Assembly (NCBI GenBank): GCA_005789825.1
Contig: SXWY01000139.1
Span: 1 to 43,064 of the forward strand
Length of the DNA: 43,064 nt
Source: Burkholderiales bacterium
GTDB lineage: Bacteria; Pseudomonadota; Gammaproteobacteria; Burkholderiales; Burkholderiaceae_C
Direction of reading: 5' to 3'
Positions within the stretch are counted from its first letter, which is position 1. The number at the start of each line of letters is the position of its first letter. Made by a program: the position numbers and the translations under genes. Below the pieces are notes generated by a model. That model was not told the origin of the DNA. It worked only from the letters and a program-made list of their open reading frames with translations, and did not search any database. Positions 1-43,064 of the stretch are shown here, one piece after another.

Positions 1-465
1 ATAGCCGGCCTCGGTCAATGTGGTGGCGTCTGCCATGACAAAAGGCACATTCAACATACGCGCGAGCGTTTGCGCGAGCAATGTTTTGCCGGAGCCTGTG
101 GGCCCGATCAGCAGGATATTGCTTTTAGACAATTCAACGTCGTCTTTTTTGGCTTCAAGTTTGTGCGCCAGCCGCTTGTAGTGGTTGTAAACCGCCACAG
201 AGAGCGCTCGCTTGGCCGGCTCTTGCCCGATGACGTAGTGGTCAAGATTGCTTTTGATTTCGATGGGGGTGGGTAAATCACCCTTGCCTTCGCGCACCGT
301 GCTGGCGGGCAGCTCGTCACGGATGATGTCATTGCACAAATCAATGCATTCATCGCAAATAAATACCGAGGGACCGGCGATCAGTTTTTTGACTTCATGC
401 TGGCTTTTGCCGCAAAAAGAACAATACAGCGTCTTTTCACCAGAGGATGCTTTTTTATCGGCCAT
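1..465 (-). CDS. clpX: ATP-dependent Clp protease ATP-binding subunit ClpX, N-terminal part (cut by window edge)
   Basis: Translation of the minus strand from the ATG at 465 gives [20 protein letters not shown] and runs open for 155 codons to the window edge. It shows the N-terminal C4 zinc-binding domain (CSFC near residue 15 and CDEC near 38) that recruits substrates and adaptors. The AAA+ Walker A motif [12 protein letters not shown] follows near residue 120, and then [15 protein letters not shown]. ClpX is the hexameric unfoldase that feeds proteins into ClpP. The rest of the gene lies outside the window. The six-frame track does not list this reading frame as a complete ORF because no stop is present. 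clpP lies 95 bp upstream in the same direction, the usual clpP-clpX order. Confidence 0.95.
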
Positions 466-560
466 TCAGTGGGTACCGGTTGAGAATGGTCGAATGATAC
501 TCAAATCCGCCGAGGCATCGCCCGAATACGCGCAGAGGGATTGGAGTTGGAAACGCTGGC

Positions 561-1169
561 TCAAGGGCGCTTGGCGATCACGTCATCGACCAAGCCATAC
601 GCCTTGGCCTCTTCGGCGGTCAGGTAATAGTCACGCTCGGTGTCTTGCTCGATACGTGACAAAGGCTGGCCAGTGGCTTCTGCGAGCATCTGGTTCAAAC
701 GTTCGCGCGTTTTGAGGATTTCTCGGGCCGCTATTTCGATCTCAGTGGCCTGGCCTTGTGTGCCACCCAAAGGTTGGTGAATCATCACCTTCGAATTGGG
801 CAGGCTAAATCGTTTGCCTTTGGCGCCAGCTGCCAACAAAAAAGCACCCATGCTGGCCGCCATGCCGGTGCACAGTGTGGAGACTTGCGGTTTGATGAAA
901 TTCATGGTGTCAAAAATGGCCATGCCCGCACTGACGGAGCCGCCAGGAGAGTTGATGTAGAGCGAAATGTCTTTGTCGGGGTTTTCACTCTCCAAAAACA
1001 ACAACTGGGCCACCACCAAATTGGCCGTGTGGTCGTTGACCGGACCGACCAAGAAAATGACGCGCTCTCGCAATAGGCGAGAGTAAATGTCATAGGCGCG
1101 CTCTCCCCGGCCGCTTTGCTCGATCACCACAGGGACCATGCCCAGGGATTGGATATCTAATGCGCTCAT
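561..1169 (-). CDS. clpP: ATP-dependent Clp protease proteolytic subunit ClpP
   Basis: This is a 202-residue protein of normal ClpP length. The serine-protease triad is visible: Ser106 in GMAASMGAF, His131 in VMIHQPLGG and Asp180 in TERDYYL. The oxyanion-loop sequence INSPGGSV is at 72-79. ClpP forms the two-ring tetradecameric chamber that degrades substrates unfolded by ClpX or ClpA in the cytoplasm. The gene sits 20 bp downstream of tig and 95 bp upstream of clpX, all on the minus strand, so tig-clpP-clpX probably forms one transcription unit with possible internal promoters. Nothing is unusual in length or catalytic residues. Confidence 0.97.
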
Positions 1170-1189
1170 GAAATGCTCCGGTTCAGGCC

Positions 1190-2500
1190 TCAGGCCTGGC
1201 TCATCAACTCGTCAAAACTCACTTCTTTGACCATGGGTTTGACCAGGGACAATACATAGTTGGTGACATTGTTCTCAATCACAATGGCTTCGACCTCTGC
1301 CATGCGGCGGTTGTCACTGTAGTACCAACGAATTACCTCAGCTGGCTTTTCATAGCTGGCAGCGAGTTCTTCCACGTGCGCTTTGATTTGGTCGGGCGTG
1401 GCTTGCAGGTTGTGCATGCGAACGACCTCGGAAACCACCAAGCCCATGCGCACGCGGCGCTCGGCTTGCGGACGGAACACTTCTTCGGGAATGGGTGCTT
1501 TGTCGGCATCTTTGATGCCGCGTTGCTTGAGTTCTTCGCGGGCGCCTTGGGCCATGCGGTCAAGTTCAGACTGGACGATGGAGTTGGGCAAATCGAGTTC
1601 TGCTTGGGCCACCAAGGCATCGAGTGCGGCTTGCTTGTTGCGGCCGAGCAAGCGATATTTGACTTCGCGCTCCAAGTTTTTGCGAATGTCTGCGCGCAAG
1701 GCTTCGACGGTGGCATCCGCCACGCCCAGCGACTTGGCCAGTTCATTGGTGACTTCAGGCAAATGCGTGGCTTCCAGCTTTTTCAATGTCACCATGAAGT
1801 CAGCGGTTTTGCCAGCGACGTCGCGGCCTTGGTAATCCTCGGGGAAGCTCAAGGGGAAGGTTTTGCTTTCGCCAACTTTCATGCCGACAACAGCTTCTTC
1901 GAATTCCTTGAGCATCTGGCCTTCGCCCACGACAAATTGGTAGTCTTCAGCGCGTCCGCCATCAAAGGGCTCGCCGTCGATTTTGCCGATGAAGTCGACG
2001 GTTACCCGGTCGTCTGTGGCGGCCGTTGCATCCATCGCACGTTGCGCAAAGGTGCGTTTTTGTTTGCGCAAAATTTCAACGGTTTTGTCAATGGCTTCAT
2101 CGGTGACATGGGCTTGCAAAGTTTCGACTTCTACTAGGCTCAAGTCTTTGATGACCACTTCGGGGTAAACCTCAAAAATGGCGTCGAAGGCCATTTCGGT
2201 GTCCGATATCTGTTCTTTTTCGCTGATACGCGGTTGTCCGGCCACACGCAGTTTGGCTTCGTTGGCGGCCACGCTGAACGCTTCTCCGACCTTGTCGTTC
2301 ATGACCTCGTAGTGCACCGAATAGCCGTAGCGCTGAGCCACGATATTCATGGGCACTTTGCCGGGACGGAAACCGTCGACCTTGACTTGGCGTGCCAAGC
2401 GCTTGAGTCGGGTGTTGACTTCGTTTTGAATAACAGAAGTCGGCAAAGTCAAGGTAATTTTGCGTTCTAGTTTTTCGAGGGTTTCTACAGTAACGGCCAT
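1190..2500 (-). CDS. tig: Trigger factor (ribosome-associated chaperone and peptidyl-prolyl isomerase)
   Basis: The start is the ATG at 2500 ([19 protein letters not shown]), giving 436 aa. A Shine-Dalgarno-like GGAGAAG lies just upstream. The longer ORF in the track (to 2581) translates through the tRNA-Leu gene and is rejected. The N-terminal domain carries the ribosome-docking signature GFRPGKVP at residues 43-50. The middle FKBP-like PPIase domain spans roughly 155-245 ([19 protein letters not shown]). The helical C-terminal arm region follows. Trigger factor binds at the ribosomal exit tunnel and holds nascent chains. It lies directly between tRNA-Leu and clpP, a conserved proteobacterial order. 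Confidence 0.97.
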
Positions 2501-2546
2501 GAGGCTTCTCCAAAATGAATCAACACGCGTCAGACAGTGAACGCTT

Positions 2547-2633
2547 TGGTGCGCGGGGGGGGACTCGAACCCCCACACCATTGCTGGCGTCAGGACCTAA
2601 ACCTGGTGCGTCTACCAATTTCGCCACCCGCGC
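2547..2633 (-). tRNA. tRNA-Leu (anticodon UAG)
   Basis: The minus strand folds as an 87-nt class II tRNA. The acceptor stem GCGCGGG pairs with CCCGCGC, followed by A73 and an encoded CCA (2549-2547). The anticodon arm is CCAGG-TTTAGGT-CCTGA, giving anticodon TAG, which reads CUA/CUN leucine codons. A long variable arm (GACGCCAGCAATGGTGT region) and the T-loop GTTCGAGTC are present. It lies 46 bp upstream of the tig start codon, so it is probably processed from a transcript that continues into tig. The RND-operon terminator ends just upstream. Confidence 0.96.
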
Positions 2634-2644
2634 GGGCCACCCTA

Positions 2645-2677
2645 AAAGCAAAAGGCGGTCTGCGTGAACAGACCGCC
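2645..2677 (-). terminator. Intrinsic terminator of the RND efflux operon
   Basis: Read on the minus strand, a perfect 9-bp stem GGCGGTCTG/CAGACCGCC (2677-2669 and 2662-2654) with a 6-nt loop is followed by the T-rich tract TTTTGCTTTT. It lies 56 bp after the stop codon of the efflux pump gene and just before tRNA-Leu. It should therefore separate the efflux operon from the tRNA-tig-clp unit. Confidence 0.85.
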
Positions 2678-2732
2678 CGTTCAAAATCGGTCAAAGGGAA
2701 ATTCTAACCGTCTTCACCTGCCGTTTCAGCCC

Positions 2733-5700
2733 TCAGCGCTTAACCCTGAACCACGCTGCATACATGGCTGGCAAGGCCAACAAGGTCAATACGGTGGCAA
2801 CCACCAAGCCGCCCATGATGGCCACGGCCATCGGCCCCCAAAACACGCTGCGCGATAAGGGGATCATGGCGAGCACCGCAGCAGCAGCGGTCAAGACAAT
2901 CGGACGCAAACGTCGCACCGCAGACTCGACAATCGCGTCCCAAGCCGGAATGCCTTTGGCACGGTCTTGTTCTATCTGGTCAATCAATATCACCGAGTTG
3001 CGCTGAATCATGCCCATCAAAGCGATCACACCCAGCAAAGCGACAAATCCAAAGGGTCTGTTGAGCAACAGCAGCGCCAAGGCAACGCCTGCAATGCCCA
3101 TGGGGCCGGTCAAAAACACCAGCATGGCACGGCTGAAACTTTGCAACTGAATCATCAACAGGGTGAACGTGACGAACAACATCAACGGCAAGCCCGCGGC
3201 AATCGAAGACGATCCTTTGGCGCTTTCTTCCACGGCACCTGCCACGCTGATTGTGTAGGCCGACAAGCCTTGCTCCACCCATCGGGCCTCCAAGGCTTTG
3301 AGAGAAGGCAAGATTTGCTGGGTGACCGTGGCACCTTGCAGCCCCTCGGCAATGTCAGATTGGGCGGTGATGGCGTAATTGCGGTTTTCACGCCACATCA
3401 CGCCAGGCTCCCAATCGAACACGGGTTTGGCAATTTGCAACAAAGGGATGGCCTTGCCTGTTCCCGTGGGCACATACGCGTTGCCCAGGTCTGACATGGT
3501 TTGGCGTTCGCTCGCCGGTTGGCGCAACACCATGTCAATCAATTTGTCGCCTTCTCGGAACTGTCCCACCGTATTACCACTCAGCAGTACCCGCAAGGCC
3601 TGCGCGATGGACTGGCTGGTCACACCCAAGGCACGCGCCTTGTCTTGGTCCACTTCAAAGCGCATCACTTTGACCGACTCGTTCCAGTTATCGTTGACAC
3701 CTCGGGTGTTGCTGTTTTCACGCATCACCGCCTTGACTTCATCGGCACGTTGCCGAAGCACCAAGGGATCAGGGCCAGACACGCGAAATTGCACCGGAAA
3801 CGGCACAGGCGGTCCATTGGGCAGAAGCTTCACGCGAGCTCGCACCTCTGGAAATTCGTTGGCCATCAACGCAGGCAAGGCCACGCGCAGGGTTTCACGG
3901 ATGGCCAAATCGGTTGGCACCACAATGAACTGCGACACATTGGTTTGCGGAAAAATTTGGTCCAAAGGCAGGTAAAAACGCGGCACACCAGAGCCCACCC
4001 ACAAGCTCACCGAGTCCACGCCTTGCAAGGACATCATGCGTTTTTCAATCTGCTTGACCAAAACCTCATTGGCTTGCAGCGAGGTGCCCTCCGGGAACCA
4101 CACATCCATCATGATTTCAGGTCGGCTGGAATCTGGGAAAAACTGTTGCTGCACTTTGCCCATGCCGAAGATGCCAAGTGCGAAAGTCAGCAAGGTCGCG
4201 CCTATCGTCAACCAACGGTGCTTGACGCACCAATGAACAGTGGCCCGAAACCCGTTGTAGAAGGCCGAGTCAAACATCTCTTGCGGTGGGTATCCCGCAT
4301 GCTGCGGTTTGACTTTCAACAACCACATACCCAACAAAGGCACGAAAAACACCGATACCCACCAACTCAGCAACAAGGCAATGACAGTGACGGCAAATAT
4401 CGCAAACGTGTACTCACCAGTGGCAGATTTGGCCAGACCAATCGGCAAGAAGCCTGCAGCGGTGATCAAGGTGCCGGTCAGCATTGGCATGGCGGTGACT
4501 TCGTAGGCAAAGGTGGCTGCCTTGACTTTGTCAAAACCTTCTTCCATTTTGCGCACCATCATCTCCACCGCAATGATGGCGTCGTCCACCAGCAAACCCA
4601 GCGAAATAATGAGCGAGCCCAATGAAATTTTGTGTAAGCCGATATCCCAGTAGTACATGGCCAAAAAAGTCATTGCCAACACCAAAGGAATGGTGATTCC
4701 CACCACCAAACCAGGCCGCATATCGACATACCAACCGAAGCGCCCACCTTTGTGCCAACCGAGTGAGACAAAACTCACCAACAGCACAATCACCACGGCT
4801 TCAATCAGAACGCCAATGAATTCACCCACCGAACGCGACACCGCTTTGGGTTGGTTTTGCAAATTGCTGAGCTTCACACCTGCAGGCAAACTGGCTTGCA
4901 ACTGGCCGACAGCCACTTCCAGCGATTTGCCCAAACGGATGATGTCGCCGCCTTTGGTCATCGACACCCCCAAGGCAATGACTTGCTGGCCTTGAAACCG
5001 CACTTTGACATTCGGCGGGTCGGCATAGCCGCGTGAAATAGTAGCGATATCACCCAAGCGCAATTGCTGACCAGAAACGCCACGAATCGGCATGGCGCTT
5101 AACTGTGCCACCGCTTCAAATTGACCGGCCACGCGAATTTGCACCACGTCTTGTGGGGTTTGCAAGTTGCCCGCGCTTTCCACTGCGTTTTGCTGTCCGA
5201 GTTGGGCCAACACCGCATTCAGGTCCAAGCCCAGTTGCACGAGCCTTTTTTGGGGAATTTCGATGAATATTTTTTCGTCTTGAACGCCAAACAGTTCAAC
5301 CTTCGAAACATCTTTGACTTGCAGCAATTGCTGCCTGACATCGTCTGCAATGTCTTGCAGCTCAGCAGGCGAAAACCCATCGGCTTGCAGCGCATAAATC
5401 ACGCCATACACATCGCCAAAATCGTCATTGAAAAAAGGCCCTTGAACGCCTTGCGGCAAGGTGTAGCGCATATCCCCGATTTTTTTTCTGACCGTGTACC
5501 AAACATCTGCCACTTCGTTGGGTTTGGAATAGTCTTTGAGCTGAAAAATGACTTGCGATTCACCGGGCTTGGAATAACTGCGGATCTTGTCCGCGTAGGG
5601 TGCTTCTTGCAACACGCGCTCAATTTTGTCGGTGACTTGCTCTGCCACTTGCTGCGCGGTGGCGCCTGGCCAATAAGTGCGTACCACCATGGCGCGAAAA

Positions 5701-5852
5701 GTGAACGGCGGGTCTTCATCCTGACCCAACTGGAAATAGGCTGCCACCCCCAACAACAGCAACACCACCATCAAATAGCGGGTGAAAGCACGGTGGTTCA
5801 ACGCCCATTCGGACAAATTGAAGCCTTTTTCAGGCTGGGAAGACGGCATCAT
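2733..5852 (-). CDS. RND-family multidrug efflux pump, inner-membrane permease subunit
   Basis: This 1039-aa protein has AcrB-like RND architecture: TM1 at about 27-45 (YLMVVLLLLGVAAYFQLG), a large periplasmic loop, TMs 2-6, a second large periplasmic loop and TMs 8-12. The proton-relay acidic pair is in LGLLVDDAIIAVEMM near residue 410. The N-terminal sequence (GQDEDPPFTFRAMVV, YWPGATAQQVAEQV) resembles the TriC/MexK branch. It would export drugs or hydrophobic compounds using the proton motive force, together with the adaptor encoded upstream and an outer-membrane channel that is absent from this window. Its ATG overlaps the adaptor stop by 4 bp (ATGA), so translation is coupled. The substrate is not predictable. 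Confidence 0.93.
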   Translation of the reverse strand: MMPSSQPEKGFNLSEWALNHRAFTRYLMVVLLLLGVAAYFQLGQDEDPPFTFRAMVVRTYWPGATAQQVAEQVTDKIERVLQEAPYADKIRSYSKPGESQVIFQLKDYSKPNEVADVWYTVRKKIGDMRYTLPQGVQGPFFNDDFGDVYGVIYALQADGFSPAELQDIADDVRQQLLQVKDVSKVELFGVQDEKIFIEIPQKRLVQLGLDLNAVLAQLGQQNAVESAGNLQTPQDVVQIRVAGQFEAVAQLSAMPIRGVSGQQLRLGDIATISRGYADPPNVKVRFQGQQVIALGVSMTKGGDIIRLGKSLEVAVGQLQASLPAGVKLSNLQNQPKAVSRSVGEFIGVLIEAVVIVLLVSFVSLGWHKGGRFGWYVDMRPGLVVGITIPLVLAMTFLAMYYWDIGLHKISLGSLIISLGLLVDDAIIAVEMMVRKMEEGFDKVKAATFAYEVTAMPMLTGTLITAAGFLPIGLAKSATGEYTFAIFAVTVIALLLSWWVSVFFVPLLGMWLLKVKPQHAGYPPQEMFDSAFYNGFRATVHWCVKHRWLTIGATLLTFALGIFGMGKVQQQFFPDSSRPEIMMDVWFPEGTSLQANEVLVKQIEKRMMSLQGVDSVSLWVGSGVPRFYLPLDQIFPQTNVSQFIVVPTDLAIRETLRVALPALMANEFPEVRARVKLLPNGPPVPFPVQFRVSGPDPLVLRQRADEVKAVMRENSNTRGVNDNWNESVKVMRFEVDQDKARALGVTSQSIAQALRVLLSGNTVGQFREGDKLIDMVLRQPASERQTMSDLGNAYVPTGTGKAIPLLQIAKPVFDWEPGVMWRENRNYAITAQSDIAEGLQGATVTQQILPSLKALEARWVEQGLSAYTISVAGAVEESAKGSSSIAAGLPLMLFVTFTLLMIQLQSFSRAMLVFLTGPMGIAGVALALLLLNRPFGFVALLGVIALMGMIQRNSVILIDQIEQDRAKGIPAWDAIVESAVRRLRPIVLTAAAAVLAMIPLSRSVFWGPMAVAIMGGLVVATVLTLLALPAMYAAWFRVKR

Positions 5853-6928
5853 GGCTGGCTACCGGCAGGTTTGAAGTAAGACACTTTTTGCCCTTCGGAC
5901 AGCACATGCACGCCAGCGGTCACCACTTGTTGCCCGGGCCGCAAACCACTGCTGACCACCACCGTGTTGTCTTGCATACCGCTGACCTCAATGGCTTGGG
6001 AGCGCACGGTCATGCTGGCTGGGTCAACCAACCACACACTGGTTTTGCCGCCCTCTTGCCTGACCGCCGAGGTCGGCAGTGCGATATTTTTGGCAGCAGA
6101 TGTCTCACCACTGATCAGCACAGTGACCGTGCTGCCCAGCGGTACTTTCATGTCATCCAAGGTCGCCTTGACCATGAAGGTTCGGGTCACAGGGTCGGCA
6201 CTGGCCGCCACTTCTTGCACTTTGGCAGACAAGGTGGTTTGGCCACCCCACAACTGGACCCGAAGGACCTGGCCAGATTTGACCAGCGACAACCGGTCCT
6301 CGGGCACCGCAAAAGCCACTTCTCGCGCCCCGTCTTGCGCCAGCCGAAGCACCGGCATACCCGCGCTCAACACCTGTCCCACCTCAGCCTCTAAGCCTGT
6401 GACCACCCCTGGCTTGTCCGCGTACAACTTGCTGTAGGTCAACTGATTGCGTTGGGCCGAGAGTTGCGCCTGTGCCTGATCCAGCTGCGATTGCGCCGCT
6501 TTCAAAACGCTTTCCCGGCGCTCCAGTTCCGCGCCACTGATGAATTCTTTGTCGCGCAATTCTTTGTAGCGCTTGAAATCTGCGTCGGCCAAATCGCGAT
6601 TGGTTTGCGCCGCAGTGACCGATGCTCTGGCGCTGTCCACCGATAAACGGTAATCTTGCGCATCCATCTCAGCCAATAACTGCCCGGCTTTGACACGTTG
6701 ACCGAGTTCGACATACCTGGCCGTCAGTTTGCCGGGTACCCGAAAACCTACCCTAGCCTCGACCCTTGCTCGTACTTCACCCGCAAATTCAGCTTGTGTG
6801 GAAAGTATGGATTCACTGACTTGCAGCACTTTGACAGCCCGGACGGGAACCTGAACATTGGGTGCAGGAGAGCAGGCAAACAACAACGACATGCCTGCGA
6901 CACACAGAACAGTTTGAATGCGATACAT
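5849..6928 (-). CDS. RND efflux periplasmic adaptor (membrane fusion protein), lipoprotein
   Basis: The chosen start is the ATG at 6928 (MYRIQTVLCVAGMSLLFACS), giving 359 aa. It places a lipoprotein signal peptide with lipobox LFAC at the N-terminus (acylated Cys19). The track ORF to 7009 would run through the promoter and is rejected. The order is typical of HlyD/AcrA adaptors: a beta-barrel/lipoyl segment (RVGFRVPGKLTARYVELGQRVKAGQLLAEMD), an alpha-helical hairpin rich in Ala/Gln/Arg (about 95-165), the second lipoyl half (GVVTGLEAEVGQVLSAGMPV) and a membrane-proximal domain. It links the pump to an outer-membrane channel. It is the first gene of the two-gene operon and is probably repressor-controlled through the dyad upstream. 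Confidence 0.93.
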   Translation of the reverse strand: MYRIQTVLCVAGMSLLFACSPAPNVQVPVRAVKVLQVSESILSTQAEFAGEVRARVEARVGFRVPGKLTARYVELGQRVKAGQLLAEMDAQDYRLSVDSARASVTAAQTNRDLADADFKRYKELRDKEFISGAELERRESVLKAAQSQLDQAQAQLSAQRNQLTYSKLYADKPGVVTGLEAEVGQVLSAGMPVLRLAQDGAREVAFAVPEDRLSLVKSGQVLRVQLWGGQTTLSAKVQEVAASADPVTRTFMVKATLDDMKVPLGSTVTVLISGETSAAKNIALPTSAVRQEGGKTSVWLVDPASMTVRSQAIEVSGMQDNTVVVSSGLRPGQQVVTAGVHVLSEGQKVSYFKPAGSQP

Positions 6929-6954
6929 GAAATACCCTGAAGATGTTTTTAATG

Positions 6955-6997
6955 ACTGACCGGTTAGTAATCTAATTCTGAACCCTGGCCCTGTCAA
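6955..6997 (-). promoter_or_regulatory. Promoter of the RND operon with a TetR-type operator dyad
   Basis: On the minus strand there is a perfect -35 TTGACA (6997-6992), a 17-bp spacer and a -10 TAGATT (6974-6969). The 14-bp near-palindrome ACTAACC-GGTCAGT (6968-6955, one mismatched pair) follows immediately. A dyad placed at the expected transcription start is the arrangement used by TetR-family repressors of efflux operons. No such regulator is encoded in the window. The divergent hpnC gene starts 18 bp beyond the -35, so hpnC transcription may be affected too. The promoter is seen in the sequence; the repressor class is inferred. Confidence 0.72.
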
Positions 6998-7014
6998 GTC
7001 ACAATACAAAGACC

Positions 7015-7803
7015 ATGTCCGCAGTCAACCACTACGAGAACTTTCCTGTTGCATCGGTGCTTTGCCCGCCACATTTGCGTGCGGCGGTGGTGGCCATCTA
7101 CCACTTTGCTCGCACTGGCGACGACATCGCGGACGAAGGCCCAGCCAGCGCCGAAGAGCGCTTGCGGTTGCTCGCCAGCCTGCGCACAGATCTGCTCAAC
7201 GGCTTGCAACAAACCAGCCCGCCCAGCCACCACTGGCCCACCATGCTGCATGCCTTGTCGCACCAAATACATGCGTTTGACATACCTGTTGAGCCCTTGC
7301 TGGCGCTCTTATCGGCGTTTGAACAAGACGTTATTTACACCCGCGACAAGCGCATCTACCCCAACCGTGCCGAATTGCTGGACTACTGCACGCGATCGGC
7401 CAACCCGATTGGGCGGCTGCTGTTGCACCTGTATGGCATCAACGATCCCGTGGCTTTGCAACAAAGTGACGCGGTGTGTTCGGCCCTGCAATTGATCAAC
7501 TTTTGGCAAGACCTGAGCGTGGATATTCCGCGCGGCAGGTTTTACTTGCCTGTGAATGCCAAGCTTGCAGAGGAACTGGCCTTTGCCCGTGCCTTGATGC
7601 ACGAAGGCGCAGGTTTGGTTCACCGCGTGCCGGGGCGGGCCGGTTGGGAGTTGCGTCTGGTGGTGCAAGGGGGGCTGCGAGTGTTGGACAAAATTTCAAA
7701 CACCGACCCGTTTGTGCACCGCACCAAGCTCCACACCGCCGATCTGGCCCTGATGCTGTGGCGCAGTCTATGGATGTCGCCCAAGCCCACGCCGCTTTCA
7801 TAG
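7015..7803 (+). CDS. hpnC: Squalene synthase-like HpnC (hydroxysqualene synthase)
   Basis: This 262-aa protein of the all-trans prenyl transferase (squalene/phytoene synthase) fold has the N-terminal HpnC signature HYENFPVASVLCPPHLRAAV. The first Asp-rich motif is DDIADE (about residue 37). The second region is NFWQDLSVDIPRGRFYLP. In the HpnCDE pathway, HpnD makes presqualene diphosphate from two farnesyl diphosphates, HpnC converts it to hydroxysqualene, and HpnE reduces that to squalene. It is the first gene of hpnC-hpnD-hpnE-hemH. No clear Shine-Dalgarno is seen before the ATG. Confidence 0.93.
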   Translation: MSAVNHYENFPVASVLCPPHLRAAVVAIYHFARTGDDIADEGPASAEERLRLLASLRTDLLNGLQQTSPPSHHWPTMLHALSHQIHAFDIPVEPLLALLSAFEQDVIYTRDKRIYPNRAELLDYCTRSANPIGRLLLHLYGINDPVALQQSDAVCSALQLINFWQDLSVDIPRGRFYLPVNAKLAEELAFARALMHEGAGLVHRVPGRAGWELRLVVQGGLRVLDKISNTDPFVHRTKLHTADLALMLWRSLWMSPKPTPLS

Positions 7804-7830
7804 GCAAACACCGGTGCCACAATCTCCTCC

Positions 7831-8670
7831 ATGACACCACAGCAATATGTGCAAGCCAAAGCCGCTGGCTCTGGCAGCAGCTTTTATTACGCATTTTTGT
7901 TTCTGCCACCTCGCAAACGTGCCGCCATCACCGCGTTTTATGCGTTTTGTCGTGAAATCGACGATGTGGTGGACGAAGTCCACGACACGGGCGTGGCCGC
8001 CCACAAATTGCAATGGTGGCGCACCGAAGTCGCCCGCAGTTTTGCGGGGGATGCACAGCACCCGGTGATGCAAGCGCTCATGCCATTGACCGATGAGCAC
8101 GGCATCACCCAGCACCATTTGCAACAAGTGATTCAAGGTTGCGACATGGATTTGCACCAAACGCGCTACTTGGATTTCAAAGGGCTGCAAACCTATTGCC
8201 ATTTGGTGGCTGGGGTGGTGGGCGAAGTTGCGGCCCTGATCTTTGGTCAAACCCAAGCCCAAACCACGCAGTACGCGCACACGCTGGGCTTGGCATTTCA
8301 ATTGACCAACATCATTCGTGATGTGGGTGAGGATGCATTGCGCGGGCGTATTTACTTGCCCGTGGATGAGTTGCAGCAATTTCAAGTCACTGCCGCTGAT
8401 CTGCTCAACCGCCGTGATTCACCTGCCTTTCAGGCGTTGATGCGGTTTCAAACCGACCGAGCCCTGGGTTTATATGAGAAGGCTTTTGCCATGTTGCCCG
8501 CTGCCGACTGGCGCGCCCAAAAACCGGGCTTGATGATGGCCAGCATCTACCGCACCTTGCTGCATGAAATCGCCCAAGCCCAGTTTCCTGTGCTCCAGCA
8601 GCGGGTGTCGCTGACACCGGTTCGCAAATTGTGGCTCGCCTGGAAGATGCAGGCATTGGGACGGTTTTGA
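7831..8670 (+). CDS. hpnD: Presqualene diphosphate synthase HpnD
   Basis: This 279-aa protein belongs to the squalene/phytoene synthase family. The first metal-binding motif is DDVVDE in FYAFCREIDDVVDEVHD (about residues 36-52). The second is DVGED in NIIRDVGEDALRGRIYLP (about 160-177). It condenses two farnesyl diphosphates into presqualene diphosphate. Spacing is 27 bp from hpnC, and the 3' end overlaps hpnE, so the three genes are probably co-translated. It is distinguished from HpnC by its intact second DxxxD motif context and its AGSGSSFYYAFLFLPP start, typical of HpnD. Confidence 0.93.
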   Translation: MTPQQYVQAKAAGSGSSFYYAFLFLPPRKRAAITAFYAFCREIDDVVDEVHDTGVAAHKLQWWRTEVARSFAGDAQHPVMQALMPLTDEHGITQHHLQQVIQGCDMDLHQTRYLDFKGLQTYCHLVAGVVGEVAALIFGQTQAQTTQYAHTLGLAFQLTNIIRDVGEDALRGRIYLPVDELQQFQVTAADLLNRRDSPAFQALMRFQTDRALGLYEKAFAMLPAADWRAQKPGLMMASIYRTLLHEIAQAQFPVLQQRVSLTPVRKLWLAWKMQALGRF

Positions 8671-9923
8671 AAAAACTCACCGTCGTGGGTGCGGGCTGGG
8701 CGGGACTGGCCGCTGCCGTGCATGCCGTGCAACAAGGCTGGCAAGTGCGTTTGCTGGAAGCCGCACCGCAAGTGGGCGGGCGTGCGCGTCGGGTCATGCA
8801 CCAAGGCTTGCCTTTGGACAACGGCCAACACATTTTGATTGGCGCTTACCGAGAAACATTGCAAATGATGCGTGCGGTCGGCATTGACACCGACCAACAC
8901 CTTTGGCGATTGCCGCTGAATTTGCGCAGACCCGATGGGCGCGGCTTGCAATTGCCCGCATGGCCTGCGCCTTGGAACATGTTGGCGGCGATCATGCTCG
9001 CCAAGGGCTGGGGTTGGCGCGACAAACTGTCGCTCGGCGGGCATGCATTGCGTTGGCGGCTCAACCATTTTCAAGCGCCGCCAGACATGAGCGTGGCCAT
9101 GCTGTGTCGCGATTTGCCTGCGGCGGTGATGTCTTTGCTGATTGAACCGCTGTGCGTATCGGCCTTGAATCTGCCCCCGGCACAAGCCAGCGCGCAGGTG
9201 TTTTTGCGGGTCATGCAAGACGCACTGGCCGGCGGCGCGGGCAGCAGTGACATGTTGATTCCGCGCACCGATTTGAGCAGTCTCTGGCCCGATGCCGCCG
9301 TGCATTGGTTGGCGCAGCATGGCGCAGACGTGGAGACTGGCTGCCATGTGCAATCCCTCGATGCTTGGCTGACAGACCCCGTGGTGCTGGCATGTCCTGC
9401 TTGGGAAGCCGCACGCTTGACCGCCGGTATCGAACCCACTTGGTCGGCTCAGGCCCATGCGCTGACGCACACCGCCATCACCACGGTGTATGTAAAAGCC
9501 AACCAACCGCTGGATTGGCAAAGCCCCGTCATGGCGTTGCACAGCGATGCGCATGCCCCCGCCCAATTTGCTTTTGACAAGGGCCAACTGTCCCCCAACC
9601 CCGAGATGCAAGGCGTATTGGCGATGGTGGTGAGCGCCAGCACACATGACCGGCAAACCACCACAGAAGCGGTGCTGTGGCAGGCCAAACACCAACTCGG
9701 GTTGGGTCAGGCCAGCGCGCTGCTCACCGTGGTGGAAAAGCGCGCGGCATTTGCCTGCGAACCGGGGGTCCGCAGACCCTCTGCATGGGTTCGGCAAGGC
9801 CTGGTGGCATGCGGCGATTACATCGATGGTCCCTACCCTGCCACCTTGGAAGGCGCAGTTCAATCAGGGCTTCATGCGGTGACCCTGCTTTCACACAAGC
9901 GCATGGGGGAAAATAAGGCATGA
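8667..9923 (+). CDS. hpnE: Hydroxysqualene dehydroxylase HpnE (FAD-dependent)
   Basis: This flavoprotein has the Rossmann motif VVGAGWAGLAAAV right at the N-terminus, then GGRAR (VGGRARRVMHQGLPLDNGQH) as in HpnE and related amine-oxidase/phytoene-desaturase-type proteins. It reduces hydroxysqualene to squalene. The start is not certain. The track uses a GTG at 8631, giving 430 aa and a 40-bp overlap with hpnD. A TTG at 8667 gives MKKLTVVGAGWAG (418 aa) with a 4-bp TTGA overlap with the hpnD stop. I prefer the TTG because it starts directly at the FAD-binding strand, as homologues do. The stop overlaps the hemH ATG (ATGA). Confidence 0.88.
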   Translation: MKKLTVVGAGWAGLAAAVHAVQQGWQVRLLEAAPQVGGRARRVMHQGLPLDNGQHILIGAYRETLQMMRAVGIDTDQHLWRLPLNLRRPDGRGLQLPAWPAPWNMLAAIMLAKGWGWRDKLSLGGHALRWRLNHFQAPPDMSVAMLCRDLPAAVMSLLIEPLCVSALNLPPAQASAQVFLRVMQDALAGGAGSSDMLIPRTDLSSLWPDAAVHWLAQHGADVETGCHVQSLDAWLTDPVVLACPAWEAARLTAGIEPTWSAQAHALTHTAITTVYVKANQPLDWQSPVMALHSDAHAPAQFAFDKGQLSPNPEMQGVLAMVVSASTHDRQTTTEAVLWQAKHQLGLGQASALLTVVEKRAAFACEPGVRRPSAWVRQGLVACGDYIDGPYPATLEGAVQSGLHAVTLLSHKRMGENKA

Positions 9924-11014
9924 ATTCAACTCCCAGATTTGCTGCCGAACCCGCCTACAGCCACGGTCAGCCCGCCAAAACAGCCATCGTTTACTGCAAT
10001 TTAGGCACGCCACAAGCGCCCACCGCCCCCGCATTGCGCCGCTACCTTGCTGAATTTTTAAGCGACCCCAGGGTGGTGGAAATACCGCGTTTTCTTTGGT
10101 TGATGATCTTGCACGGCATCATTTTGCGGGTACGTCCCGCCAAATCCGCGCACAAATACGCCAGCATTTGGACCACTGAAGGTTCGCCGTTGAAGGTTTG
10201 GACCGAGAAGCAAAGCTTGGCGCTTCAGCAATTGTTCGACCCCCACAAGGTGGTGGTCCGCTATGCCATGCGCTATGGGTCACCTGCCGTGCCGCAAGTG
10301 CTGGATGAATTGAAAGCGCAAGGCGTCACCCGTGTGCTGGTCTTGCCCGCGTACCCCCAATACTCTGGCACCACCACCGCCAGCGTGTTCGATGCGGTGT
10401 ACGCCTGGGGCATGCGCACCCGCAACTTGCCTGAGCTGCGGTTCATCAACCACTACCACGACCACCCGGGCTACATAGAAGCGCTGGCCGAGAAAATCCG
10501 CGCCCACTGGGCACAACATGGTCGAGCCGAACAGTTGGTCATGAGCTTTCACGGCGTTCCAGAACGCACCTTGCTTTTGGGCGACCCCTACCACTGCGAA
10601 TGCCACAAAACCGCCCGCTTACTGGCCCAGTCACTGGGCTTGTCCAAAGACGAATACAAAGTGTGTTTCCAATCGCGCTTTGGCAAAGCCAAATGGCTCG
10701 AGCCTTACACCGAACCCACGGTGCGCGAACTTGCCCGCCAAGGTTGCCGTTCGGTACAAATCGTCTGCCCCGGCTTTGTCAGCGACTGTCTTGAAACCCT
10801 CGAAGAGATCGCGCTTGAGGTAAAGGCAGCGTTTTTAGAAGAAGGTGGCGAGCAATTTCACTATATTGAATGCATCAACGACAGCCCGGTTTGGATACAA
10901 GCCATGCACAGCTTGACGATGACCCATATGTCTGGCTGGCCGCTTGAACCGGCAAGCGATGCAGATCGCTCGGTTTCACGCCAAGCCGCATTGGCTATCG
11001 GCGCAAAAAACTGA
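9920..11014 (+). CDS. hemH: Ferrochelatase
   Basis: This 364-aa cytoplasmic or membrane-associated enzyme inserts Fe2+ into protoporphyrin IX in the last step of haem synthesis. Recognisable segments are YCNLGTPQAPTAPALRRYL, LSDPRVVEIPRF, YASIWTTEGSPL, the metal-site His in SFHGVPERTL (about residue 210), the CHKTA segment and CPGFVSDCLETLEEI with its conserved Glu. Its ATG overlaps the hpnE stop by 4 bp, so it is translationally coupled to the squalene genes. In many Burkholderiales hemH sits instead near hrcA/nadK, so this position is a small oddity. A short C-terminal extension after the core (RSVSRQAALAIGAKN) looks unremarkable. Confidence 0.95.
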   Translation: MNSTPRFAAEPAYSHGQPAKTAIVYCNLGTPQAPTAPALRRYLAEFLSDPRVVEIPRFLWLMILHGIILRVRPAKSAHKYASIWTTEGSPLKVWTEKQSLALQQLFDPHKVVVRYAMRYGSPAVPQVLDELKAQGVTRVLVLPAYPQYSGTTTASVFDAVYAWGMRTRNLPELRFINHYHDHPGYIEALAEKIRAHWAQHGRAEQLVMSFHGVPERTLLLGDPYHCECHKTARLLAQSLGLSKDEYKVCFQSRFGKAKWLEPYTEPTVRELARQGCRSVQIVCPGFVSDCLETLEEIALEVKAAFLEEGGEQFHYIECINDSPVWIQAMHSLTMTHMSGWPLEPASDADRSVSRQAALAIGAKN

Positions 11015-11132
11015 TTGACAAGCCATTTTCCGCTCACGTGAATGCAAGCACTTTGGACTGAACCGTGCCTGCGGGACCTTTCAACGCCTCAGCCTCACGC
11101 AGGCAAGCCACTGACCCATTCGCAAAAGAAGC

Positions 11133-11996
11133 TTATTTGCTGGTCGTGGCAGACGGTGTTTCAGGCTGGGGTTTGCTGACGGGGTCTGCTGGCAACGAGA
11201 CTGAAGGTGCTTTTTCCGCCCCGGCAGCAGGCAAAACCGTGGCTGGGTCTGTGCTGGTCGCCGTGGCTTGTGCAGCATTGCCAGTCGGCTCTTGGGCAGT
11301 GGGCATGGCAGGCGGCGGCTCAAGGACAGGCGACACGGCAGGCGCAGGTTCGCTCGCAGTGGCTTGGGCTTTCTCGTCACCGGCTTGCTGCCTGAGCAGA
11401 GCCGCTGCAGCCAAGGCCACCAAAAACAATGCCAAAATTTTGATCAAGTAATTGGCATTGCTGCTTTCTGGCGGCGGCGGTTGATCCGCCTCAGTTGCTG
11501 ATGCTGCTGGCACAGCGCTGTCTGGTGCTTCGGACTGTGCCAAGTTGTCAGACTCGCCTGTTTGTTCATTTGTTGGGCTGGCTTGTTTGCTCTGGTCCGG
11601 ATTTTCGGGGGGCTGTGCCAGGACATGCCAAGATTCACTGCGAGAAATGGCGGCGGTTTCTGCGGGTGCGGAAGCATGGCTGGAAAGTGCTCCGCGAAAG
11701 GTGGTTTGGCCGTCAACAACATCTTCGTCCACTGGCGATGCTGGGTCTTGCTGCATCACCTCAGGCGTGACCTGCCCAAACAGCTGGGCTTCGGTCATAC
11801 CAAGCAAAGCTGCGACTTTGCGTGCTGCGGTGAGCTTGACGTTTTCACTGTAGAAAGCTGTCATGCCCCCTTCTTCGATTTGCTTGATTTGTTTAGTGGA
11901 CAAACAGGCCGTAGTGGCCACATCCGAGACGGCTAATCCCAAAGCCTCACGCTTGCGTCGAACGGTTTGACCGTCAATCTGGGATATGTCCGACAT
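11133..11996 (-). CDS. RodZ-like helix-turn-helix protein with one membrane segment and Pro/Ala-rich tail
   Basis: This 287-aa protein is preceded by AAAGG six bases before its ATG. Residues about 10-65 form an XRE/RodZ-type HTH (VRRKREALGLAVSDVATTAC, KQIKQIEEGG, AARKVAALLGM). A Pro/Gln/Ser-rich linker follows. A single TM helix (YLIKILALFLVALAAAALL) lies at about 184-202. The rest is a low-complexity Pro/Ala/Thr tail, presumably periplasmic. RodZ links MreB to the cell-wall machinery by the same HTH-TM layout. Here the gene is the last of a bactofilin operon, so a role in anchoring or organising bactofilin filaments is plausible. No enzymatic domain is seen. DNA binding is also possible. Confidence 0.75.
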   Translation of the reverse strand: MSDISQIDGQTVRRKREALGLAVSDVATTACLSTKQIKQIEEGGMTAFYSENVKLTAARKVAALLGMTEAQLFGQVTPEVMQQDPASPVDEDVVDGQTTFRGALSSHASAPAETAAISRSESWHVLAQPPENPDQSKQASPTNEQTGESDNLAQSEAPDSAVPAASATEADQPPPPESSNANYLIKILALFLVALAAAALLRQQAGDEKAQATASEPAPAVSPVLEPPPAMPTAQEPTGNAAQATATSTDPATVLPAAGAEKAPSVSLPADPVSKPQPETPSATTSK

Positions 11997-12018
11997 GCAT
12001 GGCCTTTGATCAAAAAAC

Positions 12019-12483
12019 TTACTTTACCAGCAGCAGTTCACCTTTGATAGACGCGCCTTTTTGCACCGACAGCGTTTGGTACACCACATGGCCATCCACC
12101 GAAGCTGATGATGTCACGATCAATTCGCTGCATGTCGCGGTACCAGAAAATTTACCTTTGATATGCAAACTAGAGCAGGTCACGACTCCCTCGACTTGAC
12201 CGCGTGAACCAATGGTCAATTCGTCCACTTGTACTTGTCCGTTCAAAGATCCTTCCACGTGGATAGCACCTTTGGCTGCAATTTCGCCGCGAAACGAAAA
12301 GCCTTCGCTCAAAATCGAAGGCTTAGAAGCGTTGGAGGAGATCATGTCCATCATGTTGTTTCTCTGTGGTTGTGCAACTGGCTGATTGTCTGGGCTGGTT
12401 TCAACGGGTGCATTGGGCTTGGTAGCTTCTGCAGCAGGAGGGGTAGCAGTGTTAGGGGTTACTGTTTTGGATTTGTTGAACAT
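12019..12483 (-). CDS. Bactofilin (with disordered N-terminal tail)
   Basis: This 154-aa protein has an N-terminal ~50 residues rich in Pro/Ala/Thr/Gln (disordered) and a DUF583 beta-helix core from about residue 55. The core is built of short glycine-punctuated repeats (FRGEIAAKGAIHVEGSLNGQ, IGSRGQVEGVV, IKGKFSGTATCSELIV, SSASVDGHVVYQ). Bactofilins polymerise without nucleotide into membrane-associated filaments that position cell-wall enzymes. Its start lies 32 bp inside the 3' end of the M23 peptidase gene, so the two are tightly coupled. It is one of two bactofilins in this operon and the one with the longer tail. Confidence 0.9.
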   Translation of the reverse strand: MFNKSKTVTPNTATPPAAEATKPNAPVETSPDNQPVAQPQRNNMMDMISSNASKPSILSEGFSFRGEIAAKGAIHVEGSLNGQVQVDELTIGSRGQVEGVVTCSSLHIKGKFSGTATCSELIVTSSASVDGHVVYQTLSVQKGASIKGELLLVK

Positions 12484-13501
12484 ATTGCGCGGTCCTGATC
12501 ACTTTTTGCGGATTGACAGGATATCCACCTACCAAGATCTCAAAATGGAGATGCTTGCCAGTAGAGGAATCGCCCGTGTTTCCGATGTAGCCCAGCAGGC
12601 TTTCTGTGGTGACCTTGTCACCCACTTTGACCAACAATTGCGCCAAATGTGCGTACAAAGATTCAACGCCGTTTAAGTGCCGAATCATCACGGTGTTGCC
12701 ATACTGAGGATGGTATTCTGCCATGACCACAATACCCGGTTTGACCGCGAACACTTTGTCATCCCCCGTGTGACTCATCAAGTCGAGGCCAGTATGGAAA
12801 TGTGAACGTCCGGTGAGCGGGTGTTTTCGTATGCCGAAATCAGAGGAAACGCTGTAATTGGCTACCGGCAAATGGCCGGGTAATGCATACAACACCTCGC
12901 GCAATGCACGGTTGGTTGCCAATTCGTCAGCCACTTTGCCTCGCAATAAAGGATTGGATTGGAGATCACCTTGAGGGGAGTAGCCACCATTGGCTGAATT
13001 TTGTTGAATGATGCCAACGATTTTCTCGGTCAATCCCGAAGATTCCAGTTGGCTTTTGAGGGTTTCGTTTTCCTCAGAGACGGCCACCATCGACGTTTCA
13101 ACAAACCGCCTGATGCTCATGTCGCGATCGCGGATGGTTTGCGCCAGAGTGACCATCTGTTCTTCGGTGAGTGATGCCGCGTCGGGGGAATTGGTGTCTA
13201 CCGAACTGGTCAGCAACGCGCGGTACACCTCTTCATGCGATTTCTCCAGGCGGGCTCGGCTGACACCCAGCACCAAACTGGTGATCACCAAAAAAGCTAT
13301 CAAGCCCAGCAAAGCTGCAGACGTGATCAAAATACCTCTGGCGGCAAATCGCTGAAACCCGGCAGAAATATGGAAATACTTGAGGTCACCGCTTTGCTCA
13401 AGAATCAGTTTCACATCGTGGTACTCGCGAGACCACATGCGCTTAATCAACAAGGGAATACGGCGGGTGAATGCTAGAGAAGAGTAAGACAAAAAACGCA
13501 T
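12452..13501 (-). CDS. Membrane-anchored M23 (LytM-type) peptidoglycan endopeptidase
   Basis: This 349-aa protein has a cytoplasmic N-terminus of about 55 residues and one TM helix (ILITSAALLGLIAFLVITSLVLG). A Glu/Gln-rich probable coiled coil follows (about 80-160), then a C-terminal M23 domain (about 220-335). The zinc and catalytic residues are all visible: H and D in SHFHTGLDLM, and HxH in GKHLHFEILVGG, so it should be an active endopeptidase cutting peptide crosslinks in the periplasm. A Shine-Dalgarno-like GGTGAG precedes the ATG. It lies between two bactofilin genes, the usual genetic partnership in which bactofilin localises an M23 hydrolase. Confidence 0.9.
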   Translation of the reverse strand: MRFLSYSSLAFTRRIPLLIKRMWSREYHDVKLILEQSGDLKYFHISAGFQRFAARGILITSAALLGLIAFLVITSLVLGVSRARLEKSHEEVYRALLTSSVDTNSPDAASLTEEQMVTLAQTIRDRDMSIRRFVETSMVAVSEENETLKSQLESSGLTEKIVGIIQQNSANGGYSPQGDLQSNPLLRGKVADELATNRALREVLYALPGHLPVANYSVSSDFGIRKHPLTGRSHFHTGLDLMSHTGDDKVFAVKPGIVVMAEYHPQYGNTVMIRHLNGVESLYAHLAQLLVKVGDKVTTESLLGYIGNTGDSSTGKHLHFEILVGGYPVNPQKVIRTAQYVQQIQNSNP

Positions 13502-13522
13502 GAACTCACCATGTATAGGGCA

Positions 13523-13915
13523 TCAACTGCCCGATGGCTTGGTCTGCTGATGGCTTGCACCGGTAGATGCGGCGGCAGGCGGCTCAGAGCCTTGGTTAAG
13601 GGCGCCCTCGATTTCACCGCCCTTTTCAATTTCTATTTCGGCGTAATGGATTTTTCCAACGATTTTTCCAGTGGCGCGAACGATCAAACTTTTCTCGCTG
13701 ACGATGGTGTGGTGCAACTGGCCTCTGACATCGATCATTTTGGCGGAAACCCTGCCTGTGATTCGCCCAGTGGTGCCAATGAGCACTTCCTCAGCAGTCA
13801 AATCGCCTTCAATCACACCATTGATCACAGCCTTTGAAGGTACGGTGAAAGCACCTTTCACGACCACGCCATCGCCGATCACGACGCTTTCTAATGTATC
13901 TGCTGGATTTGCCAT
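13523..13915 (-). CDS. Bactofilin (short form)
   Basis: This 130-aa protein is almost all DUF583 beta-helix: VVIGDGVVVKGAFTVPSKAV, INGVIEGDLTAEEVLIG, TGRITGRVSAKMIDVRGQL and IVRATGKIVGKIHYAEIEIEKGGEIEG. A short Ser/Gln/Pro-rich C-terminal tail follows. It is the first gene of the operon bactofilin, M23 peptidase, bactofilin, RodZ-like. A strong Shine-Dalgarno (AAGGGAG) stands five bases before the ATG, suggesting high expression, as expected for a filament-forming protein. It differs from the second bactofilin in having its disordered tail at the C-terminus, so the two may copolymerise or recruit different partners. Confidence 0.9.
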   Translation of the reverse strand: MANPADTLESVVIGDGVVVKGAFTVPSKAVINGVIEGDLTAEEVLIGTTGRITGRVSAKMIDVRGQLHHTIVSEKSLIVRATGKIVGKIHYAEIEIEKGGEIEGALNQGSEPPAAASTGASHQQTKPSGS

Positions 13916-14155
13916 ACTTGCTCCCTTGTTTTGATCTTATCAAAGATCAAATATAAATTAACTTTTTTATTGAAGCTCTTGATTTAATTGAAAAAAAAAG
14001 CAAAACCTTGCATTTGAAAACGCTGAAAAAACAGGCGGCACCTAAGTTAAATGGATATTTTTTTCAAAAAATACAATACCAAATAACTCATTAAATGAAT
14101 AATTGTTTATTGATTGAATAAGTTGTCAGCTATTTGCAAATCAACAACAAACCGT
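13916..14155. other. AT-rich intergenic region upstream of the bactofilin operon
   Basis: About 240 bp with long A and T tracts (for example a run of nine A residues around 13990) stands out against the GC-richer genes. No ORF of interest is present. It must hold the promoter of the bactofilin operon, with TATATT and TTTATA-like boxes near 13952-13965 on the minus strand. The A-tracts suggest intrinsic curvature or binding of an H-NS-like or other nucleoid protein. I cannot fix a single promoter. Confidence 0.6.
13930..13951. promoter_or_regulatory. Perfect 9-bp inverted repeat upstream of the bactofilin operon
   Basis: TTTGATCTT-ATCA-AAGATCAAA is a perfect 9-bp dyad with a 4-bp centre, ending 15 bp upstream of the first bactofilin start codon. 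It could be an operator for a dimeric regulator or a hairpin in the mRNA leader just before the Shine-Dalgarno. It is not a terminator for a plus-strand gene, since no plus-strand gene precedes it. Confidence 0.6.
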
Positions 14156-14195
14156 CCCAAAATCACCAGAGACAGGCAACCCTGATCATTTTGGG
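14156..14195 (-). terminator. Possible terminator of the RhlE-like helicase gene
   Basis: On the minus strand CCCAAAAT pairs with ATTTTGGG (8 bp), extended by further pairs after one mismatch, 18 bp after the helicase stop codon. The following bases (ACGGTTTGTTG) are only moderately T-rich, so this is a weak call. Confidence 0.4.
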
Positions 14196-14212
14196 AGGTG
14201 ATGGGTCTATGT

Positions 14213-15697
14213 TTAGGGGCGAGCGGCACGCGGTTTGAAGCTGTTGCCCCGTTTGGCACCCGCAAAAGACTTTCCACCACCGGGCTTACCGCGACGTGGT
14301 TCGTGCGACGGAGCGCGGGCTGGGCGCTGTGTGGGCTCCAACCCAGGTATGACTTCGGCGTTCAGGGTTTGTTGCGTGTAATGCTGAATGTCTTGGATTT
14401 TGCGGCGATCGCGGAATTCGGCAAAGGTGACCGCCAAACCATCGCGGCCAGCACGACCGGTTCGGCCAATCCGGTGTACGTAATCTTCTTGCTTCATGGG
14501 CAAGCCGAAGTTGAACACATGGCTGATGCTGGGCACATCAATACCGCGCGCCGCCACATCGGTAGCCACCAAAATTTGCACACGACCATCGCGCAATGCC
14601 TGCAAGCGGCGATTACGCAAGCCTTGGCTGAGCGCGCCATGCAATGCAACGGCTGAAAAACCGACTTGCTGCAAATCTTCGGCGAGTGCATCGCACTCAA
14701 TTTGCGTGCTGGCAAACACGATCGCTTGATCGATCGTCGTGTCGCGCAACCAATGGTCAAGTAATTTGCGTTTGTGTTGCTGGCTGTCTGCCCAAAACAA
14801 AATTTGTTTGATATTGCTTTTTTGCGCCTGCGTGGATTCAATTTGCAAACGCTGGGGAGTGCGCATGATGCGCGCTGCCAATTGCTGGATTCGAGGCGCG
14901 ATGGTGGCGCTGAACATCATGGTTTGGCGGCGCGATTCTGTGAGTTTGTGGATGTCAGCCAAATCTTCGGCAAAGCCCAAATCCAACATGCGATCTGCTT
15001 CATCCACCACCAGAAATTGAACTTTGCTCAAGTGAAGTTGCTTGGAGCGTTGCAAATCCAGCAAGCGTCCTGGTGTGGCCACCACCAAATCGGCGTTGTG
15101 CAAACGCGCAATTTGCAAGGGGTATGGCATACCGCCCACCACACAAGCGACGCGCAAACCTTTGCAATGTTTGACCAAATCGATGGCATCTTTGGCCACT
15201 TGTTGCGCCAACTCGCGGGTGGGACACAATACCAAAGCACTGGGGAAAGCAGGCTTCACATGGCGCACATCGGTGGGGTTTTTACGGCGTGGTTTTTTGG
15301 GCAACTCTTCACCGTTGGCCTTGGCCTGCTCTACCTTTGACGCCCAAGCTTTGGCTTCTTCTTGCTCGACAGCCTGGCGCTCTACCAAAATAGTGTGCAG
15401 CACAGGCAACAAAAAAGCAGCGGTCTTGCCACTGCCAGTTTGGCTAGAGACCAACAAATCATTGGCAGGTTTGTCCGCGTTGTCTTGCAGAGCCAAAGGT
15501 ATGGCGCGCAATTGGACTTCGGTGGGTTGAGTGAAATTCAAGTCATGCACAGCAGCCAGCAGTTCTTTGGCCAAGCCCATTTGGGCAAATGCGTTGGGCG
15601 CAGCGGCGGCTTGGGGTGGTGCGCCGTGCATAGAGGGAAGTTCGTGGGCTGGCTCGTGGTTAGCGTCAGCGAGGGAATGCAAATTCAAATCGTCCAT
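14213..15697 (-). CDS. DEAD-box ATP-dependent RNA helicase, RhlE-like
   Basis: The start is the ATG at 15697 (MDDLNLHSLADANHEPAHEL), giving 494 aa. The track start at 15760 lies in the structured leader and is less likely. Helicase motifs run in order: the Q motif (FTQPTEVQLRAIPLAL), I (SQTGSGKT), Ia (PTRELAQQ), II (VVDEADRMLDLGF), III (SAT), IV, V (ARGIDVP) and VI (HRIGRTGRAGR). An insertion rich in charged residues follows motif I (EEAKAWASKVEQAKANGEEL). The C-terminus is a basic Gly/Arg/Lys tail that probably binds RNA. Such enzymes act in ribosome assembly and mRNA turnover. Oligoribonuclease is encoded 212 bp upstream in the same direction. Confidence 0.93.
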   Translation of the reverse strand: MDDLNLHSLADANHEPAHELPSMHGAPPQAAAAPNAFAQMGLAKELLAAVHDLNFTQPTEVQLRAIPLALQDNADKPANDLLVSSQTGSGKTAAFLLPVLHTILVERQAVEQEEAKAWASKVEQAKANGEELPKKPRRKNPTDVRHVKPAFPSALVLCPTRELAQQVAKDAIDLVKHCKGLRVACVVGGMPYPLQIARLHNADLVVATPGRLLDLQRSKQLHLSKVQFLVVDEADRMLDLGFAEDLADIHKLTESRRQTMMFSATIAPRIQQLAARIMRTPQRLQIESTQAQKSNIKQILFWADSQQHKRKLLDHWLRDTTIDQAIVFASTQIECDALAEDLQQVGFSAVALHGALSQGLRNRRLQALRDGRVQILVATDVAARGIDVPSISHVFNFGLPMKQEDYVHRIGRTGRAGRDGLAVTFAEFRDRRKIQDIQHYTQQTLNAEVIPGLEPTQRPARAPSHEPRRGKPGGGKSFAGAKRGNSFKPRAARP

Positions 15698-15712
15698 TGT
15701 GTTTTTGGCCCA

Positions 15713-15735
15713 CACCTGAAAAGGTGGAGCAGCTC
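15713..15735 (-). promoter_or_regulatory. Hairpins in the leader of the RhlE-like helicase gene
   Basis: Two adjacent small dyads, CACCT-GAAA-AGGTG (15713-15726) and GGAGC-A-GCTCC (15725-15735), lie 16 bp or more upstream of the helicase ATG. They would form short hairpins in the mRNA leader, where they could influence translation or stability. There is no T-tract, so termination is unlikely. Regulation is inferred only. Confidence 0.4.
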
Positions 15736-15909
15736 CGTTCAAAAGTGTGAAAAACATCAACCTTCAAACAAAGCATGCTGCAAAAAAACTGCAACGCGGC
15801 TCTAAAAGAACCCAAGGTGTGAAGAGGATGTAGCTAGGTTGCTCTTACCAGAACAACTAGGGGTATTCTCGCACGAAAAGCGGGTGCTGTTGTAAAAAAT
15901 TATGAGGAC

Positions 15910-16497
15910 TTACAGTTTCAAAAAGTGCTCGCGATAGTGCGCAAGTTCATCAATCGACTCGTGCACATCTGCCAACGCCGTGTGGCTTTGCTGTTTTTTG
16001 AAGCTGTTGAAGACCTCGGGTTTCCAACGCTTTGACAATTCCTTCAAAGTGCTGACATCGAGGTTGCGGTAATGGAACCAAGCCTCAAAGCGAGGCAGGT
16101 ACTTCAATAAAAAACGCCGGTCTTGTCCAATCGTGTTACCGCACATGGGGGCCACACCTTTGCTGACATACCGCTTCATGAAGTCGATCAACACGTCTTC
16201 TGCTTGGGTTTCTGTCACATCAGAGGCTTTGACCTTGTCGATCAAACCGCTTTTGCCGTGAGTGCCCTTGTTCCAAGCGTCCATGCCTGCCAGCAGCGCA
16301 TCGCTTTGGTGGATCACGACCACCGGGCCTTCGATCCGGGGCGAGAGGTCTGGCCCGGTCACCACGATGGCAATTTCCAACAACCTCTCCCGCTCGGGAT
16401 CTAAGCCTGACATTTCACAATCCAACCAAACCAGGTTGTTGTCGTTTTTGGCAAGTTCGGGGATGTCGGTCGAAGCAGAGGTGGTGTAGGTAATCAT
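15910..16497 (-). CDS. orn: Oligoribonuclease
   Basis: This DEDDh 3'-5' exonuclease finishes RNA decay by degrading 2-5-nt RNAs, and it clears pGpG from c-di-GMP turnover. The acidic residues are visible in [14 protein letters not shown] (D and E), in [12 protein letters not shown] (D) and in [11 protein letters not shown] (H and D). The preferred start is the ATG at 16497 ([19 protein letters not shown]), giving 195 aa. An in-frame ATG at 16521 would add eight residues. It lies upstream of and co-directional with the RhlE-like helicase, and divergent from the M48 peptidase, whose start is 118 bp away. Confidence 0.95.
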
Positions 16498-16614
16498 GCG
16501 GTCATTGTCCCTCAAGCGCACGCAGATTAAGCGTAATCAAGCAAAATACCAGCTTGCTCGCACTGCTTGAAACGCTTCTGCCGCTGCGATTGTGCAAACC
16601 TCTACACTGCTCCC

Positions 16615-17871
16615 ATGATGTCCCCTCTGAATTTCACTTTGCTGTTCGCTGCCTTGCTGTTGGTCAATTTGCTGCTCAAACTGTGGCTGGCCAACCGACA
16701 AATTCGCCATGTGGCCAACCACCGCGGCGAAGTCCCCGCCGATTTTGCGCAATCGATCACACTGCCCACCCATCAAAAGGCTGCTGATTACACCTTGGCC
16801 AAATTGCGACTCGGTCATTGGGATTTGGCTGTGGACGCGATGGTGTTGCTGGGCTGGACCTTGCTGGGCGGCTTGAGCTTGCTCGATCAATGGCTGATGG
16901 GTTTGCTCGGCTCTGGCATGTTGCAGCAACTGGCGTTGGTTGCAGGCTTCATGCTGATCACGGGCGCTTTGAATTTGCCCATTTCTTATTACCAAACATT
17001 TCACCTCGAACAACGCTTCGGGTTCAACAACATGACGATTGGCCTGTGGCTGAGCGACCTGGTCAAAAGCACTTTGGTGGGTGGAGTGCTGGGTATGCCT
17101 TTGATCTGGGCCGTGTTGCAGTTGATGGAATCAGGTGGCAGTGTCTGGTGGCTGTGGGCTTGGGCGTTGCTGGTGGCTTACCAATTGTTTGTGATGTGGA
17201 TCGCCCCCAACTTCATCATGCCTTTGTTCAACAAATTCCAACCTTTGGAAGACGCCGAACTCAAAGAACGGGTCAATCGCTTGATGCAGCGCACCGGCTT
17301 TCAATCGGATGGTTTTTTTGTGATGGACGGTAGCCGTCGCTCCGCCCACTCCAATGCATTTTTCACAGGCTTGGGCAAACAAAAACGGGTCGTGTTTTTC
17401 GACACCTTGCTCAAGCAACTCAATGCCAGCGAAATGGAAGCGGTGTTGGCCCACGAACTTGGCCACGCCAAGCTCAACCATATTCCCAAGTCGTTGCTCA
17501 GAAGCTTTTTGGTCACGCTGGTCGGCATGGCCGCATTGGGTTGGCTCAGTACGCAAGTTTGGTTTTACCAAGGGCTGGGAGTCATGCCGCACGTGCTTTC
17601 AGAAAACAATGCATTGGCTTTGTTGTTGTTCTTGCAAGTTGTGCCTTTGTTGACCTTCATCACCACCCCTGTGCGTGCTGCGCGCTCTCGCAAACACGAG
17701 TTTGAGGCGGATGCATTTGCCAGCGAACACGCCAATGCAGCTGACTTGCGCCAAGCTTTGATCAAGCTGTACCAAGACAATGCCTCCACCCTCACGCCAG
17801 ACCCGCTGTACGTGGCCTTCTACCATTCGCACCCGCCGGCTTCGCAGCGACTGGCCAAACTGTCTTCATGA
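16615..17871 (+). CDS. M48-family integral membrane metallopeptidase (Ste24/CAAX-protease type)
   Basis: Using the ATG at 16615 (MMSPLNFTLLFAALLLVNLL) the protein is 418 aa. The track start at 16567 only adds a Cys-rich non-homologous stretch. It has several TM helices (about 5-25, 70-100, 105-125, 155-180, 185-205). The zinc-protease motif HELGH lies in VLAHELGHAKLNHIPK. Two further TMs follow, and the third zinc ligand region is EFEADAFASEHAN. This is the Ste24 layout, common in Burkholderiales as a membrane quality-control protease, although the bacterial substrate is unknown. The stop overlaps rsgA by 4 bp (ATGA). Confidence 0.9.
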   Translation: MMSPLNFTLLFAALLLVNLLLKLWLANRQIRHVANHRGEVPADFAQSITLPTHQKAADYTLAKLRLGHWDLAVDAMVLLGWTLLGGLSLLDQWLMGLLGSGMLQQLALVAGFMLITGALNLPISYYQTFHLEQRFGFNNMTIGLWLSDLVKSTLVGGVLGMPLIWAVLQLMESGGSVWWLWAWALLVAYQLFVMWIAPNFIMPLFNKFQPLEDAELKERVNRLMQRTGFQSDGFFVMDGSRRSAHSNAFFTGLGKQKRVVFFDTLLKQLNASEMEAVLAHELGHAKLNHIPKSLLRSFLVTLVGMAALGWLSTQVWFYQGLGVMPHVLSENNALALLLFLQVVPLLTFITTPVRAARSRKHEFEADAFASEHANAADLRQALIKLYQDNASTLTPDPLYVAFYHSHPPASQRLAKLSS

Positions 17872-18761
17872 CACAAACCGGCCGTGTGGTTGCCAGCCAC
17901 GGCAGGCATGTGGTGGTCGAAGACAGTGCAGGCAATCGCCGCATCTGCCATCCACGCGGAAAAAAAAACCAGGCTGTGGTCGGGGATTGGGTGCAATGGC
18001 TGGCCAGTGAGGACGAAGGCAGTATCGAGTCGGTCGACACACGCAAAAATTTGTTTTACCGGCAAGACGATATTCGCACCAAATCCTTTGCCGCCAATCT
18101 CGACCAGGTGCTGGTTTTGGTGGCCGCAGAGCCTGAATTTTCACCAAGCCAAGTCGCGCGGGCATTGATAGCCGCTGAGCATGCGGGTATTCGCAGCCTC
18201 ATCGCTTTGAACAAACAAGACTTGAGCGAAGCCTTTGACAAAGCCTGGGCGCGGTTGTCGCCCTACAGAGCGTTTGGCGTCAACGTCTTGCCCTTGGGTT
18301 TGCGCCAACTTGAAGACCCCTTGCTTGCTCTGCGCGCTGAGATGCATCACCGCGTCACCTTGGTACTAGGCCCCTCGGGCGCGGGCAAAAGCACATTGAT
18401 CAACCGCTTGGTACCTGCAGCCAACGCCACGACCAACATCATTTCGAAAGCCTTGAACAGCGGCAAGCACACCACCACTTCCACGACTTGGTACTGGGTT
18501 GACGCAGACAAAAACACGGCGTTGCTGGATTCGCCGGGGTTTCAAGAATTTGGCTTGAACCATATCGCCGCGACAGACTTGGCGACTTGCATGCCGGATA
18601 TTCGACCGTTCAAAGACGACTGCAAGTTTTACAACTGCACCCATGTGCACGAACCCGAGTGCGGCGTACGTCGCGCGTTGAAGGCCGGGGAAATCGATGC
18701 AGGTCGCTACAAAATTTATGGGGATTTGTTCGCTGAATTGTCTGCGCCCAAAAATTATTGA
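17868..18761 (+). CDS. rsgA: Ribosome small subunit-dependent GTPase A
   Basis: This 297-aa circularly permuted GTPase assists late 30S assembly. It has an N-terminal OB fold (RVVASHGRHVVVED), then the permuted order G4 (NKQD), G1 (GPSGAGKST) and G3 (DSPG in LLDSPGFQEFGL). The C-terminal zinc finger reads CKFYNCTHVHEPECGV. All elements needed for function are present. Its ATG overlaps the M48 peptidase stop, so the two genes are translationally coupled although their functions look unrelated. Confidence 0.96.
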   Translation: MTQTGRVVASHGRHVVVEDSAGNRRICHPRGKKNQAVVGDWVQWLASEDEGSIESVDTRKNLFYRQDDIRTKSFAANLDQVLVLVAAEPEFSPSQVARALIAAEHAGIRSLIALNKQDLSEAFDKAWARLSPYRAFGVNVLPLGLRQLEDPLLALRAEMHHRVTLVLGPSGAGKSTLINRLVPAANATTNIISKALNSGKHTTTSTTWYWVDADKNTALLDSPGFQEFGLNHIAATDLATCMPDIRPFKDDCKFYNCTHVHEPECGVRRALKAGEIDAGRYKIYGDLFAELSAPKNY

Positions 18762-18774
18762 GGCCGGGTTGGAT

Positions 18775-19749
18775 TCAACCGACCATGCGCGCCAGGGTCA
18801 GCAAAGCCAGCAGCACCATCCACATCACCACTGCCCGCCAAACCAAACCGACCATGCTGCGCAGGTGCGAAAACTCGGGTTCACGACCCGCTGTAGGAGG
18901 CACCATGTCATCGATGTCATTGAATTCTGTGGACTCGAAACCCACCACCGATCCACCTAACCGAACGTTGATGGCGCCCGAAGTCGCCGCCAAAACAACA
19001 CCATCATTGGGATGCTGAAACTGATCGGCTTGTTGGCGCCATGCGTCAACCGCATCCTCAAAATTACCGACCACGGCAAAAGACAGACCAGTGAGCCGAG
19101 CCGGTAACCAGTCCACCCGATACCACGCACTGGCGCTGACCGATTGAAGCGCCTCGCTGGTGTGCGGGCCATCGTCTGCCGTCAGCGGTTTGTGCTCGCC
19201 CCAGGCAGTGAAAAGCAGCGCAGATAAACGAAACAACAGTGCGCCCACGGGCCCCAAGCCCACGGCGGCGAGTAAGGAAAACCAAGCCACCACGCCAAAC
19301 ACATGCCTGTGCGCTGCAAGGGCTGAATGCTCAATCACATGCCTGACGATTTCAGTGCGGGTCATGGACGCATTGGAATCACCTTGCCATTCGCGCAAGA
19401 GTTCTCTGGCGGTCAGGTCGTCACCGGTAGCCAACGCATCCCGAATGCCCGTGAAATGGTGGCTGAATCGGCGAAAACCCAACGTGGCATAAAGCACAGC
19501 AAGGTTCCACAGCATGGCAAATACCCAACCCATGGCAAGCATCAACCACCAATGCACCGCAACCACCAAGACGCAAGGCACCCCAACCGCCACCACCCAA
19601 GCGGCCCAAGCATGTCTGCGGTCACCTGCGTCGAGGTTATTTTTGAGCCAGTCTGCCCAACTGTGAAATGCCCGCTCTAACCCGTGGCCCGAGGCCAGCG
19701 GCCTGACCTGTTCCAGCAAAAAAGCAAAAAGCAGCGAGAGAAAACTCAT
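18775..19749 (-). CDS. CobD/CbiB-family integral membrane protein
   Basis: This 324-aa protein starts MSFLSLLFAFLLEQVRPL and has TM segments at about 1-15, 45-65, 68-90, 150-175 and 300-320. The middle segment with TGDDLTARELLREWQGDS and RHVIEHSALAAHRHVFGV matches the Burkholderiales CobD/CbiB-family proteins. These are related to the adenosylcobinamide-phosphate synthase CobD but are usually found outside cobalamin clusters. No other cobalamin gene is present here, so a B12 role is doubtful. It lies 16 bp downstream of the Nudix gene and is probably co-transcribed with it. It converges on rsgA. Confidence 0.8.
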   Translation of the reverse strand: MSFLSLLFAFLLEQVRPLASGHGLERAFHSWADWLKNNLDAGDRRHAWAAWVVAVGVPCVLVVAVHWWLMLAMGWVFAMLWNLAVLYATLGFRRFSHHFTGIRDALATGDDLTARELLREWQGDSNASMTRTEIVRHVIEHSALAAHRHVFGVVAWFSLLAAVGLGPVGALLFRLSALLFTAWGEHKPLTADDGPHTSEALQSVSASAWYRVDWLPARLTGLSFAVVGNFEDAVDAWRQQADQFQHPNDGVVLAATSGAINVRLGGSVVGFESTEFNDIDDMVPPTAGREPEFSHLRSMVGLVWRAVVMWMVLLALLTLARMVG

Positions 19750-19765
19750 GTGTCAATGATAGAAG

Positions 19766-20470
19766 TTAATCGCCAGCGCTCAAAAAATGGTAGAGATGGC
19801 GCAAGATGCCCGCGGTTGCGCCCCAAATCAAGCGTTGCCTGTGCTCGGTGTCGTAGGGCATCGAGAACCATTCGCGTGTCACGCCACGCCATTGCACGGC
19901 ATGCCGGCGGTGGTTGGCGGGATCCATCAAATGCGCCAGCGGCACCTCAAATACGTCAGCCACTTCCTGCGGATTGGCCGCCAATTGCATGGCCGGGTTG
20001 AGCAACGCCACCACGGGTGTGACGCGGTAACCCGTGCCCGTGACATACACCGGCAAGCAGCCCAGCACAGACACACAATCAGGATGCAAGCCGACTTCCT
20101 CTTGCGCCTCACGCAAAGCCGTGGCGATTTCGTCTGCGTCTTGTGTGTCTTGTCGGCCACCAGGCAAAGCCACTTGCCCCGAATGCGACGATAAATGGGC
20201 AGTGCGCACGGTCAACAACACACTGGGCTGCGCACGCATCACCAAACCCAATAACACCGACGCCGGTTTGGGCGCTACATCGTTCCATAGCGGTTCATGA
20301 AAAGCGGTTGCTTTCCCCGAATCAGGGCGAGCAAATCTTTGCCTGAGTGATGCTTCGCTCAATGCATGCAGCGGCACCGCTGGCAAATGGGCATCCGTCC
20401 CCAGCACTTCCACATCATGCGGAGAAAAATCGGGAATCTGGGCCAATGACACGAAAGGGGCTTGGGACAT
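19766..20470 (-). CDS. CoA-type Nudix hydrolase (CoA pyrophosphatase-like)
   Basis: I use the ATG at 20470 (MSQAPFVSLAQIPDF), giving 234 aa. The track start at 20515 would translate the rplS terminator. It shows the combined UPF0035/Nudix signature of NudL-like CoA pyrophosphatases: LLTVRTAHLSSHSGQVALPG followed by the Nudix helix TALREAQEEVGL. Such enzymes split CoA or acyl-CoA to phosphopantetheine and 3',5'-ADP. The start codon stands a few bases behind the rplS terminator T-tract and has no clear Shine-Dalgarno, so expression may depend on read-through or on a weak own promoter. Substrate specificity is inferred. Confidence 0.87.
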   Translation of the reverse strand: MSQAPFVSLAQIPDFSPHDVEVLGTDAHLPAVPLHALSEASLRQRFARPDSGKATAFHEPLWNDVAPKPASVLLGLVMRAQPSVLLTVRTAHLSSHSGQVALPGGRQDTQDADEIATALREAQEEVGLHPDCVSVLGCLPVYVTGTGYRVTPVVALLNPAMQLAANPQEVADVFEVPLAHLMDPANHRRHAVQWRGVTREWFSMPYDTEHRQRLIWGATAGILRHLYHFLSAGD

Positions 20471-20475
20471 GGTCA

Positions 20476-20510
20476 ATAAAAAACCGCCACAGCTTGCACT
20501 GAGGCGGTTT
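20476..20510 (-). terminator. Intrinsic terminator of rplS
   Basis: On the minus strand AAACCGCC (20510-20503) pairs with GGCGGTTT (20488-20481) and runs into TTTTTTA. It lies 24 bp after the rplS stop codon, at the end of the rpsP-rimM-trmD-rplS operon. Confidence 0.85.
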
Positions 20511-20533
20511 GGCAAAACACCATCGGCCAGCGG

Positions 20534-20929
20534 TTATTCAGCGGCGGCGGCGGCTTTGGCGGCCGGACTGGCCTTGGCAGTGAGTTTTTCTTTGATACGG
20601 GCCGACTTGCCGCTGCGCTCACGCAAATAGTAGAGCTTGGCGCGACGAACGTCGCCACGACGCTTGACTTCAATGGCAGCAATCAGCGGGCTATAGGTTT
20701 GGAAAGTACGCTCAACGCCTTCGCCGCTGGAAATTTTGCGGACGATGAAATTGCTGTTGATGCCGCGATTACGCTTGGCAATCACCACGCCTTCGAAGGC
20801 CTGAACACGTTTGCGGCTGCCTTCCACCACATTGACGCTGACCACGACGGTGTCGCCGGGGGCGAATGCAGGGATTTTTTTGCCCATGCGGGCGATTTCT
20901 TCCTGTTCCAGGATTTGGATGAGATTCAT
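20534..20929 (-). CDS. rplS: 50S ribosomal protein L19
   Basis: This 131-aa protein starts [20 protein letters not shown] and contains [34 protein letters not shown] and [11 protein letters not shown], all diagnostic of L19. L19 lies at the 30S-50S interface. The Shine-Dalgarno AGAGGA is well placed. The C-terminus carries a short Ala/Lys tail ([14 protein letters not shown]). It is the last gene of the rpsP-rimM-trmD-rplS operon but also has its own promoter-like core in the 119-bp gap after trmD, which would raise L19 relative to the two processing enzymes. Confidence 0.97.
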
Positions 20930-21015
20930 AAGGTCCTCTGTACGATCATGGATGCGCTACACAAAAGGCCTGTGCTTGCAAAAGGCTGTAACACCAGGCG
21001 GCCATCCAGAGGATC

Positions 21016-21033
21016 GAAAAGCCCTCCATTATA
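21016..21033 (-). promoter_or_regulatory. Promoter core upstream of rplS
   Basis: On the minus strand TATAATGGAGGGCTTTTC contains a perfect -10 hexamer, with transcription probably starting in the GGCTTT segment about 90 bp before the rplS ATG. The same 18 bp, with one change, occurs before rpsP. There is no good -35. A small palindrome (CCAGCACTGCTGG) overlaps the spacer. Confidence 0.6.
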
Positions 21034-21048
21034 ACCAGCAGTGCTGGG

Positions 21049-21807
21049 TTACTTTTTACCTGCCAACAGGCACTCGTCTTGAGAGCTCAAAAGCCCTGCG
21101 GACCGGGCTTGGGCGATCAAATCGGGACGGTTTTCTGCCGTTAGACGCAAACTGCTGGCGCGTCGCCACTGTGCAATATGCGCATGGTGGCCTGACAACA
21201 GTTCAGGCGGTGCGCTTTGGTCGCGCCAGACTTCGGGACGGGTGAAATGCGGGCAATCCAGCAAGCCGCTCAAGTCGGGTGAAAAACTGTCCTGCGCATG
21301 GCTGTCGCTGTCGTTCAACACACCGGCTTGGAGTCTGGCCACCGCGTCTAGCCACGCCATGGCGGCGATCTCCCCGCCAGACATCACAAAATCACCCAAG
21401 CTGATTTGCTGGTCCACATAGCTGTCGATGAACCGCTGGTCAACGCCTTCATATCGACCGCACAGCAGCACCGCGCCTTGGGGCGAACTGGCAAAACCTC
21501 GTACCTGTTCTTGTTCAAGTCGTTTTCCAACCGGTGAAAAATAAACGAGTGGTGCGGATTGCCTGTCGTCATCGCGGGCTTGCCGAATGGCCTGCAAACA
21601 CTGGGTCAGCGGTTCAGCCAACATGACCATGCCTGGGCCGCCGCCAAACGGTCGGTCATCGACCCGCCGGTTCGGTCCGTCAGCAAAATCGCGCGGGTTC
21701 CAGCAATGCAAGGCGATGCTGCCTTGGTCAAATGCACGGCGAATCACCCCTTGCACAGCGAAAAACTGGATCAATTCAGGAAAAAGCGTGATGACGTCGA
21801 TACGCAT
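21049..21807 (-). CDS. trmD: tRNA (guanine-N1)-methyltransferase TrmD
   Basis: The ATG at 21807 (MRIDVITLFPELIQFFAVQG) gives 252 aa. The longer ORF in the track adds a non-homologous N-terminus that overlaps rimM. The SPOUT trefoil-knot motifs are visible: DDRPFGGGPGMVM, LLCGRYEGVDQRFID and ISLGDFVMSGGE. TrmD methylates G37 next to the anticodon to keep the reading frame. The gene lies 8 bp after rimM and 119 bp before rplS in the conserved operon. Confidence 0.97.
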   Translation of the reverse strand: MRIDVITLFPELIQFFAVQGVIRRAFDQGSIALHCWNPRDFADGPNRRVDDRPFGGGPGMVMLAEPLTQCLQAIRQARDDDRQSAPLVYFSPVGKRLEQEQVRGFASSPQGAVLLCGRYEGVDQRFIDSYVDQQISLGDFVMSGGEIAAMAWLDAVARLQAGVLNDSDSHAQDSFSPDLSGLLDCPHFTRPEVWRDQSAPPELLSGHHAHIAQWRRASSLRLTAENRPDLIAQARSAGLLSSQDECLLAGKK

Positions 21808-21815
21808 GGTCGCGC

Positions 21816-22388
21816 TCAATAATCCGCTTGCCAATCCACCCAAATTTGCTTGGCAGCGGTATCCACCCGGTCAATATATGCACTGACAAAGGGAATCATG
21901 CGTTCGATGGGCTTGGCTGGGTCCTCGGGGTTGGCTTGGTGAATCACCAGCACGGTTTGGGGTCCGGTAGACAACAGTTCAGTCACCGTTCCCAACGCCA
22001 GACTCTCCCGGTTCAGTACCGATAAACCGATCAAATCCACCCAATAGTACTCGTCGGCCTGGGTAGAGGGAAACGAAGAACGGGGTACAAAAATACGAGC
22101 CCCCTTGAGGCTTTCAGCGGTGTCTCGGTCTATCGCCTCCATCGGACAAGCCACCACGGAATCGGCATGTTCCTTGGCCTCGCGTATGCGCATGAGGACT
22201 GTGCCCTTGAAAGGGGAAGGACCGCGCTGATTGGCTTGCAAAAACCAACGTTTGGAAGAAAAAAGCGCCTGCGGAGAGGCGCTGTGGGGCAAAACTTTGA
22301 ACCAGCCTTTGAGGCCCCATGCATCCAGAATGCGTCCGACCTCGACAGCATCCGCTGGCAATTCAGCAGGCTCCCAGGCAGGCTGCAT
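21816..22388 (-). CDS. rimM: 16S rRNA processing protein RimM
   Basis: This 190-aa protein has an N-terminal barrel starting AVEVGRILDAWGLKGWFKVL and a C-terminal PRC-barrel starting DEYYWVDLIGLSVLNRES and ending RMIPFVSAYIDRVDTAAKQI. It binds S19 and helps mature the 30S head. It is placed 11 bp after rpsP and 8 bp before trmD, consistent with one operon. Confidence 0.95.
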   Translation of the reverse strand: MQPAWEPAELPADAVEVGRILDAWGLKGWFKVLPHSASPQALFSSKRWFLQANQRGPSPFKGTVLMRIREAKEHADSVVACPMEAIDRDTAESLKGARIFVPRSSFPSTQADEYYWVDLIGLSVLNRESLALGTVTELLSTGPQTVLVIHQANPEDPAKPIERMIPFVSAYIDRVDTAAKQIWVDWQADY

Positions 22389-22399
22389 GGGATTGGGTA

Positions 22400-22651
22400 T
22401 CAGGCGGCTTTTTTGCCGGCCTGTTTGATCAGGCGCTCGACGGTGGGCGAGGTTTGCGCGCCTACACCGGTCCAGTAACTCAGACGGTCTTGAGAAATAC
22501 GCAAGCCTTCTTCGCCACCGGCAGCGATGGGGTTGTAAAAGCCGATGCGCTCGATAAAGCGGCCGTCACGGCGAACGCGTTTGTCGGCGACAACGATATT
22601 GAAAAAGGGACGGGCTTTTGCGCCGCCGCGGGAGAGTCGGATGACGACCAT
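22400..22651 (-). CDS. rpsP: 30S ribosomal protein S16
   Basis: This 83-aa protein has the S16 start [20 protein letters not shown], then [20 protein letters not shown]. It is a primary assembly protein of the 30S body. AAGGAT gives a good Shine-Dalgarno. It is the first gene of rpsP-rimM-trmD-rplS, driven by the promoter core at 22723-22740. Confidence 0.97.
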
Positions 22652-22722
22652 GGTTTATCCTTGGGTGCAGTCTTTGATTCAGCGATGAGACACGCGACTT
22701 GACCACCCGGCCAGCGCTCGCT

Positions 22723-22740
22723 GAAAAGCCCACCATTATA
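22723..22740 (-). promoter_or_regulatory. Promoter core upstream of rpsP
   Basis: On the minus strand TATAATGGTGGGCTTTTC carries a perfect -10 and matches the rplS upstream core at 17 of 18 positions. The likely start point is about 75 bp before the rpsP ATG. No consensus -35 is visible. The divergent GNAT gene starts 13 bp away, so the two promoters must overlap or lie back to back. Confidence 0.65.
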
Positions 22741-22752
22741 GACCGCCGCCAC

Positions 22753-23286
22753 ATGAGCCCTTTCCGCCCGTTGATTCGCGCCTGCCAACCTGCCGACTTG
22801 CCTGCAGTGGCCGCTATTTACGCCCACCATGTGACCCATGGCAGCGGCAGTTTTGAAACCGATCCGCCCTCGCTGGCCGACATGACCCAGCGCCATGCCC
22901 ATGTCCTTCAACTCGGCCTGCCGTGGCTGGTGGCCAGCGTGGACAGCGAAGTGCGGGGATTTGCCTATGCCAACCATTTCAGGCCGCGCCCGGGTTTTCG
23001 CTTTTTGGTCGAGGATTCGGTGTACGTGCATGCCGATCATGGCGGGCAAGGCCTGGGCTTGGCGTTGCTGGCAGAGTTGGTGAGGCGCTGTGAAATCGCG
23101 GGTATGCGACAAATGCTGGCGGTGATTGGCGACTCGGCCAACACCGGTTCTATCGCCTTGCACCAGCGGCTGGGGTTTGCCAAAGTGGGGCAACTCAACG
23201 CCAGCGGCAGAAAGCATGGCAAGTGGCTGGACACCGTGCTGATGCAACGCGCATTGGGTGCGGGCGACGCCAGCGATCCGGCATGA
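22753..23286 (+). CDS. GNAT N-acetyltransferase (phosphinothricin/methionine-sulfone acetyltransferase type)
   Basis: I prefer the ATG at 22753 (MSPFRPLIRACQPADLPAVA), giving 177 aa. The track start at 22699 overlaps the rpsP promoter. The sequence follows the Pat/MddA branch of GNATs: AAIYAHHVTHGSGSFETDPP, FAYANHFRPRPGFRFLVEDS, the acetyl-CoA loop (HADHGGQGLGLALL) and SIALHQRLGFAKVGQL. These enzymes acetylate the amino group of small amino-acid analogues such as methionine sulfone or phosphinothricin. The true substrate here is unknown. Confidence 0.88.
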   Translation: MSPFRPLIRACQPADLPAVAAIYAHHVTHGSGSFETDPPSLADMTQRHAHVLQLGLPWLVASVDSEVRGFAYANHFRPRPGFRFLVEDSVYVHADHGGQGLGLALLAELVRRCEIAGMRQMLAVIGDSANTGSIALHQRLGFAKVGQLNASGRKHGKWLDTVLMQRALGAGDASDPA

Positions 23287-23370
23287 CCCCAGACACGATT
23301 CATCCCCCAGCACCAACGGTTATCACGGCTTCACGGGTCGCTGCGGCTTGCAGCGGCAGATAATCTGTCG

Positions 23371-23817
23371 ATGAAAAACAAAACCTTGGTGTGCTGGTTA
23401 GGGCTGATTGCTGGACCGTTGGGCGCGGCCCGTTTTTACATGTACGGTTGGCGCGATTCCATCGGTTGGTCACTGGTGTTGCTGAGCATGTTGGGTATGT
23501 ACGGCTTTGAACGGGCCCAATCATTTGGTGTGGATGATCCGTTGAGTTGGTGGTTGGCACCACTGCTCGGCATATCTATCGCCGTCAGCGCAATTCACAC
23601 GTTGTACTGGGGGTTGCTGTCTCAAACCGATTGGAACCAGCGCTATAACCCTGACGCCGATACCGAAGCCCGCAGCGGTCGCACCAATTGGCTCACGGTA
23701 GGTGCCTTGGTGTTGTCCATGATGCTCGGTGCGACCGCGCTCATTTCCAGTCTGGCTTACGGCTTTCAACGTTATTTCGAATCGCAAATAGAAGAAGCCC
23801 GAAAAATTTCCCAATGA
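23371..23817 (+). CDS. Small membrane protein of unknown function (TM2-like start)
   Basis: This 148-aa protein has about four predicted TM segments: residues 5-20 (VCWLGLIAGPLGAARFYMYG), 30-45, 62-80 and 108-130. The N-terminal pattern G-x2-GA-x-RFYMYG-x-RD resembles the TM2-domain motif (GxxGxHRFYxG). A charged loop (SQTDWNQRYNPDADTEARSG) separates the last two helices. I cannot assign a function. It sits 84 bp behind the GNAT gene, possibly in one unit, and converges on folK. Confidence 0.7.
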   Translation: MKNKTLVCWLGLIAGPLGAARFYMYGWRDSIGWSLVLLSMLGMYGFERAQSFGVDDPLSWWLAPLLGISIAVSAIHTLYWGLLSQTDWNQRYNPDADTEARSGRTNWLTVGALVLSMMLGATALISSLAYGFQRYFESQIEEARKISQ

Positions 23818-23824
23818 GTTTTTT

Positions 23825-24310
23825 TCAGCGTCCGGTCAGTTTTTCGATCGGCTGCTCAGCCACCGCATGCAGCATCACGGGAATGACTTTGCGAGGCGCC
23901 AACTCTTGCAACGGTAACAACACAAATGCACGCTCCATCCAACGTGGGTGTGGCACGGTTAGCCAGCGGCTGTATATCTTGGCGTCGCCATAAAAAATCA
24001 GATCCAAATCCAATGTGCGGGGCGCGTTTTGTTGGCTACGCACCCTGCCCGCTGATTGCTCGGACAGATGCAATGCCGCCAATAAATCGGGGGCGCTCAA
24101 TGCCGTGCGGATATGCGCTACTGCATTGATGAACGAAGGGCCCAAGGCTTGCCAAGGCGCGCTTCGGTACAGCGATGAAGCGGCGATCAGCTCGGTGTGG
24201 GGCAATTGCGCCAGCCCAGCCAATGCCTGTTGAACCGAAGCCACCGCATCGCCGAGATTGGCACCCACGGCGACATAGGCGTCAACCGGGTCACGGGTTG
24301 GGTGTGCCAC
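23825..24310 (-). CDS. folK: 2-amino-4-hydroxy-6-hydroxymethyldihydropteridine diphosphokinase
   Basis: This 161-aa HPPK transfers pyrophosphate from ATP to the pterin in folate synthesis. Conserved segments are YVAVGANLGDAVASV, SSLYRSAPW, the signature RTLDLDLIFYGD and VPHPRWMERAFVLLPL. Its start codon lies 20 bp inside the 3' end of pcnB, the usual pcnB-folK coupling in beta- and gammaproteobacteria. Nothing is unusual in its length. Confidence 0.95.
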   Translation of the reverse strand: MAHPTRDPVDAYVAVGANLGDAVASVQQALAGLAQLPHTELIAASSLYRSAPWQALGPSFINAVAHIRTALSAPDLLAALHLSEQSAGRVRSQQNAPRTLDLDLIFYGDAKIYSRWLTVPHPRWMERAFVLLPLQELAPRKVIPVMLHAVAEQPIEKLTGR

Positions 24311-25748
24311 TGGTTTGCGGCTTGTCGCCAGCAGGTTTGCGACGGCGACGCGGGCGTTTTTTGGGCTCCCCCTCAGCGCGAACCGCCCGAGGGGCTGGTT
24401 TGACGGCTTGCAGCAAGGCCACGCGGCTGTCGTCGTCGGCCAAACTGAAGTCTTCCCACCAGTCGGCCAGTTCTAGTTCTACCTCACCGACCTCGGCGCG
24501 CAAGCACATGAAATCGAAACCTGCGCGAAAACGCGCTTGTTCAACCAAGCCAAAAGGTGAGCTGCCGGTGCGTTTTTCAAAACGCGGTTGCATGGTCCAA
24601 ATTTCGCGCATGTCGCCCGCCAATTTGCCGCGGCCTGACACATCGCCAATGCGGGCGTTAAACACTTCCTCAATCGCTTCTTGTAACGCAGGAAACACCG
24701 CCATTTGGCCGGTACGGGCTTGCCAACCTTTGCGCACATCGGCCCACAACACACATGCCAACAAAAAGCTGGGGGCGACCGGTTTGCCCTCGCCCACTCT
24801 TCTGTCGGTGTCTTGCAATGCGGCTTGGACAAACGGCGTGTCTGCCCGTTCAACCACCACATCTAACAAGGGATAAATGCCTTTGGCCAGGCCGAGTTTT
24901 TTCAATTGCTCGATGCTGGCCATGGCATGTCCGGTTTGCAGCAATTTGAGCATTTCATCGAACAAACGGCTTTGCGGAACATCGGCCAACAATTCCATCA
25001 TGGACTTGAGTGGCTTGGCCGTGCGGGCTTCGAGTTTGAAACCCAAGGCACTGAGCTTGGCGGCAAAACGAACTGCGCGAATGATGCGCACCGGGTCTTC
25101 GCGGTAGCGTGCAGCGGGCTCGCCAATCATGCGAATCACGCGCTTGGCCGCGTCTTCAAATCCATGGTGGTAATCGATGACTTCGCCAACACTGGGGTCG
25201 TAATACATGGCGTTGACAGTGAAATCGCGGCGGGTGGCGTCTTCGTCTTGCGGGCCCCACACGTTGTCTCGCAACACCCGTCCACTGGCGTCTACCGCAT
25301 GGGTCATGTTGGACAAGGCTTTTTTGCTGGTGCGCTCGTTACCGCTGACCTGCTCGGCATCGTTGCTGTCTAGGTGGGCGCGAAACGTCGAGACTTCGAT
25401 CACTTCGTGGTCGCGACCGCGCCCATACACCACATGCACGATGCGAAAACGTCTGCCGATGATGAAAGCGCGCCGGAAACAGGCTTTGACTTCTTCGGGG
25501 GTGGCGTCGGTGGCCACGTCGAAATCTTTGGGCTTCAAACCAACCAACAAGTCGCGCACCGCACCACCCACGATGTACGCTTGAAAACCTCGCTCTTGCA
25601 AGGTACGCACCACATTCCAAGCGCGTTCGTCCACCAAATCGGGATCGATGCCATGGGTGCTGGTGGCAATGACGCGGCGCTTGCCAAAGCTTGTTTTGCT
25701 GCTTGCGCCGGATTTGCCAAACAGGTTTTGAATGATTTTTTTGATCAT
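24291..25748 (-). CDS. pcnB: Poly(A) polymerase I
   Basis: I use the ATG at 25748 (MIKKIIQNLFGKSGASSKTS), giving 485 aa. The track start at 25778 adds ten residues inside the HAD gene. The class II nucleotidyltransferase core is clear: YIVGGAVRDLLVGLKPKDFD with the catalytic DxD, RRFRIVHVVYG, RRDFTVNAMYYDP and ED-x-RI-x-RA-x-RFA (YREDPVRIIRAVRFAAKL). The C-terminus ends in an Arg-rich tail (KKRPRRRRKPAG). PcnB adds 3' A tails that promote RNA decay. tRNA-nucleotidyltransferase is related, but the length and tail favour PcnB. It overlaps the HAD gene by 4 bp at the start. Confidence 0.94.
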   Translation of the reverse strand: MIKKIIQNLFGKSGASSKTSFGKRRVIATSTHGIDPDLVDERAWNVVRTLQERGFQAYIVGGAVRDLLVGLKPKDFDVATDATPEEVKACFRRAFIIGRRFRIVHVVYGRGRDHEVIEVSTFRAHLDSNDAEQVSGNERTSKKALSNMTHAVDASGRVLRDNVWGPQDEDATRRDFTVNAMYYDPSVGEVIDYHHGFEDAAKRVIRMIGEPAARYREDPVRIIRAVRFAAKLSALGFKLEARTAKPLKSMMELLADVPQSRLFDEMLKLLQTGHAMASIEQLKKLGLAKGIYPLLDVVVERADTPFVQAALQDTDRRVGEGKPVAPSFLLACVLWADVRKGWQARTGQMAVFPALQEAIEEVFNARIGDVSGRGKLAGDMREIWTMQPRFEKRTGSSPFGLVEQARFRAGFDFMCLRAEVGEVELELADWWEDFSLADDDSRVALLQAVKPAPRAVRAEGEPKKRPRRRRKPAGDKPQTSGTPNP

Positions 25749-26416
25749 GTGTGCCCGAAAAGGTCGAGGATACGCCATGACCGCTCTTGGGCGATTTGTC
25801 GCAATGCCGGGCTGGGGTTGGTGACCACCGGTACCTGAACCTTTTCCAACAAAGGCAAGTCATTGGTGGAGTCGCTGTAAAACGTGGCGCTGACTTGTGA
25901 CCAGTCCAAGCCTTGCTTGGCCAGCCAATCGGTCACGCGTATGACCTTGCCCTCGCGCAATGACGGCACCCCGGCAATTTCACCGGTGATTTGTCCGGCT
26001 TTATCGCGTTCGAGTTCCACCGCGAGCAATATATCTATGCCAAAGGCTTTGGCGATCGGTCCGGTGACAAATTCGTTGGTGGCTGTCACCATGACCAAGG
26101 TGTCGCCTTGTGCACGGTGCTGTTCAACCAATGCAATGGCTTGCGGCTTGATCGCGGGTTGAATCACTCGCTGCATGAATTGCAAATGGGCAGCATGGGC
26201 GGCCTCCCAACCGCGCTCACGCACAGATTGCGTGGTGAAACGAACATATTCGTGGATATCCAAACAGCCCGCCTGGTAGTCGGCGTAAAACGCGTTGTTT
26301 CTTTGGCGAAACGTGGCTTCATCCACCCAGCCCAACGAAAGCATGAATTCGCCCCAAGACTGGTCAGAGTCCAAGGGCAACAAGGTATGGTCTAAATCAA
26401 ACAGGGCAAGCTTCAT
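25745..26416 (-). CDS. HAD-family (subfamily IB, SerB-like) phosphatase
   Basis: The ATG at 26416 gives MKLALFDLDHTLLPLDSDQS (223 aa). An in-frame ATG at 26434 (229 aa) overlaps the hda stop and is possible. HAD motifs are visible: I (DLDHT), II (VTAT in MVTATNEFV), III (Lys in LREGKVIRV) and IV (YSDSTNDLPLL). This subfamily, commonly next to hda in Betaproteobacteria, hydrolyses phosphomonoesters, including phosphoserine-like or histidinol-phosphate-like substrates. The real substrate cannot be told from sequence. It sits between hda and pcnB with overlaps or near-overlaps on both sides, so it is one operon. Confidence 0.88.
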   Translation of the reverse strand: MKLALFDLDHTLLPLDSDQSWGEFMLSLGWVDEATFRQRNNAFYADYQAGCLDIHEYVRFTTQSVRERGWEAAHAAHLQFMQRVIQPAIKPQAIALVEQHRAQGDTLVMVTATNEFVTGPIAKAFGIDILLAVELERDKAGQITGEIAGVPSLREGKVIRVTDWLAKQGLDWSQVSATFYSDSTNDLPLLEKVQVPVVTNPSPALRQIAQERSWRILDLFGHT

Positions 26417-26423
26417 TTGCAAT

Positions 26424-27110
26424 TCAGGTTTCATCGAGCATGGCTCTTAACAAGGGGATGGTCAAAGGCCGCTGTGTTTGCAGCGCGTAATGGTCGAGTT
26501 GCTCCAGCAGGCTGATCAAATGGCCCAGGTCACGGCTAAAGCGGCTGAGCAAGTAATCCAGCAAATCGGTACCCAAATGCAAGCCCAAAGCTTGCGCATG
26601 GGTGAGCAACACTTCTTTGCGCTGAATATCGTCCAGCAAATGCAGCTGAAACACATGGCCCCAGCCCAACCGACTGCGCAGGTCTTCACGCAAAGGCAAG
26701 TCTTGCGGCGGCAAACTGCCTGCTGACAACACCCACGGTTGCCGGTCTGCGCCCGGAGTGGCTGCGTTGACAAACCAGTTGAATGCCATGTGTTGTTGAA
26801 TCGCCGAGTACTGTTGCACGTCATCGAGCAACAACACCTCCCACGCTGGGTTGAATGCATCGGGCTGGTGGGTGGTTTTGTCCATCCAACCTACTTCTGC
26901 ACCTTGTTGTCGAATATGTTGCGCCACCGCTTTGAGCAAATGGGTTTTGCCGCTGCCTTGGTCGCCCCACAAATAGGTGGGCACAGGGGATCGGGTGCGG
27001 CCAGCCATCCACAATTCCAAATGCGAGAGAGCCGCGGCATTGTGGCCGGGATGGAAATTGGCCAAACTGGGGCCCACCGACACCCCAATGTCCAACGCAA
27101 TTTGCTTCAT
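26424..27110 (-). CDS. hda: DnaA regulatory inactivator Hda
   Basis: This 228-aa DnaA-like AAA+ protein lacks the DNA-binding domain IV. It begins with the clamp-binding peptide region MKQIALDIGVSVGPSLANFH. Walker A is WGDQGSGKTHLL, Walker B is VLLLDDVQQYS, and the arginine-finger/sensor region reads LREDLRSRLGWGHVFQL. With the DNA-loaded sliding clamp, Hda stimulates ATP hydrolysis by DnaA and so prevents re-initiation. It follows the AI-2E-family gene by 6 bp, a conserved betaproteobacterial arrangement. Confidence 0.94.
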   Translation of the reverse strand: MKQIALDIGVSVGPSLANFHPGHNAAALSHLELWMAGRTRSPVPTYLWGDQGSGKTHLLKAVAQHIRQQGAEVGWMDKTTHQPDAFNPAWEVLLLDDVQQYSAIQQHMAFNWFVNAATPGADRQPWVLSAGSLPPQDLPLREDLRSRLGWGHVFQLHLLDDIQRKEVLLTHAQALGLHLGTDLLDYLLSRFSRDLGHLISLLEQLDHYALQTQRPLTIPLLRAMLDET

Positions 27111-27116
27111 GGGTAC

Positions 27117-28187
27117 TTAACCCGCATACAAACGGCTGGCGAAATAGCGTTCACGCAAACGGCGCAATGCCACCAACAACACCGCGCTGGCAGGCAAGGC
27201 GATCAAGACACCCACAAACCCGAGCAACTGGCCAAACGCCAACAACGCAAAAATAACAACCAGCGGGTGTAAGCCGATACGCTCGCCGATCAAACGCGGC
27301 GTGAGCACAAAACTTTCGAGCAATTGGCCAATGCCAAACACCACCAACAGCATCAGTCCAGCTTGCATGGGCGCCATTTCCAAAAACCCGCAAAGCGCGG
27401 CCAACAACAAGCCCACGCCAAACCCCACATACGGCACAAACACCGCCATGCCGGTCAATATGCCGATCGGCCAGGCCGCCGACAAGCCAAACAAGGACAA
27501 ACCCGCCACGTAATAAACCGACAAGCACAGCATGACCAACAACTGCCCGCGCAGATACTCGCCCAACACAGCGTCAGCTTCTTTGACAAAACGCGTCACT
27601 GAGGGCTCAGCTTGGCGCGGCAACCAATCGCGCATGTGCGCCAGCAAATGGTGTCCGTCCATCAGCCAATAAAACAAAGCCACTGGGATCAACACCGAAT
27701 TACCGATCAAAGCCAGCGCCACACTGCCGCCTATGCGCAACGAGGCCAGCACCGAATCCATGCCGGTGTGCCACAAGGCTTGTGTTTGAGCAGCGACGAA
27801 ATCTTTGATACCTTGCGGATCAAGTTGAATATCGATACCCACGCTTTGCAGCAACGGCACCAGCGTGGTTTGCAATTGCGCCAGCAAAACAGGCAATTGG
27901 CTTTGTAAGCGCGCCGCTTCTTTGAACAACACGGGCACGATCAGCCCGACAAATGCCACCAGCAACAGCAAAAACACGGTTTCGCACAACAACACCAAGA
28001 GAAAACGGGGCACCCTTGGTCCGCATAAATTTTCCAACCGGCGCAACACAGGTGACAGCACATAGGCGATCACCGCGGCAATCAAAAATGGGGTGAGCAC
28101 CGGCGCCAACCACCACAGCAACGCGGACAACAGACTGCCTATCAGCAACCAGGCGGCGTAAAAACGGTAGTCGGGGGAAGTGGACAT
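27117..28187 (-). CDS. AI-2E-family (PerM/YdiK-type) membrane transporter
   Basis: This 356-aa protein runs from the ATG at 28187 (MSTSPDYRFYAAWLLIGSLL). The track uses a TTG three codons earlier. About eight TM helices are arranged in the PerM/AI-2E pattern: two at the N-terminus, a soluble segment (about 75-150), then a membrane block with LTGMAVFVPYVGFGVGLLLA, the signature ESFVLTPRLIGERIGLHPL and a last helix before RRLRERYFASRLYAG. Some relatives export autoinducer-2 and others are Na+/H+ antiporters, so the substrate is unknown. The gene is divergent from purM and is the first of the AI-2E-hda-HAD-pcnB-folK run. Confidence 0.88.
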   Translation of the reverse strand: MSTSPDYRFYAAWLLIGSLLSALLWWLAPVLTPFLIAAVIAYVLSPVLRRLENLCGPRVPRFLLVLLCETVFLLLLVAFVGLIVPVLFKEAARLQSQLPVLLAQLQTTLVPLLQSVGIDIQLDPQGIKDFVAAQTQALWHTGMDSVLASLRIGGSVALALIGNSVLIPVALFYWLMDGHHLLAHMRDWLPRQAEPSVTRFVKEADAVLGEYLRGQLLVMLCLSVYYVAGLSLFGLSAAWPIGILTGMAVFVPYVGFGVGLLLAALCGFLEMAPMQAGLMLLVVFGIGQLLESFVLTPRLIGERIGLHPLVVIFALLAFGQLLGFVGVLIALPASAVLLVALRRLRERYFASRLYAG

Positions 28188-28208
28188 CAGGCGCAAAGTA
28201 CCCGGATT

Positions 28209-28226
28209 TAGAATGGCCCGATTCTA
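28209..28226. promoter_or_regulatory. Palindromic -10 pair between divergent purM and the AI-2E-family gene
   Basis: TAGAAT-GGCCCG-ATTCTA is a perfect 6-bp inverted repeat. TAGAAT is a 5/6 match to the -10 consensus in each direction, so the two divergent genes may have face-to-face promoters sharing this dyad. It lies 40 bp before purM and 22 bp before the permease start. Which copy is used is not visible. Confidence 0.5.
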
Positions 28227-28265
28227 TCGACCCGCCCCTCAGGCGCATTCGCAGCGCCCATACCC

Positions 28266-29294
28266 ATGAATAAACCACTTTCTTACAAAGACGCAGGCGT
28301 TGACATCGATGCCGGAGACGCCTTGGTTGAACGCATCAAACCTTTGGCGAAAAAAACCCTGCGCGATGGCGTATTGGCTGGCATTGGCGGTTTTGGTGCG
28401 CTGTTTGAAGTGCCCAAAAATTACCGCGAACCGGTTTTGGTCAGTGGCACCGACGGCGTCGGTACCAAACTCAAACTGGCGTTTGAATGGAACATGCATG
28501 ACACCGTTGGCATCGATTTGGTGGCCATGAGTGTCAACGACGTATTGGTACAAGGCGCTGAGCCTTTGTTCTTTTTGGACTATTTCGCCTGCGGCAAACT
28601 CGATGTGGATACCGCTGCCTCTGTCGTCGGTGGAATTGCCAAAGGCTGTGAATTGTCCGGATGCGCGTTGATTGGTGGCGAAACCGCCGAAATGCCGGGC
28701 ATGTACCCGGCGGGTGAATACGACTTGGCCGGTTTTGCTGTGGGCGTGGTGGAAAAGTCGCTGATCCTGACCGGCCAAGATGTCAAACCCTCAGACGTGG
28801 TGCTGGGTCTGGCCTCCAGTGGCGTGCATTCCAACGGATTCAGTTTGGTGCGAAAAGTCATCGAACGCGCGGCCTCGAATTTACCCACCACCTTAGACGG
28901 TCAACCGTTCAAAGAAGCCATCATGGCGCCCACCCGCTTGTATGTGAAATCCGTGCTGGCTGCTCTCAAAGCACACCCTGTCAAAGCACTCGCGCACATC
29001 ACAGGTGGCGGTCTGACCGAGAACATTCCCCGCGTGTTGCCTGAGCACTGCGCGGCACACCTTGAACGCGCCCAATGGCCGCGCACTGAACTTTTTCAAT
29101 GGCTGCAAAACACCGCGGGCATTGATGAAGCAGAAATGTGCCGCACGTTCAACAACGGGATTGGCATGGTGGTCGTGATTGCTGCCGAACACGCCCAATC
29201 CTGCGCCGACTCACTGCGGCAATCAGGTGAGCAGGTCTACACCATCGGCGTGATCGCTGACAAAGGCGAAGGTGCGGCAGTCCTGATTCGCTGA
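28266..29294 (+). CDS. purM: Phosphoribosylformylglycinamidine cyclo-ligase (AIR synthetase)
   Basis: This 342-aa protein starts [20 protein letters not shown]. The ATP-binding and dimer signatures of PurM are present: [59 protein letters not shown] and [16 protein letters not shown]. It closes the imidazole ring in the fifth step of de novo purine synthesis (FGAM to AIR). It is a lone gene, divergent from the AI-2E-hda operon and convergent with the SirB1-like gene. Confidence 0.97.
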
Positions 29295-29316
29295 AGTTGG
29301 GAAGCTACCAGCGGAT

Positions 29317-30027
29317 TCACTCAGGCAACAACACCGCTAATCTGGCCCGAACTTTCGCCAATCGTTCCTGATCGTCTTGGCGGCGGTAAATTTCATGCAG
29401 ATTGCGCAGCATGCGCGCAATGATTTGGCGCGGTTCAGCAGGTTGTAAGTGGAATGCCAGTGCGTCGTCGGAAATGGCTTGTGGCCGCCCCAATTTGGCC
29501 CCGGGCAACCAAGGCATCAGGCGTTCTGCCAAATCATCGCGACTGAGGGATTCGCCTGTGAACGGATCGATCACCACATGGCCCTCTTGCGGAAAACTCA
29601 AGTCGAGCTTGACCAAAAAATGGCCCGGAAAACTGACACCGTTGACTTTCAGCCCCAGACTTTGACCCAACTCCAACCACAGTACCGCCAGACTGATGGG
29701 AATACCCAAGCGCTTGCTTAAGACCACATTCAAATAACTGTTGTGCGGGTCGTCGTAATGGTTGACATTGCCCGCGAAACGCATGTCTTCGTAAAAAAAC
29801 CGGTTGAGTTCACGCAATTTGTCCAGCACATCGGCTTGGGGCATGAGGCGACGCTTGAGCCGGGCAGACAGCACATCGACTTCGTCCAGCACTTGCTGGA
29901 TGTCCATTTTGGGGAATTCGTCTTGGGCAATGCTGACCGCAGTTTCCATCAGGGGAAATTCATCATCGCTTTGGACCAGCGTGGTGAAGTAATCCAGCGC
30001 CGAAGGGAGTTGCAGCTTGTAATCCAT
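29317..30027 (-). CDS. SirB1-family (transglutaminase-like fold) protein
   Basis: This 236-aa protein has the SirB1/Transglut_core2 sequence NRFFYEDMRFAGNVNHYDDP, NSYLNVVLSKRLGIPISLAV, GLKVNGVSFPGHFLVKL and VIDPFTGESLSR. The C-terminus (QIIARMLRNLHEIYRRQDDQ) looks like the TPR-like tail found in this family. The biochemical role is unknown. It starts 3 bp after the murJ stop, so it is in the murJ transcription unit. Confidence 0.88.
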   Translation of the reverse strand: MDYKLQLPSALDYFTTLVQSDDEFPLMETAVSIAQDEFPKMDIQQVLDEVDVLSARLKRRLMPQADVLDKLRELNRFFYEDMRFAGNVNHYDDPHNSYLNVVLSKRLGIPISLAVLWLELGQSLGLKVNGVSFPGHFLVKLDLSFPQEGHVVIDPFTGESLSRDDLAERLMPWLPGAKLGRPQAISDDALAFHLQPAEPRQIIARMLRNLHEIYRRQDDQERLAKVRARLAVLLPE

Positions 30028-30030
30028 GGC

Positions 30031-31608
30031 TCAATCATGCCCCGAGCGGCGCAAAAGTGCACGAAGATCCACGCCAATAACCCTAAGCGTTGTGAAATAC
30101 ACCACAACCGATGCTGCCAACACCAGTGCCATGAGGCCAATGCGCTGCCAAGGCGTAGATCGCATACCGACCCAATCCACCTGATGGGCCATGGCAAACA
30201 ACCCCGCCGCCAACACACCGGCGGCAAACAACACCTGTAACAACAGACGGGTCCAACCCGGTAGCGGCTGGTATTGCCCTTGTCGGCGCAAGCCAATGAG
30301 CAAACTCAGGGCGTTAACCAATGCGCCCAAAGCGATCGACAAGGTCAAAGCCGCATGGGCCAAATAAGGCACCAGCAACAGGTTCATGGCCTGCGTGAAC
30401 ACCAGCACCATGACCGCGATACGCACCGGTGTGCGGGTGTCTTGGTTGGCATAAAAACCTGGCGCCAAGACTTTGATGGCCACCAGCCCCCACAAACCCA
30501 CGCCATAGCCGGTCAATGCCAGACTGGTTTGCTGCACATCATGGGCGGTGAATGCGCCATAGTGGTAGAGCACCGAAACCAAAGGACTTGCAAATACCCC
30601 TAAGGCCACAGCACATGGCAACGCCAACACCCAGACCAACCGCAAACCCCAGTCCAACATGGCGCTGTAGCGCAGGCTGTCCCCAGCTGCCTTGGCCGCC
30701 GACAATGGCGGCATCAACACCACGCCCAAGGCCACGCCCAGCAAGGCGATCGGGAACTCCATCAAACGGTCGGCATAACTGATCCAACTGACGCTGCCCG
30801 GGGTCAGGTGTGAAGCGATTTGGGTGTTGATCACCAAGGACAACTGCGCCACACCCACGCCCAACAGCGCCGGGCCCATCATGGCCAACATCTTGCGGGT
30901 TCCAGCGTCTTGCCAGGCACTGCGAATTTTGGAGGGCGATATGCTGATACGCGGCAACAAGCCCAATTGGCGCAAGGCCGGCATTTGTAGCGCCAGTTGC
31001 AGCACGCCACCGAGCATGACCCCGATCGCCAAGCTGTAGATCGGCTCTATGCCTCGGCTGGCCAACCACGGCGCGCCCAGCCAGGCGCTGCCAATCATGC
31101 ATACATTGAGCAAGACCGGCGTGGCAGCTGGCACCGCAAACCGTCTCCACGTGTTGAGAACGCCCGCAGACAAAGCCACCATCGACATGAAAGCGATGTA
31201 GGGAAACATCAAGCTGGTCAAGTTGACCGCAGTTTGAAAACCGTGAGGGGTTTGGCGCAAGCCGCTGGCCATCAACCAGACCAAACCGGGTGCGGCCAAA
31301 ACGCCCAAAATGCTGGTCAACAGCACCGCCCAAGCCAGCAATGTCGCCACTTTATCGACCAACAAACGGGTGGCGTGATCGCCGTGTTCGGCACGCGTGG
31401 CAGCCAGCACCGGGACAAATGCCTGGCTAAACGCCCCTTCTGCGAACAGGCGACGAAATAAATTCGGGATGCGAAACGCGACATTGAATGCGTCTGTCAA
31501 GGCGCTGGCCCCAAAAAGCGCAGCGATCAGCGTCTCGCGGGCAAACCCGGTGATGCGCGACACCAGAGTCAACAGCGATACGGTAGAGGCAGACTTGAAC
31601 AGGCTCAC
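30031..31608 (-). CDS. murJ: Lipid II flippase MurJ
   Basis: This 525-aa, 14-TM MOP-superfamily protein begins MSLFKSASTVSLLTLVSRIT. The conserved Arg-rich segments are visible: FNVAFRIPNLFRRLFAEGAFSQAFVPVL, and YADRLMEFPIALLGVALGVV in the C-terminal half. It flips lipid-linked peptidoglycan precursor across the inner membrane. The start codon is GTG with only a weak Shine-Dalgarno. It is divergent from rpsT (99 bp between starts), a common Burkholderiales pairing, and followed directly by the SirB1-like gene. Confidence 0.95.
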   Translation of the reverse strand: MSLFKSASTVSLLTLVSRITGFARETLIAALFGASALTDAFNVAFRIPNLFRRLFAEGAFSQAFVPVLAATRAEHGDHATRLLVDKVATLLAWAVLLTSILGVLAAPGLVWLMASGLRQTPHGFQTAVNLTSLMFPYIAFMSMVALSAGVLNTWRRFAVPAATPVLLNVCMIGSAWLGAPWLASRGIEPIYSLAIGVMLGGVLQLALQMPALRQLGLLPRISISPSKIRSAWQDAGTRKMLAMMGPALLGVGVAQLSLVINTQIASHLTPGSVSWISYADRLMEFPIALLGVALGVVLMPPLSAAKAAGDSLRYSAMLDWGLRLVWVLALPCAVALGVFASPLVSVLYHYGAFTAHDVQQTSLALTGYGVGLWGLVAIKVLAPGFYANQDTRTPVRIAVMVLVFTQAMNLLLVPYLAHAALTLSIALGALVNALSLLIGLRRQGQYQPLPGWTRLLLQVLFAAGVLAAGLFAMAHQVDWVGMRSTPWQRIGLMALVLAASVVVYFTTLRVIGVDLRALLRRSGHD

Positions 31609-31634
31609 CTGCGGGAGTGTAGCCGCCAGTCTGG

Positions 31635-31662
31635 TTCACAGGACCTGTTGTTTTGATACAAT
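31635..31662 (+). promoter_or_regulatory. rpsT promoter
   Basis: TTCACA (-35, 5/6) and TACAAT (-10, 5/6) are separated by 16 bp. The bases after the -10 (CGCAGGCTTTGC) place GGCTTT at the same offset as in the rpsP and rplS promoter cores. The predicted start is about 40 bp before the rpsT ATG. Confidence 0.75.
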
Positions 31663-31707
31663 CGCAGGCTTTGCCAGCATCATCCTCAGACACCCAAAGG
31701 AACAACC

Positions 31708-32007
31708 ATGGCTTCAGCCAAACCCAAGAAAAAGAACCCGCGCCTGGCATCAGGCCGTAAACGCGCCCGTCAGGACGTCAAACTCAACGAAGCCAACAGC
31801 TCGTTGCGCTCCAAATACCGCACCGCGGTGAAGAATGTCGAAAAAGCCGTGCAAGCCGGCGACAAAGTCAAAGCCGCAGAACTCTTCGGCAAGATGCAAT
31901 CCGTGGTGGACATCATTGCTGACAAGCGCATCTTCCACAAAAACAAGGCCGCTCGCGACAAGAGCCGCCTGGCTGCCAAGGTGAAACACCTGGCACTCGC
32001 CGCCTGA
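31708..32007 (+). CDS. rpsT: 30S ribosomal protein S20
   Basis: This 99-aa, Lys/Ala-rich helical protein starts [20 protein letters not shown] and carries [20 protein letters not shown] and [13 protein letters not shown]-like sequence ([18 protein letters not shown]). S20 binds 16S rRNA early in 30S assembly. The Shine-Dalgarno AAAGGA is well spaced. The gene is monocistronic: it has its own promoter upstream and a strong terminator 77 bp downstream. Confidence 0.97.
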
Positions 32008-32083
32008 CGATTCAGGCACCCAGCCCGGCCTGACGCAATCAGGCCGCCGTTTGAAACCGGTGCGCTGTTGGCAAAAAAATGAG

Positions 32084-32108
32084 AAACCGCCCTTCGGGGC
32101 GGTTTTTT
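32084..32108 (+). terminator. Intrinsic terminator of rpsT
   Basis: AAACCGCCC-TTCG-GGGCGGTTTTTT has a 9-bp stem closed by a stable UUCG tetraloop and a six-T tract. It lies between rpsT and argD. Confidence 0.93.
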
Positions 32109-32138
32109 CATGGGCACCGCGCCTAAAATCTGACCCTT

Positions 32139-32168
32139 CGGCTCCAAGCCTTCCTGGCTTTTGAGCCG
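32139..32168 (+). promoter_or_regulatory. Hairpin in the argD-argF leader
   Basis: CGGCTC-c-AAGCC-ttcct-GGCTT-tt-GAGCCG forms a two-part stem of 11 bp with a small internal bulge, followed by ATTTCTTTTC, 30 bp before the argD ATG. A -10-like TAAAAT sits at 32124-32129, so the hairpin would be at the very 5' end of the mRNA. It could act as a second terminator for rpsT, an attenuator, or a stabilising 5' structure. I cannot decide between these. Confidence 0.5.
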
Positions 32169-32198
32169 ATTTCTTTTCTGCCACACCCAGAGGTTCCC

Positions 32199-33401
32199 AT
32201 GACCACCGCCGACCCCGCTGCCCATTTGATGAACACCTATGGCCGTCTGCCGATGACGGTGTCGCACGGACGAGGCGTGTATGTGTGGGACACCGACGGT
32301 AAGCGCTATCTGGATGCGCTGTCAGGGATTGCGGTCAACACATTGGGACACAACCACCCCAAACTCGTGCCCGCTTTGCAAGACCAGATCAGCAAAATCA
32401 TGCACAGCTGCAACTACTACCACATCCCTTTGCAGCAGCAACTCGCGGACAAGTTGGTGGCGCTCTCTGGCATGAGCAATGTGTTCTTTTGCAACTCCGG
32501 GTTAGAGGCCAACGAAGCCGCGCTCAAGATGGCACGCAAATTCGGTCATGACAAAGGGATTGAACGCCCCCAAATAGTGGTGTATGACAAAGCCTTCCAT
32601 GGCCGCAGCATCGCCACGCTCAGTGCCACAGGCAACGCCAAAATCCAGCAAGGATTTGGTCCGTTGGTAGAGGGCTTTATCAGGGTACCGCTTAACGATA
32701 TCCCAGCCATAGAACAAGCCACGGCAGGCAACCCCAATGTCGTGGCGGTGTTTTTTGAAACCATACAAGGTGAAGGCGGCATCCATCCGATGTCTAACGA
32801 ATATTTACAGGATGTACGCAAGTTATGCGACGAGCGCGACTGGTTACTGATGATTGACGAAGTGCAATGCGGTATCGGTCGCACCGGCAAATGGTTTGCC
32901 CACCAATGGGCCGGTATTCACGCCGATGTCATGCCCTTGGCCAAGGGGCTGGGCTCTGGGGTGCCGATTGGCGCGGTGGTGGCTGGCCCCAAAGCCGCGC
33001 GTATTTTTCAGCCGGGTAACCATGGCACCACCTTTGGCGGTAACCCGCTGGCCATGCGTGCCGGTGTGGAAACACTGCGCATCATGGAAGAAGACGGTTT
33101 GCTGGAAAACGCCAGCCGGGTGGGCAAATATTTGCGCGATGCTTTGCATCGCGAACTGGCTGCTGTGGCCGGTTTCAAAGAAATCCGTGGCAACGGTTTG
33201 ATGATTGGCATCGATTTAGACAGACCTTGCGGACCGCTGATGGGCCAAGCCCTGCAAGCGGGGTTGCTGCTGAGCGTCACGGCTGACAGCGTGATTCGTT
33301 TGCTGCCCGCATTGACCCTGACTGAAACAGAAGCAGATGAAGTGGTATCCCTGCTGGTACCGCTGGTGAAACAATTTTTAGCGACCAACCCCAAGGCCTG
33401 A
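32199..33401 (+). CDS. argD: Acetylornithine aminotransferase
   Basis: This 400-aa class III PLP aminotransferase transfers an amino group from glutamate to N-acetylglutamate semialdehyde in arginine synthesis, and many such enzymes also serve lysine synthesis. Visible motifs are YLDALSGIAVNTLGHNHPKL, FFCNSGLEANEAALKMARK, KAFHGRSIATLSATGN, MIDEVQCGIGRTGKWFAHQ and the PLP lysine in PLAKGLGSGVPIGAVV. AGAGG gives a good Shine-Dalgarno. argF starts one base after its stop. Confidence 0.94.
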   Translation: MTTADPAAHLMNTYGRLPMTVSHGRGVYVWDTDGKRYLDALSGIAVNTLGHNHPKLVPALQDQISKIMHSCNYYHIPLQQQLADKLVALSGMSNVFFCNSGLEANEAALKMARKFGHDKGIERPQIVVYDKAFHGRSIATLSATGNAKIQQGFGPLVEGFIRVPLNDIPAIEQATAGNPNVVAVFFETIQGEGGIHPMSNEYLQDVRKLCDERDWLLMIDEVQCGIGRTGKWFAHQWAGIHADVMPLAKGLGSGVPIGAVVAGPKAARIFQPGNHGTTFGGNPLAMRAGVETLRIMEEDGLLENASRVGKYLRDALHRELAAVAGFKEIRGNGLMIGIDLDRPCGPLMGQALQAGLLLSVTADSVIRLLPALTLTETEADEVVSLLVPLVKQFLATNPKA

Positions 33402-33402
33402 T

Positions 33403-34344
33403 ATGACACAAGCCCTGTCCCATTACTTGCAGTTCAATGATTTGACAGCACAGGACTATGCCTATTTGTTTTCTCGCGCTGCCTTCATCAAGCACAAATT
33501 CAAAACCTACGCCAAACACCAACCACTGACCGACCGCAGCTTGGCCATGATTTTTGAGAAGGCCTCCACCCGCACGCGCATCAGCTTTGAAGCCGGTATG
33601 TACCAAATGGGTGGCGCAGTGGTTCACCTGACCACGGGCGACAGCCAGTTGGGCCGGGCTGAACCGATTGAAGACTCGGCCAAAGTGATCAGCCGCATGG
33701 TCGATCTGGTCATGATCCGCACCTACGAACAAACCAAGATCGAACGCTTCGCCGCCAATTCACGCGTGCCGGTGATCAATGGTCTCACCAACGAATTCCA
33801 CCCTTGCCAAATCATGGCTGACTTGTTCACCTACATTGAACACCGTGGCGATGTGACACAACCCTTGCAATGCCTGCAAGGCAAGGTGGTGGCCTGGGTG
33901 GGCGACGGCAACAACATGGCCAACACTTGGTTGCAGGCTGCCGACCTGCTGGGCTTCAAAGTCCATGTCAGCACACCCAGTGGCTATGAGGTGGATCCAG
34001 CCGTGGCAGGTATCGGTCACGCCAGTTGCTACCGAGTTTTTCGCGACCCGCTAGAGGCCTGTCAAGGTGCCGATTTGGTCACCACCGATGTGTGGACCAG
34101 CATGGGGTTTGAAGCTGAAAACGAAACCCGGCGCCAAGCCTTTGCGGCTTGGTGCGTCGATCAAAACATGATGGCTGCCGCCAAACCGGATGCGTTGTTC
34201 ATGCATTGCTTACCAGCCCACCGTGGCGAAGAAGTTCAAGCCGAAGTGATCGATGGTCCGCAATCGGTGGTTTGGGACGAAGCCGAAAACCGCATGCATG
34301 TGCAAAAAGCTTTGATGGAATTTTTGCTCTTGGGCCGGTTGTGA
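33403..34344 (+). CDS. argF: Ornithine carbamoyltransferase
   Basis: This 313-aa protein has the carbamoyl-phosphate motif EKASTRTRISFEAGM near residue 50. It also has the trimer and ornithine-binding segments (FHPCQIMADLFTYIEH, WVGDGNNMANTWL) and the catalytic HCLPAHRGEEV near residue 268. It makes citrulline for arginine synthesis. It overlaps almost directly with argD (TGA-T-ATG) and converges on the flavin monooxygenase gene, whose stop is 20 bp away. Confidence 0.96.
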   Translation: MTQALSHYLQFNDLTAQDYAYLFSRAAFIKHKFKTYAKHQPLTDRSLAMIFEKASTRTRISFEAGMYQMGGAVVHLTTGDSQLGRAEPIEDSAKVISRMVDLVMIRTYEQTKIERFAANSRVPVINGLTNEFHPCQIMADLFTYIEHRGDVTQPLQCLQGKVVAWVGDGNNMANTWLQAADLLGFKVHVSTPSGYEVDPAVAGIGHASCYRVFRDPLEACQGADLVTTDVWTSMGFEAENETRRQAFAAWCVDQNMMAAAKPDALFMHCLPAHRGEEVQAEVIDGPQSVVWDEAENRMHVQKALMEFLLLGRL

Positions 34345-34364
34345 TTATTTCTGTGGAAGCGGTG

Positions 34365-35558
34365 TCAACCGCCATACAACCAAGGCATGTCCATGAGCTT
34401 GGCGCCACCCAATGCCATGGCCGTATCGCGCGCAACGCGTAACCATCCCTGCGCATGAAATAGCTTGCCGTTACGGCGTGCGCGTTGCTGCACTTTGGCC
34501 ACGCGCTGCCAACGCGCTTGCGCGTAACGCTGTAAACGATCTTCGACTGACAAGTGGGCATGCTGCCATTGCGCAGCCATTTGAGCTGCATCTTCGATCG
34601 CCATGCCTGCACCTTGCGCCAAATAAGGCAGCATAGGATGCGCCGCATCGCCCAACAAAGCCAACTTGCCACGCGCCAATTGCGCGGCTGAATCAACGGG
34701 CGGGCGATCCAACAAACACCAAGCACGCCACAACGGCGCCATGGACACCAATTCTTTCAGCCCACGGCAACAGGTGTTCATGGCCCGCTGCAAATCCGCA
34801 GCGGTTTGTGCAGGTGTTCGCGCCACGTCCCATCCTGCCGAGGCAGCGCCATCGGTGGCTTCCACCAAGACCACCAGGTTGAGCCACTCACCGCCTTTGA
34901 CCGGGTAGTGCACCACATGCAATGCCGGCCCCAACCACATGCCTATCTGCGGTTTTCGCCAAACCACAGGCAGGTCTTGCATGGGCAACAAGGCGCGGTA
35001 AGCCCAGTGGCCGCTGGCCACAGGCGCTTCATCGCCACACACCAAAGGACGAACGCGGCTGTGCAAACCATCCGCCCCCAGCAACGCTTGTGCATGCACA
35101 ACAGTTTGGTTGTTTTCAAAATGCAGTTCCACGCTTTGTGCGGTGTGTGTCACTGCGTGCAAGCGGTGGTTCAAAGTCAAGACAGCGCTGGTTTGGCTTT
35201 GCAATGCTTGCCACAAACAGTCGTGTAAATCGGCGCGGTGCATCGTCAGATACGGCGCACCATAACGCGCCACAAATGCATCGGCCATCGGCAAGCAACC
35301 CAACAAGCGACCGTCACCTGCATGTTGGACAAGCAATCGCTGCGGCATGCAAGCGGATTCGCGCAACGCCTTTCCGATGCCCCATGCATCCAAACGCCTG
35401 ATGGCGTTGGGACCCAGACCAATCCCCGCCCCGACCTCTTCAAATGTGGCTGACTGCTCGTACAAAGAAGTGTGCACACCCACTTGTCCCAATGCCAACG
35501 CGGCCGCCAACCCGCCAATACCACCGCCCACCACCGCCACTGGCGCAGGGAATGTCAT
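34365..35558 (-). CDS. FAD-dependent aromatic-ring monooxygenase (salicylate hydroxylase-like)
   Basis: This 397-aa class A flavoprotein monooxygenase has GGGIGG at residues 11-16 in an N-terminal Rossmann strand. It also has the DG motif in LLGADGLHSRVRPLV, and the second FAD motif with LALLGDAAHPMLPYLAQGAG near residue 290. GAGIGLGPNAIRRLD and MWLGPALHVVHYPVKGGE are typical of salicylate, 3-hydroxybenzoate and hydroxynicotinate hydroxylases. Urate hydroxylase HpxO belongs to the same superfamily. It is the last gene after the Rieske and deaminase genes (27-bp gap), so a heterocyclic (purine-derived) substrate is my inference. A simple aromatic acid is the main alternative. Confidence 0.85.
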   Translation of the reverse strand: MTFPAPVAVVGGGIGGLAAALALGQVGVHTSLYEQSATFEEVGAGIGLGPNAIRRLDAWGIGKALRESACMPQRLLVQHAGDGRLLGCLPMADAFVARYGAPYLTMHRADLHDCLWQALQSQTSAVLTLNHRLHAVTHTAQSVELHFENNQTVVHAQALLGADGLHSRVRPLVCGDEAPVASGHWAYRALLPMQDLPVVWRKPQIGMWLGPALHVVHYPVKGGEWLNLVVLVEATDGAASAGWDVARTPAQTAADLQRAMNTCCRGLKELVSMAPLWRAWCLLDRPPVDSAAQLARGKLALLGDAAHPMLPYLAQGAGMAIEDAAQMAAQWQHAHLSVEDRLQRYAQARWQRVAKVQQRARRNGKLFHAQGWLRVARDTAMALGGAKLMDMPWLYGG

Positions 35559-35585
35559 TGCGCTTGGGCTTTGTTCACCCGGCGC

Positions 35586-36626
<1,041 letters not shown>

Positions 36627-37619
36627 TCAACAGACTCCAAAAGTAACAGCCAGCTTTTGTAAAAAACGTCTGTAAGCCACCGATGCTTTGTCACTGGCCA
36701 CGTGCGATTCCGTTTTAGCGTGCAAGGGTAACAGACGCGGCATTTGCGACTCAAGCACAGGCTTGTCTTGGGAAAATATTTTGTCTTGAAATGCCAGGAC
36801 GTCCTCCACATCTGCATCAAAGTCGGCGACCGCCATGCGAAACCAGACCCGACAACTGTCGGGCGATTTAGGAAGAATGCACACAACGATGGATTCTTCA
36901 TAGCCGGGGGGCACGCCACTTTGCGGGTCGGGAATTTTGGTCAGCACGGCCGAATAGGGGTGGTTGACCTCGTAGCTATAGGACACCATGCCACCTTCCG
37001 TCGATAAAGCACTGGTGTTGGGTTGCCAGACTTGGGACTGGGTGATTTTGAATCCTGTTTCGCTCTCCTGCGATGAAATATCGGGAATTTCACTGTGCCC
37101 GGCCTCACCCAACCAGCCATCATGCACAAAGCTGAAATGCGACATGTCCAAAAAATTTTCTACGATGCGCGGTGCGCTGGTGGCCACGTCATAGGGGCCA
37201 GCGTTGAGTTTTCGCATGCCCGCATTCCACTCGGCGGCAAATGTCGGCCAAATAGCCTGCTCTGCATTTGCCACATCCAAACACACCCACACCAATCCCA
37301 TGCGCTCGGCTACCGCCACCGCTTTGGCTTGCTGGGTAGGACCTGGCTGAAAATGTGGCAGCGCGGGCACAAGGGTGCAGTCGCCTTGGCCTGCAAACAA
37401 CCACCCGTGGTACGCACATTGCAGCTGTCCATGGCAAACGCGACCCAATGACAGACTGGCCCCTCGGTGCGGACAGCGATCATGCAAACCACATACGGTG
37501 CCATTCTGGTCACGCCACAAAACCAGTGCCTGCTCTAACAACACAACGGGAAAGGGTTCTTCCTGCACTTGACGGGCATCACACACGGGGTGCCAGAGCA
37601 AATGTTCGATCGGTGTCAT
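36627..37619 (-). CDS. Rieske [2Fe-2S] non-haem iron oxygenase, alpha-subunit type
   Basis: Using the ATG at 37619 (MTPIEHLLWHPVCDARQVQE), which has AGGAG ten bases upstream, the protein is 330 aa. An ATG at 37670 would add 17 residues and overlap the upstream gene by 11 bp. The Rieske cluster ligands are C49-x-H51 (RCPHRG) and C68-x2-H71 (QCAYHGW). The mononuclear iron site is in NFLDMSHFSFVH (D, H, H). This is the vanillate-demethylase/ring-hydroxylase class, which needs a reductase not found in the window. HpxD, which hydroxylates hypoxanthine in Klebsiella, is also a Rieske protein. Coupling to an adenine-deaminase-type gene makes a purine substrate worth testing. Confidence 0.88.
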   Translation of the reverse strand: MTPIEHLLWHPVCDARQVQEEPFPVVLLEQALVLWRDQNGTVCGLHDRCPHRGASLSLGRVCHGQLQCAYHGWLFAGQGDCTLVPALPHFQPGPTQQAKAVAVAERMGLVWVCLDVANAEQAIWPTFAAEWNAGMRKLNAGPYDVATSAPRIVENFLDMSHFSFVHDGWLGEAGHSEIPDISSQESETGFKITQSQVWQPNTSALSTEGGMVSYSYEVNHPYSAVLTKIPDPQSGVPPGYEESIVVCILPKSPDSCRVWFRMAVADFDADVEDVLAFQDKIFSQDKPVLESQMPRLLPLHAKTESHVASDKASVAYRRFLQKLAVTFGVC

Positions 37620-37659
37620 GGCGGGTGTGCTCCTGGTGGGTAGCCGATTGTGATCTGAT

Positions 37660-38175
37660 TCAGTCGTCATGGCGCTTTTTGGTTGGCAACCAATGTCTTC
37701 GTGAAGGTACCCAAGCTTGGTAGGCCTCTACCCAATTTGTGGCAACACGTTGCTGTGCTTCGGTCAAAGTCAACTCACCTCGGCATACCATTTTGTAGAC
37801 GATCCATTCGAGTTCATTTTTTTGTTCGGCGGACCATTCTCCTGTTCGCGGCTGCGGCCAAAGGTTTCGCGGGTCGGTGGGATGGCCACCGATGTTCAGC
37901 GGAATCAGGTGATCGAGTTCGTATTTACGCGGGTCTGTGTCCGCATATTGGTATTGCCTGAGTTGCTCGCGCTTTAAGCGGTTGGTGTAAGTCTTGTCAG
38001 GCCTGACACGTTGGGTATAGCCCTTGACGCAGACGGTAGATTGGATATTGGCCTGGTTCACAACAGAGTCCACGGAACCGGGTGTTTGGTTTGCATCTGG
38101 CAAGCCTGCAGGCTGCGCCCCACACAGGTTGATCGACAAGAGGCTGCCAGTCACTATTAAAAAAAGAGATTTCAC
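37660..38175 (-). CDS. Small secreted HNH-like protein
   Basis: I take the GTG at 38175 as start (VKSLFLIVTGSLLSINLCGA), giving 171 aa with a signal peptide probably cut near residue 20. The track start at 38322 would translate through the BMP terminator. The central sequence YELDHLIPLNIGGHPTDPRN followed by LWPQP matches the His-Asn-His nuclease-like pattern (DH at 88-89, H98, N104). Two Cys (49 and one near 130) could form a disulfide. It may be a periplasmic or extracellular nuclease, but catalytic activity is unproven. It lies between the terminator of the BMP gene and the Rieske gene, overlapping the longer form of the latter. Confidence 0.7.
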   Translation of the reverse strand: MKSLFLIVTGSLLSINLCGAQPAGLPDANQTPGSVDSVVNQANIQSTVCVKGYTQRVRPDKTYTNRLKREQLRQYQYADTDPRKYELDHLIPLNIGGHPTDPRNLWPQPRTGEWSAEQKNELEWIVYKMVCRGELTLTEAQQRVATNWVEAYQAWVPSRRHWLPTKKRHDD

Positions 38176-38214
38176 GGTGCTCAATGATTCATTTAACGAA
38201 TAAGTAAAAGCCGC

Positions 38215-38243
38215 AAAAAAGGCTGCCCTGGGGCAGCCTTTTG
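38215..38243 (-). terminator. Intrinsic terminator of the BMP-family gene
   Basis: On the minus strand AAAGGCTGCC-CCAG-GGCAGCCTTTTTT is a strong stem with six Ts, 24 bp after the stop codon of the BMP-family lipoprotein gene. It should largely separate that gene from the HNH-like, Rieske, deaminase and monooxygenase genes. Confidence 0.92.
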
Positions 38244-38266
38244 CATGAACCTGACCAAGGGGTCCA

Positions 38267-39406
38267 TTACTTGCCGCCGGGCACTTTCCCTTCAACGCCT
38301 TTGACATAGAAATTGACGCCACTCAAGAACTTGTCGTCAGCCACTTCGTCTTTTTTCAACAGCGTTTTGCCAGTGTTGTCAATCAACGGGCCTTTCCAAA
38401 TCGCAAAGCTGCCATCCTTCAAACCAGCTTTGATCTCTTCGACTTTGGCTTTGGTATCGGCTGGCACGTCTTCAGCGATAGAAACAATGTCAATCGCGCC
38501 TTCTTTGACACCCCACCAGACACCAGTGCCGCCTACCCATTTGCCTTCCAAGGCTTCACGCGTGGTTTGGATGTAGTAAGGCGCCCAATTGATGATGGCC
38601 GAGGCCAGGTGGGCCTTGGGACCATAAGCGGTCATGTCAGAGTCCCAACCAAAAGCGCGTTTGCCTTTGGCTTCAGCGGTTTTCAACACGGCTGGTGAAT
38701 CGGTGTTTTGGAACAGAACATCTGCACCACCATTGATCAACGAGGTGGCTGCTTCGGTTTCTTTGGGTGGGTTGAACCACTCATTGACCCAGACAACCTT
38801 GGTTTTGACTTTGGGGTTAACCGACTGCGCACCCAAGGTGAAGCTGTTGATGTTGCGAACCACTTCAGGAATGGGAATAGAAGCCACAACGCCTAAAGTG
38901 TTGGACTTGGTCATCTTGCCAGCGATCACGCCAGCCATGTAAGCACCTTCGTAGGTACGGCTGTCATAAGTGCGCATGTTTTCGGCTTGCTTGTAACCCG
39001 TGGCATGCTCAAATTTGACGTCTTTGCTGTCAGCAGCCACTTTCAACATGGGTTCCATGTAACCAAAGGTGGTGCCAAAAATCAGTTTGTTGCCTTGAGA
39101 CACCATGTCACGGAAATTGCGCTCGGCGTCCGCTGACTCGGAAACGTTTTCTGTGTAGGTGGTTTGTACTTTGTCGCCAAACTCGGCTTCTATGGCTTTG
39201 CGGGCATTGTCATGTGCAAAAGTCCAGCCACCGTCGCCGACAGGGCCTACATAGGCAAATGCAATTTTCAGCGGTTCGGCTTTGGGGGCTTCTGCCGCAG
39301 GTGCGGGTTTGGGTTCTTCTTTTTTGCCACAACCGACCATGAGGGCAGCAGCCACAAGGCCCAAAGCAGCGGCACGAAACCAGTTGCGTTTGTAAAAATC
39401 AGTCAT
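38267..39406 (-). CDS. BMP-family ABC transporter substrate-binding lipoprotein
   Basis: I choose the ATG at 39406 (MTDFYKRNWFRAAALGLVAA) because AAAGGA stands at proper distance. The ATG at 39412 used by the track has AGG directly against it. The product is 379 aa with a lipoprotein signal ending VGC (Cys26), a Lys/Pro/Ala linker, then a BMP/PnrA-type periplasmic binding fold. The fold shows IAFAYVGPVGDGGWTFAHDN, FGTTFGYMEP, YEGAYMAGVIAGKM, LFQNTDSPAVLKTAEAKGKR and FGWDSDMTAYGP. Characterised relatives (PnrA, BmpA-type) bind purine nucleosides. ATPase and permease genes of the matching type lie upstream, beyond a repeat-rich spacer. Confidence 0.93.
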   Translation of the reverse strand: MTDFYKRNWFRAAALGLVAAALMVGCGKKEEPKPAPAAEAPKAEPLKIAFAYVGPVGDGGWTFAHDNARKAIEAEFGDKVQTTYTENVSESADAERNFRDMVSQGNKLIFGTTFGYMEPMLKVAADSKDVKFEHATGYKQAENMRTYDSRTYEGAYMAGVIAGKMTKSNTLGVVASIPIPEVVRNINSFTLGAQSVNPKVKTKVVWVNEWFNPPKETEAATSLINGGADVLFQNTDSPAVLKTAEAKGKRAFGWDSDMTAYGPKAHLASAIINWAPYYIQTTREALEGKWVGGTGVWWGVKEGAIDIVSIAEDVPADTKAKVEEIKAGLKDGSFAIWKGPLIDNTGKTLLKKDEVADDKFLSGVNFYVKGVEGKVPGGK

Positions 39407-39449
39407 ATCCATCCTTTAGAGAATTCGCAAGAGTTGGGGGTGAACGAGA

Positions 39450-39483
39450 AAACCCGCATTATGGCCTTGATTGGCGCGGGTTT
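39450..39483 (-). promoter_or_regulatory. Hairpin upstream of the BMP-family gene
   Basis: AAACCCGC (39450-39457) and GCGGGTTT (39476-39483) form an 8-bp stem with an 18-base loop, about 45-75 bp before the BMP start codon. On the minus strand the 3' arm reads GCGGGTTTTC, which is terminator-like but with a poor T-tract. It may be a leader structure or an attenuator. The loop contains CATAAT, a possible -10. Confidence 0.4.
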
Positions 39484-39605
39484 CCCCGTGATTCTCGGCC
39501 AATAAGCGCAATTCATGCTGCGAGTCACGCGATTTTGCGGTTGTGCGCCTGCTTCTGCTGACTTTTTTTCATGTCTGTATGCGTTTGCGCCATGCTGGCT
39601 CGGTT

Positions 39606-39671
39606 ACTTGTGCTTTGACGTGAGGTCACTTGTGTTGTGACGCGAGGTCACTTGTGTTGTGACGCGAGGTG
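39606..39671. repeat. Tandem 22-bp repeat, three units, with spaced inverted repeats
   Basis: Units are at 39606-39627, 39628-39649 and 39650-39671. Units two and three differ only in the last base, and unit one differs at three positions. The unit is ACTTGTGTTGTGACGCGAGG plus TC. Each unit junction builds TGAC-N5-GTCA, extended to GTGAC-GCGAG-GTCAC at the second junction; the third is degraded. A 22-bp period is about two helical turns, so proteins bound to successive dyads would lie on the same DNA face. The array is flanked by a 17-bp direct repeat CGCCATGCYGGCTCGGT (39588-39604 and 39676-39692). Confidence 0.85.
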
Positions 39672-39824
39672 CTCACGCCATGCCGGCTCGGTCGCCGCTC
39701 ACTGCAGCAAAGCTGCAATGTTCGCGTCGGCCCGACCGCCATGTCGGTCATCCACCCGTACTGTTTCACTCAAGCAAAGCAGTCACGATGAAATAAGTTG
39801 CACGTTTACCCAAAACATCAGTCG

Positions 39825-39900
39825 GGCCGTCTGTGCGGGGATGTTTTTGCCAGCGAAAGCGCAGCAAAAAGCATACCGGCGCGGACGGTCATGCCAATGA
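39825..39900. repeat. Palindromic repeat element, copy 1 (76 bp)
   Basis: The copy begins GGCCGTCTGTGCGGGG and ends CGGACGGTCATGCCAATGA. Its two halves are complementary over about 26 positions, allowing G-T wobbles, two mismatches and one bulge. The inner stem ATGTTTTTGC pairs with GCAAAAAGCAT. The tip contains GCGAAAGC, which is known to form an exceptionally stable DNA mini-hairpin. It resembles REP-type extragenic palindromes. It can also fold in RNA and lies downstream of the ABC permease operon. Confidence 0.85.
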
Positions 39901-39940
39901 TTCATCACGAAGTTACACGTGTACCAACAGCAACTCGACA

Positions 39941-40014
39941 GGCCGTCTGTGCGGGGATGTTTTTGCCAGCGAAAGCGCAGCGATGCATACCGGCGCGGAC
40001 GGTCATGCCAATGA
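39941..40014. repeat. Palindromic repeat element, copy 2 (74 bp)
   Basis: Direct repeat of the element at 39825-39900 in the same orientation, 116 bp away start to start. It is identical except that AAAAA in the 3' inner arm is replaced by GAT. This removes the inner stem but keeps the ~16-bp outer stem and the GCGAAAGC tip. It ends 32 bp before the permease stop codon, so it could block or process the 3' end of the ABC operon transcript. Confidence 0.85.
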
Positions 40015-40046
40015 CTTTCTGCAACGCTTACAAAGCAGCAAAGAAG

Positions 40047-40967
40047 CTATGCGCCTGGATAAAACGGCTTACCCAAAGACGCCGGCATATTCACACGAAT
40101 CCATTGCGGATTGCGAGAAATCAGCGCCAACACGACAATCGTCGCCACATACGGCAACATGCTCAAAAACTGACTCGGCACCTCCACGCCCGTGGCCTGC
40201 AAATGAAATTGCAGCATGGTGACCCCGCCAAATAAATAGGCACCCAACAAAATACGCGCCGGTCGCCACGTGGCGAACGTCGTGAGCGCCAAGGCAATCC
40301 AGCCTTTGCCCGCAATCATGCCCTCGACCCACAACGGTGTGTAAATCACCGAAATATAAGCACCCGCCAAACCACACAAGGCACCACCGCACACCACGGC
40401 CGCCAGCCGAATACTGCGCACCGGATAACCCAAGGCATGGGCGGACTGCGGTGACTCGCCGACAGCGCGCAACACCAAGCCAGCACGGCTGCGCTGCAAA
40501 AACCAAATCAATCCCAAGGTCATGGCGATCGCCAAATACACCATGGGATGGTGACGAAACAAGGCTACACCCACCAGCGGTAAATCGGACAAATACGGCA
40601 CTTCATAACTCAACCGCTCGGGCAATTTGGCCTGCACGTAACTCGTGCCAACAAACGCCGAAAAACCCACGCCAAACAAACTCAGCGCCAAGCCTGTGGC
40701 GTATTGGTTGGTGTTCAAGCCAATCACCAAGGCACCAAAGAACAAGGACAACAACGCACCGGCTCCCATGCCAGCCAAAAAGCCCAACAGATCGCTGCCC
40801 GTGTTCACCACCGTGGCGTAGCCGGCGATCGCCGCGCAGAGCATCATGCCTTCTGCACCCAAATTGACGATACCGGCTTTTTCATTGATCAACAAACCCA
40901 AAGCCGCAATGGCCAATACCGTGCCAGCACTCAATGTGGCTGCCATCAACAAAGCATAGGTTTCCAT
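40047..40967 (-). CDS. ABC transporter permease (BMP/nucleoside type), second permease
   Basis: This 306-aa protein has about eight or nine TM helices and starts METYALLMAATLSAGTVLAI. Family features are GLLINEKAGIVNLGAEGMML, NQYATGLALSLFGVGFSAFV and GENPQSAHALGYPV-like sequence (VGESPQSAHALGYPVRSIRL), followed by GGALCGLAGAYISVIYTPLW. It belongs to the branched-chain/ribose-type permeases and pairs with the upstream permease to import the BMP ligand, probably purine nucleosides. Its start codon touches the stop of the first permease (overlap of 1 bp). The BMP gene follows only after the repeat-rich spacer. Confidence 0.93.
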   Translation of the reverse strand: METYALLMAATLSAGTVLAIAALGLLINEKAGIVNLGAEGMMLCAAIAGYATVVNTGSDLLGFLAGMGAGALLSLFFGALVIGLNTNQYATGLALSLFGVGFSAFVGTSYVQAKLPERLSYEVPYLSDLPLVGVALFRHHPMVYLAIAMTLGLIWFLQRSRAGLVLRAVGESPQSAHALGYPVRSIRLAAVVCGGALCGLAGAYISVIYTPLWVEGMIAGKGWIALALTTFATWRPARILLGAYLFGGVTMLQFHLQATGVEVPSQFLSMLPYVATIVVLALISRNPQWIRVNMPASLGKPFYPGA

Positions 40968-42043
40968 CAGACAAGCCCCCTGCTGGTTGCACTGCGCCAG
41001 CGCAACCGATAGTTCATCAACACATCACAAGCCAGCAAACAAAACAGCAGCAAGCCTTGGAACACGCCCGTGAGTGATTTGGGCAAACCCAATCGGGATT
41101 GCGCCAATTCACCACCGATATAAAACATGCTCATCAAAATGGCTGAGAACACCATGCCCACCGGGTGCAAGCGCCCCACAAACGCCACGATGATCGCCGC
41201 AAAACCATAGCCCACCGGCACATAAGGGGTGAGCTGACCGATCGGTCCCGCCACTTCCAACGCACCCGCCAAACCGGCGCATGCCCCTGACACCAACAGC
41301 GCAACCCAAATGGCACGGCGCGATGAAAACCCGGCGTAACGTGCTGCCGCTGGCGACAAGCCGCCAATTTGCTGCGCCCAACCTGCGCGGGTGCGGAACA
41401 TGAACACCCACAGCGCCAACACGCCCGCCAGCGCCAGCAACGCGCCAATGTTCACCCGCGATCCTTTAAACAAACGCGGCACTTGTGTGGCGACTTCAAA
41501 GGTTTTGGTTTGGGGAAAGTTGTAACCGAGCGGGTCTTTCCAAGGCCCATACACCAAATAACCCAACACCATGATGGCGACATAGACCAACATCAGGCTC
41601 ACCAAAATTTCATTGGCATGGAAGCGATCACGCAACCAGGCCGTCAGCGCCGCCCAACACATGCCACCCAACAACCCCGCACACAACACGGGGACAAAAA
41701 ACCAAGCGCCGCTGCTTTTGTCTGCCAGCAATGCCACACCAGTCGCAAACACCGCACCCATGACGTACTGGCCTTCAGCGCCGATGTTCCATACATTGGA
41801 ACGAAAACACAGCGCCAGTCCCAGTGCAATCAACAACAACGGGGTGGCCTTGACCACCAATTCGCCCAAGGCATAGCCGCTGCGAATAGGCTCCCAAAAA
41901 AACACCAACAAACCTTTGACCGGGTCTTTGCCCAGCGCCATGAACAACAACACGCCCAAAATGACGGTCAAAACCAAGGCCAACAAAGGCGATGCGATGC
42001 GCCAAAACGCAGAGGGTTCGGGTCGGGCTTCAAGTTTCCACAC
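40967..42043 (-). CDS. ABC transporter permease (BMP/nucleoside type), first permease
   Basis: I prefer the GTG at 42043 (read as MWKLEARPEPSAFWRIASPL; 358 aa), which has GAAGG upstream and follows the ATPase stop directly. The track ATG at 42067 overlaps the ATPase gene by 23 bp. About ten TM helices are present. Signature segments are LGLALCFRSNVWNIGAEGQY, FHANEILVSLMLVYVAIMVL, GGLSPAAARYAGFSSRRAIW and GYGFAAIIVAFVGRLHP. It is half of the heterodimeric membrane channel of a BMP-dependent importer. Confidence 0.92.
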   Translation of the reverse strand: MWKLEARPEPSAFWRIASPLLALVLTVILGVLLFMALGKDPVKGLLVFFWEPIRSGYALGELVVKATPLLLIALGLALCFRSNVWNIGAEGQYVMGAVFATGVALLADKSSGAWFFVPVLCAGLLGGMCWAALTAWLRDRFHANEILVSLMLVYVAIMVLGYLVYGPWKDPLGYNFPQTKTFEVATQVPRLFKGSRVNIGALLALAGVLALWVFMFRTRAGWAQQIGGLSPAAARYAGFSSRRAIWVALLVSGACAGLAGALEVAGPIGQLTPYVPVGYGFAAIIVAFVGRLHPVGMVFSAILMSMFYIGGELAQSRLGLPKSLTGVFQGLLLFCLLACDVLMNYRLRWRSATSRGLV

Positions 42044-42044
42044 G

Positions 42045-43064
42045 TCAGTGCACCTTCTCGGTTTCATCGGTCCATAAACCGCTCATCCAACTGCCGATTT
42101 TGGCCACGGTGGCTTGCGCCCGAGATAAAGACGGCGACATGCGACCTTGCGCCATGACATGCATGCGGTCACAGAGTTCAAACAATTCATCCAACTCTTC
42201 GCTGACCACCAGCACGGCGCAACCGGCGTCGCGCAACGCCATGAGGGCCGATCGGATTTGCGCCGCAGCACCGACATCCACGCCCCAAGTTGGTTGCGAC
42301 ACGATCAACAAACGCGGGGCGGCATCGATCTCTCGGCCGACGATGAACTTTTGCAAATTGCCGCCCGACAAAGACTGCGCAGCCGCCTGTGGGCCACCTG
42401 CTTTGACTTGGTATGTGGCGATGATGGCGCTGGCTTGTGCAGCCAATGCCGACATGTTGACCCAACCCGAGCGGCTGATGGCTTCATGGCGGGTGAGCAA
42501 CAGGTTGTGCGCCAAACTCAGACCCGGTACGGCACCGCGACCGAGTCGTTCATCGGGCACAAAATGCAAACCCAGCGCACGGCGTTGCGCCGGGTCACGC
42601 TGCCCCACCGGTTGTCCTGCCAAACGAATACTGTCAGGCGCGGCCCGCACATCTTCACCGCTCAATGCATACAGCAACTCGCGCTGGCCGTTGCCCGATA
42701 CACCCGCAATGCCGACGATTTCACCTTGGTGGACTTGTAAATCCACGGCAGACAAATGCGTACCAAACGGATCTGAGCGGGGCAAACTGAGTTGCCGCAC
42801 ATCCAGCACCAATTCGCCATGCTGGCGTTGACTGTGAACCAATGCGGGAGGTTCGCTGCCAATCATCATCTGGCTCAAAGACGCGTTGGTTTGTTCGCGT
42901 GGATCGCATTCGCCGCTGACACGGCCACCGCGCAACACTGTGCAGTGGGTACACAACGCGCGAATCTCGTGCAACTTGTGGCTGATGTACAAAATGCTGC
43001 AGCCCTCTGCCACCAACTGTCGCAACACGGCAAACAATTTTTCTACCGCTTGAGGTGTCAACAC
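42045..43064 (-). CDS. ABC transporter ATP-binding protein (tandem-NBD, BMP/nucleoside type), C-terminal part
   Basis: 339 codons are visible; the N-terminus lies beyond the window edge, so the first Met in the track is internal. The fragment holds the end of the first nucleotide-binding domain, with its switch His (ILYISHKLHEIRAL), and all of the second. The second NBD is degenerate as usual in this family: GVSGNGQREL in place of a Lys-containing Walker A, and LLIVSQPTWGVDVG with Gln where the catalytic Glu would be. The signature LSGGNLQKFIVGREI is intact. ATP hydrolysis would rest on the first NBD. It overlaps or abuts the first permease gene, giving an ATPase-permease-permease operon. Confidence 0.93.
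   Translation of the reverse strand: MLTPQAVEKLFAVLRQLVAEGCSILYISHKLHEIRALCTHCTVLRGGRVSGECDPREQTNASLSQMMIGSEPPALVHSQRQHGELVLDVRQLSLPRSDPFGTHLSAVDLQVHQGEIVGIAGVSGNGQRELLYALSGEDVRAAPDSIRLAGQPVGQRDPAQRRALGLHFVPDERLGRGAVPGLSLAHNLLLTRHEAISRSGWVNMSALAAQASAIIATYQVKAGGPQAAAQSLSGGNLQKFIVGREIDAAPRLLIVSQPTWGVDVGAAAQIRSALMALRDAGCAVLVVSEELDELFELCDRMHVMAQGRMSPSLSRAQATVAKIGSWMSGLWTDETEKVH

Follow-up and report, generated by a model that had tools for sequence, protein, structure and literature searches.

The question raised by this locus is whether a RodZ-like membrane protein encoded beside two bactofilins and an M23 peptidase serves a bactofilin filament or MreB. The window, i.e. the whole stretch of DNA analysed (43,064 nt), corresponds to contig C123 in a MAG of the Limnohabitans type (Comamonadaceae) with a size of 2.1 Mb and a completeness of 88%. 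Among records with names, those nearest to it belong to Limnohabitans and to Comamonadaceae MAGs, and Limnohabitans sp. Jir61 (L132) and B9-3 (L149), both isolates, are among them. A sequence-only reading had placed a bactofilin-M23-bactofilin-HTH operon at 11133-13915, and four minus-strand ORFs were found there in the order BacI (13523..13915, bactofilin, 130 aa), M23a (12452..13501, membrane-anchored M23 endopeptidase-like protein, 349 aa), BacII (12019..12483, bactofilin, 154 aa) and HTH1 (11133..11996, RodZ-like protein, 287 aa). Neighbouring ORFs are separated by gaps of no more than 22 nt or overlap; the BacII ORF overlaps the 3′ end of M23a by 32 nt, and the HTH1 ORF starts 22 nt past BacII.

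The four genes form a module, as had been proposed, and the module is kept across the Limnohabitans-type genus. HTH1 generated matches in 34 of 37 sampled genomes of the genus and in none of 24 genomes from other families of the order. The order BacI-M23a-BacII-HTH1 was found in all 28 genus loci inspected, as far as contig ends permit, and HTH1 directly follows BacII in 57/57 Limnohabitans-type loci of the named genome set, which partly overlaps the set of 28. The four-gene arrangement is more than chance, since no Limnohabitans-type locus examined departs from this order. The cultured strains Jir61 and B9-3 both carry the operon, which is thereby open to experiment. A MAG titled Bordetella parapertussis (L108) also bears the Limnohabitans-type operon and its neighbours; the name is probably wrong.

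The M23a product generated a hit of 97.1 bits on PF01551 and has a single N-terminal TM segment at about residues 62-80 by hydropathy. The metal-site motifs H236xxxD240, H285 and H317xH319 are present, and these five residues fall in invariant columns of an alignment of 13 orthologues, so that the product looks like an active membrane M23 enzyme, in agreement with the sequence-only reading. The cytosolic segment ahead of the TM is conserved as well, D29, I33, E35, Q36, L40 and Y42 being invariant in the same 13 orthologues. M23a shares with LmdC-type enzymes an intact metal site, an N-terminal cytosolic segment followed by a TM, and an adjoining bactofilin gene, here one on each side.

Both flanking genes encode bactofilins scoring far above the curated PF04519 cut-off of 27.9 bits. 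BacI (69.5 bits) has its domain at residues 12-106 and a C-terminal disordered tail, whereas BacII (79.3 bits) has its domain at residues 56-150 and an N-terminal disordered tail; these domain limits bear out the opposite tails described earlier. The two also differ at their starts. BacII begins with MFNKSK, and most orthologues start with MF(N/S)K, which resembles MFSKQAKS, the membrane-targeting sequence of Caulobacter crescentus BacA (PMC12448750). The N-terminus of BacI, MANPADTLESVV (orthologue consensus M(A/S/T)N..(S/D)(S/T)(L/F)ESVVIGDG), is without such an MF-K membrane-targeting start. The genome of the window contains two more bactofilin genes, at L017 5498-5956 (contig C168) and L018 1340-1750 (contig C135); no M23 or HTH match was seen beside either at the sensitivity used.

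Upstream of BacI, the AT-rich leader (13916..14025, minus strand) carries, immediately 5′ of an AAGGAG-like site, a promoter-like element (TTTGATAAGAT / TTTGCTAAAAT) that is conserved. Side-by-side comparison of 48 orthologous upstream regions revealed that TCAATaAAATCAA and TTTGnTAAnAT elements in this leader are conserved across much of the genus, while a promoter and terminator consensus scan did no better than shuffles. From this conservation, the leader is likely the operon promoter and perhaps also a regulator site.

The product of the last gene had been described as having the RodZ layout of HTH, TM and low-complexity tail, and this layout was recovered. The AlphaFold2 model of HTH1 contains a confident HTH at residues 9-72 (pLDDT > 90 across much of residues 11-70) and a TM helix at 179-205, with the other regions disordered; hydropathy places the one TM at 183-201, after the cytosolic HTH and a disordered linker. 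The C-terminal tail of 86 residues is rich in Ala, Pro, Ser and Thr and weakly conserved among orthologues, and no peptidoglycan-binding domain was seen in it. In the cytosolic linker, at residues about 117-132, a subset of orthologues share the conserved motif RSE.LH.LAQPPE, a possible binding peptide. HTH1 is thus like RodZ of E. coli and Thermotoga maritima, a protein that normally assists MreB in the elongasome, in its N-terminal Xre-like HTH, one TM and periplasmic tail. Against HTH_25 (PF13413, cut-off 24.6 bits), HTH1 of the window scored a sub-threshold 22.1 bits and the orthologue at L128 scored 25.5 bits, over the cut-off.

The same domain may instead belong to a membrane-tethered DNA-binding protein, either an operon regulator or a tether between nucleoid and bactofilin filament. 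In the L128 orthologue HTH_3 scores higher than HTH_25, and it is over its cut-off there and in the L083 orthologue. The nearest solved folds of HTH1 are the Cro/Xre DNA-binding domains of C.BclI, 434 Cro and SinR, and K35, Q36 and Q39 of helix 3 are invariant among orthologues. Myxococcus PadC, which has a role in chromosome arrangement, offers a precedent for such a tether. It is bound by the bactofilin BacP (PMC12448750). The net charge of the HTH domain, about +1 as in RodZ, argues against DNA binding, and the structure matches also include the RodZ-type domain of Staphylococcus aureus YmfM. The candidate operators were rejected on conservation: a GATC near-palindrome 5′ of BacI was conserved in only 2 of 48 loci, and the near-palindrome TTTGATCAAA 5′ of HTH1 in only 2 of 54. 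A structure search with the HTH1 model gave no match at E ≤ 0.001 and mostly Xre regulators below that stringency, so the fold is unable to separate RodZ from DNA-binding roles. Overall, we regard a DNA-binding function of HTH1 as unlikely.

Although RodZ-like in layout, HTH1 departs from RodZ in several features that mark the family: RodZ_C, ispG linkage and the aromatic MreB contacts are all missing from it, and its gene lies in a bactofilin-M23 operon. RodZ_C (PF13464) was without a match in HTH1 or its orthologues in a Pfam profile search, whereas a canonical Comamonadaceae RodZ scores 89 bits. In E. coli RodZ, the aromatic residues that contact MreB are F60 and Y64. When the sequences were aligned to the 2WUS_R segment of T. 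maritima RodZ, the MreB-contact positions Y53 and Y57 were V/I and A/V in HTH1 (29 sequences); canonical RodZ of Comamonadaceae has F and L there, and other families mostly have F and F. The replacement of the aromatic residues hints at lost MreB binding in HTH1 but is weak as a test: the canonical Comamonadaceae RodZ itself departs at Y57, and in Polynucleobacter an apparently sole RodZ-like protein, also divergent, has I/V and A (n = 12), both aromatics being lost. A PDB sequence search with HTH1 returned RodZ 2WUS_R only at E = 1.5, with a weak alignment.

This absence is not confined to HTH1. RodZ_C was detected in 118 of 119 genomes of other genera of the family, mostly at 60-94 bits, while the 37 genomes of the Limnohabitans-type genus yielded only three borderline matches of about 23-24 bits, all of them in a second RodZ-like HTH-TM protein, HTH2. 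Canonical RodZ is therefore missing from the whole genus. The sequence-only reading had left the presence of an authentic rodZ near ispG to be checked; none lies there in the genome of the window, where ispG directly follows rlmN (L084 2-1900), and in relatives of the order canonical rodZ adjoins and precedes ispG. The best HTH_25 match in this genome (C116, 34.7 bits) was rejected as RodZ, being a 133-aa protein without a TM-like segment.

HTH2 is encoded elsewhere in the genome of the window (contig C189; L020 97-1089), which rules out HTH1 as the only RodZ-like protein. It keeps a divergent RodZ_C-like domain, and its C-terminal region aligns with that of Polynucleobacter RodZ-like proteins, which are themselves weak RodZ_C scorers; its residues at the Y53/Y57 positions are I and V/A/S (14 sequences). 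HTH1, HTH2 and the stand-alone divergent RodZ-like protein of Polynucleobacter share an FYS-type HTH motif, whereas the RodZ_C-like periplasmic domain is kept by the latter two and not by HTH1. In a tree of the HTH domain, canonical RodZ stood apart from HTH1, HTH2 and the Polynucleobacter proteins with support of 100/100, a tree of only 66 columns with a long stem that calls for caution over long-branch effects. The shared motif and the weak RodZ_C scores suggest gene transfer or a shared RodZ replacement between two genera of freshwater plankton, Polynucleobacter and Limnohabitans. No bactofilin neighbour was seen at 23 Polynucleobacter-type RodZ-like loci. The FYS-type protein with weak RodZ_C was recorded at 25 Polynucleobacter loci, and in one Polynucleobacter genome (G067; L180 1441-2800) a pair of RodZ-like HTH genes lies in tandem, of which the first encodes just 133 aa.

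In the genome of the window, MreB is followed by mreC, mreD and mrdA, and MreB is kept in 61/61 genomes of the genus, its best match being partial or weak in a few fragmentary assemblies. With HTH2 also encoded elsewhere, the earlier proposal that HTH1 replaces the MreB-RodZ link is not supported. Many Limnohabitans-type genomes (G015, G033, G359, G404, G409, G411, G414 and G428 among others) have two full-length MreB genes, at about 490 and 470 bits. A different role, in which HTH1 is an accessory RodZ working with MreB and the operon joins the elongasome to the bactofilin-M23 enzyme through a bifunctional linker, draws on these same observations, as MreB, often in two copies and lacking canonical RodZ, needs some partner, and the HTH of HTH1 is RodZ-related and aligns, if weakly, with 2WUS_R. 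It is made unlikely by the non-aromatic residues at the Y53/Y57 positions, by the RodZ_C region, which HTH1 lacks and HTH2 keeps, making HTH2 the better candidate for an MreB partner, and by the loss of HTH1 along with the bactofilin operon while MreB remains. This loss is seen in three genomes of the genus (G005, G017 and G023), in which MreB is kept but HTH1, M23a and RodZ_C were all without a match.

The distribution of the peptidase indicates how the module may have been assembled. Among 151 genomes of the family, none outside the genus had a full-length M23a (about 650 bits); the best match elsewhere in the family, 134 bits, is at L213, a locus of another genus that carries a distant BacI-M23-BacII triad without HTH1. 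Because of this triad and the co-absence in G005, G017 and G023, the BacI-M23-BacII triad is probably the older unit, to which HTH1 became tied in the genus, and HTH1 would appear to have been added, in this genus alone, to a bactofilin-M23 module of a known kind. The strict linkage of HTH1 with M23a, including their co-loss, would also be expected if HTH1 served to chaperone or stabilise the M23 enzyme and were not a filament adaptor, in the manner of Helicobacter pylori Csd7, which stabilises Csd1 (PMC9507126). The L213 triad, with an M23 enzyme and two bactofilins, implies that M23a-type enzymes can manage without HTH1, and HTH1 has a short periplasmic tail that is disordered and weakly conserved; we consider a Csd7-like role very unlikely.

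HTH2 is also associated with genes of this kind. At ten loci of the genus, one cluster HTH2-M23b-Bac3-BacI-M23a-BacII-HTH1 was found; a bactofilin-M23 cluster with HTH2 adjoins minCD at three loci (L080, L092 and L094), and HTH2 lies directly before the bactofilin gene Bac3 at two (L090 and L096). In the genome of the window, the M23b-Bac3 pair (C166) and HTH2 (C189) are on separate contigs. Both HTH1 and HTH2 thus appear drawn to bactofilin-M23 genes, and no other indirect evidence speaks as strongly for a functional link.

Taken together, these observations favour a dedicated envelope module of bactofilins and peptidase that acquired a RodZ-derived membrane protein within the Limnohabitans lineage, a reading to which we assign a probability of about 0.55. 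Comparable modules are known. In Hyphomonas neptunium and Rhodospirillum rubrum, LmdC-BacA likewise consists of a bactofilin beside a TM-anchored M23 enzyme with a short cytosolic segment, encoded, as here, by overlapping or abutting genes, and LmdC residues 1-38 bind BacA (PMC10945521). That system has one bactofilin and no RodZ-like gene, whereas the Limnohabitans operon has two opposite-tailed bactofilins and an HTH membrane protein. The CcmA-Csd1-Csd5-Csd7 system of H. pylori likewise combines a bactofilin and an M23 enzyme (Csd1) with single-pass membrane proteins binding either, and the cytosolic N-terminus of Csd5 recruits CcmA to the envelope (PMC9507126). Csd5 lacks an HTH and has an SH3 domain in the periplasm, and homology between it and HTH1 was not found. 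A literature search for Limnohabitans with bactofilin returned nothing, and one with RodZ only a single unrelated review.

If M23a works as LmdC does with BacA, its conserved cytosolic segment would bind the bactofilin polymer and so place the periplasmic endopeptidase. HTH1 would use its HTH domain to dock on that polymer or M23a and, much like Csd5 with CcmA, would link the filament to the envelope through its TM and flexible periplasmic tail, the outcome being locally altered wall growth, e.g. curvature. Cell curvature is a plausible output because it is modulated by BacA and LmdC in R. rubrum (PMC10945521) and because curved rods are among the described Limnohabitans species (PMC3031073). 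We infer binding of HTH1 to a bactofilin from gene order only, and an adaptor for the bactofilins is likely its role. Operon membership, however, indicates shared expression and not binding; a Cro/Xre-type fold with an invariant helix 3 leaves room for DNA binding; and the tail is weakly conserved, with no peptidoglycan-binding domain seen. HTH1 seems dispensable for bringing BacII and M23a to the membrane, so an adaptor is also not obviously needed.

Bactofilin-M23 modules are already known as a kind; what is new is a clade-wide, well-conserved RodZ-like fourth member. A broader and more tentative proposal, which we regard as possible but rather unlikely, is that the RodZ family switched its cytoskeletal partner: Limnohabitans would have lost the actin-linked canonical RodZ, HTH1 and in part HTH2 would have become dedicated adaptors of bactofilin filaments and M23 enzymes, and MreB would work without RodZ or with HTH2 only. 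Through gene linkage, this freshwater genus, with MreB, without canonical RodZ and with RodZ-like proteins in bactofilin-M23 operons, offers a natural experiment that bears on how bactofilin filaments connect with wall enzymes and the MreB machinery, and the cell shape of G005, G017 and G023 would be informative in this respect. If HTH1 binds bactofilin, the HTH of RodZ would be a module for docking to cytoskeletons in general, with no restriction to MreB.
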